Source: a virus. Taken from it: a DNA stretch of 42,965 bases. Location: the IMG/VR virus record IMGVR_UViG_3300048597_000619, positions 1 through 42,965 of that record; one strand, written 5' to 3'. Positions 1 through 42,965 of this stretch are shown piece by piece; position 1 is the stretch's first letter, and every line of letters begins with the position of its first letter. A program made the translations under genes and the position numbers. The notes under the pieces were generated by a model that did no database searches, was not told the DNA's origin, and worked only from the letters and a program-made list of their open reading frames with translations.

Positions 1-120
1 ATGGAAGGGGTCGTCGGTTCAATCCCGGCCGCGCCCACCACTTTTCAACCACTTGCGCAGCCACCCGCCAAAGACCGGCAAGGGACTGGCAAGTCAACCC
101 GGCACTACTACGTCAAGCGC
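1..120. repeat. Terminal direct repeat, left copy
   Basis: Bases 1-120 are identical to 42846-42965. Because the genes read continuously across the joint and integrase, attP and HNH become neighbours when the ends are merged, the simplest explanation is a circular molecule whose contig ends overlap. The first 40 bases are the 3' part of a tRNA-like sequence ending in CCA, so the left end falls inside attP. A genuine short terminal repeat or a pair of att sites would also repeat, but 80 bases of the repeat lie beyond the tRNA 3' end. Confidence 0.9.
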
Positions 121-495
121 CGGATCGGCCGGCGGCTCATCGACGAGCACCGGCTCATCATGGAAACGATCGTCGGCCGCCGACTGCGGCACGACGAAGT
201 TGTCCATCACATCAACGGCGATCCGCGGGACAACCGCCCCGAGAACCTGGAACTGATGAGCCGGGCCGAGCACGCCCGCCATCACGGCAAGGGCCGGCCC
301 ATCCCGCGAAAGACCCCGCGGCCGCGCGGAACGGCCGTTCACTGCGCGATCTTGGACGAGGCCGCGGTCCGCGACATTCGGGCGCGGGTCGCTGCTGGCG
401 AAAGCCGGCTCGCCCTAGCCCGTGAGTACCGCGTCACCCGCTGGGCCGTGTACGACGTGGTGCGCGGCCGGCGCTGGGGGTGGCTCCATGACTAA
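1..495 (+). CDS. HNH endonuclease with C-terminal helix-turn-helix (main part, 5' end across the circle joint)
   Basis: This is a putative homing-type or packaging-type DNA endonuclease. An HNH core is visible at about residues 65-92 (EVVHHINGDPRDNRPENLEL), preceded by a basic YYVKRRIGRR strand region. A helix-turn-helix-like tail at about 118-155 would give DNA specificity. The ATG at base 1 lies in the tRNA-derived attP core. On the circle the frame stays open upstream to another ATG at 42816, just after the integrase stop, giving about ten extra residues. There is no ATG between base 1 and the HNH core, so the gene must start in or before attP. The next gene overlaps its stop codon. The exact start is uncertain; the family call is firm. 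Confidence 0.85.
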   Translation: MEGVVGSIPAAPTTFQPLAQPPAKDRQGTGKSTRHYYVKRRIGRRLIDEHRLIMETIVGRRLRHDEVVHHINGDPRDNRPENLELMSRAEHARHHGKGRPIPRKTPRPRGTAVHCAILDEAAVRDIRARVAAGESRLALAREYRVTRWAVYDVVRGRRWGWLHD

Positions 496-703
496 CCACC
501 CGCCGATAGACGCCGGAAGTCTTAGAGACGATGCCGGTTTGGTAAAGGTGGCGGACGCCGCGCGCCTGCTGGGCATAGAGGAAAAGCGCCTGCGCGGGTT
601 CATCGCGCGGGACAACCTCGAGGACCCCATCGGGGACATGCACTACGTGCTGTGGGACTGGCGCTGCTGGCGACTCTCTGCGTCACCGAGTGCTGCTCCA
701 TGA
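488..703 (+). CDS. Small helix-turn-helix protein
   Basis: This 71-residue protein starts eight bases inside the preceding HNH gene. Residues around 17-40 (VKVADAARLLGIEEKRLRGFI) look like a MerR/excisionase-type helix-turn-helix, and the stretch ending in LWDWRCWRL could be a short wing. It could be a transcription regulator or an accessory DNA-binding protein of the early operon. A second excisionase-like protein lies directly before integrase at 41509, so this one is less likely to be Xis. Start chosen by overlap with the upstream stop. Confidence 0.6.
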   Translation: MTNHPPIDAGSLRDDAGLVKVADAARLLGIEEKRLRGFIARDNLEDPIGDMHYVLWDWRCWRLSASPSAAP

Positions 704-1116
704 ACACACTTCCCGGCTTGGCCGAGTGGCTGGCGAACGGCGAGAAGGGCGCCAGCAGCCTGACGATGGCGATGTATCTCGGGTTCGGCGTCATGAAGGA
801 CGACGCCTGTCACCCGCTCGATCCTGCCGACTTCGATCGGTGCCTGCGCCTACTCGCCGCCGTGCCCGCACTGCGTGAGGGTCTGACGCGCATGGCTGAC
901 GTGAGCCCCGAATGGGCGGCGCTGGTGGCGCGGTGGGATGAGGTCGAGCGGTCGCACTTGGGCGAAGTGGGGCTCGGCTGGTCGAAGGCTCGCAGCGCGC
1001 CGCGCACCTACGAACTGATGAAGGCGATCGAGCGAGCCGCTGGTTCGTCGCCAGCATCACAGGCCGACGACGCGGGAGCATTTCGTGGCTCCCCTGCGAG
1101 TCGCGCCGATGGATAA
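700..1116 (+). CDS. Conserved phage hypothetical protein
   Basis: This 138-residue protein starts with ATG overlapping the previous stop (ATGA). The core LPGLAEWLANGEKG and the HPLDPADFDRCLRLL region, followed by a segment about summed domains and a helical SPEWAALVARWDEVE stretch, resemble a hypothetical protein common in phages of Burkholderia and relatives. The C-terminal 30 residues are Ser/Ala-rich and probably disordered. No enzymatic motif is visible. It is probably a small early protein that modifies host functions, but this is only inference from position. Confidence 0.65.
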   Translation: MNTLPGLAEWLANGEKGASSLTMAMYLGFGVMKDDACHPLDPADFDRCLRLLAAVPALREGLTRMADVSPEWAALVARWDEVERSHLGEVGLGWSKARSAPRTYELMKAIERAAGSSPASQADDAGAFRGSPASRADG

Positions 1117-1315
1117 GTACACGCACCCGCAGCCCGATCCGCTGTACCTCGCTCGCACGTATCGCGGCTGGCTGATGGGCCGCAAGCGCATGTGGATGGG
1201 ACACGGCAAGGGGCATCGCTGCCTACGCGGCCTGATCTATTACCGGGCATACGTCGGGCAGTACCTTGCGGGCAAGCGAGCAAGTTTTAGCGCCGGGGGT
1301 GGTCGCGATGAGTGA
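1109..1315 (+). CDS. Small basic hypothetical protein
   Basis: This 68-residue basic protein (MDKYTHPQPDPLYLARTYRGW) overlaps the upstream gene by eight bases. A GTG at 1085 in the same frame is an alternative start, but 1109 gives the overlap seen throughout this operon. It is rich in Arg, Tyr and Gly, with no recognised domain. Function unknown. Confidence 0.5.
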   Translation: MDKYTHPQPDPLYLARTYRGWLMGRKRMWMGHGKGHRCLRGLIYYRAYVGQYLAGKRASFSAGGGRDE

Positions 1316-1553
1316 ATGCAGCTACTGCGGCGACACGGCCAACTGCTGCCTTGAGGGTGAGTGCGGGCGCGCGAACGCCCTCCGCGCCCGGCTGGCGGAG
1401 GCGGAGCGGCTGCTAGAGGCAGCGCGATACTGGCTGGACCCCGACTGCGGCACATTGACCGCCAAAGGCGCGCAGAAGGTCCGGGATCTGAACGGCAAGA
1501 TCGACCCGTTCCTCTGGGGAGCAACAGGAAATGGAGACGCGCGACATGAGTGA
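1308..1553 (+). CDS. Small Cys-rich hypothetical protein
   Basis: This 81-residue protein begins MSECSYCGDTANCC and overlaps the previous stop by eight bases, with a G-rich Shine-Dalgarno region ahead of it. Four or five cysteines lie within the first 20 residues and could bind zinc. A coiled-coil-like helix (ALRARLAEAERLLEAARYW) follows. This layout of an N-terminal Cys cluster plus a helix occurs again in the next gene, suggesting the two are related. Function unknown. Confidence 0.55.
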   Translation: MSECSYCGDTANCCLEGECGRANALRARLAEAERLLEAARYWLDPDCGTLTAKGAQKVRDLNGKIDPFLWGATGNGDARHE

Positions 1554-2091
1554 CATTCATTCCTGCCACAACGAATGCCCCCGGCTGCCGTGCGTGCAGC
1601 GGCGGGAGATTGAGCGACTGCGCGAGGCGCTAAAGCGGATCGCCGATATCGAACCGACGCTGCACCCCGCGCGAATCGCCCGCGCCGCTCTTGCCGGAGC
1701 CGCCGTGCCTGCGCCAGAAGGTCAATGCACCCAGCCCAACGGGGTGAGGTCAACGCCCCGGCCGTCGGGAGCCGACGTTCTAGTACCTCCGGCGGAGGGA
1801 ACGGCGAGCGGGGACCGCCGCGACGGTGGGCTGGGTGCGCCTGCGACAGAGCGTCGCCGCGACGTGCCGTCCGGCTACGTCTGCACGGACTGCGGCGAGG
1901 ATGAGCGGCACAGCCCGCACTGCGGACTAGCTGTTCAGCCCGCAGATCGCCTCACCATCACCGACGGGTTCGGCGGCGAGTGGATGACGTGCGGGTCCGA
2001 CTGCGAGCTACAGGTCGTCCGGCCCGGCAAGGTGCAGTGCCCGAAGTGCGAGGCAAGACGCGCTGGTCAACAGCCGGAGAGTCCGCGATGA
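1546..2091 (+). CDS. Zinc-ribbon-like hypothetical protein
   Basis: This 181-residue protein starts at MSDIHSCHNECPRLPC, overlapping the previous stop, with GGAG upstream; an in-frame ATG at 1531 would add five residues. An N-terminal Cys cluster and a helix (EIERLREALKRIADIE) are followed by a low-complexity Pro/Ala/Arg linker at about 55-110. The C-terminal half has paired Cys motifs (CTDCGEDERHSPHC and CGSDC...CPKC) likely to bind zinc. The linker may be a fusion scar between two small modules. No function can be assigned. Confidence 0.5.
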   Translation: MSDIHSCHNECPRLPCVQRREIERLREALKRIADIEPTLHPARIARAALAGAAVPAPEGQCTQPNGVRSTPRPSGADVLVPPAEGTASGDRRDGGLGAPATERRRDVPSGYVCTDCGEDERHSPHCGLAVQPADRLTITDGFGGEWMTCGSDCELQVVRPGKVQCPKCEARRAGQQPESPR

Positions 2092-2399
2092 ACTGGCAAC
2101 CAATCGAGACTGCGCCGACGGGCCGCAAGATTATCGTTCACTACCTGAACACGCTCGGCAAGCACCGCACGGTGATGGCGTGCTACTACGGCCCGAAGTC
2201 GCTGGAAATGCACGACGACTACGAAGACGTAGGGACGTGGGACGACGAGGCCGGAGTTAGCTACGCGGACGCAGGGTGGTACGAGGAGCATGATTCGGAC
2301 AGCCCGGTCATGCCGCTCGGCGGTACGCCGACGCACTGGATGCCGCTACCGCCGCCGCCGGGAGCAACAGGCACGACGGCCGGAGGTCGCGATGGCTGA
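2088..2399 (+). CDS. DUF551-like protein
   Basis: This 103-residue protein starts ATGA over the previous stop. It opens with NWQPIETAPTGRKIIVHYL and ends near PTHWMPLPPPPG, the two conserved ends of the DUF551 family, which is frequent in small early genes of temperate phages. The middle is acidic (DDYEDVGTWDDEAG). The family has no known biochemical role. The family match is by eye. Confidence 0.75.
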   Translation: MNWQPIETAPTGRKIIVHYLNTLGKHRTVMACYYGPKSLEMHDDYEDVGTWDDEAGVSYADAGWYEEHDSDSPVMPLGGTPTHWMPLPPPPGATGTTAGGRDG

Positions 2400-2610
2400 G
2401 AAATTCACGCACGAGGACGCCGAGTCGTTTGCCGAGGGGCTGCGCTTCTATCAGCAGCTTGCGGCGGATCGGTTGCGCGCGCTGAACGTGGCCCGCGAAC
2501 GGCTACGGCAGATCGCCCGTGCGACGGACGTGACGGAGTGGACGGACAAGTCGTATCTGCGACAGTCGTGCGATGAAGCTCACCGGCTGGCGACAGAGCA
2601 GGTGCCATGA
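2392..2610 (+). CDS. Small helical hypothetical protein
   Basis: This 72-residue protein is preceded by a clear Shine-Dalgarno (GGAGG, five bases before ATG) and overlaps the previous stop by eight bases. It is almost wholly alpha-helical, with Glu/Arg/Ala heptad character (RLRALNVARERLRQIARA). Function unknown. Confidence 0.55.
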   Translation: MAEKFTHEDAESFAEGLRFYQQLAADRLRALNVARERLRQIARATDVTEWTDKSYLRQSCDEAHRLATEQVP

Positions 2611-2630
2611 AGCCAGCGAGGCTACCGTGA
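2607..2630 (+). other. Seven-codon minicistron linking two genes
   Basis: An ATG overlaps the stop of the upstream gene (ATGA at 2607). It opens a frame of seven codons (MKPARLP) that ends in a TGA overlapping the GTG start of the next gene (GTGA at 2627). It may simply be chance, but it places a terminating ribosome exactly on the next start codon and so could relay translational coupling. Confidence 0.3.
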
Positions 2631-2842
2631 AGAACGCTCGCCCCAAGTCCGTCGCGGACCGCGCCCGCGAGTTCGCCTTCAGCAAGGCCGACGAGTTCTC
2701 GCCGAAGGATCTCAACGGGAAGCGCACACGGCCGGGCTTCTGGAAGTGGTACGGCTATCTGTACGGGGCAGCGCGCGGCTGGCGAGCGGGCTACATCGCC
2801 GGCCGGCGAGCAGCACGTAACTCACCGGCTGGTCGCACATGA
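2627..2842 (+). CDS. Small basic hypothetical protein
   Basis: This 71-residue protein starts at GTG. An upstream frame extends to 2573, but the GTG at 2627 matches the spacing and overlap pattern of its neighbours. Sequence features are a basic N-terminus, then RTRPGFWKWYGYLYGAARG, an aromatic-rich amphipathic stretch. Its stop overlaps the ATG of the next gene. No family recognised. Confidence 0.5.
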   Translation: MKNARPKSVADRAREFAFSKADEFSPKDLNGKRTRPGFWKWYGYLYGAARGWRAGYIAGRRAARNSPAGRT

Positions 2843-3018
2843 AACACGCCCGCCTCGCGATTTTCGGCAGTCTCGGTATTTGGCTGTTCGGGATGCTGAC
2901 CGACAAGTCCGCTTGGGACCTGTTCACCTACGCCTACTGGTATGGGTGCGGGATCGGCGCGGCGTGGTGGCAGTTCGGGCGAGCAACGTCCAGCGCACCG
3001 GCTACTCCCCCCGGCTAG
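2839..3018 (+). CDS. Small inner-membrane protein
   Basis: This 59-residue protein starts ATGA over the previous stop and ends TAG. It contains one or two hydrophobic segments (LAIFGSLGIWLFGML and a later AYWYGCGIGAAWW), so it is probably membrane-embedded. It is the last gene of the rightward early operon, and its 3' end overlaps the 3' end of the convergent Rz gene by 17 bases. Function unknown; a host-membrane or superinfection role is possible but unsupported. Confidence 0.55.
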   Translation: MKHARLAIFGSLGIWLFGMLTDKSAWDLFTYAYWYGCGIGAAWWQFGRATSSAPATPPG

Positions 3019-3526
3019 CCATCTCCGACAGCTTCCGGTGCCGGTCCAGCAGGTGCCTCACTTGGGCGCTGCATCGGTCGGCGCGATCCGCAATCGCGTA
3101 CAAGCCGGGCCCGTAGTCGAACGGGTCTGCAGCAGCTCCGTCAGGCACGCCCGGTAGCTGCCCTCCGGCGGGGCCGGTTCCGCCAGCGCCGCCGGCAGGG
3201 GCTCCGAGTCCGAGCACCGCGGGGGCGGGACCGACGCACATCCTGACGACAGGCACAGGACCGCTAGCAGCGGCCCGCAGGCGCGCGTTCTCTGCCTCCA
3301 GCCCGCGAACGGTGTCGGCCGTGGTCTGTCGCTCATAGGTCACCTGCGCCCGGTAGCGGGCGTCCTGCGCGGCCAGAGAGGCGGTCAGCTCGGCCACGTC
3401 GTCGCGGGCGTTGTCGCGCTGGATCCGGAATGTCGTTGCCGTGACTGCCAGCGCCGCGATCGGCAGCAGCCACCAGCGCTTCAGGATCCACTGCCAGACC
3501 TTCAGCAGCACCGGGACCGGGATCAC
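3002..3526 (-). CDS. Rz: Rz-like inner-membrane spanin
   Basis: This 174-residue protein starts at GTG overlapping the previous stop (GTGA). A basic N-terminus and one transmembrane helix (WLLPIAALAVTATTF, about residues 19-33) are followed by a charged coiled-coil-like periplasmic region, the i-spanin design. A second reading frame inside it encodes an Rz1-like lipoprotein. The C-terminal half is unusually Gly/Pro/Ala-rich where the embedded gene constrains it. It should join inner and outer membranes at the last step of lysis. It is the last leftward late gene. Confidence 0.8.
   Translation of the reverse strand: MIPVPVLLKVWQWILKRWWLLPIAALAVTATTFRIQRDNARDDVAELTASLAAQDARYRAQVTYERQTTADTVRGLEAENARLRAAASGPVPVVRMCVGPAPAVLGLGAPAGGAGGTGPAGGQLPGVPDGAAADPFDYGPGLYAIADRADRCSAQVRHLLDRHRKLSEMASRGE
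3058..3336 (-). CDS. Rz1: Rz1-like outer-membrane spanin lipoprotein, embedded in Rz
   Basis: This 92-residue frame lies wholly within the Rz gene in another frame. It has an N-terminal hydrophobic signal (GPLLAVLCLSSGC) with a lipobox whose Cys is residue 33, followed by a Pro-rich stretch (SVPPPR and later EPAPPEG). Lipobox plus proline-rich mature part inside Rz is the hallmark of Rz1. The processed protein would be an outer-membrane lipoprotein that pairs with Rz. The N-terminus before the signal is longer than usual, so an internal start is possible. Confidence 0.75.
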   Translation of the reverse strand: MSDRPRPTPFAGWRQRTRACGPLLAVLCLSSGCASVPPPRCSDSEPLPAALAEPAPPEGSYRACLTELLQTRSTTGPACTRLRIAPTDAAPK

Positions 3527-3774
3527 GAATTGAGCCTCGCGTCAGGTAGCGGCTCGTCGTCGTCCGGCTCGACCACCTCGGCCAGCGCGGCGCGGATCGT
3601 CTCCTCGGTGGCGTGGTTGGCGTACGTCTGCAGCGCCGCCAGCATCGCGCCGAGCAGGATGTCGAGGTGGTAGTCGGCGCAGGGATGCTGCGCCAGGTAC
3701 GCCCGGCAGTTCGCGATCGACGCGGCGAGCTGGGCGGCCGCGGGCGGTTCGTCGATCGTGGCGACGATGGTCAC
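3523..3774 (-). CDS. Small hypothetical protein in the lysis cassette
   Basis: This 83-residue acidic protein starts at GTG overlapping the holin stop and ends in the start of Rz. It is predicted mostly helical, with an acidic tail (EVVEPDDDEPLPDAR). There is no membrane segment or signal peptide. It lies between holin and spanins, but nothing in it points to a lysis function. Confidence 0.55.
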   Translation of the reverse strand: MTIVATIDEPPAAAQLAASIANCRAYLAQHPCADYHLDILLGAMLAALQTYANHATEETIRAALAEVVEPDDDEPLPDARLNS

Positions 3775-3992
3775 GGCTTGGGCTCCTGCGGGCGGGACCG
3801 GGAGAACCAGAACTGCAGGATTTGCAGCACGCCCGCGGTTGACACGGCCAGCAGCGCCGCGAGCGTGTCCTTCCAGTCGATCGGCGTCTCGACGCGGCCG
3901 GTCAGGAACAGTCCCAGCGTCGTGAAGTACCCCACAAGGAACACGACGGACAGCACGACCTGCGCGACGGCGACGGTGCGTTCGGTGTTCAT
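3771..3992 (-). CDS. Holin candidate (two transmembrane segments)
   Basis: This 73-residue protein starts ATGA over the endolysin stop. It has two hydrophobic segments (VAQVVLSVVFLVGYFTTLGLFL and LAALLAVSTAGVLQILQFWF) and a short basic/Pro tail. Size, topology and position beside endolysin and spanins fit a class II holin that would permeabilise the inner membrane. Two other small membrane proteins lie upstream of endolysin, so the true holin is not proven. Confidence 0.65.
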   Translation of the reverse strand: MNTERTVAVAQVVLSVVFLVGYFTTLGLFLTGRVETPIDWKDTLAALLAVSTAGVLQILQFWFSRSRPQEPKP

Positions 3993-4474
3993 GCTTCGTT
4001 ACTCGAGGCGGGCTGGCTGTTGGACACGAGCACCGGCATCGGACCGGCGGCCGGCTCACCGGGCGGCCAGCGGTACGCCAGCACGCGGGACCGATCGAAC
4101 GGCGCGATGCTGACGGCGTTGCCTTGGTTCCCGCCCAGCACCATCAGCCGGCCGCGCTCGTCGTCACCGACCACGAACCCGACGTGCCCGCCGCCCGTGC
4201 GCTCAAACACGACGATGCAGCCGAGCGTCGGGAGGATCAGCGGCGTGCCGTAGGCGGCCCACGAGCGGGCGCGATACCACTCCCGCACGACCGGCAGGCC
4301 AGACTCGATCAGGCAGGCGGCGACGAGAGTGCCGCACCACGGCGTTTCGTCGTCTGACCACCACGCCTTGAGGCGCGACAGCCAGCGGGTGATCGTCGGT
4401 TCGTGCCGCGGGCCGGGGATCTCGCGCAGCCCGACGTGCTTGCGGGCCTCGATCAGCCAGCGCGGTTCGCTCAC
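3989..4474 (-). CDS. Endolysin, CHAP/NlpC-P60-like (TIGR02594 type)
   Basis: This 161-residue protein starts at GTG overlapping the previous stop. The motif TPWCGTLVAACL puts a catalytic Cys at residue 47; GGGHVGFVVG supplies His 97, and LGGNQGNAVSI supplies a polar residue near 116. Cys-His-Asn order with this spacing is typical of the TIGR02594 cysteine peptidase/amidase family used as phage endolysins. It should cleave peptidoglycan cross-links or the amide bond. No signal peptide is visible, so release depends on the holin. The last 25 residues are a flexible Pro/Ser tail. Confidence 0.8.
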   Translation of the reverse strand: MSEPRWLIEARKHVGLREIPGPRHEPTITRWLSRLKAWWSDDETPWCGTLVAACLIESGLPVVREWYRARSWAAYGTPLILPTLGCIVVFERTGGGHVGFVVGDDERGRLMVLGGNQGNAVSIAPFDRSRVLAYRWPPGEPAAGPMPVLVSNSQPASSNEA

Positions 4475-4764
4475 AACGGCCGATCCTGCTTGGTCTTCAG
4501 GTCGACTTCGATCCGCCTGAGCATGTCCTTGATCTCGCGCACGTCCTCGCGGTAGTCCTGCCGGCGCACGTACTCGCTCGGAACGACCTGCTCGAGCGCG
4601 GCCAGGCGGGCGCCCATCCGCTCCTGCTCTTTCTGCAGCAGACCGACCTGGAACCACAGCGCGCCGCTCATGAACACGACCGCGCCGAGCGCGATCAGGT
4701 CGCCCATGCTCAGCGGGCCGACGCGGAATTCGGGCTGGCGGTCGTCGTTCACGGGGACTCTCAC
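4471..4764 (-). CDS. Membrane-anchored coiled-coil protein, XhlA-like
   Basis: This 97-residue protein starts at GTG inside the previous stop (GTGA). It has one hydrophobic segment (GDLIALGAVVFMSGALWF, about 21-38) followed by a long charged helix (LLQKEQERMGARLAALEQVV and later EIKDMLRRIEVDLK). This resembles XhlA-type lysis accessory proteins but with the membrane segment at the N-terminal side. It may be an antiholin or a holin partner; this is inferred from topology and position only. Confidence 0.5.
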   Translation of the reverse strand: MRVPVNDDRQPEFRVGPLSMGDLIALGAVVFMSGALWFQVGLLQKEQERMGARLAALEQVVPSEYVRRQDYREDVREIKDMLRRIEVDLKTKQDRPL

Positions 4765-4907
4765 TTCTTCGCCGGCCGACTTCCCGCCGAAGGCCGTCCG
4801 CCACCGTCACCGCTGCGCCGTTGCACGCTGCGCCGGTGGATGAACCACGCGCCGCCGGCAATCACGACGCCAGCGAGGATATATGCCGCCGCCACTTCGA
4901 TCTGCAT
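4761..4907 (-). CDS. Tiny single-span membrane protein
   Basis: This 48-residue gene has a good Shine-Dalgarno (AGGAG, eight bases before ATG). It has one hydrophobic segment at the N-terminus (AAYILAGVVIAGGAWFI) followed by a basic, Gly/Ser-rich cytoplasmic tail. It is the first gene after the tail-tip protein and may be a holin-class or regulatory lysis peptide. It is too short for a family assignment. Confidence 0.5.
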   Translation of the reverse strand: MQIEVAAAYILAGVVIAGGAWFIHRRSVQRRSGDGGGRPSAGSRPAKK

Positions 4908-4921
4908 TGCGTGACTCCTGG

Positions 4922-7900
4922 CTAGACTCTGACGAAACTCTTTGACGCATCGCGCGTGCCCGTCACCGCGCCCGATCGGTTTCCGGTGCCGTACGCCTCA
5001 TACAACTGCGGCAGGCCCGAACTGTTCGTGATGACCACCGAGTGCGTCGCGACAAAGTTCTCGCTCGCGCCGAACGATTCGACCGTTCCTGTGCTGGTGT
5101 TGTCCGACCCGCCGACGGTGCGCCACGTCAGGGACACCGAGGCCGTGCCACTGCTGGTCGTGCCGGTGCATCGCAGTTGCCCGTACACCGTCCGGCTCTC
5201 ACCGTTCTCCAGCGAGAACATCAGAACCGACGACGCCGCGAACTGCAGCGACGTGGACTGCGTCACGCCGGTCGGTCCAGCGGGACCCTGCGGCCCCGTG
5301 GGTCCTGTCGGTCCGGTGGGACCCGTGGGGCCTGCCGGCCCCTGCGCGCCGTCCTGACCTTCGACGCGCACGGGCACTTGCCACGTCCACGCGGCGCCGG
5401 TATTGGGTCGCGTGCCAACCGAAGACCACATCGGATTCGCAGATCCGGGGACGCTCCCGACGTTGCTGTACCAGCCTGACGGAACGCCGGACGATGGCGC
5501 CGGCGTCGAAGGTTGCGATGCCGACCGCTGGAAGATGATGTCGACCGCGCTACCCTGCTGAGTCAGCAGCACCGGCGTCGACCATGTCAGTGTGAGGTCG
5601 ACGGCCGACGCGCCCTGCACCGCCGCGACGCTCTGTGATGCCCACACTGGATCGGCGCCGGTCGGAATGCCGACGCTCCATCCGGCCGGCGGCGTCAGCG
5701 TGAGGGTGCCGAAGTTGAACGATCCGCCGGTCGGCGTGCTGGGGCCTGCGGACTGCCGCACGTACACGGTGAGCTCGGCGACCGACAGCCCGTCTTCGCC
5801 GGGCGCGCCAGCGCCGGACGCGAGCGCCGTGCCCAGCACGCCCGCAGTGGCGCTCGCCGGCATCCAGTCGGATACGTTGTCGGCTCCAGTCGTCGTCGCT
5901 CCGCGCTTCGTGCGCGCCCAACTCCACCGCGATTCGCCGCCCGGTACGGCAAACGAGATCAGGTCGCCCCGAACCTCGCCGACTTTCGCAGCGATGCTGC
6001 GGTCGTTGGACGTGGCCGCGTAGAACTCGACGAGATCATAGGTCTGCGAGCTCGGCAGCGTAGCGCGAAGCTGGATTGCGCCCGGCTGCGCCTGCGCAAC
6101 GAGTGCCGACGGCGCAGGCGGCTTCGCCGTCGCATCCTCGACCGCCACCACCGGCTCCGGCAGGTACTGGATCCGCAGCGCCGAGAACGACAGGTCGGCA
6201 AAGCTGATGACCGACGGGTTCGCGTTGCCGCCGAACGGCCCCTCGTTGCGGTTGTAGCGGTGCGCCGGGCCGGGATCGAGGAACCGGTTCACGCCGTAGG
6301 TGGCGTCGAACGGCGTCGGCGTAACGCCCGTGCGCGCGACGAACTTGCCCTCGAGGTCCGGCCACGAGAGGTTCGCGCCGTCCAGCAGGATCAGCAGCGC
6401 GCCGGGCGCGCCGCCCGCGCCGCTGCCGGCGTACCACCGTTTGTCCTCGTAATCGTAGAACCCGCCGAGCGCGCCGTCCGTGCCCGACAGGTCGATGCGC
6501 CCGGACACGCCGAACCCGAGCCCGCGGCAGACGATGTGCAGGCCCGCGCCGCCGGCCCCGCCGGTGCCCGCCGCGCCGCCGATGCGCGCGTCCTGATACA
6601 GCAGCTTGCCGCCCGGTCCGCCGCCGCCGCCGCGCAGGTCCGGCGGCACGCCGCGGATCGTGGTCGCGCCCGGCGTCAGTTCCAGCTCGGGGAACGCCGG
6701 CAGGCCCTGGTCGAGCGGCGGCTGGCGCGTTTCCATGATCGGGTTGCCCGACCGCTGGCTGATGCGGACGCCGTCCCACGCGCGCATATTGCCGACGTAG
6801 CCGCGGTCGCCGGACTGCTCGTTCACGGTGGCGTTGTCGGCCACGCCCGTGCGGCCCCGGCCACGGCCCCGGATCTCGCCGTTGACCTGCAGGAACCCAC
6901 GCACGCGAAGCTGCACGTTCGCGCCGATCTCGAACACGACGCCGGGCGCGATCGTCAGGTCGCCCGCGTGGTACAGCGTCGAGCCGGCGGCCGTGATGTC
7001 GGCCGTGCCGGTGAACACCGCCGACGGCGGCGAGGTCATCACGCCGGCCGTGATCACGCAGCCGGCGAGGCTCGACAACGCCGTTCCCTGCGCGGTGTAG
7101 AACGCGTCGGCGAGCACCGTGACGGCGCCGGTCGGCGCGTAGCCGCGGCCGACGACGGTCGAGCCGAACAGTTCGAGCGATAGGTCGCCCTGCGCCGGGC
7201 TGTAGCTCACCTGCTGGATCTCGAACGCGCGGTCGATGCCGGTCACGCCGGTCGGCGCGGCAAAGTCGCGGATCTGCGCCGACTGGACGCGGACCACGTC
7301 GCCCACTTCCAGCCGATTCAGGCTGGGCAGCACCGTGACCCGCATCCGCTGCGGCGGCGCGGCGTAGCGGTCGCGGAACGCGTTCGCCCGCCCGCGGATC
7401 GTCACGTCGGTCTGCCGGTTGCCGTACAGCCCCTTGAACGGCAGCACTTCGAGCTCGGCCTTGCCGTGCGTGCTGACGCTGGTCGAGTCCACGAACAGCG
7501 ATTGCCGCGTGAACTCCTTGCCGTTGTGGTTCCAGTCGATCCGGATCGCGTTCTGCATCGCGCCGAGGTCGTGCTCGAGCGGGCCGTAGCTGATCACGTT
7601 GGCATCCGACAGCGTCACGACCGGCGCGGCGTCGCGCAGTACGCGGGTCATGCGGCGAAGGCCCAGCGCGCCGTCCGAGTAGACGGGCGTGTAGCAGGCG
7701 AGCAGCAGCAGCAGTTCCTTTTCGATGAACGCCTTGCCGCCGGTCTTCGTCGCGCCCGAGAACCGCACGATGACCGAATCGCCCTCGGCGGCCGGGTTCC
7801 ACAGGTCCGTGCCGATACCGGTGAAGTCGGACAGCCGGATCCAGCTCGGGTCGATGCCGAGGTGCCAGTTCGTCGGCAACGTCGCCGCGTCGCCGTGCAG

Positions 7901-8695
7901 CACGCCCGTCAGCAGCGCATAGATCAGCTTGACGGCCGGCAGTTCGAGGTAGACGTGCTCTGTGACCTTCTCGCGCCGCTCGGGCGGCAGCGCGTTGTCG
8001 ACCGTGTACGCGGCTGCCTTCGTGCCGAGCACCCCGCGCGTGCAGCCGGTGAACGTGGTCGAGGTCTTGCCGGTGTAGCGGATGATCTCGCTGCCGACCT
8101 TGAAGTAGCCGACGGTCGTGCTCGGCGCGTCGGTGTAGGTCGCGCCGTGATAGACCGGCGTGAACAGTGCGGTCGACGTGACCTGAATCGTCGTCGCGTC
8201 GATCGCGACCGAGGCGGCGAGGTTGGTCTGCCCGAGGTCGAAGATGTCCTTGCGCGTCTCGCGCTGGATGTCCGCGCACTGGATGTCGTAGACGCCGTCC
8301 TCGTAGACGCAGCCCGAGACGATCTGCGTCTGGAACAGCACGAACTGGCTGAAGTCCAGCCCCTCGTAGCCCATCCAGAACTTGACGGTCCGGTTGCGCA
8401 GGCCCGCGCCGCCGGCCAGCCGCGAGCGGATGTTCGCCGTCAGCGCGCCGCCCTTGTCGACCAGCCGGAACGAGGCCGAGCCGATCTCGGCGCGGCCCTG
8501 GTCGGGGTTGAGGCGCTGGCTGACGATGGACGGTTCCAGCACCGCCCAGTTCTGGACGACGCCGGGGACGTTCGGGATGTCGGCGTGGCTGGTGAAGTAC
8601 AGGCTCGCCACGTCATAGAGGATCGCGACGACCAGCCGCGGGGACCGGTACGGCGCCTGGTTCAGCGTCGCGAACGGCTGCGGGTCGGTGCGCAT
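4922..8695 (-). CDS. Central tail-tip / host-specificity protein
   Basis: At 1257 residues this is one of the two largest proteins, placed where lambda J lies, after tape measure and distal-tail genes. The N-terminal half (1-530) looks like the hub/baseplate part. Residues about 560-800 contain a glycine-rich region with repeated GG blocks (PPDLRGGGGGPGGKLLYQ). A fibronectin-III-like stretch (PPAPSALVAQAQPGAIQLRA) follows, then a collagen-like G-P-T repeat and a C-terminal beta-rich domain. It probably closes the tail tip and contacts the receptor. The start overlaps the previous stop (TGATG) and it ends with TAG. Confidence 0.8.
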   Translation of the reverse strand: MRTDPQPFATLNQAPYRSPRLVVAILYDVASLYFTSHADIPNVPGVVQNWAVLEPSIVSQRLNPDQGRAEIGSASFRLVDKGGALTANIRSRLAGGAGLRNRTVKFWMGYEGLDFSQFVLFQTQIVSGCVYEDGVYDIQCADIQRETRKDIFDLGQTNLAASVAIDATTIQVTSTALFTPVYHGATYTDAPSTTVGYFKVGSEIIRYTGKTSTTFTGCTRGVLGTKAAAYTVDNALPPERREKVTEHVYLELPAVKLIYALLTGVLHGDAATLPTNWHLGIDPSWIRLSDFTGIGTDLWNPAAEGDSVIVRFSGATKTGGKAFIEKELLLLLACYTPVYSDGALGLRRMTRVLRDAAPVVTLSDANVISYGPLEHDLGAMQNAIRIDWNHNGKEFTRQSLFVDSTSVSTHGKAELEVLPFKGLYGNRQTDVTIRGRANAFRDRYAAPPQRMRVTVLPSLNRLEVGDVVRVQSAQIRDFAAPTGVTGIDRAFEIQQVSYSPAQGDLSLELFGSTVVGRGYAPTGAVTVLADAFYTAQGTALSSLAGCVITAGVMTSPPSAVFTGTADITAAGSTLYHAGDLTIAPGVVFEIGANVQLRVRGFLQVNGEIRGRGRGRTGVADNATVNEQSGDRGYVGNMRAWDGVRISQRSGNPIMETRQPPLDQGLPAFPELELTPGATTIRGVPPDLRGGGGGPGGKLLYQDARIGGAAGTGGAGGAGLHIVCRGLGFGVSGRIDLSGTDGALGGFYDYEDKRWYAGSGAGGAPGALLILLDGANLSWPDLEGKFVARTGVTPTPFDATYGVNRFLDPGPAHRYNRNEGPFGGNANPSVISFADLSFSALRIQYLPEPVVAVEDATAKPPAPSALVAQAQPGAIQLRATLPSSQTYDLVEFYAATSNDRSIAAKVGEVRGDLISFAVPGGESRWSWARTKRGATTTGADNVSDWMPASATAGVLGTALASGAGAPGEDGLSVAELTVYVRQSAGPSTPTGGSFNFGTLTLTPPAGWSVGIPTGADPVWASQSVAAVQGASAVDLTLTWSTPVLLTQQGSAVDIIFQRSASQPSTPAPSSGVPSGWYSNVGSVPGSANPMWSSVGTRPNTGAAWTWQVPVRVEGQDGAQGPAGPTGPTGPTGPTGPQGPAGPTGVTQSTSLQFAASSVLMFSLENGESRTVYGQLRCTGTTSSGTASVSLTWRTVGGSDNTSTGTVESFGASENFVATHSVVITNSSGLPQLYEAYGTGNRSGAVTGTRDASKSFVRV
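5265..5350 (-). repeat. Collagen-like Gly-X-Y coding repeat
   Basis: About nine consecutive Gly-X-Y triplets (GPTGPTGPTGPTG within a GPAG-flanked run) are encoded here by a near-periodic 9-base DNA repeat. Such stretches form trimeric triple helices in phage fibres, joining the FnIII-like part to the C-terminal receptor-binding domain. Repeat number may vary between relatives through slippage. Confidence 0.85.
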
Positions 8696-9123
8696 CAGGC
8701 GGGCTCGACGAGGAACGAGACGCGGAAGTAGTCATTCGCGCCGCCCTGCCCGCGCTGCAGCACGCGCTCGAGCGTGTAGGCCTGCGGGCCGAGGATGGCG
8801 AGGAACGGCGCGGGGTTCGTACCGGGGACGGCGACGCTGCCGTATGGGTCGAACGTGAACGACTGGTCCTCGCAGGAGTCGAGGAACTCGATCAGCGCGG
8901 CCAGCGGCGCGTCGCCGGCGAGCGGGGCGACTGTGACCTGGTACGAATTGAACCCGGCCCAGCGGATGACCTCGGCGTTCGTCCCGCCGATGGGGCGCTT
9001 GACGATGCGCGTCTGGTTGCGGATCGGGGCGATGTTCTCGCAGCGCACGTTGAGCGAATACGAGGTATTGGCGCTGTGCCCGGCGATGAGACTGCGGCGC
9101 GCCTGGTAGGTGACGGCGGTCAT
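8695..9123 (-). CDS. Minor tail protein (distal tail candidate)
   Basis: This 142-residue protein starts ATGA over a 45-residue gene. It begins TAVTYQARRSLIAGHSANTSYSL and is beta-rich, with DQSFTFDPYGSV near residue 95. Placed between tape measure and tail-tip genes, it is where distal tail or tail-tip adaptor proteins occur. The assignment is from synteny; no specific motif was recognised. Confidence 0.6.
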   Translation of the reverse strand: MTAVTYQARRSLIAGHSANTSYSLNVRCENIAPIRNQTRIVKRPIGGTNAEVIRWAGFNSYQVTVAPLAGDAPLAALIEFLDSCEDQSFTFDPYGSVAVPGTNPAPFLAILGPQAYTLERVLQRGQGGANDYFRVSFLVEPA

Positions 9124-9257
9124 GCGCGCGGCGGATCCGGCAGGCGGCGCGCTAACTCGGCGGCGACCAGCGCGGCGATCAGCCAGCCGGCCTCGTCGCT
9201 GACGCGGCCCTGCACGGCGACGCGGATCGTCCGCGCCTGCGGTTCACGGTCGCACAC
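9120..9257 (-). CDS. Very small hypothetical gene after tape measure
   Basis: This 45-residue frame starts at GTG with a perfect GGAGG seven bases upstream (9264-9268), placed over the end of the tape measure gene. Its TGA overlaps the ATG of the next gene. The protein is CDREPQARTIRVAVQGRV followed by a helical Ala/Glu/Leu segment. The strong ribosome site and both junctions argue that it is real. Function unknown. Confidence 0.6.
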   Translation of the reverse strand: MCDREPQARTIRVAVQGRVSDEAGWLIAALVAAELARRLPDPPRA

Positions 9258-9259
9258 GG

Positions 9260-11053
9260 TCAGCCTCCGATCAGTTCTTGCGCGTTGCGCGAGCCGGGGT
9301 CGATCAGGATCAGGTCGCGTTCGCGAACTTCCTTCGCGACTAGGTCGGCGATCACGCGGCCGGAACCGTCGGTCACCTTGCCGACGACCTCGATCCGGGT
9401 GACGCGTCCGAAGTCCGCGCTCGCCTGCGGATCCGTGCGAACCGGATTGTTCGGCGTGCCGAGGGTCGTGCCGCCGATGCCGCCCGCGTCGCCACTGGCA
9501 ATGTTCGCGATCTCGCCGATACCGGTCGCCGCGATCAGCCCGATCTGGATCTTGCCGAGCAGCGCCACGCGGGCCGCGAGCGTGCCGGTCGGGTCGACCG
9601 TCAGCGCCTTCGTGACCGCGACGGCCGTGTTCTGGATCGCCTGCGCGATCGCAAGGCCGCGGTTCACGAGCACCAGCGCGACGGCGATCGCCTTCGACCG
9701 GCCGGCAAAGGTCTGCAGCAGCCCGATCCCGGCCTGTACGGCGCCCTGCTGGACGCTGACGATGGCGTTCTGCGCGTCGACCTCGGTCTGGTATCGCTCC
9801 TCGGCGTACGCCCGAGCGACCCGAGCGCGTTCCTCTTCCGACTCGGCCGCGATCTGCAGGATCTTCTGCTGGTCCGCGCGCAGCCGCTGTTCGGTCTCGG
9901 CGTCCAGTTCCAGCCCGAACTGCTTCTCGCGGAACTGCTGCAGCAGTCCGGGGTCGACGCCCGATTGGCCGGCGGCAGGCGCGGCAACTGGAGGCGGTGC
10001 GGCGGCACCGGCATTACGCGCGGTCGCGAGCGACTCGGCGATCCGCTGCTGGATCTGCTCGATCGACCGGATCTGCTGCAGAGCCTGGTCCGCCTTGCGC
10101 AGGTTCTCGTCGACCGACGCCTTGAACGCGTCGGACACGGAGCCGAACGACAGGAACTGCGCCACGCGGGCGCCGGCCGCGGCGACGCCGAAAAATGCCG
10201 ACTGGATCGTCAGCGCGCCGTTACGGATGGCCTCGAAGACCGCGATCAGGGCGACGGCCGCGCCCTCGCCCACCTGCCTCAGCCCGCCGAGCGCCTCGCC
10301 GCCCTCGCGGATCCGCGCGCCCGCGTCGATCAGCGCCGCCGAGAACCCGCCGACGAGTTCGGCGGCGAGGTTGCCGAACGCCGTCCGGGTGACGCGGATC
10401 TGCCGCTCGGCCAGGCTGAGGGACGCCACCGTCTCGTTGGACAGGATCAGCCCGGCGCGGCGGTAGCCGTCGATCGAACTGCGGATCGCCTCGTCGCCCT
10501 GCGCGAGCACGCCCGCGATGTCGGCATAGCTCTTGCTGAACAGGTCGGAACTGATCGACGCCCGCTCGAACTGGTTGTCGAGCTGCCCGAGCGCGCCGGC
10601 GACACGGAGGAACGCCTCGTCGGTCGTCAGCGTCGACAGTTCGCGCGCCGACAGCCCGAGCGACTGAAACGCCTTCGCGGCTGGGCCGCCGGACGTGGCC
10701 GCGTCGCCGATCGACTTCTGCAGCTTCTGCAAGGCCGAGTCCATGCCCTGCGCCGACCCGCCGAAGTCCTCGGCCAGCAGGCGCAGCCCCTGCAGCGCCT
10801 CGGCGGTCGTGTTCAGCTTTTCGGCCGTGTCGCCGAGCTGGTCGGCGGCGTCGACGATGCGCTGGATGCCGGTCGCGATGACGCCGAGCGACACGGCACC
10901 GGCCAGTGCACCGAACGCGCGGTTGACCGAGGTCGAAAACGACTTGAGTTGCCGCTCGAGCCCGGCCGTGCGCCGCTCGATCTTCTGCAGCTCGGCGACG
11001 AACTGCGCCGACTGCAGGACCGCATCAACGGTGATTGTGCCGGCGCTTGCCAC
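9260..11053 (-). CDS. Tape measure protein
   Basis: This 597-residue protein is helix-rich throughout, with hydrophobic segments near 47-65 (ALAGAVSLGVIATG), 275-300 and 500-530, long charged coiled coils (about 385-450) and a Gly-rich C-terminus. Start is GTG with AGGA upstream, overlapping the T frame by 29 bases. It follows the G/GT frameshift pair as in most siphoviruses. By the usual rule of about 1.5 angstrom per residue this predicts a tail near 90 nm. The central QSGVDPGLLQQ region separates two helical halves. Confidence 0.85.
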   Translation of the reverse strand: MASAGTITVDAVLQSAQFVAELQKIERRTAGLERQLKSFSTSVNRAFGALAGAVSLGVIATGIQRIVDAADQLGDTAEKLNTTAEALQGLRLLAEDFGGSAQGMDSALQKLQKSIGDAATSGGPAAKAFQSLGLSARELSTLTTDEAFLRVAGALGQLDNQFERASISSDLFSKSYADIAGVLAQGDEAIRSSIDGYRRAGLILSNETVASLSLAERQIRVTRTAFGNLAAELVGGFSAALIDAGARIREGGEALGGLRQVGEGAAVALIAVFEAIRNGALTIQSAFFGVAAAGARVAQFLSFGSVSDAFKASVDENLRKADQALQQIRSIEQIQQRIAESLATARNAGAAAPPPVAAPAAGQSGVDPGLLQQFREKQFGLELDAETEQRLRADQQKILQIAAESEEERARVARAYAEERYQTEVDAQNAIVSVQQGAVQAGIGLLQTFAGRSKAIAVALVLVNRGLAIAQAIQNTAVAVTKALTVDPTGTLAARVALLGKIQIGLIAATGIGEIANIASGDAGGIGGTTLGTPNNPVRTDPQASADFGRVTRIEVVGKVTDGSGRVIADLVAKEVRERDLILIDPGSRNAQELIGG

Positions 11054-11372
11054 GAGATTTCCTCTGCGATTCGATGAACCGGCGCTGCTCTTCCGTCAGG
11101 TCGCTGCGTGAGCCGCGGTCGTCCCGGTGCGGCATGAAGTCGTCCGGGGTGAACGCGCGGGCACCCTGCTTGCGCGGGATGGTGTTCGCGACCGTCGACG
11201 AGATCAGCGCCGCCCGCCAGTTGTCGGCGTGTCCGCCGAACGGCTCGCGCGCGGCGAACGCCTTCCAGTAGGTGAATTCATCCGAGGAGCACCGCTCCTG
11301 CGCCTCGGCGACGGGACAGCCCCACGCGAGCGCGAGCCGGAACCAGAGCGCGAGTTCCGGCTCGTCAGTCAG
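11025..11372 (-). CDS. Tail assembly chaperone extension T (read by -1 frameshift from G)
   Basis: This frame has no convincing start of its own. It is entered from the G frame by a -1 shift at the slippery site 11372-11378, giving a GT fusion of about 233 residues. Its sequence (LALAWGCPVAEAQ, then EFTYWKAFAAREPFGG) matches the T-domain pattern, with EF..W followed by a Gly-rich turn. The C-terminus is basic (RKSRGKRRHNHR). GT chaperones the tape measure protein during tail assembly and is absent from virions in characterised phages. Confidence 0.85.
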   Translation of the reverse strand: MTDEPELALWFRLALAWGCPVAEAQERCSSDEFTYWKAFAAREPFGGHADNWRAALISSTVANTIPRKQGARAFTPDDFMPHRDDRGSRSDLTEEQRRFIESQRKSRGKRRHNHR

Positions 11373-11725
11373 TTTTTTTCGGCGTTCTCCGCGGCCTTCG
11401 CGGTCAGGCCGGCGAGTTCCACGATGCGCAGCGACAGGCGCGACAGCACCTGCCCGTCCCACGTCTCGCACTCGGCGAGGTCTTCCGGCGAGTCGCTGAA
11501 CACGCGCTCGCCGTCCTCGGCGCACAGCCCGAGCACGACGATGTCGGCGTCCGAGGTCAGGACGCCGTCGGCCTTCGCGGCGGTCAGCTTCGAGATCAGG
11601 ATCGACCGTTCGCGCCCGTTCAGGCCGCGGACGAAGTACGGAACGCCCGGATCTTCCGGCACGTCCACCTGGACGATGCGCGGCCGGAAGCGCCCCGACC
11701 GCGCCCGGATCTCAGCCGGCGTCAC
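11369..11725 (-). CDS. Tail assembly chaperone G
   Basis: This 118-residue protein starts at GTG overlapping the stop of the tail tube gene (GTGA). It ends at a TGA directly after AAA AAC codons of the slippery heptamer. It contains PYFVRGLNGRERSILISKLT and a helical middle typical of G-like assembly chaperones located between tail tube and tape measure genes. It should coat the tape measure protein together with GT during tail polymerisation. Confidence 0.8.
   Translation of the reverse strand: MTPAEIRARSGRFRPRIVQVDVPEDPGVPYFVRGLNGRERSILISKLTAAKADGVLTSDADIVVLGLCAEDGERVFSDSPEDLAECETWDGQVLSRLSLRIVELAGLTAKAAENAEKN
11372..11378 (-). promoter_or_regulatory. Programmed -1 frameshift slippery site
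   Basis: On the minus strand the bases are A AAA AAC in the zero frame of G (codons GAA AAA AAC TGA), the canonical X-XXY-YYZ heptamer. Shifting back one base lets the ribosome skip the TGA and continue as CTG ACT GAC into the T frame. No downstream structure was worked out. Confidence 0.9.
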
Positions 11726-12171
11726 GGCGTCCTCGTCGACGCGCCGTCGATCGTGACCGTGACCTTCGCGCGGACGATGCCTTCGGCGTCGAGGGGGTCC
11801 TCGTCGTAGTTCGACACGAACCCGACGAAGTCCATCGTCTCGGCCGCGGTGTTCGGGTAGATGATCTTCCAGTTCCGGCGAACCTGCGAGGCGTTCTCGC
11901 CGTCGTTGATGATCGTCCGGTGCACGGCGTCGGCGAAGTCGACAACCATCTCGAACGACACTTCCTTCGCCTCCAGCGCGCCGCCGTACTGCACCGGCGA
12001 GGCCGACTCGAGAACCGAGAACGTGTTGATCTTGCGCTTCGCAGGCGGCGCTTTCAGGTTGTTGATCAGCGGCACGTCGGTGAACGTGTCGGAGCCCGGC
12101 GCGGGAAGCGATGCGCCCGTGGCCGTGCCGCGCTGCAGCTTCGCACCGACGGCCGGAAGTCCGGTTGCCAT
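11722..12171 (-). CDS. Major tail tube protein
   Basis: This 149-residue protein contains DTFTDVPLINNLKAPPAKRKIN, a beta-rich centre (VSFEMVVDFADAVHRTIINDG) and a C-terminal IVRAKVTVTIDG strand, typical of lambda-V/TTP-like tail tube subunits. It sits between the DUF3168-like completion protein and chaperone G. It polymerises as stacked hexamers around the tape measure. Confidence 0.8.
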   Translation of the reverse strand: MATGLPAVGAKLQRGTATGASLPAPGSDTFTDVPLINNLKAPPAKRKINTFSVLESASPVQYGGALEAKEVSFEMVVDFADAVHRTIINDGENASQVRRNWKIIYPNTAAETMDFVGFVSNYDEDPLDAEGIVRAKVTVTIDGASTRTP

Positions 12172-12182
12172 GTCTCGATCTC

Positions 12183-12566
12183 CTACAGGTAAGCGAAGGT
12201 GAATTCCGACGGCAGGTGCCGCAGGGTCTTGTCGCCGTCAACCTCGGACAGGTCGGGGCCGAAGGATTCGCGCCGGGCGAACATCACGTTCGTCTCGCCC
12301 ATCGCGCCGCGGTAGCCGTCGAGCGCCGTCTTCAGGGCCGCCGCGACCGCGTGCGCGTCTTCGTACGTCGCCCCGTAGGCGTTCAGCGCGAACGTCGCGC
12401 GGTTCAGGATCACGGTGCCGTCGAGCGTGCGCTCGCTCGTCTCGCTGACGCGCGCGAGCACGACGTACGGCGGCGGCGTGTTCTGGGGCGCGTTGCCGGT
12501 GTACACACGGCCGGCCGCGGCCGTGTCGAGGGCCGACACGTACTCGATCAGGTCGCGGTCGATCAC
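12183..12566 (-). CDS. Tail completion protein, DUF3168-like
   Basis: This 127-residue protein starts at GTG over the previous stop. PPPYVVLARVSETSERTLDG, followed by RATFALNAYGATYEDAHAVAAALKTAL, is the usual DUF3168/gp11 pattern: a P-x-Y-V strand and an AYG..Y..A..V..AL helix. It forms the terminator ring at the top of the tail that docks to the head. Confidence 0.8.
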   Translation of the reverse strand: MIDRDLIEYVSALDTAAAGRVYTGNAPQNTPPPYVVLARVSETSERTLDGTVILNRATFALNAYGATYEDAHAVAAALKTALDGYRGAMGETNVMFARRESFGPDLSEVDGDKTLRHLPSEFTFAYL

Positions 12567-13069
12567 TTGCGGCGACGCCTCAGTTCGCGGTCGATGCCGG
12601 CGCGCATCTCGTTGGCGAGCGTGTCGACGACGCGCTGGCCGTTCTGCTCGATCGCCGCGCGCATGAACGGCTTTGCGGCCGACCGCTTCGTGCCGAACTC
12701 GACCAGGTGCCCGTGCCGGATGCGGCGAACGAGCCTCTTCTTCCGGTAGTGCAGCGAGTACAGCGCCAGGGCCTTGCGGTCCTTGCCGACCGGCACCACG
12801 GACCCGCGCACGGCGTCCTTCGTGTTGCCGATCCCGAGGAACCCGCGGCGGATCTGGTCGGCCGACTGCACGCGCGTCTTCAGCGCCGCGACCAGCGACC
12901 CGGACTTCGCGATCCGGGCGGCGTTGCCCTTCGCGGACGCGAGAACCGGCTTCATGGCCTTGGACATCGCGCCGCGGCCGATGCGCCGGGACACCTGCGG
13001 ACCGAGCGCCGCCAGGTTCTGCACGATTTCGCGAATGCCCGTGACTTTGAGGCCCATCTTGATCGTCAC
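12563..13069 (-). CDS. HK97 gp10-like head-tail joining protein
   Basis: This 168-residue basic protein starts at GTG overlapping the previous stop; an ATG four codons later is an alternative. It carries GIREIVQNLAALGPQVSRR at the N-terminus and the family motif RHGHLVEFGTKRSAAKPFMR near 130-150. This family lies between head closure and tail terminator proteins in HK97-like phages. The region around 100-125 is strongly basic. Confidence 0.8.
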   Translation of the reverse strand: MTIKMGLKVTGIREIVQNLAALGPQVSRRIGRGAMSKAMKPVLASAKGNAARIAKSGSLVAALKTRVQSADQIRRGFLGIGNTKDAVRGSVVPVGKDRKALALYSLHYRKKRLVRRIRHGHLVEFGTKRSAAKPFMRAAIEQNGQRVVDTLANEMRAGIDRELRRRRK

Positions 13070-13401
13070 GACGCCGCTCCCGTCAGGCCGTGCTCGACGC
13101 ACAGCAGCTCCAGCTCGACGTTCCGCTCCTCAAGGTTGCGCACGAGGCGCACGTCCAGCAGCCGGTCGCCGTGGCGGATGCGGTGCTTCGGGGTCACGCC
13201 GGCGAGGTAGCGCATCCGGACGCGGTGCGTGACCTCGGTCTGCACCTGCGCCGCGGCGAAGAACTCGCGGCCGGTCACGGGCTCGACGGACGCCCAGACG
13301 GTCGCGAGCGGCGACCATGAGGTCTGCGCCTCGCCGTACGGGCCGGCAGCCTCCTGCGGCTGCTCGACCGTCACGCGATGTCGAAGTGCTCCGGCGCGCA
13401 C
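13066..13401 (-). CDS. Head closure (head-tail adaptor) protein
   Basis: This 111-residue protein starts at GTG in a TAGTG junction with the upstream gene. It begins RAGALRHRVTVEQPQE, continues with SWSPLATVWASVEPVTGREFFAA, and has TEVTHRVRMRY and IRHGDRLLDV, all hallmarks of the phage head-tail adaptor family (SPP1 gp16 / HK97 gp7-like). It seals the portal after packaging. Confidence 0.85.
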   Translation of the reverse strand: MRAGALRHRVTVEQPQEAAGPYGEAQTSWSPLATVWASVEPVTGREFFAAAQVQTEVTHRVRMRYLAGVTPKHRIRHGDRLLDVRLVRNLEERNVELELLCVEHGLTGAAS

Positions 13402-13967
13402 TAGAACGCCCTGAACGGGAACACGAGCGGCTCGTATCCGAACGGGACTTCCGCCGCGCTCCCGCGATCGTCGACCGCGGATCGCTGCTCGTACCAGTGC
13501 CCGACCAGCAGCAGCAGCGCATGGCGCAGCGGCTCCGGCACGGTCGCGGTCGTCGCGTAACCAGCGACGAACCGCACGGTAACGGAGGACTCGACCGGCT
13601 GCGCGGCTGGCCACTGGACGCCGTAGGCCGGCACGATCACGAACTCGCCGGTGGCGCGCTTCACCAGCCGGTACTGCGATGGAGCGAGCGTCTGCTCGGC
13701 TCCCGAGGTATCCAGGTACTTGACCGACGTGACCGACTGCACCGGCGGACGCTCGAGCACGAGCTCGGCGCCCAGCGCATCAGCGGTCTGGTCCCACGTC
13801 TGCGTGAGCAGCGCGCGACGCGTGTACGTCTCGACGTGCTGGCGCGCGGTCAGGATCAGCCGCGAGATCAGCGCGTCGTCGTGCGTCGCGTCGATCCGGC
13901 AGTGATCCTTCGCCTCCGCGAGCGACACCGGCTCGCTAGTGGGGCCGGCGATGAGCGTCAGGCTCAT
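13401..13967 (-). CDS. Head-tail connector, gp6-like
   Basis: This 188-residue protein has start chosen at MSLTLIAGPTSEPVSLAEAK, since the longer frame upstream overlaps the neighbouring gene. The motif EAKDHCRIDATHDDALISRL, followed by a helix with TYTRRALLTQTWD, is characteristic of gp6-like connectors that form a ring under the portal. It ends in TAG. It is the first of the five connector/completion genes. Confidence 0.85.
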   Translation of the reverse strand: MSLTLIAGPTSEPVSLAEAKDHCRIDATHDDALISRLILTARQHVETYTRRALLTQTWDQTADALGAELVLERPPVQSVTSVKYLDTSGAEQTLAPSQYRLVKRATGEFVIVPAYGVQWPAAQPVESSVTVRFVAGYATTATVPEPLRHALLLLVGHWYEQRSAVDDRGSAAEVPFGYEPLVFPFRAF

Positions 13968-13969
13968 GG

Positions 13970-14176
13970 CTATGCGCCGCCCTTCGACTTGTTCTCGGGC
14001 GCGCCCTTCTTGGCCTTCGCCTCCGGCAAGTCTGCCGAGCGCGCCCAGCCTTCGCGCACCGACACCTCGACGAACTCCGCGTCGTCTGCATCGACGACCT
14101 CGCCGGCGCGGTACTCGCGCACCTGATAGCCGCGATGCGCGAACGCGAAGTCCGACAGAATTTTCATCTGCTTCAT
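13970..14176 (-). CDS. Small conserved protein after the capsid gene
   Basis: This 68-residue protein starts MKQMKILSDFAFAHRGYQVREYRAGEVVD. It has a small beta-fold-like N-terminus, an EVSVREGWA segment and a Lys-rich tail (KAKKGAPENKSKG). Proteins of this size and pattern are common between capsid and gp6-like genes in HK97-type phages. Its role is unknown; it is possibly a minor head or connector component. Confidence 0.6.
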   Translation of the reverse strand: MKQMKILSDFAFAHRGYQVREYRAGEVVDADDAEFVEVSVREGWARSADLPEAKAKKGAPENKSKGGA

Positions 14177-14193
14177 GTGGCACCCTGCAGAGG

Positions 14194-14224
14194 AAAAACA
14201 GAGGGGCCGTTGCCGGCCCCTCTG
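14194..14224 (-). terminator. Rho-independent terminator after the capsid gene
   Basis: A perfect 11-bp stem (CAGAGGGGCCG at 14199-14209 against 14214-14224) with a 4-base loop is followed on the minus strand by TTTTT. It lies between the major capsid gene and the connector genes, and may reduce expression of the latter relative to capsid. Confidence 0.9.
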
Positions 14225-14240
14225 CCACGCTCCGACCGGA

Positions 14241-15638
14241 TCAGGTCGTCGCGATCTTCAGCAGCTTGATCGCCTGCGTGTTGCGCAGGCGGCCACCGAC
14301 GCGCTTGCGGATGTAGAACTTCACGAAGCCCGGCGTCGTGATCTCGTCCCGCGTCATGCGCATCCCCACGCGGTCCGCGATCAGGTAGCCCTCGCGGAAG
14401 TCGCCGAACGCCACCGGGAAGGCGTTCGCCGCCACCACCGGCATGTCCTCGGCCTCCGTGATGCCGTAACCCATGAACGTGTCGGGCTGACCCGCCACGA
14501 GCGACGGCTGCCACAGGTACGCGTTCGTGGTGTCCTTGTACTTGCGCATGGCCGCGAGCACGAGCTTGCTGGTGACCCAGCGAGCATTCGCGCGGTAGCG
14601 GGCCCGCAGCGAGTAGATCAGGTCATAGAACACGTCCACGCTGGTCGGCAGCGCCGCCGCCTGGCCGGAGGGGATGTACTGCAGCGTGCCGAACGCGCGC
14701 GCGCCGTCCGCCGTCGCCAGCGGCGCCGGGCCGGCGAGGAAGCCGGTCGGGCGGTTGGTGCCGCTGCCGGCCACGAACGCCGCGCCCTCGCCCTGGGCGA
14801 TCGCCTCCGCCGCCGAGCTGATCAGCCAGTTCTCGACGTCGAAGAACAGGTCGTCCAGCGACTCCTCCGACGCCTGCGGCTTCGCCGACGCCATGCCGAA
14901 GGTCGGGGCGACCTCCGCCAGGTCGGGCGTGTTCGTCTGGTTGCGCGTGCCGGCTTCACCCACCCACTCGAACGCGGCGCCGTTGACGTCGAACAGCTCC
15001 TTGTAGTCGGGGCTGCCGACGGTGCGGACCGTCGAGATCTGGCGGATCGGGCTGATGTCGACCGAGAGCCGCGCGATCGCGCGCTCGATGACCTCCGGGA
15101 GCGCGAAGCCGCCGGCCGAGCCGGTCGACGTGACCGTCTGCGTGGCGCGCGTCTCGAAGCCGTCGTCGTCGCCGCCGGCGCGCGTCTCGACCTTGCGCAG
15201 CTCGCGGGCGCGGAGCTGCAGGGCGGTGCGCCGCTCCGGGTCGCTGGGGTTGCGGACCCAGCTCAGGAACGCCGACTTGTATGCCTCGGCCTCGGCCGAC
15301 GGCCGCTCGCCGTCCGACTTGCCGCCCAGCGCGCCCGGCCGCGCCAGCTTCGTCTCGACCTTCTCGAGACGCGACTTCGCCTCGTTCAGGCCGTCGATCG
15401 CCGCGTCGATGCGCGCGAGCTTGGCGTCGAGGTCGGCCGTGCCCTTGCCGGCCTTCAGCGCCTCGATGCGCTGGTCGTTCGTCTTCTTGTACTCCTCGAA
15501 CGCGCCGCCGATCTTGTCGAGTGCGTCGGCGACCGAGGCGATGGTCGGGGTGTCGCGGCGCTCGTAGAGCGCGACGAGCGCGCCCGCGGCGAGCAGGCGA
15601 CCGCGGAAGGCCGCGAAATCGCGGTTCATGGTGTTCAT
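14241..15638 (-). CDS. Major capsid protein, HK97 fold
   Basis: This 465-residue protein has the two-part design of HK97-type capsids. Residues about 35-100 are a charged coiled coil (LDAKLARIDAAIDGLNEAKS), the delta/scaffold domain removed by the protease. The mature part contains TSTGSAGGFALPEVIERAI near 165-185, LPTSVDVFYDLIYSL and GYGITEAEDMP, typical of the family. The protease gene is directly upstream and a strong terminator directly downstream. An in-frame Met at position 4 is an alternative start. Confidence 0.93.
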   Translation of the reverse strand: MNTMNRDFAAFRGRLLAAGALVALYERRDTPTIASVADALDKIGGAFEEYKKTNDQRIEALKAGKGTADLDAKLARIDAAIDGLNEAKSRLEKVETKLARPGALGGKSDGERPSAEAEAYKSAFLSWVRNPSDPERRTALQLRARELRKVETRAGGDDDGFETRATQTVTSTGSAGGFALPEVIERAIARLSVDISPIRQISTVRTVGSPDYKELFDVNGAAFEWVGEAGTRNQTNTPDLAEVAPTFGMASAKPQASEESLDDLFFDVENWLISSAAEAIAQGEGAAFVAGSGTNRPTGFLAGPAPLATADGARAFGTLQYIPSGQAAALPTSVDVFYDLIYSLRARYRANARWVTSKLVLAAMRKYKDTTNAYLWQPSLVAGQPDTFMGYGITEAEDMPVVAANAFPVAFGDFREGYLIADRVGMRMTRDEITTPGFVKFYIRKRVGGRLRNTQAIKLLKIATT

Positions 15639-15652
15639 CGTGGGGAACTCCG

Positions 15653-16348
15653 TTAAGTGGAAAGAGAGTTGAGCAGCCGCTGGGCGGCCTTAATCGCGTG
15701 CGCGGTCGATTGCGCGGACTCACTCCGCTCCTCTCCCAATCGCATGACGCGCGAGACGAGGCTCGTCGCGTCCGCCTTGCTGAACCCGGCATCACGCAGG
15801 ATTCGCTCGGCATCCTTCGGGGTCGCGACATCGGTCGCGGCCTTGACGTTCGTGACCCGCGCTTTCGCGTTGGCCGGGAAGGTCACCAGGGAGACCTCCC
15901 AGAGGTCGATCTCGGTGAGCGTCCGCACCTCGCTGTCGCGGTCGTAGGCCCACTGCTTCGACACGAAGCCGATCGACAGGCCGTTCAGCGCGCCGAGCTT
16001 CAGGAGCGCGTGCGCCTCCTTGCCGCGGACGGTGTCGAGCGCGAGCTGGCCCTTCACGCGCAGCCCCTTCTTGTCCTCGGCCATCTCGGTCCAGACGCCG
16101 ATCGGCGCCCCCGCGTCGTGCTGCCACAGCATCGCCGGCATCGTGCCGGCCGACTTGTGCGCGGCCAGCGAGCCGACGAACGCGCCGGCGGCGATCACGT
16201 CGTCGTAGTCGTCGCGCACGCCGAACACGGAGCCGTAGCCCTCGATCGCCCCGTCGTCGCCGACGGCGCGCAGCTCGAGCGCGCAGGAGCGCACCTCGCG
16301 CGAGGTGCCGGCGTCACGCGTCTGGATCAGCATCGTCGTCTTGCGCAT
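15653..16348 (-). CDS. Prohead protease, HK97 (S78) type
   Basis: This 231-residue protein overlaps the portal gene by 35 bases. His 77 (PAMLWQHD) and Ser 125 (NGLSIGF) occupy the catalytic positions of the S78 family, and EVSLVTFPANAKA near 152-164 is the conserved closing strand. It should cleave the capsid scaffold domain during maturation. The 40-residue C-terminal helical tail may anchor it in the prohead. Confidence 0.92.
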   Translation of the reverse strand: MRKTTMLIQTRDAGTSREVRSCALELRAVGDDGAIEGYGSVFGVRDDYDDVIAAGAFVGSLAAHKSAGTMPAMLWQHDAGAPIGVWTEMAEDKKGLRVKGQLALDTVRGKEAHALLKLGALNGLSIGFVSKQWAYDRDSEVRTLTEIDLWEVSLVTFPANAKARVTNVKAATDVATPKDAERILRDAGFSKADATSLVSRVMRLGEERSESAQSTAHAIKAAQRLLNSLST

Positions 16349-17546
16349 CGGGGGTAGCCTCTTCTCCGGCGTTCATGTTGAGCGGGGTCAGCGGCTCGTC
16401 GAGGCCCGGGAGCGGGTCTCTGCCTTCCTCGTCCCGGATCTCGTTGCGGGTGTAGATCCCCATCTCGACCATCGTCCGGGCCCACGCGGCGCGGTCCTTG
16501 ATCGAGCCGGCGCGCATCGGGCGCACGTCGAACTCCGCGAACAGCGGGCCCGAGCCGTCGAGCAGCATCTCGTCGATGCGCTGGGTCCACGCCTCGTGCC
16601 ACGGCGCGAGCGTCTCCTGCAGGTGCGCCGCGAAGAACGCTTCCGCACTCGCGAACGTCGCCGTCTTGTCGGAGTGCCCGGCCATGATCGGGAACACGCC
16701 GTAGGCGCGGCAGATCTCCTCGACCTGGAAGCGGCGCGTCTCGAGGTGCTGCGCGTCGACGCCCGACATCGCCGTGGACACCCACTTCGCTGCCCGGTCG
16801 ATGATCAGCGGCGTGCCCGCCTTGTCCGGTCCCGACTGCGCCTTGATCCATCCCGTCAGGCGATCGTGCTGCTCCTTGGTGAGATTGCCCTCGACCGAGT
16901 ACACGCCGGTCGGGCGCAGCCCGTTCTCGTGCATCGACGCCTGGCTCTTCTCCGCGGCGATCGAAAGACCGACCGCGCTGCGCGCAAGCGCCACGGCGCT
17001 GAGTGCGTTCACCCAGCTCCACTGCAGCCCGTGCAGCACGAACACGTCGTCGTCGGTGAACTCACCGATCATCCCGAAGTCGTCCCAGCACCGATACCGG
17101 ACTTCGTACCGCGACACCTCGCGCACGTCCCAGCGCCCCGGCATGATCGGGATCAGCTCGCGGACACGCCGGTTGTCCCCGCGGACCTTGATCGACAGCC
17201 CGGCGCCGGTCAGCACCGCGTGCAGCGTCATCAGCCGCCGCCACTCGAACGACGTCTGCCACTGGTTGGGCCGGCGGGCGAGCAGCCGATACTCCGGGAT
17301 GTTCTCAGCGAGCTCGCGCGTGCCGTCCTCCTTGGACCGGTAGACGTGCAGCTTCGGCCTCGCGCAGCCGTTCGAGATCGTCCTGGCGCACGCCAGTACG
17401 GTCGAGGCCTGCAGCGCGGTCTTCTCGGTGATGCCGACTCCGGCGACCGTCCCGTAGCCGCTGCCGTCGATAAGCGACGCGATCTGGTCGTAGGTGAGCT
17501 GCGCGGCCTTGCGTTCTCCACCGAATACGCGCGACAGGAATCCCAT
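16314..17546 (-). CDS. Portal protein, HK97 family
   Basis: This 410-residue protein starts at MGFLSRVFGGERK, its ATG overlapping the stop of the small membrane gene (TGATG); a longer frame upstream is ignored. It shows ITEKTALQASTVLACARTIS, the family N-terminal helix, NQWQTSFEWRRLMTLHAVLTG, and FPIMAGHSDKTATFASAEAFF. It forms the dodecameric DNA gate at the capsid vertex and the docking site for terminase. The acidic C-terminus (DAQDDDADPDA) is typically disordered. Confidence 0.92.
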   Translation of the reverse strand: MGFLSRVFGGERKAAQLTYDQIASLIDGSGYGTVAGVGITEKTALQASTVLACARTISNGCARPKLHVYRSKEDGTRELAENIPEYRLLARRPNQWQTSFEWRRLMTLHAVLTGAGLSIKVRGDNRRVRELIPIMPGRWDVREVSRYEVRYRCWDDFGMIGEFTDDDVFVLHGLQWSWVNALSAVALARSAVGLSIAAEKSQASMHENGLRPTGVYSVEGNLTKEQHDRLTGWIKAQSGPDKAGTPLIIDRAAKWVSTAMSGVDAQHLETRRFQVEEICRAYGVFPIMAGHSDKTATFASAEAFFAAHLQETLAPWHEAWTQRIDEMLLDGSGPLFAEFDVRPMRAGSIKDRAAWARTMVEMGIYTRNEIRDEEGRDPLPGLDEPLTPLNMNAGEEATPDAQDDDADPDA

Positions 17547-17710
17547 CAGCCCTCCCGAAGACGCGCCGCAAGCACGCCGCACGCCAACGCGAAGCCGCCG
17601 GCGACGATCCACCCGGCCGGCGCGTAAATCTGGGCGGCGCCGTGCGAGATCGCCGCCATGCCCGCGAGCATCAGCGCGTCAGGCGCGTAGCTGTGGATGA
17701 GCTTGTTCAT
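17546..17710 (-). CDS. Small membrane protein between TerL and portal
   Basis: This 54-residue protein starts ATGA over the TerL stop and ends in TGATG with portal. It has two hydrophobic segments (ALMLAGMAAISHGAAQIY and GWIVAGGFALACGVLAA). Small membrane genes in this position occur in several HK97-like phages. Function unknown. Confidence 0.6.
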   Translation of the reverse strand: MNKLIHSYAPDALMLAGMAAISHGAAQIYAPAGWIVAGGFALACGVLAARLREG

Positions 17711-19380
17711 GCGATCTCTGCGTCCCAGAAAGAGCGGGCGGGCTGCGGGTTGAGCGCCATCATCGTGACCGCCGAGAAGCCGGCCATCAGCGGGTCGATC
17801 TTCGCGCTCCCGCTCGCCTGCTTCGTGATCGTGATCGCGTTGCCCACCTGGACCACCCGAGCGTTGCCGACACACCACGCCATGAGATCCGTGCCCGCGT
17901 GCACGAGCTCGCGGCCGGCGAGCGCGCGTTCGGTCGTCTTGATGGCTCCGTTCAACTTCCAGCCCTGCTGGACCGCCGTGATCTGCTCGAGCGCGATGCC
18001 CCGCTCTTCCGAGGTCAGCTCGTCGACGACCGCGCCGATACCGGCCGGGTCGACTCCGATCGCGTGCTTCGGGGGCAGCAGCCCCGCATCAGCGACCCGC
18101 GAGATGATGTCGACCACCTGCAGCACGTCCTCGCCAGGCGCCCCGACGATCGTCAGGCTCCCGGAGCGGCGGAAGTCGTGCAGCCGCGGGGCGATGTCCT
18201 TGCGGCGCTGCAGCGCGATCTCGTGCGCCCAGGCGTGCGACCACCACAGCCACCGCCGGGAGCCGCGCTCGCGCCCGATCACGGCCAGCCCGAGCAGGTC
18301 GTCGAGGCCGCCGCCGTCGATGCCGACGGTGCATACCTCGGACCGCTCGAGCAGCGCCTCGAAGGTGAGCGACGGGTCCGCGCAGGCCTCCCAGAAGTCC
18401 GCGCCGGCCCACCGGTCGGAGCGCAGCGCCGTGCCGATCTCGACGTTCAGGTGCTTCGCGAGGAACTGCTGGAACGTGCCGTCGATCTTGTGCGACTGCT
18501 TCCGCAGCTCGTCCGTCAGCCACTCGGCGCTGACCGAGCGACCGAGATTCGGGTTCGTGACGTAGAAGTTCGCCGGGTCGAGGTACGCCTTCGCCTCGAT
18601 CATGGCCGGCGGGAACTCGTACAGCACCGGCAGGAACTTCCGGTCCTCGATCTTTCCGTCGCGCACGTCGCGCGCGTACCGCAGCTTCTCGAGGAACACG
18701 CCCGCCGGCGGCTTGTCGCTCTGGGTCGTCAGGTAGATGACGAACCCCTCGGGGCGCGACACCTGGCCGCCGAGCGCCTCCATGAACATCGACTCGGCGT
18801 TCGCCTTCGTGCCGAACAGCCAGTGCTCATCGACCAGCACGCGGCCGGCCTTCTTGCCGGACACCGTGTCGGTATCGGCGGCGACCACCTTCAGTGAAGC
18901 CCGGCTCACCCGGTGCGTGATCGTGCGGATGTGGTCCTGAACGTGGAACAGCCCCGACAGCTCCTCGTCTGCCCGGACCATCGCCGCGGCGGGACGGAAG
19001 CTGTTGTCGGCAACCTCCTTCGTCGGCGCGAGGATCAGGTGCTCCTCGTCCTCGCGCCAGCACAGGATCACCGCGGTCAGCATCACCCCGGCGGCCAGCG
19101 TCGACTTCGTGTTCTTCTTGCTGATCAGCAGGTAGAACTCGCGGATCCGCTGCGCGCCGGTGTCAGGATCGCTCGCGCCGAAGATGGCGGCGACGAAGTC
19201 GAACACCCACGGCTCCGAGCACTCGCCGAACGTCGGCCGGCCCGGCAGGTCGACCACCCGCAGGGCTCGGAAGATCGCGAGCGCCTCGTCGGCGCGGCCC
19301 GGATAGATCGGCGGCGGGATGATCGACCGGCGCTGGACCAGGCGATCAGCCCAGTCGGGACAGGCCGTCGACCAGCGCAT
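17707..19380 (-). CDS. terL: Terminase large subunit
   Basis: This is the ATPase-nuclease packaging motor, about 557 residues, with start set at the ATG overlapping the TerS stop (TGATG). The Walker A-like loop SKKNTKST lies near residue 90 and the Walker B VLVDEHW near 182-188. The nuclease domain shows acidic residues in TVGIDGGGLDDLLGL (about 352-366) and IGVDPAGIGAV (about 441-450). The deviant KKN-K Walker A form is characteristic of HK97-like TerL proteins. Confidence 0.95.
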   Translation of the reverse strand: MRWSTACPDWADRLVQRRSIIPPPIYPGRADEALAIFRALRVVDLPGRPTFGECSEPWVFDFVAAIFGASDPDTGAQRIREFYLLISKKNTKSTLAAGVMLTAVILCWREDEEHLILAPTKEVADNSFRPAAAMVRADEELSGLFHVQDHIRTITHRVSRASLKVVAADTDTVSGKKAGRVLVDEHWLFGTKANAESMFMEALGGQVSRPEGFVIYLTTQSDKPPAGVFLEKLRYARDVRDGKIEDRKFLPVLYEFPPAMIEAKAYLDPANFYVTNPNLGRSVSAEWLTDELRKQSHKIDGTFQQFLAKHLNVEIGTALRSDRWAGADFWEACADPSLTFEALLERSEVCTVGIDGGGLDDLLGLAVIGRERGSRRWLWWSHAWAHEIALQRRKDIAPRLHDFRRSGSLTIVGAPGEDVLQVVDIISRVADAGLLPPKHAIGVDPAGIGAVVDELTSEERGIALEQITAVQQGWKLNGAIKTTERALAGRELVHAGTDLMAWCVGNARVVQVGNAITITKQASGSAKIDPLMAGFSAVTMMALNPQPARSFWDAEIA

Positions 19381-19703
19381 CAAACCGTCTTGCCCCCGAG
19401 CGCGGCCAGCCGCGGCGGCGCCGGCGCGAACCGGCCGGCCACCTTCGCCGCGTTCTCGTTGCGCTGCTCCTTCTTGCCGGCCTCACCGAGCTTGCGGTGC
19501 TGGAACGGCAGCAGCGAACGCGCGGCGTCCATCTGCAGCGGGGTCGGCGCGATGAGCCCAGCCAGCACCTGCTCGAGGAACTCCTTCGAGTCCGTCGTGC
19601 CGACCGGCGCGAGCTGCTGCTCGGCCTGCGCGGGATCGCTCCTGACGCTCTCTGAGCCCTTCCGGGGCCGCCCTGCGCCGGGCCTACGTCCGCCTCGGGG
19701 CAT
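19380..19703 (-). CDS. terS: Terminase small subunit
   Basis: This 107-residue protein has AGGAG eight bases before the ATG; a GTG one codon earlier is also possible. It begins with the basic RGGRRPGAGRPRKG motif common to HK97-type small terminases. A helical region (TPLQMDAARSLLPFQHRKLGE) near 55-75 follows. It should recognise the packaging site and recruit TerL, whose gene it overlaps. Confidence 0.85.
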   Translation of the reverse strand: MPRGGRRPGAGRPRKGSESVRSDPAQAEQQLAPVGTTDSKEFLEQVLAGLIAPTPLQMDAARSLLPFQHRKLGEAGKKEQRNENAAKVAGRFAPAPPRLAALGGKTV

Positions 19704-19724
19704 CACGCGATCTCCTCTCAGAAA

Positions 19725-20612
19725 TCAAACCGAATCATTGGGAATCAACCGGGGGGATTTAATCCCCGCGTGCGGTGGCGCTCGGTCTATAGCGCGAACC
19801 GCCCCAAGATCTAGGCCGGCCCCGGTTACCGCGTCGCCCTTCAAGCTGTTGCATGACCTGCACGCGCATCGCACGTTGGCTCGGCTATGCGTGCCGCCAC
19901 GCGCCAGCGCAACCACATGGTCCAGCGTCGGTGCGCGTCCGTTGCGCACGTTGCCCATGAGCCTCCGAGGTGTCGCTCGGCCGCATAGGTAGCAGCGCCA
20001 GCCATCCGCCTCGAACACCTCTAGCGCGGTGAAATGCTCGCCGCCCTTGAGGCGAGCCCGTCTGCGGTGCCTCCCCGATCGCTTCACCGCTCGGTTCATG
20101 CACTTAGTCGAGCAGTATTTCGCCGCGCCGTGCCGGTAGGGCAGTTGCGCCCCGCATTCACGACATGGCGTTACTACCGACAGCGAGAAGTACGCGGCTC
20201 GCTTCTTTGCGGCCACCACTCGATTCGCCCTGATCCGCGCGCATGACGCAGAGCACGTCTTGCGGGACGGCTGATTAGACGCGAACGGCCGCTCACACTC
20301 TTCGCAGCGACCGAACCACACGCGACAGGATCGCCCCTCTCTCTGCTCGCGCGCGGCAGCCATCCTGACCAGAACCGCACAGGTCCTGTGCCAACGGCTC
20401 GCCCGCTGCTGCGACCAGAACTCGCCGCCGCACAGTTCGCAGATATGTGCGCGCGGCCGATGCCGCCCGCTCGGCTTCTTGCGCCTGACGACAGATCGCC
20501 GTTGCGCGGGGTTGGGCTTTTTGCAGCCCTCACACAAACTCGGAAGTCTTCCGCGCGTTCCCGACAGGCGTACGACGCCGCAGGCCGCGCACGTATACTC
20601 TCGTGCAGCCAT
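19725..20612 (-). CDS. Zinc-finger HNH endonuclease
   Basis: At 295 residues this protein is much longer than a minimal HNH protein. The N-terminal 160 residues hold at least four paired Cys motifs (CAACG...CEGC, CELCGGEF, CEECERPF, CRECGAQL), i.e. tandem zinc ribbons. The HNH core is at about 208-262 (WRCYLCGRAT, then TLDHVVALARGGTHSRANV and CRSCN). This is the layout of free-standing homing endonucleases. It is wedged between another HNH gene and TerS, so it could be a selfish insertion or a packaging factor. Confidence 0.85.
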   Translation of the reverse strand: MAAREYTCAACGVVRLSGTRGRLPSLCEGCKKPNPAQRRSVVRRKKPSGRHRPRAHICELCGGEFWSQQRASRWHRTCAVLVRMAAAREQREGRSCRVWFGRCEECERPFASNQPSRKTCSASCARIRANRVVAAKKRAAYFSLSVVTPCRECGAQLPYRHGAAKYCSTKCMNRAVKRSGRHRRRARLKGGEHFTALEVFEADGWRCYLCGRATPRRLMGNVRNGRAPTLDHVVALARGGTHSRANVRCACRSCNSLKGDAVTGAGLDLGAVRAIDRAPPHAGIKSPRLIPNDSV

Positions 20613-20689
20613 CTCATCACCCTTTCTGATGGGATCGGTCAGAGGCCGGTCGGCGTGTCAGCGCCTACCGGCTTCGCTTTCTGTGCTCG

Positions 20690-21034
20690 TCACCGCAGCC
20701 CCGCCTGCGCCTCCTCACGCGCCTTCCGTCCGTTGTGACAGGGGCCGCACAGTGCCTGGTGGTTTGCCTCGTCCCAGAACAGGTGCTCATTGCCCCTGTG
20801 CGGGGTGATGTGGTCGACGACGGTGGCACTGGTCACGCGCCCATCAGCCATGCACATCACGCAGAGGGGGTGCGCCCTCAGATACCCGGCCCGGTACTTT
20901 TGCCACTCGTACCCGTAGCCACGCGCCGTCGAACTGTCCATGCCCGCGCGCCAACTGCACGAGGCGACCGTCGCCAGCCGCTGCGGCGCTGACTGAGTCC
21001 GCGCCGGCAGGATTGACAGGCGCGGTCGCGACAT
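20690..21034 (-). CDS. HNH endonuclease next to terminase, HK97 gp74-like
   Basis: This 114-residue protein starts in a TGATG junction with the upstream virion gene. It contains WQKYRAGYLRAHPLCVMCMADG, VDHITPHRGNEHLFWDEANHQALCGPCHNGR: two Cys pairs flanking an HNH core. HNH proteins beside terminase genes (HK97 gp74) are required for efficient DNA cleavage at packaging sites, which fits its position here. Confidence 0.88.
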   Translation of the reverse strand: MSRPRLSILPARTQSAPQRLATVASCSWRAGMDSSTARGYGYEWQKYRAGYLRAHPLCVMCMADGRVTSATVVDHITPHRGNEHLFWDEANHQALCGPCHNGRKAREEAQAGLR

Positions 21035-21537
21035 CAGCGCCCGATCAGCGTCAGCTCGTACGCCTGCGTCGCACCCGACGCGTTGCCCACGCGCAGGATA
21101 TCCGCGGTCGCCGCCGTGACCGCATACCCGGCATCGCCGGGCACGAGCACGATCAGCCCCTTCGGCTGCAGCACGAGCGTGTGGGTGGCCGCGCCGAAGG
21201 CGCTCGCCCATGCGTTCGTCGCGCCGCCCAGCGTCAGGTTGCCCGTGTTGGCGTCGTCGGCCTTGAGGATCAGGCCCATGACCACCGAGAACACGAGCGC
21301 CTGACCGAAGTCGTCGACAAGGGCGCCCGCGAGGTCGAAATCGTCGTTCGTGGCCGTCGTCAGCGACTTCTTGCGCTGGAACAGTTTGTTGGCCTGCCCG
21401 GAGGTCGAGCCGTCCGGCACCGGCCGGCTGTAGACGCGATCCGCGCCGGCCAGCGCCGCCGTGCCGATGTTGCCGGCGACCGCGTTGCTGTACTGCAGGA
21501 TCGCGGCGACCGAGAGGTTCGTGTTCAGGTTCGGCAT
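21034..21537 (-). CDS. Putative virion structural protein
   Basis: This 167-residue protein is Ala/Gly/Thr-rich with alternating hydrophobic strands and no charged clusters. It begins PNLNTNLSVAAILQYSNAVAG and ends TQAYELTLIGR. It sits at the end of the fibre module. It resembles small beta-rich tail or decoration proteins but has no motif that I can name. Confidence 0.5.
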   Translation of the reverse strand: MPNLNTNLSVAAILQYSNAVAGNIGTAALAGADRVYSRPVPDGSTSGQANKLFQRKKSLTTATNDDFDLAGALVDDFGQALVFSVVMGLILKADDANTGNLTLGGATNAWASAFGAATHTLVLQPKGLIVLVPGDAGYAVTAATADILRVGNASGATQAYELTLIGR

Positions 21538-21549
21538 GAGCGACTCCGG

Positions 21550-22026
21550 TTATTTCACTTCGAGCGAGAACTCGGCCTGGTAGGTCTTGCCCGAGCTCGT
21601 GACGATCTGGTTCCGCACGCGGTACACCTGCCCGGCGACGCCGCCCGCCACGGTGACCGTCGTGTCCTCGGCGGTCGCGCCGGGGCCGGTGAACGTCAGC
21701 GCGCTCGAGCCGACCTCGGTCCAGGTGCTCGTGCTGATCGTGTCGACCGCGCTCGTGCCGGGCGCCTCGCTGGTCCATGTCACCGAGCCGTCAGCGACCG
21801 TTCGCGCGGCCGCGGTCGGCCAGTTCGGCTCGACCAGCCCGGACTCGCCCGCGACCGTGGCCTTGAACGCGAACCCGGTGCGCGTGCGGGCGCGGACGTA
21901 GGCGTTCAGCGCGTACACCTGTCCCGGCTGCCAGTAGGTGCGCAGGTAGGCCGACCAGTCGATGCCGAACGGCTTCGTCTCGCCGGCGCGCTTGGCGCGG
22001 GTGCCGAGGTCGAGCGGGTGGTCCAT
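21550..22026 (-). CDS. Putative tail/fibre accessory protein
   Basis: This 158-residue, beta-rich protein has a segment VYALNAYVRARTRTGFAFKA, then EPNWPTAAARTVADGSVTW. That P-x-W-P...V-x-D-G-x-V-x-W pattern occurs in phage tail proteins with a small carbohydrate-binding or Ig-like fold. It lies among fibre genes. Specific function unknown. Confidence 0.55.
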   Translation of the reverse strand: MDHPLDLGTRAKRAGETKPFGIDWSAYLRTYWQPGQVYALNAYVRARTRTGFAFKATVAGESGLVEPNWPTAAARTVADGSVTWTSEAPGTSAVDTISTSTWTEVGSSALTFTGPGATAEDTTVTVAGGVAGQVYRVRNQIVTSSGKTYQAEFSLEVK

Positions 22027-22032
22027 GGCTCC

Positions 22033-23817
22033 TCAGTGCAGTCGGGGCGGCCGCATCAGGCCTTCAAACGCGTCGGTCGCCTGCGTGTCCTGCCGCGGGC
22101 CGGTCGTGATCTGCCGGTCGGTCGTTTCGCTCACGAGCAGCCGGCCGTCGTGCCAGCCGACCACGAACCGACGATCGCGACCGTCGGCAGTGACGACCAG
22201 CATCACGGCCGGGCCGCCGCTGACGATCCAGTCGACCTGGTCGGTGGCGACGGCGACTTCGACGAGGCTGGCGAGCAGCGTTGCGGCGACCGAGAGCGCG
22301 TCGGTGGCGTTGCCGGCCTCGACGAGCTGCGCGACGCGCGCGGCCTGCGCGGTGTACGTGTCGGCGGCGGTCGCGACCTCGGCCACCGCGCGGGCGAAGA
22401 TCGCGGCGGCGCTCACCGTGTCGGCGGCACTGCCGGTCTCGGCCACGTTCACCGTGTGCACCGTAGCACCGGACGCGACCGAGTCGGTGGCGCTCCCAGC
22501 CTCGGCCACGGCGGCGACCAGCGTCGCCACGGCCGAGACGACCTCCGAGGCCGTGCCAGTCTCAGCAACCGCCGCAGCGGCCTGCAGGGTCCGCGACACC
22601 GCATCCGCCGCTGTCCCGGTCTCCGTGACCGTGACGCTGTGCGTCGTCGCGCCGCTGGCGACCTGATCCGTGGCGCTGCCGGCCTCGCTGATCGTGACGG
22701 CGAGCGTCGCGATCGCGGAGACCGTGTCCGCGGCCGTGCCTGCCTCGGCGATGCTGGCGACGGCCGTGTAGGCGGCGCTTGGAGCATCCGCCGCAGCCCC
22801 GGTCTCGGCGACCGAGCGCGGGAACACGCCGGTGGCACTCGGGGTGTCCGTGGCCGCGCCCGCTTCGGCGACTGCGACCGGAGACGCCCGCGCAGCGCTC
22901 GGCGTGTCGGTGGCGGCACCTGTCTCTGTCAGGCTACGCACGAGGGTGGCGATCGCGGACAGCGTGTCGCTGCCAGAGCCCGTCTCGGCCACGCTAACGT
23001 TGTGCGTGCCGCTGCCCCCGACCGGGTCCATGTCGAACACGTCGAAGTCGAACACGTCGTCGTCGAACGGCGCGCCCTGGTCGAGCGCGTCGGTCGCGCT
23101 CGCGCTCTCGGCGATGCTGACGTTGTGGACGGTGCCGCCGCCCGCCGTGCCCTTGATCTCGATCGCGACGATCGAATACTTCTGCCCGCTCGGCGCGGAC
23201 AGACCGACAGTCTTCGTGCCGGCCGTGCCAACGTCGTCGTAGTACGCGGCGTAGGTCGTGTAGCGCGCCGCATCGCGGAAGTAATTCGTTTCCAGCCCGT
23301 TGCCGCTGGTCGGCGTAACGCTGTTGACGGTGCGCCACGTGCGGCTTGCGCCGTCGGTCGCGTTCCAGTCGTTGTTGGCGACCTGTACCGCGCTGTTCAC
23401 CTGCGTGGTTGTGAGGTCCAGCGACGGCGCGCCACTGCTGACGTTCGTCTTGCTGCTCGCGCCAACACCGTCGGAGCCGCGCCATACCTTGACGGACGCG
23501 CCCCAAGCCATGTTGTAGCCGCTGTTGTTGCCCGTCTTTTCGGTCGACACCGACACCGACGAGCCACTCCCCGCCGCGACCGCTGTCATCACTCGCACGT
23601 AGCCGTAATCGCTTACTGCGACGGCCTGCTGCTCGGCAAATGTCAGCCCTGTCGCGGTCGGCGTCAGGACGACGTTGTCGCCTGATGTGTTGTATCCCTC
23701 ACATTGGCCGGTCCAGACGATGACGTCGCCGGCCAGCCACGAGACCGTCACCGACTTCGGTGAAGTCGTCGTGTCAAACGACGTTTTTTGGTCGTCTACG
23801 AGGGTGGGCTTCGGCAT
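22033..23817 (-). CDS. Repetitive fibre/adhesin-like protein
   Basis: This 594-residue protein has three parts. Residues 1-230 are beta-rich, with SVTVSWLAGDVIVWTGQ and a SIVAIEIKG end, like a small lectin-type domain. After an acidic linker (DDDVFDFDVFDMDP, 252-265), thirteen units of about 20 residues run from 273 to 530, each with a V-A-E-T/A-G-x-A-x-D core. The last 65 residues are a compact beta domain. The repeats probably form a rigid rod. No signal peptide is present, so it is likely a virion component rather than secreted. Confidence 0.7.
   Translation of the reverse strand: MPKPTLVDDQKTSFDTTTSPKSVTVSWLAGDVIVWTGQCEGYNTSGDNVVLTPTATGLTFAEQQAVAVSDYGYVRVMTAVAAGSGSSVSVSTEKTGNNSGYNMAWGASVKVWRGSDGVGASSKTNVSSGAPSLDLTTTQVNSAVQVANNDWNATDGASRTWRTVNSVTPTSGNGLETNYFRDAARYTTYAAYYDDVGTAGTKTVGLSAPSGQKYSIVAIEIKGTAGGGTVHNVSIAESASATDALDQGAPFDDDVFDFDVFDMDPVGGSGTHNVSVAETGSGSDTLSAIATLVRSLTETGAATDTPSAARASPVAVAEAGAATDTPSATGVFPRSVAETGAAADAPSAAYTAVASIAEAGTAADTVSAIATLAVTISEAGSATDQVASGATTHSVTVTETGTAADAVSRTLQAAAAVAETGTASEVVSAVATLVAAVAEAGSATDSVASGATVHTVNVAETGSAADTVSAAAIFARAVAEVATAADTYTAQAARVAQLVEAGNATDALSVAATLLASLVEVAVATDQVDWIVSGGPAVMLVVTADGRDRRFVVGWHDGRLLVSETTDRQITTGPRQDTQATDAFEGLMRPPRLH
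22228..23001 (-). repeat. Thirteen-fold 60-base coding repeat
   Basis: Within the 594-residue gene, thirteen consecutive units of 20 (twice 21) residues share V-A-E-T/A-G-[ST]-A-[AT]-D-x-[VP]-S-A. At DNA level the units are diverged but keep the phrase encoding GAGACCG/GAGGCCGG with a 60-base period. This is a degenerate tandem array that may vary in copy number between relatives. Confidence 0.85.
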
Positions 23818-23829
23818 CGCCTCGCCCCC

Positions 23830-24291
23830 TTAATCAATCGTTGCGATCAGCGCCGCCAGTTGTGTGCGGAAGCCCGCCAGCGTCGCCGTATCGAACGTGC
23901 GCTCCACCGTGCGGCCGTTCGCGTCCAGCGTGACCGACAGCAGGTAGCCGCTGCCGTCCTTGGGAAAGTTCGCAACGATCCACGCGCGGGTGTTGTCGAT
24001 GGCGGTCTGCATCGCCGTGAACTCGTTCGCAATGTTCAGCGCGGGATTCGCGACCTGCTCCTGCGCATACGCGGCCAGCCCCTGCACCGCCGCGAGCCGC
24101 GTGAACGTGTCGCGCGCACCGGCGAGGTCGCCGCAGAAGCGAATGATCGACACGCCGCTGATCGGACCGGCCGCAGACAGCGCGTTTAGGTTCGTGGCGG
24201 ACTGCTTCACCGATGCGGCGACGGCGCGCACGCGCTCCCACGCATCCGCCAGCGAGTCCGCTTTCGTGCCGCCTGCGCTCGGGAACGCCAT
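23830..24291 (-). CDS. Hypothetical helical virion-module protein
   Basis: This 153-residue protein is predicted alpha-helical over its first two thirds (SLADAWERVRAVAASVKQSATNL, later NIANEFTAMQTAIDNTRAWIV) and ends in a short beta segment. Such proteins are frequent in phage structural modules next to fibre genes. No signal, membrane segment or catalytic motif. Confidence 0.55.
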   Translation of the reverse strand: MAFPSAGGTKADSLADAWERVRAVAASVKQSATNLNALSAAGPISGVSIIRFCGDLAGARDTFTRLAAVQGLAAYAQEQVANPALNIANEFTAMQTAIDNTRAWIVANFPKDGSGYLLSVTLDANGRTVERTFDTATLAGFRTQLAALIATID

Positions 24292-24292
24292 C

Positions 24293-24538
24293 TCAGTTGG
24301 CCGGGTTCGTCAGCGCCGTCGAGTCGGCCAGCGCCTGCGACACGGCCTGCACGTCCGCCGTCGCCTGTGCGAGCTGCGCCTTCTCGGCGTCCGTCAGCGA
24401 ACCGGCCTGCGCGACTGCCAGCGCGGCCAGCGCCGCGTCGAGCTTCGCCTTCAGCGCCGCCGCATTGGCGACGGCTGCGTCCTTCTGGGTCTTGAGCGTG
24501 ACCACCGAGGCCGAGAGGTCGTCGATCTGCTGGGACAT
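24293..24538 (-). CDS. Small coiled-coil protein
   Basis: This 81-residue protein has start at MSQQIDDLSASVVTLK with AGGA eight bases upstream; a longer upstream frame looks non-coding. It is nearly all heptad-like helix, rich in Ala, Lys, Leu and Gln. It could be a trimeric stalk or a fibre-assembly chaperone, judging only from its position between fibre genes. Confidence 0.6.
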   Translation of the reverse strand: MSQQIDDLSASVVTLKTQKDAAVANAAALKAKLDAALAALAVAQAGSLTDAEKAQLAQATADVQAVSQALADSTALTNPAN

Positions 24539-24585
24539 GGTACGAATCCTTTTCCAGAGGTAGGCGAACAGCCGCACCGATTCGC

Positions 24586-25155
24586 TCACGCGCATCGTGC
24601 GAACGTAATCAGCGGCAGCGTGTCGAACCGCGAAGCCAACGTGACGGCCGAGCGCGGGACGACCGCGTACTCGCCGACCGTCTGCGCTGCGCACGCCGTG
24701 CCCGCAGGCACCGTGCCGATCCGCACGAACGTGAACCCGTCAACGCTCTGCCGCAGCTTGTACGCGCCGGTGTCCGACACCTGCACCGTCGTCGTCAGGC
24801 CCGTCGGCGCACTCGGCGGCGCGACCGGGACCGTGGCGGTCGCCGGCGTGGACTTCGCGGACTCGAGCCCCGCTGCGTCGAGTGCCGTGACGGCGTAGCA
24901 GGGCGTGCCGGCCGGCGCGGTCGTGTCGACGTAGGCCGTGGCAACCGGGATCGTCGCGATCACCGTCTGCGTCGCGCACGTCGCGCCCCGGTAGACCTTG
25001 TTCTGCGCGACCGTGACTGGCGAGCCGTCGGTGCGCGTGGTCGGGTTCGTCCACGTCAGGTTGACCGTGCCCGCCCAGGCCATGCTCACGCAGAAGAACA
25101 GCGCGAGCGTCAGCAGGGCGGCGAGCGCGTGACGGGGGCTCAGGAAGCGCATCAC
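24586..25155 (-). CDS. Secreted protein with signal peptide and FnIII-like domains
   Basis: This 189-residue protein begins with a classical Sec signal (basic start, then ALAALLTLALFFCVSMAWAG, cleavage after AWA near residue 28). The mature part has one or two fibronectin-III-like domains (TVNLTWTNPTTRTDG, later PSAPTGLTTTVQVSD). An exported protein inside a virion gene cluster is unusual: it may act in the periplasm or at the surface, or be a signal-bearing moron. Start GTG at 25155 or ATG at 25152. Confidence 0.7.
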   Translation of the reverse strand: MMRFLSPRHALAALLTLALFFCVSMAWAGTVNLTWTNPTTRTDGSPVTVAQNKVYRGATCATQTVIATIPVATAYVDTTAPAGTPCYAVTALDAAGLESAKSTPATATVPVAPPSAPTGLTTTVQVSDTGAYKLRQSVDGFTFVRIGTVPAGTACAAQTVGEYAVVPRSAVTLASRFDTLPLITFARCA

Positions 25156-26288
25156 ATCTCCAGCCGGCGGGTGAGCATCCAGTTGAACGCGAGCGTCGTA
25201 GCGGCGGCTGTACCACCGACCATGACGTTTGCCCGAGGACCGAGAGCCGTAGTCTGCGACGGCAGGTTCGCGGTCAGTTCGCCGCCCGCGACTGCGCGCG
25301 AGTCGAGCCGGCGCACCGCGTACAGCACACGGGTCGTTGCTGGCATTGCCATGAACGACACTTCGTACACGGCGGTCGCGTTCGGCACCGGGAAGTTCGC
25401 GCCGAGGTCGATTTCCGTCGCCGCCGTCCCGTCACGCGCGCCGACGCGCATCGTCGTCTGACCGGCCGTGCCGATGCCTGCGTAGATCGTGTTGTTCGTG
25501 GCGCTCGGGACCGTCGTGATCGCGGCCGAGGACGACGACATCGCGACCATCGCGCCGCCGGTTGCCGAGGCGGCGGTGATGCGGAACGGTGCATTGAAGA
25601 AGAACCCGGCGCGGCGGGCGACGCTGCCACGGAACCAGTTCAGTTGCGCCGAGCGGACGTCCGAAGAACCCGAGGCCGTCGCGTTCGTGATCTGCGTTGA
25701 GGGTCGGCCCGTAAACTCGTTGCCGTTACCAACAGGCGCGACGGTGGAAAGCGTCGCAGTGTTCGACGTGTTCTGGCCGATCGACAGAACGCCAGTGCCG
25801 GTGCTGGGCAGGATCAGCGCGGAGCGGGCGTCCTGTGTTCGTACGTCATACGTCTGCGAGGCGAGCTGCCAGCGGAGGTTCACGCCGTCATAGATGAGGG
25901 TCACGGCCTGTTGCGGCAGAAGCCAAAGACACTCGCAGCACAGCGCCGAGAAGCGGTTCGCGGCCGTGCTGCTGGCGTCCTCGTTCAGAAGACCGATCAG
26001 GCCCGTCGAGTCGTTCTCGATGATCGCGAGGCGGCCTGCCGCGCCGCCCGCCAGCCCGCCGATGAACGACACCGACGCGGGCTGCGCCTTGATGCGCACC
26101 GCCCGGTTCGGCTGCGCGTCGTTCCAGCCGGTCGGCGACCAGTCGGTCTGGTTGAGCGCGGGCACGGCCGTGATCGACGGCCAGTACCAGTCGGAGACCG
26201 CGTGGTCGTCGTTCCAGTTCGACGTGCGGACCTTCGTCGCGTCCGCGCCCTGCGGCTTCGCGGACGTGAAGGCGTGACGGATGCCCAC
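25152..26288 (-). CDS. Putative tail fibre / receptor-binding protein
   Basis: This 378-residue protein starts at GTG. The opening RHAFTSAKPQGADATKVRTSNWNDDHA is a pattern found at the N-termini of phage tail-fibre and baseplate wedge-like proteins. The remainder is Ala/Thr/Ser-rich beta sequence ending LAFNWMLTRRLEM. It lies immediately upstream of the secreted FnIII protein, whose start overlaps its stop. The receptor-binding role is inferred. Confidence 0.6.
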   Translation of the reverse strand: MGIRHAFTSAKPQGADATKVRTSNWNDDHAVSDWYWPSITAVPALNQTDWSPTGWNDAQPNRAVRIKAQPASVSFIGGLAGGAAGRLAIIENDSTGLIGLLNEDASSTAANRFSALCCECLWLLPQQAVTLIYDGVNLRWQLASQTYDVRTQDARSALILPSTGTGVLSIGQNTSNTATLSTVAPVGNGNEFTGRPSTQITNATASGSSDVRSAQLNWFRGSVARRAGFFFNAPFRITAASATGGAMVAMSSSSAAITTVPSATNNTIYAGIGTAGQTTMRVGARDGTAATEIDLGANFPVPNATAVYEVSFMAMPATTRVLYAVRRLDSRAVAGGELTANLPSQTTALGPRANVMVGGTAAATTLAFNWMLTRRLEM

Positions 26289-26299
26289 GGGTCAGAGGC

Positions 26300-26866
26300 T
26301 CAGACGGACCAGCTACCCGAGACGTTCAGCGTGTCGGCGGAGGCGACGGCCTTGTCGCCACCGGTGAACAGGCCCGCCGAGTACAGGATGCCGGTCGTGC
26401 CGCCCTTGGTGTTCACCGTGGTCACGAACGCGCCCTTTATCGTGTCGGTGCCGTTGATCGTGAAGGCCGCCGCCGCGCTGGTCGCCTTGGAGCCACCGGA
26501 CGCGGCAGAGAACGCCAGAGTCGGGCGGTTCGCGTTCGAGTACACCGTCGATTCGGTCCAGCCCGCGTGCGACGCCATCGTGTCGCCCGCCGCGATTGCC
26601 GAGTAGCCGGTCGAGCCGATCAGGCCGATGTACCAGGCGGCGGTATAGCCCGAGCCGGCGAAGTACTTGTCGAGCAGGTCGTTCTTGCCGACGGTCACCA
26701 CGAGATTTCGAAACGCCTCGCGCCACTTCTCGCGGCCGTAGCGATCGACGCAGATGACGTCGAACGTGAAGAACGGCGCGTCGACGTGCTCCTGCAGGCT
26801 TCCCGGCAGGATCAGCCCTGCACCGACCCCGTCCCGCGCGTTCCCGCGCTCCGTGAACCCGCTCAT
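26300..26866 (-). CDS. Virion structural protein (fibre-associated)
   Basis: This 188-residue protein contains FDVICVDRYGREKWREAFRNLVVTVGKNDLLDKYF near 35-70 and TAAWYIGLIG after it, a combination I recognise from structural proteins of several temperate phages of Gram-negative bacteria. Serine/threonine-rich strands fill the C-terminal half. It begins ATGA over the previous gene's stop. Confidence 0.65.
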   Translation of the reverse strand: MSGFTERGNARDGVGAGLILPGSLQEHVDAPFFTFDVICVDRYGREKWREAFRNLVVTVGKNDLLDKYFAGSGYTAAWYIGLIGSTGYSAIAAGDTMASHAGWTESTVYSNANRPTLAFSAASGGSKATSAAAAFTINGTDTIKGAFVTTVNTKGGTTGILYSAGLFTGGDKAVASADTLNVSGSWSV

Positions 26867-27177
26867 GCGCGCCTCCGGATGATCTCGACGCCGTCGATCG
26901 TCTGCCCTTCGAACGCGTCCCAGAACGCCCCCGCGACCGCACCGTAGGCCGTGCCGTACGCGGCCAGCGCCTCGACGTCGTCGCCGGACGGCGCGGCCGG
27001 CAGCGCGTCGTGCTGCGCGAGCGCCGCCGCGAGCTGCTCGGGGTGGCGCGCCTGCGCGGGGTCGAGTTCCTTCGCGAGCGCAACGGCCACGGGCGTCGGC
27101 AGCGCAAGGCGGATCTCCTGCGCGCCGGCGGCTTCGAGCGCCGCCCGGTAGGCGACGACCTGGTCTCGTGCGGTCAT
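26863..27177 (-). CDS. Small helical hypothetical protein
   Basis: This 104-residue, Ala-rich helical protein starts MTARDQVVAYRAALEAAG. It has an acidic central part and ends DGVEIIRRRA, where its stop overlaps the next start. It may be a tail-fibre assembly protein by position; no motif supports this. Confidence 0.5.
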   Translation of the reverse strand: MTARDQVVAYRAALEAAGAQEIRLALPTPVAVALAKELDPAQARHPEQLAAALAQHDALPAAPSGDDVEALAAYGTAYGAVAGAFWDAFEGQTIDGVEIIRRRA

Positions 27178-27193
27178 GGGACTCCTCGGATCG

Positions 27194-27613
27194 TCAGCGC
27201 CGCGCCCACACGGGCGGCGAGGTGGGAACGCCGACCGGCGGCGTCTCGAACGAATACGTGTCGCTGATCGAACTCTCGACGCCAGCGGCGTTGCGCGCGG
27301 CGACCTGCACGTTCCAGCGCAAGCCCGGCACGAGCGCGAACGCCTTGGACGTGGTCGCCGTATTCGGCGGCTGCTGGACGCCGTTGACGTACCAGACCCA
27401 CTCGACCGCGACTGACTCGCCGGCCGGCTGCGTGCAGGTCAGCGTCGCGCCGTAGGGCGACAGGCCGGACACGGGCACCGACGGCCACGTCGGCTCGGCG
27501 GGTGGCTCGGCATCGTTGCCGGTGGCCGGCGGCGGGCCAGGCGCGCGGTCGAGGTCGTCGAAATAGGTCGCGTCGGCCGCGTCGGCCAGCGCATCGAACA
27601 GCGTGTCGGCCAC
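27194..27613 (-). CDS. FnIII-like domain protein
   Basis: This 139-residue protein starts at GTG. After an acidic and Pro-rich N-terminus it has one fibronectin-III/Ig-like domain (YGATLTCTQPAGESVAVEW, then TATTSKAFALVPGLRWNVQVAARNAAG), with the Trp and Tyr-type strand residues typical of the fold. Such domains in phage proteins bind surface sugars or act as spacers. Confidence 0.6.
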   Translation of the reverse strand: MADTLFDALADAADATYFDDLDRAPGPPPATGNDAEPPAEPTWPSVPVSGLSPYGATLTCTQPAGESVAVEWVWYVNGVQQPPNTATTSKAFALVPGLRWNVQVAARNAAGVESSISDTYSFETPPVGVPTSPPVWARR

Positions 27614-27616
27614 GGG

Positions 27617-29050
27617 CTAGCGCCAGGTCGGCGCCAGCCGGCGCATCGTCGCGAGGTCGGGCGTGCCCGGCTTGTGCAACGTGAACCAGACCTTGTCACC
27701 GGCGACCAGCGAGCCGGTCGCGATTATCTGGTCGACGTACCCGCTCGCGTCCGTCGTGACGCCCTGGATGCACTGGTCGGGCGCCGCGGCGGCCGTCGTC
27801 GGGCCGGCAGCGCCGCGCCAGACGCACAGCGTCAGCCCGGTCAGGTTCGGCTGCACGACGCCGTCGAGGTCGATCAGGCGCGTGCGGACGTACGGCGCGA
27901 GCACCGTGCCGGCGCCGCCGGGTCCGTACTGCCGGCCCACCGCGCCCCAGCCGGTGCCGTCGCCGGAGTTCGCCTGCACGTCGAATTCGATCGTCGGCGG
28001 GCCGGACCACGAGGCGTCATCGTAAAGCGCGAGGTCGGCGATCGTCGGGCCGCCGCCCACGTTCAGCGCGCGGACCTGGTCGCCCGTGGCGAGGTCCGGC
28101 AGCGCCGTGAACCGATACCCGGCGGTGGCGTGCACCGACGCGAGGTCGACGTAGGCCCTGCCGGTCGGCGGGTTCACCGTGACCGCGATCGTGCTGGTGC
28201 CGTACGCGTTCGACGCCCGGACCGAGCGGGCGCCGTAGCGCGCCGCGCCGAGCGGGAACGACGCAACCGTCCAGCTCGTGTCGGACACGCGGGTCGCGCT
28301 GATCGACACGCTCGTCGCGCCGTCCAGCAGCGCGAACGTCGTCCCGGCCACCAGCGCCGTGCCCGTGATCGTGCACGCGGCCCCGGCCGTCACGACGTTG
28401 TCGCCGTCGACCGTCGACAGCGACGGCGGGGCGATGTAGTCGCGCACGAGGTAGTCGAGCAGCGACTGGCCGTTCGTGCCGCCGTTCGACGCACCCTGCT
28501 GCCAGAGGCCACACCGGCCGCTGGTGATTCGGCTGCCGGACGCGTCTGACGCGGACAGCGCCAGCGCGCCGTCGAGGAACACGTCGAGCGTCACCGGATT
28601 CGTGCCGCGCAGGTCGACGCGCAGCTCGTGCGTGCTGCCTGCGCTGAACGCGGACAGCCCGACGTTCTCCCAGACCTGCTCGTAGCTGCCGGAGACGTAC
28701 TTGCGGATCTGCAGTTCGGTGCCGGTCGTGTTCGTCTTGATCAGGTAGTACGTCTGGACCGTCGGATCCATCCGCACCAGCACCGCGATCTCGGAGCCGC
28801 CGCCGGTCGTGTTCCGGTGGATGAAGTTCGCGACCAGCGTGAGGTCGGCCGGCACCGTCGCGGCGTTGTGGTACAGCCCGCCCGTGCCGTTCGCCTGCTT
28901 CAGCGCGCCAGCGCCGTCCAGCGCGAGGCCCGCGTTGCCCCAGAACGTGCCGGTCGGGTTCTTCGCCCACGCCCCGCCGGTCGGCGGCGAGCGCGATTCC
29001 AGCGTAACGTCCGCGGTCCCGACGAAACTGTCGACGATCAGGTCGGCCAC
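27617..29050 (-). CDS. Adhesin-like virion protein: LamG/concanavalin-like plus IPT-like domains
   Basis: This 477-residue protein starts at GTG and ends TAG. Residues 1-190 resemble a concanavalin/LamG-type jelly roll (TLVANFIHRNTTGGGSEIAVLVRM, later HELRVDLRGTNPVTLDVFLDG). About 200-290 looks like an IPT/TIG-type Ig domain (ITGTALVAGTTFALLDGATSV), followed by beta-rich domains. The same jelly-roll design recurs inside the 1046-residue protein just upstream, so the two probably act together in binding surface glycans. Confidence 0.65.
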   Translation of the reverse strand: MADLIVDSFVGTADVTLESRSPPTGGAWAKNPTGTFWGNAGLALDGAGALKQANGTGGLYHNAATVPADLTLVANFIHRNTTGGGSEIAVLVRMDPTVQTYYLIKTNTTGTELQIRKYVSGSYEQVWENVGLSAFSAGSTHELRVDLRGTNPVTLDVFLDGALALSASDASGSRITSGRCGLWQQGASNGGTNGQSLLDYLVRDYIAPPSLSTVDGDNVVTAGAACTITGTALVAGTTFALLDGATSVSISATRVSDTSWTVASFPLGAARYGARSVRASNAYGTSTIAVTVNPPTGRAYVDLASVHATAGYRFTALPDLATGDQVRALNVGGGPTIADLALYDDASWSGPPTIEFDVQANSGDGTGWGAVGRQYGPGGAGTVLAPYVRTRLIDLDGVVQPNLTGLTLCVWRGAAGPTTAAAAPDQCIQGVTTDASGYVDQIIATGSLVAGDKVWFTLHKPGTPDLATMRRLAPTWR

Positions 29051-29051
29051 G

Positions 29052-32000
29052 TCAGCCGCCCGCCAGCGTGCGCAGCGCCTGGCGCTTCGCCTCGAACGTG
29101 TCGGTGTTCAGCGGCCAGCGCCACTCGCCGTTCGCGTCGCGCGTCGCGTTCTCGAGCGCGCCGCCCGGCAGCACCTCGTCCAAGATCGCGTTCGCGGCCG
29201 AGGCGTTCACCGCCTTCGCGAGCGCGTGGTACTTCATGTCGTTCATGCCGTCGGCAAGGAACGCCAGCCGCAGCGTCGGGAACGGGCCGTCGATCCCCGG
29301 CACGCCGCTCGTGGGCCACATCCGGTGCCACGAGTGGACGAACAGCACGCCGTCGTAGTTGGTGCCGCCGTTGTAGGCACCGCGGCCGGTGAAGTGCGTG
29401 CCGTAGTCCGGCCCCATCACGAGCTTGCGGCCCGCGTCGTTGATGCGGAACGGCTTGTCGCCCCAGTTGCGCATCGTCGTGAACAGGTCGACGCCGGCGC
29501 CGGATTCCTCCGGGCTGTGGTACTTCTCGGCGAACAGCGTCGACTGCCGCAGCTCCGGGCCGTTCACGTAGAACGGGCCGGGGAACGCGGTCGTGTTCGT
29601 GTCGAGGTAGGTCGTGCCGTCGTCAGCGAGCAGGCCGCAGCCGGGCACGCCGGACGTGATGTCCGCGCTGCCCGTCGTGTCATACCCGCTCGCGACCCAT
29701 TCCTTGTTCACGGTCGCGAGCAGGAACGGACGCGTGCCGGGGTACGCCTCGACGTAGTCGAAGACGTGCAGTTGGATGAACGCGGGGCTCGGCATCGTGT
29801 ACGCGACGAACGCGCCGATGGTCGAGCGGACACCGTTGACGTACTTGACGAGCTGCACGCCGTTCGACGCGTACTCGACGCCGTAGGCGTTGAACGTCGC
29901 GCCGTTGCCGGAGCAGCGCAGGAAGATCGCGCCCTTGCGGCTGGTCGTGAGCCCGCCGGCCGCCGCCGTCGCGCGCTGGTTCCGGCAGTAGGTGTTCGAC
30001 CAGACCGCATCGTTGCGGTACGCGATGTTCCACTCGCCGTTCACGCGCACGCGTGCCTGGTTCGAGACGATCTGCAGGCCCGTGCCGCTGCGGCCGGGCA
30101 GCACGACGTTCGTCCACTTGCCGCCGTCGCTGATCGGGTTCTGGTTCGCGAGCGTCAGGTAGTTGTCGAACGTAGTGCCCATGCCGGGCTCGGCATTGCG
30201 CTCCTTGTAGTACATCGTCACGTAGTTCGCGAAGCCCGCGTCCGGGAAGTTCAGCAGGTCCGTCGGGAAGTGGTTGTGACCGTGGTAGATGTAGAACCCC
30301 GGCCGGTCGCCCTTCACGTAGGACCACGGCGTCACGCGCAGCGCCGCCGCCTCGCTCTCGCCGTTCGTCCGCGCGCCCGGCGGCTGGTTGTACGGCAGCC
30401 CTTTCACGCCGCCGTTCGCGAGCCACCACGCGTTCGCGGTCGCGTCGCCGCCGGCGTGGTACTGGAATCCGCGGACGCCGAAGTTGCCGTTCGCCGCGGC
30501 GCCGTCTTTCAGGTGCGCGCAGTTGCCCGCGATGAAGATCGGGCAATCCTTGATCGAGCCCGTGTCGGCCTTCACCCGATCGATCAGGTACTGCATGTAG
30601 AAGTACATGTCATACCCAGGCTCGTCGATCAGGTAGAGCATCTTCAGGATGCTCGGCGCCTGCGTGTTCGCGTTCGTGTACGCGGTCGACAGCCCGTCGA
30701 GCCACGTCTGCGACAGGATCGGACCGAGGTAGCCGCGCACCGGCTGGCCCGTCGCCCACGGCGTGTACGCCGCGAAGCCGGTCGTGTTCGCCGGGATCGT
30801 GAACGTGTCCGCGCCCGTGACCGTGATCGAGTACAGCGTGTTGTTCAGCGTCGTATACGGCGCCGGGCAGTTGCGCACCTTCCACTGGAACCCGGTCGAC
30901 TTGCCGTGGTCGCCCCAGGTGCGGATCGTCGTCGGGTTGCCGGGCGTGATGTCGCGGATCGCGCGCCAGTTGTAGCCGTCCTGCCGGCCCTCGGAGTCGT
31001 CGGTGAACGCGCCATAGCCGAATGCGCCGAAGATGCCGAGGACGTGCAGGCGGGCGCCCACGCCCTCGTCCTGCCCCGCGTAGCCGCGGGCGTTGGTCAT
31101 CTCCGTGCCGTTCAGGAACTCGTTCGTCTCGGTGTTGACCGCGTACGTCTGGTCGGTGAACAGCACGTCCACGCCGAAGTCGTGCGCCATCTGCCGGTAC
31201 AGCTTGCGCTGCTCGGCGACGAACGCGGCGTGCGCGGTGATCGAGTTGTTCCAATCGATGTAGCGCGCGACGCCGAACTGCCACGATTCGCCGTTCGCCC
31301 ACGTCCACGCCTGGTTCGCGGTCGGCAGCGTCAGCGTGCCCACGTCGACCCGGACCGGCACGGTGGTGAGTGCAGCGCCCGCTTTCTTGATCGTGATCGT
31401 GCCGCGGTACGTGCCCGGCGTCAGGCCGGTACGGACGTGCACCGACAGCATCACGAGCTGGCTACGCCCGACGCCGATGTCGAACCGGCCCTCGTTGGCG
31501 GTGCCGTAGTTCACGACCTCGTGCGGGATCAGGATGTCCGGCACGTACTTGAACGCGAGCGGCCTGTCGACGAACAGCGTGCCGGCGTTGGCCACGCCCG
31601 ACGCGTTGTGCGGCCGGCGGATGTAGCTCGGCCCGCCCTTCTCGTCCCAGTTGCCGCCGCCGGAGTTGTAGAAGTCGATGTTGCCGTTGCCGTACGTGGA
31701 CGCGGCGCGGAACTGCGCGTAGTTCGCGACGTAGAGCTTGATGTCGCGGCGCGATCGCGGCGCCCACGCGGCATCGTACGAGCGGAAGACGTTGTTGCCG
31801 GTCACCACGCCGCGCGCCGGACTCGTGATCGTCTCCGACCCGCCGGAGCGCGTCAGGGTGTCGAGTTCGACCGACAGGCCGGACACGCCGACCAGCGACT
31901 CGAGGTTGAGGTAGACGCGGCCCGTCTCGTTTCGGGCCAGCTTGAGGTAGACGGTGTCCTGACCGGCGTCGTTGATCCACGCCGAACTGGCCGACGGCGT

Positions 32001-32192
32001 CAGGCCGGGGGCGAGCATCACTGAGGTCGAGGCGCCGCGCGCCTTCGGGGTCGCCTCGCGCTCGACCCGCATCGACGTGAACGCCCAGACGCTGTGAAGC
32101 CCGCCGACCCCGTACTTGGAGGGGTCGGAGTAGTACCGACCGTCGGCCTGCGCCGTGCCCGTCCAGTTTTTCGTCTGAACGGTCTTCGGCAC
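29052..32192 (-). CDS. Glycoside-hydrolase-like virion protein (DUF4091/GH123-like)
   Basis: This 1046-residue protein is the first gene after the late terminators. It starts at GTG with GGAG ten bases upstream. Residues about 60-290 form a beta-sandwich ending TPGTYRGTITIKKAGA...VPVRVDVGTLTLP, the lead-in typical of GH123/DUF4091 enzymes. Residues 300-640 look like a TIM barrel with LIDEPGYDMYFYMQYL (Asp 523-Glu 524-Pro 525). About 660-880 is a LamG-like insert. The end (LADGMNDMKYHALAKAV) resembles the DUF4091 tail. I infer a capsule- or LPS-cleaving depolymerase; no signal peptide is present. The fold call is by eye. Confidence 0.6.
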   Translation of the reverse strand: MPKTVQTKNWTGTAQADGRYYSDPSKYGVGGLHSVWAFTSMRVEREATPKARGASTSVMLAPGLTPSASSAWINDAGQDTVYLKLARNETGRVYLNLESLVGVSGLSVELDTLTRSGGSETITSPARGVVTGNNVFRSYDAAWAPRSRRDIKLYVANYAQFRAASTYGNGNIDFYNSGGGNWDEKGGPSYIRRPHNASGVANAGTLFVDRPLAFKYVPDILIPHEVVNYGTANEGRFDIGVGRSQLVMLSVHVRTGLTPGTYRGTITIKKAGAALTTVPVRVDVGTLTLPTANQAWTWANGESWQFGVARYIDWNNSITAHAAFVAEQRKLYRQMAHDFGVDVLFTDQTYAVNTETNEFLNGTEMTNARGYAGQDEGVGARLHVLGIFGAFGYGAFTDDSEGRQDGYNWRAIRDITPGNPTTIRTWGDHGKSTGFQWKVRNCPAPYTTLNNTLYSITVTGADTFTIPANTTGFAAYTPWATGQPVRGYLGPILSQTWLDGLSTAYTNANTQAPSILKMLYLIDEPGYDMYFYMQYLIDRVKADTGSIKDCPIFIAGNCAHLKDGAAANGNFGVRGFQYHAGGDATANAWWLANGGVKGLPYNQPPGARTNGESEAAALRVTPWSYVKGDRPGFYIYHGHNHFPTDLLNFPDAGFANYVTMYYKERNAEPGMGTTFDNYLTLANQNPISDGGKWTNVVLPGRSGTGLQIVSNQARVRVNGEWNIAYRNDAVWSNTYCRNQRATAAAGGLTTSRKGAIFLRCSGNGATFNAYGVEYASNGVQLVKYVNGVRSTIGAFVAYTMPSPAFIQLHVFDYVEAYPGTRPFLLATVNKEWVASGYDTTGSADITSGVPGCGLLADDGTTYLDTNTTAFPGPFYVNGPELRQSTLFAEKYHSPEESGAGVDLFTTMRNWGDKPFRINDAGRKLVMGPDYGTHFTGRGAYNGGTNYDGVLFVHSWHRMWPTSGVPGIDGPFPTLRLAFLADGMNDMKYHALAKAVNASAANAILDEVLPGGALENATRDANGEWRWPLNTDTFEAKRQALRTLAGG

Positions 32193-32209
32193 GGTACGCG
32201 GGCTCCAAG

Positions 32210-32245
32210 AAAACGGCCCGGCTCACCTTGCGAGTGGCCGGGCCG
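32210..32245 (-). terminator. Rho-independent terminator 2 before late genes
   Basis: A 9-bp GC stem (CGGCCCGGC at 32214-32222 against 32237-32245) with a partly paired loop is followed on the minus strand by TTTTCTT. It lies 18 bases before the start of the late reading frames. Confidence 0.85.
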
Positions 32246-32290
32246 AAGTGGGGGATCGACAGGGAGTCACATCGACGGACGCAGAAACGC

Positions 32291-32315
32291 AAAAGCCCGG
32301 CGCAGAGCCGGGCTT
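32291..32315 (-). terminator. Rho-independent terminator 1 before late genes
   Basis: A 9-bp stem (AAGCCCGGC at 32293-32301 against 32307-32315) with a 5-base loop is followed on the minus strand by TTGCGTTT. It begins about 25 bases after the expected start point of the promoter at 32345-32372. Confidence 0.8.
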
Positions 32316-32344
32316 CGGGGACGGACACGTATCCGTGATTCGTC

Positions 32345-32372
32345 AAGATACGGATTTTGCGGCCCGCGTCAA
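32345..32372 (-). promoter_or_regulatory. Putative late promoter (pR'-like)
   Basis: Minus-strand -35 TTGACG (32367-32372) and -10 TATCTT (32345-32350) are 16 bases apart, overlapping the last codons of the Q-position gene. Transcription would start near 32338 and meet two terminators within 130 bases. An inverted repeat ATCCGT...ACGGAT spans the start region, and the 10-mer CCGTATCTTG at 32344-32353 also occurs at the cro and rightward early promoters. Confidence 0.65.
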
Positions 32373-32875
32373 GCGGCATCGTCCTCCCGCAGCCGGCGCT
32401 TGATGTGCCCCGTCGCGATCGAGCACCACACGTCGAGCCGCTGCGCGAGCCGGACCCACGCCGGCTCGGCGTGCCGGCGCCAGCCCTCCGGCGTGAAACC
32501 GCCGAGCTCGTGCATCCCGTCGACCAGCAGGACTGCCTGATACACCGCCTGCCGACGGGTCTGCAGCCACTCGATCAGCACGGTCGCGTGCGCGAGATCA
32601 GCCAGCCAGCGGCGGCCGTCGACGCGGTCCGGCCAGCGGTGCTCAACGTGAAGCCGCGCCGCCTCGTTCAGCAGGCACGCTCGCAGGCCGGCGCCGCAAC
32701 TGTCGTCGAGCGCATAGCGGAACCGGAAAGCGTACTCGTGACGCGTCGGCAGCCCGGCACAGGCGAACGCCGCGGCCTCGGGGGTCCACTCGGGGATGCC
32801 GCCGCGCCCCTGCATCGACTTCGTGACGTCGATGCCGCGCTGCGTCAGAAGACCGGCAATCCCCTCTGTGTTCAC
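32369..32875 (-). CDS. Hypothetical protein in the position of the Q antiterminator
   Basis: This 168-residue protein starts at GTG over the VRR-NUC stop (GTGA) and is the last gene of the leftward early operon. It has a helical centre (LNEAARLHVEHRWPD, then LADLAHATVLIEWLQTRRQ) and a C-terminal helix pair ending ATGHIKRRLREDD. I do not recognise its family. Because a promoter and two terminators follow directly, as in lambda Q-pR'-tR', an antitermination role is inferred from context alone. Confidence 0.55.
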   Translation of the reverse strand: MNTEGIAGLLTQRGIDVTKSMQGRGGIPEWTPEAAAFACAGLPTRHEYAFRFRYALDDSCGAGLRACLLNEAARLHVEHRWPDRVDGRRWLADLAHATVLIEWLQTRRQAVYQAVLLVDGMHELGGFTPEGWRRHAEPAWVRLAQRLDVWCSIATGHIKRRLREDDAA

Positions 32876-33297
32876 CGGTCGATCTCCCACGTCGCCCAGT
32901 CGATCTGCGGGTCCGGCGAGTAGCCGATGTGCACCGGGTGCCCGGTGTCGGCGAGGTAGCGCGTGATCGCGGCGAACGCCTCGTCGGCGCCGAACGCGAC
33001 CGCCGTCTGCCAGCCCAGCCACCGCAGCTTTGCCAGGTACTCGCGCTGCGACGGCTGCAGTCGCCCGCCCTGCGCCTTCAACTCGAGCCCGAGTCCGTGA
33101 AACCGACCAGCCGGGATCGGCACGATCAGGTCCGGAACGCCGGCCAGCACGCCCATGCGCTTGAGCTTCGCGCCCTCGGCGGGGTGACGGCTGCCACCGT
33201 TGGGAACTGCAAAAGCGAAGTCCGACAGCGGGTGCCCGCGCCACTTCGCGACGTGCAGTTTCGCCATCAGCGCCATCTGCTCGGCGTCCTCACTCAT
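32872..33297 (-). CDS. VRR-NUC domain nuclease
   Basis: This 141-residue protein shows VPNGGSRHPAEGAKLKRMG, then GVPDLIVPIPAGRFHGLGLELKAQ: Asp 56, Glu 72 and Lys 74 form the PD-(D/E)XK catalytic set, with Gln 81/84 following. This is the stand-alone VRR-NUC family, predicted to cut Holliday junctions or similar structures, and may serve as the phage resolvase. It starts with ATG overlapping the preceding amber-interrupted gene by eight bases. Confidence 0.9.
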   Translation of the reverse strand: MSEDAEQMALMAKLHVAKWRGHPLSDFAFAVPNGGSRHPAEGAKLKRMGVLAGVPDLIVPIPAGRFHGLGLELKAQGGRLQPSQREYLAKLRWLGWQTAVAFGADEAFAAITRYLADTGHPVHIGYSPDPQIDWATWEIDR

Positions 33298-33529
33298 CGT
33301 CGGTGAACTCGCGCACGAGGTCCCTACCCTTCGGCGTCAGCAGCACGAGCCAGCCCTGCCGCGGCGACCAGCGGCGCTCGACGTACTGCTCGACCGACAG
33401 CCGCCGCACGCGGCCCGCGTCGCAGGTGCCCTACGGAACCGACTCGCCCTCGGTTTCCCACATGGCCAGCCGCTGCAGCAGCCGGAGGTCGTCCTGCGTC
33501 ACGCCCGGCACGACGTAGACGGTGCTCAC
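33290..33529 (-). pseudogene. Small gene interrupted by an in-frame amber codon
   Basis: A GTG start overlaps the upstream stop (GTGA). The frame reads STVYVVPGVTQDDLRLLQRL and on to codon 32, then meets TAG at 33431-33433, then continues open for 46 more codons (EQYVERRWSPRQGWLVLLT) to a TGA at 33290. The second part looks like a winged-helix C-terminus. Full length would be 79 residues. Either a mutation, a base error, or suppression explains the stop; TAG is an ordinary terminator elsewhere in the genome. Confidence 0.65.
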
Positions 33530-33648
33530 GGCGTCACCCCGAGCGCCCGCAGGCACGCCCGCAGGCGAACGCGGCGCAGGTGGACCACGAACGCCAGCCA
33601 GTCGGCCGGGCCTGCCAGTGGCCTCGTATAGCCCCGACGGCGGCTCAT
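33526..33648 (-). CDS. Very small basic protein
   Basis: This 40-residue protein, rich in Arg and Leu (DWLAFVVHLRRVRLRACLR), is supported by ATGA overlap with the preceding gene and GTGA overlap with the next. Function unknown. Confidence 0.45.
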   Translation of the reverse strand: MSRRRGYTRPLAGPADWLAFVVHLRRVRLRACLRALGVTP

Positions 33649-33860
33649 ACCGGCACCAGCTGGCTGCCGGACACCCAGCGGTCCTCGCCGCGGTTCAGGT
33701 CGACGCTGCGGGTCACGCAGTAGCGGACGTGGCCGTCGGCGCCGGTCAGGCTGCCAATCACCTCGACCCACTCGCCGGTGTCGCGGACCTTGGCGCGGTC
33801 GCCGAGTTCGTAGCGGTGCGGCAGCGCGAGGCCGAGCGCAATGTCGGTGGCGGCGTTCAT
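33645..33860 (-). CDS. Small beta-rich hypothetical protein
   Basis: This 71-residue protein starts ATGA over the winged-helix gene's stop. The segment ALPHRYELGDRAKVRDTGEWVEVIG and later SVDLNRGEDRWVSGSQL suggests a small SH3- or KOW-like barrel, a fold often found in phage early proteins that bind nucleic acid or protein. No family name can be given. Confidence 0.55.
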   Translation of the reverse strand: MNAATDIALGLALPHRYELGDRAKVRDTGEWVEVIGSLTGADGHVRYCVTRSVDLNRGEDRWVSGSQLVPV

Positions 33861-34183
33861 GCGAGGCACCACAGGATCATTTTCCGACCCCGACTGTTGG
33901 TAGCCTCGCCCGCGGCGACCAGCTCGCCCGCCTGGTAGAGCTCACTTCTGCGCTTACGCGCTGTCGATGGCGCCCACGTTTCGAGCGCCGGCAGCCGTTC
34001 CAGCGTTTCGTCCGTCATCGGCCCGTGCAGCCGGAACATCGCGCGCACCGTCGCGTGCATGTGGTTCAGCTTCGGCCGCACAGCCTCGGCGGCGGCGACT
34101 TCGGTCACGCTGGCCCGGGCGTGCACCATCGTGCGCAGCGGCGTCGGCTCCGGCATGTCCAGCCAGTTGAGTTGCGCGTCCAT
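33857..34183 (-). CDS. Winged-helix DNA-binding-like protein
   Basis: This 108-residue protein starts at ATG in a TGATG junction with the upstream gene. The C-terminal half (MTDETLERLPALETWAPSTARKRRSELYQAGELVAAG) is a helix-turn-helix with a following wing (NSRGRKMILW), as in small phage regulators. The N-terminal half (LNWLDMPEPTPL...) is extended. It may regulate replication or early transcription. Confidence 0.6.
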   Translation of the reverse strand: MDAQLNWLDMPEPTPLRTMVHARASVTEVAAAEAVRPKLNHMHATVRAMFRLHGPMTDETLERLPALETWAPSTARKRRSELYQAGELVAAGEATNSRGRKMILWCLA

Positions 34184-34572
34184 CACGGCATCCTCTTGAG
34201 CACGTTGCCGAACGGGATCACGTTCTGCGCCGGCCGCCATTGCCGCATCTGCGTCCGGTAGCTGTCCGGCGTCTCGTGGTCCAGCGGCAACCGGAAGCCC
34301 ATCGCCTGCGCCTCCACGATCAGCGGCGACCACCGCGGATCGCCGAACCGGCCGTTCCGGAACACGAGCCCGCCGAACTTCTGGCCGTTGCGCACGTAGT
34401 TGCGGAACGCGGCCTGCCAGTCTCGATACGCCCACGCCTTCGCGGCGGCCTTGTCGACGAACACCTCGAACGTCTCGTCGATGTCGACGGTCGGGTACTT
34501 CGACTCCACCCACTCACGGGTGGCTGTCGTGAGTTGGAGTCCATCGGGCAGAAACTTCATGCCTGGTTTCAT
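34183..34572 (-). CDS. C-terminal domain of a replication-initiator-like protein
   Basis: This 129-residue protein begins MKPGMKFLPDGLQLTTATREW with a GGGGC ribosome site. It contains EVFVDKAAAKAWAYRDWQAAFRNYVRNGQKFGG, the W..AFRNYVRN helix found at the C-terminus of many phage replication (O/DnaT-like) proteins. The usual N-terminal winged-helix half is missing; an HNH gene and 275 non-coding bases lie upstream instead. It could be a natural short version or the remnant of a longer gene. Confidence 0.6.
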   Translation of the reverse strand: MKPGMKFLPDGLQLTTATREWVESKYPTVDIDETFEVFVDKAAAKAWAYRDWQAAFRNYVRNGQKFGGLVFRNGRFGDPRWSPLIVEAQAMGFRLPLDHETPDSYRTQMRQWRPAQNVIPFGNVLKRMP

Positions 34573-34847
34573 CTGTGCCCCTGTGTTTTCTCGCTCTGAC
34601 CGCTGGTGAGGGACGCACCCGTCCTATCCCCGCAGTAGTCGCGGGCGGACGGGCGTGACCGCCGGAGCCGGTACGCTGCGCAGTTGCTTCAAGTCGGCCC
34701 GCCCTCTGCGCTACCCGTGGCGGCGTCGGTGTGCCGAATCCCACAGCACCGACTTCTGCACCCCCTCCGCTGCCGTCTGTCCCGACCAGAGGGAGTGCCC
34801 GGTTCTTTTGCCGCGACCGGAGCCGAAAAGCGGCGCGCATCCTTGCG
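34573..34847. other. Intergenic region between HNH-AP2 and replication-like gene
   Basis: There is no convincing gene here. The open minus frame over this stretch (Gly/Thr/Arg-rich, no domain) looks non-coding. Only short GC-rich inverted repeats such as CCCGC...GCGGG near 34636 are visible, and no clear promoter or terminator. It may be decayed coding sequence left by insertion of the endonuclease gene. Confidence 0.5.
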
Positions 34848-35375
34848 CTAGGGGGTTGGAAAATTGAGCCGTGCAAACTCTCCAAACAGTCGACGAGCAG
34901 CCGCGTCGTACGCCGACGCAGCCGCTTCCGCTGAATCAAAGCTTCCGAGGTGGTGACGAATCCCTTCGCGCTGAATCTCGGCCGTCCAGCGTCCGGTACG
35001 GCCCGAAATCCCTTTGTACGGCCATTGCGAAGACCGATGCTTCCGCTTGTTGTAGGTATTCTCAGCGGCAGAGCACGCGCGCAAGTTCGACCGCCGATTG
35101 TCGAGGCCGAACCCGTTCGCGTGATCGACGATCACTTCATCGCTGTTCACCAGATTGAGAACGTATCGATGAAGCAAGATGTTCTGACGTTTGCCGTGCT
35201 CGTCGTCGAAGCTGTGCGAGGCATAGACCAACGTCGAATTCGCGCGCGTACAGCGGTGCCACGCCAGAGGCTTGATCCAAGGCCAGTCCTCTGGATCCAC
35301 CAGCGCAACCGAACCATCCTTGAGCCTGATGATTCCTTGCTGCCAGTCGTGCCTGTGTCGAAGGGTCAGCGGCAC
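34848..35375 (-). CDS. HNH endonuclease with AP2 DNA-binding domain
   Basis: This 175-residue protein has start set at GTG with ACGAGG upstream; a TTG at 35405 would add ten residues. The N-terminal part has SVALVDPEDWPWIKPLAWHRC. The HNH core is ILLHRYVLNLVNSDEVIVDHANGFGLDNRRSNL, and residues 120-172 are an AP2 domain (YKGISGRTGRWTAEIQREGI, LGSFDSAEAAASAYDAAA). This is the classic free-standing homing endonuclease architecture. Confidence 0.9.
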   Translation of the reverse strand: MPLTLRHRHDWQQGIIRLKDGSVALVDPEDWPWIKPLAWHRCTRANSTLVYASHSFDDEHGKRQNILLHRYVLNLVNSDEVIVDHANGFGLDNRRSNLRACSAAENTYNKRKHRSSQWPYKGISGRTGRWTAEIQREGIRHHLGSFDSAEAAASAYDAAARRLFGEFARLNFPTP

Positions 35376-35445
35376 TGCTCGCCTCGTTGAAACATTTACA
35401 AACAACCGGCAGCACCCAGGCGTGCGTACTGCACGTCCGGGCCGA

Positions 35446-35838
35446 TCAACGAACGGTTCGGATCTGCGTCTCGACGCGCTCGATACGAGCGAGCCGCTGG
35501 TTCGCCGCGACGAGCAGGTCGCGCACTTCGCGGCGCAGCTCGTCGGCCTGGTCGACCGGATCGCGCACGACCGGCTCGGCGAGGCCCCACTCGGCGGCGA
35601 GGTAGCGCGCCATACTGAGATCGCCCGCGTCGCGCGCGAGCCGCCCGAGCCCGACGATCTCGTCGAGCTTCAACTGCTCGGCCTTGCCGTCGTCGACGCA
35701 CGCCTTGAGTCGCGCGTACGCGGACTCGGGTTTCATCGTCGGCCACAGCAGGCCCGCCGCTTTCTTCCACCCGCCGACCGCCAGCACCGCGGACGTGACC
35801 GCGTCGGCGAAAGACTCGTGGAACAGGGCGGATTGCAT
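35446..35838 (-). CDS. CII-like phage regulator (tentative)
   Basis: This 130-residue protein is the second gene of the leftward operon, 13 bases after cro. AVGGWKKAAGLLWPTMKPESAYARLKACVDDG followed by QLKLDEIVGLGRLARDAGD has the helix-turn-helix and trailing helix seen in phage regulatory proteins annotated as CII-like. The C-terminus is a coiled coil (ELRREVRDLLVAANQRLARIE) that could mediate tetramerisation. Position and layout support a lysis-lysogeny regulator. Confidence 0.55.
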   Translation of the reverse strand: MQSALFHESFADAVTSAVLAVGGWKKAAGLLWPTMKPESAYARLKACVDDGKAEQLKLDEIVGLGRLARDAGDLSMARYLAAEWGLAEPVVRDPVDQADELRREVRDLLVAANQRLARIERVETQIRTVR

Positions 35839-35851
35839 TTCCTAGGGGCCT

Positions 35852-36073
35852 CTAGGACAGGCTGTGCGGCACGCTGTCCGCCGCTGGGAACACATCGGGG
35901 TTGAGCACATGCAGCGGAATGCCGGTGATCTCTGCGACCTTCCGGGCGCGCCGCGCCGGTACTCGGCCGGTCTGTACCCACGCCTGAACCGCCTGCGCGG
36001 TGATGCCGAGATGGGCCGCGAGGGCCGTCTGGGATCCGCCGACTGCGTCGACGGCGAGTTGCGCTCCGTTCAT
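35852..36073 (-). CDS. Cro-like repressor of the YdaS family
   Basis: This 73-residue protein carries AVGGSQTALAAHLGITAQAVQAWVQTGRVPARR, a helix-turn-helix of the YdaS/Cro type, and the family closing segment EITGIPLHVLNPDVFP. It is divergent from the CI-like gene across 84 bases. The ATG lies only about nine bases from the proposed -10 region and lacks a Shine-Dalgarno, so the mRNA may be leaderless or nearly so. Confidence 0.85.
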   Translation of the reverse strand: MNGAQLAVDAVGGSQTALAAHLGITAQAVQAWVQTGRVPARRARKVAEITGIPLHVLNPDVFPAADSVPHSLS

Positions 36074-36082
36074 GGCGCACGT

Positions 36083-36110
36083 TTTACAAGATACGGTTAC
36101 GTGCCGTCAA
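36083..36110 (-). promoter_or_regulatory. Leftward early (cro) promoter
   Basis: Minus-strand -35 TTGACG (36105-36110) is followed after 16 bases by TGTAAA (36083-36088); TAAAAC with 18-base spacing is an alternative -10. The spacer contains the 16-base operator-like element shared with the rightward promoter. Confidence 0.6.
36085..36100 (-). promoter_or_regulatory. Operator-like 16-mer, switch-region copy
   Basis: The minus strand reads GTAACCGTATCTTGTA, identical to plus strand 37425-37440. Further TACAAG/CTTGTA half sites lie at 36117-36122 and 36141-36146 in front of cI. These are the best candidates for CI and Cro binding sites. Confidence 0.7.
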
Positions 36111-36157
36111 CCCGTTCTTGTACGTCGGAGGCAACCGCTGCTTGTAAATTCAGGGAT

Positions 36158-36892
36158 ATGCCCAAGGCCAAGCATCCCCGGCCCGAGTACGCGGTCACGG
36201 CGGCGACGATCCGCCGGCTAAGACGGGCTGCCGGGTTCGCTACGCACAAGGCGCTGGCCGACCGGCTCGGTCTCACTCCGCAGGCCGTGCAGTATTGGGA
36301 GGCGGGCTACACGTCGCCCCGCGGAACGACGCTCAGGAACCTCGCGGGCCTCCTCGGCACCACGCCTGGGGCGATCCTTGCGGGTTCCACGGACGCCGCG
36401 AACGAGTCCGGCATTCATCGTGCGCTCGCCCCCGGCGCCACGATCAACGAATGGACGCGTTGGGAGGACTTACCGGAGGGGGAATTCGTGAGCGTGCCGC
36501 GCATCACGGTCGAGTTGGCCGCAGGGAACGGTCACCTCGTCGATCGTGAAGTCGACGAACCCCCGCTTGCCTTTCGCAGCGACTGGCTGCGCAAGCGCAA
36601 GCTGTCCCGCGAGAACCTCCGCGTCGTCACCGTCTCCGGCGCGAGCATGGAGCCGTACCTGGCCGACGGGGACGTGGTGATGCTGAACTTGGCCGAGCGC
36701 ACGGTCGCCGATGGCGAGGTGTACGCGATGCGCTACGGCGACGAAGTCAGGGTAAAGCGGCTGTATCGTCGCTTCGACGGCGGGCTGATCGTACGCTCGG
36801 ACAACCGTGACGCGTTCCCCGACGAGCAACTCGCTGCTGCGGATCTCGAGCACGTCGAAGTCATCGGCAAGGTGGTTTGGCGCGGAGGCTGA
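36158..36892 (+). CDS. CI-like repressor with S24 auto-cleavage domain
   Basis: This 244-residue protein has an N-terminal Cro/CI helix-turn-helix at about 29-65 (HKALADRLGLTPQAVQYWEAG). A linker and a LexA/S24-type C-terminal domain follow: Ser 163 in VSGASMEPYL and Lys 200 in EVRVKRLYRR form the catalytic dyad, and Ala122-Gly123 (ELAAGNG) is the likely scissile bond. The gene therefore should keep lysogeny and be inactivated by RecA after DNA damage. Start at ATG 36158; an upstream extension in the same frame runs through the operators and is not coding. Confidence 0.93.
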   Translation: MPKAKHPRPEYAVTAATIRRLRRAAGFATHKALADRLGLTPQAVQYWEAGYTSPRGTTLRNLAGLLGTTPGAILAGSTDAANESGIHRALAPGATINEWTRWEDLPEGEFVSVPRITVELAAGNGHLVDREVDEPPLAFRSDWLRKRKLSRENLRVVTVSGASMEPYLADGDVVMLNLAERTVADGEVYAMRYGDEVRVKRLYRRFDGGLIVRSDNRDAFPDEQLAAADLEHVEVIGKVVWRGG

Positions 36893-36893
36893 T

Positions 36894-37400
36894 ATGGCGC
36901 TGGCGAAGTGTCGCGAGTGCGGACACGAGGTGAGCACCGAGGCGAAGACCTGTCCCGGCTGCGGCGTGTCGAAACCCACAAAGCGCAGCGGGCCGTCGAC
37001 GGGACTCCTCGTCGTCGTCTTCCTGATCCTGCTGTTCGTGTTCGCGTCCATGTTCACGACGCCGTCGGTTGACCGCGAGCCCAGCGCAAGCGCCCCGCCG
37101 AGCGAGCGCGACCGGCACGCCCTCGCCCTGCTCGCCGGCGCACAGGCACTCCAGCGCGAGATGCGCAACCCGTCGTCGTTCGAACTGCTGGAAGCCATCT
37201 ACGGCGACGGCGGCGCTGTCTGCTACCGCTACCGCGCGCAGAACGGGTTCGGCGGGATGAACGTCGAGCGCGTCGTGATCGGGCCGCGCGCGACCTTCGT
37301 CCGGCAGGAATCCAAGGACGGCGCGGCGTTCGCGCAATCGTGGAATTCCACCTGCGCCGGGCACCCGGATCTGGCCCCCGCGATCCGTCATAACTTCTAA
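36894..37400 (+). CDS. Zinc-ribbon, single-span membrane protein linked to cI
   Basis: This 168-residue protein starts one base after the cI stop with GGAGG upstream, so it should be co-expressed with the repressor. It has an N-terminal zinc ribbon (CRECGHEV...CPGCGVS), one transmembrane helix (GLLVVVFLILLFVFASMF, about 38-55) and a periplasmic domain with two Cys (VCYRYRAQ and STCAGHP) that may pair. Expression in the lysogen suggests a moron such as a superinfection-exclusion or host-modifying protein; this is inference. Confidence 0.75.
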   Translation: MALAKCRECGHEVSTEAKTCPGCGVSKPTKRSGPSTGLLVVVFLILLFVFASMFTTPSVDREPSASAPPSERDRHALALLAGAQALQREMRNPSSFELLEAIYGDGGAVCYRYRAQNGFGGMNVERVVIGPRATFVRQESKDGAAFAQSWNSTCAGHPDLAPAIRHNF

Positions 37401-37416
37401 TCCGTACAAGAAACGC

Positions 37417-37444
37417 TTGACTCTGTAACCGTATCTTGTAGGAT
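37417..37444 (+). promoter_or_regulatory. Rightward early promoter
   Basis: TTGACT (37417-37422), 16 bases, then TAGGAT (37439-37444). The operator-like 16-mer lies between the two boxes, and another half site (TACAAG at 37405-37410) is just upstream. It should drive the whole rightward operon and be repressed in the lysogen. Confidence 0.7.
37425..37440 (+). promoter_or_regulatory. Operator-like 16-mer, rightward promoter copy
   Basis: GTAACCGTATCTTGTA is identical to the minus strand at 36085-36100 and overlaps the promoter spacer and -10 region, so binding there would block RNA polymerase. Confidence 0.7.
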
Positions 37445-37479
37445 GCGGCCTACGGTCCATGTCGGACCGACGAGGCCGC
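37445..37479 (+). promoter_or_regulatory. Two-part inverted repeat before the first rightward gene
   Basis: GCGGCCT (37445-37451) pairs with AGGCCGC (37473-37479) and, inside it, CGGTCC (37453-37458) with GGACCG (37464-37469), loop ATGTC. It ends one base before ATG 37481 and covers the ribosome site. The outer arm overlaps the expected transcription start, so it could be a DNA operator or an RNA hairpin controlling translation. Confidence 0.55.
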
Positions 37480-37480
37480 G

Positions 37481-37669
37481 ATGAACGCAGTCCTGAACCG
37501 CCGGCCGCCGACCGAGCAGCAACTGCTCGACATGGCGCGCTACAGCCAGATCGAGCACGCCGCGCGCCGCGCCCGCCAGCACGTCGAGTACGGGCACCGG
37601 CTGGACGAAGTGCGCTGCCAGGCCGAGATCCGCGACCTGATCGCGGACCTGACCGGTTGGGTGCGCTGA
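37481..37669 (+). CDS. Small hypothetical early protein
   Basis: This 62-residue helical protein (PTEQQLLDMARYSQIEHAARRA) is the first gene of the rightward operon, directly after the inverted repeat. It ends in TGATG with the next gene. No family recognised. Confidence 0.6.
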   Translation: MNAVLNRRPPTEQQLLDMARYSQIEHAARRARQHVEYGHRLDEVRCQAEIRDLIADLTGWVR

Positions 37670-37887
37670 TGGACGCCGCCCGCCTGTCGAAGCGCCATCG
37701 TGAGCGGCTGACTCGCGCGCTGCAGATCCTCGAGCACGGACTGCCCGACGAAGATTCGCAGTACCGGCACGCGGAGCGGTGTGGCGCAGTGCGCGCGATT
37801 CTCGAAGACGTGCTCGGCCTGCCGTGGAAACCGATGGGCGCCACGCACACCGAGGCGCCTGCCGATGGCCAGGCGGTGCGGTCATGA
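37669..37887 (+). CDS. Small hypothetical early protein
   Basis: This 72-residue protein begins MDAARLSKRHRERLTRALQIL, a basic helix, followed by an acidic Cys-containing centre. Start overlaps the previous stop; its stop overlaps the next ATG. Function unknown. Confidence 0.55.
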   Translation: MDAARLSKRHRERLTRALQILEHGLPDEDSQYRHAERCGAVRAILEDVLGLPWKPMGATHTEAPADGQAVRS

Positions 37888-38099
37888 CCCCCGCCGACCG
37901 CCTGCTGTGGGCGATGGGCCTGCTGTGGCTCGCGTTCATCGCGATCGGCCTCGCCCTCGTGATCGCGCGCAAGATCGTCGACCGGCTGCGCCCGCGCCGC
38001 CGCGATCTGTTCGTCAACCGCTCGCCGGACGAGCGACTGCACCGGCCTGGAAGCGTCGTCGACTTCCAGCGGTATCTGTCCGCGCGGACGCCGCGATGA
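37884..38099 (+). CDS. Small single-span membrane protein
   Basis: This 71-residue protein has one N-terminal transmembrane helix (LLWAMGLLWLAFIAIGLALVIA) followed by a strongly basic stretch (RLRPRRRDL) that should stay cytoplasmic, and a polar tail. ATGA overlap with the upstream gene. Function unknown. Confidence 0.6.
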   Translation: MTPADRLLWAMGLLWLAFIAIGLALVIARKIVDRLRPRRRDLFVNRSPDERLHRPGSVVDFQRYLSARTPR

Positions 38100-38278
38100 G
38101 CACCCGCGCCGGCGCCTGGCCGTTCGCATCCTGCGGCGAGCCGCTCGACATCTACGACCCGGCCGAGGACTACGACGTGCGCGAGCGTCGGGACTGGCCG
38201 GACGAGTACGTAACCACCGCAGGCCGCGACATCGCGGCGTGCCGCGAGGCGGGCGTCCCGCCGTTCGGGGAACTGTGA
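38096..38278 (+). CDS. Small acidic hypothetical protein
   Basis: This 60-residue protein contains DIYDPAEDYDVRERRDWPDEY, very acidic in the middle. ATGA-type overlap with the previous gene supports the start. It could be a DNA-mimic-like or inhibitor protein, but nothing beyond charge suggests that. Confidence 0.5.
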   Translation: MSTRAGAWPFASCGEPLDIYDPAEDYDVRERRDWPDEYVTTAGRDIAACREAGVPPFGEL

Positions 38279-38280
38279 CC

Positions 38281-38910
38281 ATGACCACCACGACCGCGCA
38301 CGTCTACACCGCGATCGCCGAGATCACCGCCGAACTCGCGCGCGTCGGCATCGCGAAGGATCGCCGCAACGACCAGCAGGGCTACCGGTTCCGCGGCATC
38401 GACGACGTGTACAACGCGCTCGCGCCCTGCCTCGCGCGCCACAAGCTGTGCGTGCTGCCGCGCGTGCTGACCCGCGAGGTCACCGAGCGCACGACCGCGA
38501 AGGGCGGCGTGCTGTTCTACGTGATCGTCGACGTCGCCTTCGACCTGGTGTCCGCCGTCGACGGCAGCCGCCACGAGGCGCGCGTGATCGGCGAGGCGAT
38601 GGACTCGGGCGACAAGGCCACGAACAAGGCGATGTCCGCCGCGTACAAGTACCTCGCGATGCAGACGTTCTGCATCCCGACCGAGGGCGACAACGACTCC
38701 GACGCGACGACGCACGAAGTCCAGCCGGCGCCGATCCCGGTGGACGTGAAGACCGCGCTGGAAGACGCCGCGAACGAGTCCACGGACGCGCTCAAGGCGG
38801 CGTGGGCGTCGCTGAAGCCCGCCACCCGCAAGGCGATCAGCGACGGCCACGCGGGCTACTGGGCGGACCTGAAGGCGCGGGCCGCGAAGACGCAGAAGGC
38901 CGCGGCGTGA
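38281..38910 (+). CDS. ERF-family single-strand annealing protein
   Basis: This 209-residue recombinase anneals complementary strands during phage recombination and repair. Family signatures: DQQGYRFRGIDDVYNALAPCL near 32-52, GEAMDSGDKATNKAMSAAYK near 100-120, then LAMQTFCIPTEGDNDSD. The C-terminal 50 residues are a helical, basic region. It is adjacent to a YqaJ exonuclease, the usual partner that produces the single strands. Confidence 0.93.
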   Translation: MTTTTAHVYTAIAEITAELARVGIAKDRRNDQQGYRFRGIDDVYNALAPCLARHKLCVLPRVLTREVTERTTAKGGVLFYVIVDVAFDLVSAVDGSRHEARVIGEAMDSGDKATNKAMSAAYKYLAMQTFCIPTEGDNDSDATTHEVQPAPIPVDVKTALEDAANESTDALKAAWASLKPATRKAISDGHAGYWADLKARAAKTQKAAA

Positions 38911-39521
38911 TCGAGCAAGGCACCGACGGCTGGTTCGCCGCCCGGCTGGGCAAGGTCACGGCCTCGCGCGTGGCCGACCTGATGGCGAAGACCAAGACCG
39001 GCCCGGCCGCGTCGCGGCAGAACTACCTGGCGGAGCTCGTCTGCGAGCGCCTGACCGGCCGGCGCAGCGAGGGATTCGTCTCGCGTGACATGGAGCGCGG
39101 GAAGGCGCTCGAGCCCGACGCGCGCCGTGGCTACGAGGCGCTGACCGGCGAGATCGTGACCGAGGCGCCGTTCGTCGACCACCCGACGATCCCGATGTTC
39201 GGGGCGTCGCCGGACGGGTTCGTCGGCGATACGGGGCTGGTCGAGATCAAGTGCCTGAACGCTGCCGGGCATATCGAGGCGTTGAAGTCCGGCCCGCCGA
39301 CGAAATACGTGATCCAGATGCAGGTGCAGATGCTCGTCACCGGCCGCGCGTGGTGCGACTACTGCGCGTTCCACCCGGACTTCCCCGAGCACCTGCAGCT
39401 CGCCGTCTCGCGCGTGCTGCGCGACGAGAAGCACCAGGCCGAGATCGAGACCGCGGTTCGCGCGTTTCTGGCCGAGGTCGACGCGGAGGTCGCGGCGCTG
39501 CAGGCGCTGCGGGCCGCATGA
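38907..39521 (+). CDS. YqaJ/lambda-exonuclease-like recombinase
   Basis: This 204-residue protein starts at GTG over the ERF stop (GTGA). GTDGWFAARLGKVTASR is the YqaJ opening motif. Asp 103 (GASPDGFV), Glu 113 and Lys 115 (LVEIKCL) form the PD-(D/E)XK site, and YVIQMQVQMLVTG follows as usual. It should degrade double-strand ends 5' to 3' for the ERF annealing protein. Confidence 0.93.
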   Translation: MIEQGTDGWFAARLGKVTASRVADLMAKTKTGPAASRQNYLAELVCERLTGRRSEGFVSRDMERGKALEPDARRGYEALTGEIVTEAPFVDHPTIPMFGASPDGFVGDTGLVEIKCLNAAGHIEALKSGPPTKYVIQMQVQMLVTGRAWCDYCAFHPDFPEHLQLAVSRVLRDEKHQAEIETAVRAFLAEVDAEVAALQALRAA

Positions 39522-39949
39522 GTGAGCCCCGCCAGTCGTTCCACCTTGCCGCGTCGCCGACGCGCGAGCGCGTGATCGACCGGATCGGCGCAGTGCTGCG
39601 CGGCCTGCCCGGCGATCGCGCCTGGCGGATCGAGGTGCACGAGCACCGGCCGCGGCGCAGCGACCCGCAGAACCGCTACCTCTGGGGCGCGGTGTATCCG
39701 TCGATCCTGAAGGCCGGCGGCGAGACGCTGGCCGGCTGGACGACCGACGACCTGCACGAGTACCTGCTCGGCGAGCACTTCGGCTGGGAGACGCTGTCCG
39801 GGTTCGGTCGCAAGCGCGTGCGCCCGCTGCGGCGCTCGTCGCGGCTGAACAAGCAGGAGTTCGCCGACTACGTCGCGTTCATCCAGCAGCGCATGGCCGA
39901 GCACGGCATCTACGTGCCGGACCCGAACGAGTACGAGGTCGCAGCATGA
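39518..39949 (+). CDS. NinB-like recombination protein
   Basis: This 143-residue protein shows HRPRRSDPQNRYLWGAVYPSIL and WTTDDLHEYLLGEHFGWE, then RRSSRLNKQEFADYVAFIQQ: the NinB pattern. NinB (Orf) of lambda binds single-stranded DNA and helps load the annealing protein. Location immediately after ERF and exonuclease supports this role. ATGA overlap with both neighbours. Confidence 0.85.
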   Translation: MSEPRQSFHLAASPTRERVIDRIGAVLRGLPGDRAWRIEVHEHRPRRSDPQNRYLWGAVYPSILKAGGETLAGWTTDDLHEYLLGEHFGWETLSGFGRKRVRPLRRSSRLNKQEFADYVAFIQQRMAEHGIYVPDPNEYEVAA

Positions 39950-40128
39950 AGAACCCCGGCCGCAAACCCGCCCTGACCGTCGAGCAAGCCGCCGAGCTGC
40001 GCCGCCGCTGGGCGCTGTACGAGGCGAACCGCCCGGCCGTGCTGGCGCGCGAGTTCGGGGTGCAGCGCGACACGGTGCGGATGTACGGGCGGGATCGCGT
40101 CAAGTCGCTGTGGAGGCGACCCGTATGA
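39946..40128 (+). CDS. Small helix-turn-helix protein
   Basis: This 60-residue basic protein (LTVEQAAELRRRWALYEANRPAVLAREFGVQRDTVRMYGRDR) has a resolvase-like helix-turn-helix in its C-terminal half. Starts ATGA over ninB and ends ATGA with the next gene. Probably binds DNA; target unknown. Confidence 0.65.
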   Translation: MKNPGRKPALTVEQAAELRRRWALYEANRPAVLAREFGVQRDTVRMYGRDRVKSLWRRPV

Positions 40129-40430
40129 GCGAACTTTGCATTCTCGCCTGCCTGTTCATCAGCAACGGCTTCGCGGTGCTCGACCACCCCCGCGCGTTCT
40201 ACGGCGACACGCCGCACGAGCCCGCGTTCCGGCTGTCGACGCCGTACGACCGCGTGCTGATCGAGAACCCGTACATGGTCACGGCCGTCGGGTTCGAGTG
40301 GGACGCGGGCCAGCGATTCCGCGTGACGCTGCAGTACCGGCACGAGTCGAGCGCGGCGACGCGACGCGACACCGGGCAGAACTCGGTCGAGCTGACGGCG
40401 CGGTGGTTTCCGTTTCGGGCGAGCAACTGA
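40125..40430 (+). CDS. Putative exported beta-barrel-like protein
   Basis: This 101-residue protein has a short hydrophobic start (LCILACLFISNGFAV) that could be a signal sequence, then beta-rich sequence with alternating residues (RFRVTLQYRHESSAATRRD, NSVELTARWFPFR). The pattern is reminiscent of the last strands of outer-membrane barrels such as PagL-type lipid A deacylases, but it is much shorter than those. Location beside variable cargo suggests a moron. Confidence 0.4.
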   Translation: MSELCILACLFISNGFAVLDHPRAFYGDTPHEPAFRLSTPYDRVLIENPYMVTAVGFEWDAGQRFRVTLQYRHESSAATRRDTGQNSVELTARWFPFRASN

Positions 40431-40916
40431 TGTTCAAGCGAACCTGGAACAGCCCGCACTTCATCGCGCGCACCGCGTCGCACTCGACGAAGGGCAAGCG
40501 TAACGGGCGGGTCGACGTGCTTCCGCCTGAAGCGAGCGAATCGCTGTATGGCATTGCACAGCAGATCGCTGACGGGGAGCAGCGGCTTACGGCGCTGCGA
40601 AACGACCGGGACGAGTTGGCGGACGAACTGGAACGGGCTGCAGCGGGTGGAGGCGTTCAAGGCGCGCCACGTCACGAGTCCGAAAGCCGAGCCACGCATA
40701 GCCGTATTGTTGAAGGAAATTCGGGAAGTCGATGGTCAGCTTGCCGCCACGCGGAAACGCGTCGGGGAACTGAAGGCGCTGCTAGGAGGGCGAGGCGCAG
40801 TCTCTTTCGAGCAGGCGTTCGTCCGCGTAGCCCGAGAGATGTTGGATTCGGCAACCTATGCTGCTGTTGAGCGGCAGGCGTTGTCGATCACGGAAAAATG
40901 CAAGGCCCGCAAATGA
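40430..40916 (+). pseudogene. Coiled-coil gene with a frameshift
   Basis: A reading frame starts at ATG 40430 (TGATG with the previous gene) as MFKRTWNSPHFIARTASHST and runs to LADELERAAAG. A second frame continues as GLQRVEAFKARHVTSPKAEP... to a TGA at 40914-40916, which overlaps the next start. Removing one G from the GGG at 40635-40637 joins them as DELERLQRVEAF, giving about 161 residues of mostly coiled coil. Either a single-base insertion has broken the gene or it is a base error. Confidence 0.6.
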
Positions 40917-41488
40917 AGATCGAAGACATAAAAACCGAGAACGTCAAATCGCCGCTGCTACGTTCAATGCATGAGCAGTTTTATTCGGCGAGGATGCCTA
41001 AATCGGGAAGCGATGCGGTGCGGCTTATTGGCCCAATCACAAAGGCATTCGGGGAGTTGCGCCGTTTTAAACACATTGGCATCACGCGAACGGGACAGGT
41101 CGAGGACAAGCGACGGCGAGATGTTCTCGAGGTCGCCTTGGGATACGCAGCAACGACGGAGAGCGATCTTATGGAAGTTATAGAAGAGCTATCAAAGAAC
41201 TACGAGCAGGCGGCGTCATTGTGGAAAGACTACGAGAAGCGACTGACAGAGTTCAGATCTGCTGTTAAAAACGATGTGACGTCTTTGGAGGCGGCTGCTC
41301 GCAAAACGACAGATGCGGTGCACCGGATGAACGCGGCCTATGGGCACGTCATCACGCAGCTCAACAGCCAAGAGATGCAACAGGCGTTATCGAACGCCGA
41401 ACGGCTGGCCGCAGCGATGCAGGCGCTCGCGAGCCTGCAGTCGCATCGGCTGGTCTTGTCGGTCACCGAGCAAGACAAGACCATCTGA
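40913..41488 (+). CDS. Lower-GC coiled-coil cargo protein
   Basis: This 191-residue protein starts ATGA over the frameshifted gene. Base composition is visibly more AT-rich than the surroundings and codon choice differs, suggesting recent acquisition. The N-terminal third (MPKSGSDAVRLIGPITKAFGEL, then FKHIGITRTGQV) may be globular; residues 75-150 are a long helix with heptads (EVIEELSKNYEQAASLWKDYEKRL). No family recognised. With the preceding gene it may form a two-gene unit. Confidence 0.65.
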   Translation: MKIEDIKTENVKSPLLRSMHEQFYSARMPKSGSDAVRLIGPITKAFGELRRFKHIGITRTGQVEDKRRRDVLEVALGYAATTESDLMEVIEELSKNYEQAASLWKDYEKRLTEFRSAVKNDVTSLEAAARKTTDAVHRMNAAYGHVITQLNSQEMQQALSNAERLAAAMQALASLQSHRLVLSVTEQDKTI

Positions 41489-41508
41489 CTGCAGAGGAGC
41501 GAGTCTGC

Positions 41509-41865
41509 ATGAGCGCCGTTGCGCCCCTGCCGCACCTGATGAGCGAGGCCGAGGTCGCCGAGTACCTGGGCGTGGACGCGCAGACGATCGCTCGGCTGCG
41601 TCGCGCCGGCCGGCTGGGGTTCCTGCGCATCGGCCGTAAGATCCGAATTAGCGAGAAGCATGTCGCCCGCTACCTGGAGGCCGCCGAATGCGGTTCTACC
41701 TCCGCAACGATTTCCCCGACCGGCCCGGCACCTACTACGTCTGTTGGACAGACGAGTCTGGACGCCCACGCCGCCGATCTGCTCGCACGCGAGATCACGC
41801 GACCGCGCAGACGGCGCTCGCGCGGCTCGTCCTCGAGCTCGACCAGCCCCGCGACCAGCGGCTAG
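41509..41865 (+). CDS. xis: Excisionase-like MerR-type helix-turn-helix protein
   Basis: This 118-residue protein has GGAG upstream of ATG. Residues 11-62 (MSEAEVAEYLGVDAQTIARL, FLRIGRKIRISEKHVARYLE) form the excisionase/MerR-like DNA-binding domain. The remaining 55 residues (Ser/Thr/Arg-rich) overlap the integrase gene by 178 bases and look like by-products of that frame. The position directly before int supports a recombination-directionality role. Confidence 0.8.
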   Translation: MSAVAPLPHLMSEAEVAEYLGVDAQTIARLRRAGRLGFLRIGRKIRISEKHVARYLEAAECGSTSATISPTGPAPTTSVGQTSLDAHAADLLAREITRPRRRRSRGSSSSSTSPATSG

Positions 41866-42800
41866 ACGAGGTCACGTTGCAGGCCGTGCTGCTCCGCTAC
41901 TGGCACCACCATGGGCGCACTCGGGCCTCGAAGGACCCGATCAAGCAGGCGCTCGCGTGGGTGACGGACGAGCTGCCGCTGATGACGGTGGCGTCGTTCG
42001 ACCGGCCGCGGCAGGTGCAGTTTCTGGACGCGCTGAAGGCCGAGGGGCTGGCCGCGTCGACCATCGCCCGTTACATGGGGGTGATTCGCTCGGCGCTGGT
42101 CTGGTCGCACCGCAACGGCGAAATCCCGCGCACGGACCCGCTGGCGATGCCTGAAGCCGAGGAGGAGCACGGCGTCACGCCGTTCTCGCTCGCCGAGATG
42201 CGGGCCGTGCTGGAGGCGTGCACGAGCGAGATGGAGCGGCGCATGGTGCTGCTGTGGACGGCGACCGCGTGCCGCCCGCACCAGGTGCTCGATCTGACGT
42301 GGGATCGGGTGAGCCGGTTTGCGGTGGACTTCCGCCTGCCGGGCGCGCGGATCGTGAAGAAGCGCCGGGCGATCGTGCCGCTGGCGCCGTCGATCGCGGA
42401 CTACCTCGACGAGCGCCGCGGCCTCGGCCACGTGCTGCTGTCGGAGAAGCACACCCGCGCGCCGCGGCCGATCGTGGAGTGGAAGAAGAAGTTCCAGCGC
42501 GTGCTGAAGCGCGCGGACGTGCCGGGCAGCGGCTACCGGGTCCGCAAGTTCGCGGCGACGTACCTCGTGAACCACGGGGTGCCGTACGCGCACGTGGCGA
42601 TCATCCTCGGCCACCGGCCGCCGGAGGGCGGCAAGGAGACGTGGCGCTATGCGCTGCACTCGCCGACCTACATGCCGGAGGCGCGGCAGGGGATCGAGCG
42701 GATGGTGCGCGAGCTGCGCCCATCGTGGCTGCGGCTGGCAAGTGACTGGCAAGGCGCGAGTGCCAACCCGTTGAATCTGAACGCAGCGAATGACGGCTAG
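41688..42800 (+). CDS. int: Tyrosine integrase
   Basis: This 370-residue protein has GGAGG before its ATG. The N-terminal arm/core-binding part (1-160) is followed by the catalytic domain: Arg 196 (TACRPHQVLDLTW), Lys 224/225, Arg 286 (YRVRKFAATYL), His 309 (LGHR) and Tyr 321 (WRYALHSPTYM). The first His of the usual HxxR box is Tyr 283 here. It ends TAG, 38 bases before the attP core, and should recombine attP with a tRNA-Val gene. Confidence 0.95.
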   Translation: MRFYLRNDFPDRPGTYYVCWTDESGRPRRRSARTRDHATAQTALARLVLELDQPRDQRLDEVTLQAVLLRYWHHHGRTRASKDPIKQALAWVTDELPLMTVASFDRPRQVQFLDALKAEGLAASTIARYMGVIRSALVWSHRNGEIPRTDPLAMPEAEEEHGVTPFSLAEMRAVLEACTSEMERRMVLLWTATACRPHQVLDLTWDRVSRFAVDFRLPGARIVKKRRAIVPLAPSIADYLDERRGLGHVLLSEKHTRAPRPIVEWKKKFQRVLKRADVPGSGYRVRKFAATYLVNHGVPYAHVAIILGHRPPEGGKETWRYALHSPTYMPEARQGIERMVRELRPSWLRLASDWQGASANPLNLNAANDG

Positions 42801-42815
42801 GAGCGGCGTAGAGCT

Positions 42816-42965
42816 ATGATTTCCCTACATCCCACCGACCTTGACATGGAAGGGGTCGTCGGTTCAATCCCGGCCGCGCCCACCACTTTTCAACCACTTG
42901 CGCAGCCACCCGCCAAAGACCGGCAAGGGACTGGCAAGTCAACCCGGCACTACTACGTCAAGCGC
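42816..42965 (+). CDS. 5' part of the HNH endonuclease gene (continues at base 1)
   Basis: On the circle an ATG at 42816, 15 bases after the integrase stop, opens a frame (MISLHPTDLDMEGVVGS) that reads straight through the tRNA-derived attP core into the HNH gene at 1-495. The internal ATG at 42846 is the same as base 1. No strong Shine-Dalgarno is visible, so either ATG may be used. Confidence 0.55.
   Translation, partial: MISLHPTDLDMEGVVGSIPAAPTTFQPLAQPPAKDRQGTGKSTRHYYVKR
42839..42885 (+). other. attP: attP core carrying the 3' half of tRNA-Val(GAC)
   Basis: From the anticodon loop (TTGACAT, 42841-42847, anticodon GAC) the bases fold as a tRNA 3' half. The parts are 3' anticodon stem GGAAG, variable loop GGGTC, T-stem GTCGG with loop TTCAATC and CCGGC, acceptor strand CGCGCCC, discriminator A and CCA (ending 42885). 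The 5' anticodon-stem bases in the phage do not match, so identity with the host gene probably starts near 42839. Integration would restore the host tRNA. Confidence 0.92.
42846..42965. repeat. Terminal direct repeat, right copy
   Basis: Identical to bases 1-120. Removing one copy closes the circle to about 42,845 bp. Confidence 0.9.

Follow-up and report, generated by a model that had tools for sequence, protein, structure and literature searches.

A phage late-gene protein of the GH123/DUF4091 glycosidase superfamily that is probably a virion-borne fibre or spike

Most known phage depolymerases are beta-helix or SGNH proteins. Tailspike depolymerases with a TIM barrel ("transglycosidase domain") have been reported for Acinetobacter phages (PMC11823257), and the depolymerases of prophages were reported to be rarer than expected and difficult to predict (PMC13123978). 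The closest described counterparts of the protein analysed here are the GH123/DUF4091 enzymes BvGH123 (5L7R), NgaCa (8K2F) and NgaLy, which combine a sandwich, a barrel, a DUF4091 tail and a DE motif (PMC11087588). In this superfamily, the DE pair serves the substrate-assisted retaining hydrolysis of beta-N-acetylgalactosaminides, and nine residues are conserved across the characterised DUF4091 enzymes (PMC11087588). Judged by sequence homology, the present protein has the same parts and the same motif at about 9-13% identity to the known structures, but it differs from those enzymes in having two inserts and no signal peptide, in the replacement of three of the nine residues, and in being encoded by a phage late gene.

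The window, which is the whole stretch of DNA analysed, is the 42,965-bp IMG/VR virus record IMGVR_UViG_3300048597_000619. It carries the genes of a temperate tailed phage (integrase, HK97-type terminase, portal, protease, capsid and tape measure), and its terminase is nearest, among named phages, to those of Burkholderia and Bordetella phages. The 1046-residue ORF described in the initial annotation is present on the minus strand (Table 1), and it is a real coding gene because its GC content by codon position is 0.59/0.50/0.96. Its product is probably a secreted cellular GH123/DUF4091 glycosidase that has been turned into a late, glycan-cleaving fibre or spike likely borne on the virion. The proposal of a virion depolymerase made in the initial annotation is strengthened by a phage-tail module in the barrel and by a homologue in the structural gene cluster of another virus, and virion location and catalysis are still what we infer.

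Table 1. Positions of the ORF, its predicted parts and its surroundings (window coordinates unless another record is named)
Feature	Position	Strand	Basis or remark
Whole ORF	29052..32192	-	1046 aa, GTG start at 32192, TGA stop
N-terminal beta-sandwich, residues 80-297, GH123_N-like	31302..31955	-	profiles, Pfam, BvGH123 match
Barrel part one, residues 298-410	30963..31301	-	near-relative profile
E1_FCCH-like phage-tail module in barrel, residues 408-476	30765..30971	-	Pfam, wedge alignment
Barrel part two, residues 494-640	30273..30713	-	hhalign, MAFFT, near-relative profile, L172 match
Asp523-Glu524, predicted catalytic pair	30621..30626	-	MAFFT, hhalign, near-relative profile
Large insert, residues 641-885	29538..30272	-	absent from relatives; LamG/ConA-like by eye
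DUF4091-like tail, residues 940-1046	29055..29375	-	family members, both profiles
Sigma-70-like promoter TTGACG-16-TATCTT	32345..32372	-	0.0 expected in shuffles
Terminator-like leader hairpin with T-run, downstream of the promoter and upstream of the start codon	32292..32316	-	stable hairpin
Next ORF, 477 aa, fibre-like by eye	27617..29050	-	starts 1 nt after the end of the 1046-aa ORF
L182 ORF, 712 aa	4762-6900 of IMGVR_UViG_3300050821_002138		same subfamily as the window protein

Judged from its sequence, the window protein belongs to the GH123/DUF4091 beta-N-acetylgalactosaminidase superfamily. Its best Pfam family was GH123_N (E 0.044) and its sole PDB sequence matches were to BvGH123 (E 0.022); the curated Pfam cut-offs were not reached (12 bits against 22 for GH123_N, and no match for GH123_cat). 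A hand-made alignment of the DUF4091 tail, scanned over GTDB genomes, yielded 80 family members, with which both ends of the protein align in the correct order (best 49 bits). The protein scored 60.4 bits with a family profile made from 38 of these 80, and no score among 1000 shuffles exceeded 7.8; the match of that profile to sandwich residues 213-297 amounted to 36 bits. Comparison with the family by hhalign gave a probability of 95.8 and placed Asp523-Glu524-Pro525 on the family DEP unprompted. Nearer relatives came from later whole-genome searches, and a profile of four of them gave 121.4 bits over three collinear stretches, namely the sandwich (80-392, 94 bits alone), the barrel (506-635) and the DUF4091 tail (940-1040), both inserts falling in stretches that this profile leaves uncovered. 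The L172 match spans residues 516-642, and, of the relatives tested, two (L172 and L146) themselves pass the Pfam GH123_cat cut-off. Homology extends across sandwich, barrel and tail, with the Asp-Glu pair at the family position, as is expected of a superfamily member. Landmarks are the ARNE motif (86-89), D219 and PGTYRGTITI (259-268) in the sandwich, the subfamily signature GYAGQDEGVG (370-379) in the first barrel part, and DGVLF (947-951), GPFPTLRL (969-976) and DGMNDMKY (981-988) in the tail. The family guess of the initial annotation is backed by the profile, hhalign and BLASTP searches, as are its beta-sandwich by homology and its DUF4091-like tail by both profiles. Exact 8-residue patterns from the protein found no match in IMG/VR or GTDB genomes, and one match to a DUF4091-motif pattern (L084) was a chance match.

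The closest cellular proteins constitute an uncharacterised secreted bacterial subfamily (L176, L177, L178, L179 and L180, with L172 more distant), which has a collinear core and a GYxGPGxGxG-type signature in common with the window protein and matches it by BLASTP with at most 82 bits, plus a collinear tail match. All four of the near relatives tested (L172, L176, L177 and L178) have an N-terminal hydrophobic stretch of the signal-peptide type, whereas hydropathy revealed none in the window protein, as had been noted in the initial annotation. The relatives also lack both of its insertions, which lie at about residues 408-476 and 641-885.

The first insert, overlooked in the initial annotation, gives the protein a module in common with phage tail proteins. 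It matches Pfam PF16190 at E 0.006, and its best-scoring phage matches are Rhizobium phage baseplate wedge proteins; alignment with the gp8-like wedge segment gave a local score of 85, whereas 2000 shuffles scored no higher than 46, and the wedge protein examined scores 37.8 bits for PF16190, above the cut-off. A weak tblastn match of the window protein to a Rhizobium phage is this module and not an enzyme homologue. The second insert, which had been described as LamG-like, does exist as a large insertion, but its LamG identity is unproven, as neither family nor structure searches could assign it: Pfam matched nothing in its main part, and PHROG, the PDB and tblastn against phages gave nothing relevant. 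Matches of this insert to antibodies were due to chance, and its homology to the next ORF is unsupported, with 68 of 1000 shuffles scoring as high.

In all four MAFFT modes, Asp523 and Glu524 fall on the DE of the family for 49 of 54 sequences, which bears out, at the level of alignment, the predicted barrel with Asp523-Glu524(-Pro525). The full set of nine residues conserved in DUF4091 enzymes is not retained: D95, D327, E328 and R478 are kept and G427 is probably kept, while Trp115, Tyr466 and Trp431 are replaced by Met248, Val952 and Tyr636, respectively, and the equivalent of Tyr392 is ambiguous. D219 and R975, both of which are among the residues tying the sandwich to the DUF4091 pillar, are kept. 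Because the DE pair is kept but three of the nine residues are changed and one is ambiguous, an active depolymerase seems most likely, with a catalytically dead glycan-binding fibre as its main rival.

An AlphaFold model of the window protein was built on the GH123/DUF4091 family alignment; much of the sandwich and the tail helix had a pLDDT above 90 and the DE strand reached about 75-85, the barrel beyond that strand was of low-to-moderate confidence, and over half of the model was below 50. Prediction from the single sequence gave a pLDDT of 29. The initial annotation had named a structure without a barrel, or matches only to non-catalytic fibre proteins, as telling against its proposal, and neither was found, but the 22 best PDB fold matches, all of them GH123-superfamily enzymes (E 1e-13, TM about 0.5 by target), were obtained with an alignment-dependent model. 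No match at E <0.001 was found among the BFVD viral structures, to which the same caveat on model quality applies. We take the model as consistent with the superfamily, not as independent evidence, because the alignment behind it was made of that very family.

The gene lies in a late structural/fibre module, which it leads as the initial annotation had stated, with the next fibre-like ORF 1 nt on and, just upstream, a promoter-like site, the only one in the 1-kb region scanned, and a hairpin. The two elements resemble a late promoter whose leader carries a terminator, which would imply antitermination. The 477-aa product of the next ORF has no database match, and the same-strand module continues downstream through HNH, terminase, head and tail genes.

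A second viral member (L182) was found by scanning IMG/VR with close cellular relatives as the query. Its gene is located between those for the major head protein and the head-closure protein Hc3; like the window protein, it has no signal peptide, keeps the DE pair and lies within a structural gene cluster. Identity to its closest cellular relatives is 37-44%; the window protein is more distant from them and occupies, in a small tree, a long branch beside a clade of L182 and cellular enzymes. Its insert (about 429-470) matches the tail-fibre PHROG phrog_5073 at E 1e-4 and differs from those of the window protein in type and place; the contig has a GC content of 52% and a coat protein different from that of the window. 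Because the genome is of another type, the two proteins look like separate recruitments or the outcome of an old divergence. As a side observation, the L182 insert looks like a small carbohydrate-binding module.

The route that we favour would have begun with a phage acquiring a secreted cellular GH123/DUF4091 enzyme, which then lost its export signal, gained at least one phage-tail module and became attached to the tail. There it might cleave beta-linked N-acetylhexosamine bonds, most likely of the GalNAc type, in the surface polysaccharide of the host by substrate-assisted retaining catalysis, with Glu524 as the acid/base and Asp523 orienting the acetamido group, and the large insert 641-885 might help in binding or attachment. 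A virion receptor-binding fibre that uses the GH123 scaffold for glycan binding only, its catalysis having been lost, would suit the place of the gene in the fibre module, and the long branch, the lost equivalents of Trp115, Tyr466 and Trp431 and the large inserts adjoining the barrel all speak for it. We nevertheless consider it unlikely, given that Asp523-Glu524 was kept while many other positions changed and that L182 keeps DE and, by eye, most of the other conserved residues.

Less probable still is a late-expressed soluble enzyme or cargo gene product that stays outside the virion and acts on released polysaccharide after lysis. Pfam, PHROG and NCBIfam contain no recognised tail-attachment, trimerisation/C-terminal chaperone or trimeric beta-helix domain matching the window protein, the gene sits right after the late promoter, where lambda-like phages have their lysis genes, and a GH123-type gene of another kind, its product having a signal-like N-terminus, is carried by a viral contig (L086), all of which would fit such an enzyme; the module shared with a phage baseplate wedge protein, the fibre-like genes that directly follow and the L182 homologue amid structural genes point instead to the virion. 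That the resemblance to GH123 is accidental or a product of model bias, with the protein being a beta-rich fibre of the ordinary kind, is highly improbable: the Pfam matches below the cut-offs and the family alignment behind the AlphaFold model might be cited for it, but it is already contradicted by sequence evidence in which the model has no part, namely profile and BLAST scores far above shuffles, three collinear regions and the alignment of both motifs.

With a glycan-cleaving virion protein as the preferred reading, a wider one comes into view, that the GH123/DUF4091 clan is an unrecognised source of virion depolymerases, from one secreted subfamily of which unrelated phages took enzymes, dropped the signal and placed a different tail module in the barrel. 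We regard this as evenly balanced between being right and being wrong; virion-borne beta-N-acetylhexosaminidases would, under it, open surface polysaccharide during adsorption. Searches by tblastn with the window protein, a DUF4091 consensus and the L182 protein found no phage relative in 50,697 phage records, and the window protein had no match on plasmids by the same method. No homologue of it was present in 35 TerL-related viral records and phages, and pattern scans of IMG/VR for the sandwich and the signature returned no relatives. Against PHROG, the window protein had no match beyond noise, three tested relatives had none, and L182 matched through its insert only. The only "phage" record with a clear DUF4091 match, MT836844.1 (L167, "Bacteriophage sp."), is not a phage, since its SusD-like, GH78-like, GH20-like and DUF4091 genes make it by content a Bacteroides-type polysaccharide-utilisation locus. 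On a 178,858-bp viral contig, L086:6420-8258 encodes a protein that narrowly passes the Pfam cut-off for GH123_cat and begins with a signal-like stretch; this gene, viral or misassigned, is of a different, secreted type.

As far as pattern-based viral scans and literature searches reach, the latter having found no paper on a phage GH123 or DUF4091 protein, neither the clan nor its cellular source subfamily nor the module insertions seem to have been described for phages before. The window protein, with its putative role as a tail depolymerase, and the Acinetobacter phage tailspikes are both barrel-type phage proteins, but tblastn with the window, DUF4091 consensus and L182 proteins detected no relation between them. 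The unusual fold class once suggested accordingly narrows to an unusual enzyme clan, as TIM-barrel depolymerases are already known from Acinetobacter phages (PMC11823257). Occurring in two unrelated viruses amid structural genes, a clan of glycosidases whose structures are solved and whose mechanism is known would extend the depolymerases by a class that can be searched for; membership would suggest beta-GalNAc-type glycans as the substrate, and the case would show how secreted cellular enzymes, once stripped of the export signal and fitted with tail modules, can become parts of the virion.

Several other parts of the window deserve mention. The promoter and terminator-like hairpin ahead of the first late gene (32285-32372) are arranged like lambda pR'/tR', and the 11.6-kb fibre-like module that separates the late promoter from the HNH-terminase genes (20612-32192, minus strand), most products of which have no known family, occupies the place where lambda-like phages keep their lysis genes. 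Within it, a 594-aa ORF (22033-23817, minus strand) consists largely of imperfect repeats of the VAEAGSATDTVSA type and has no PHROG or Pfam match. The C-terminal part of an ORF at 3989-4861 (minus strand), which probably begins further downstream than the listed TTG, resembles endolysin/baseplate lysozyme families (phrog_1259 and phrog_9589). Shortly before the late promoter lies a resolvase/endonuclease-like gene (32872-33297, minus strand; phrog_824 and phrog_5702).
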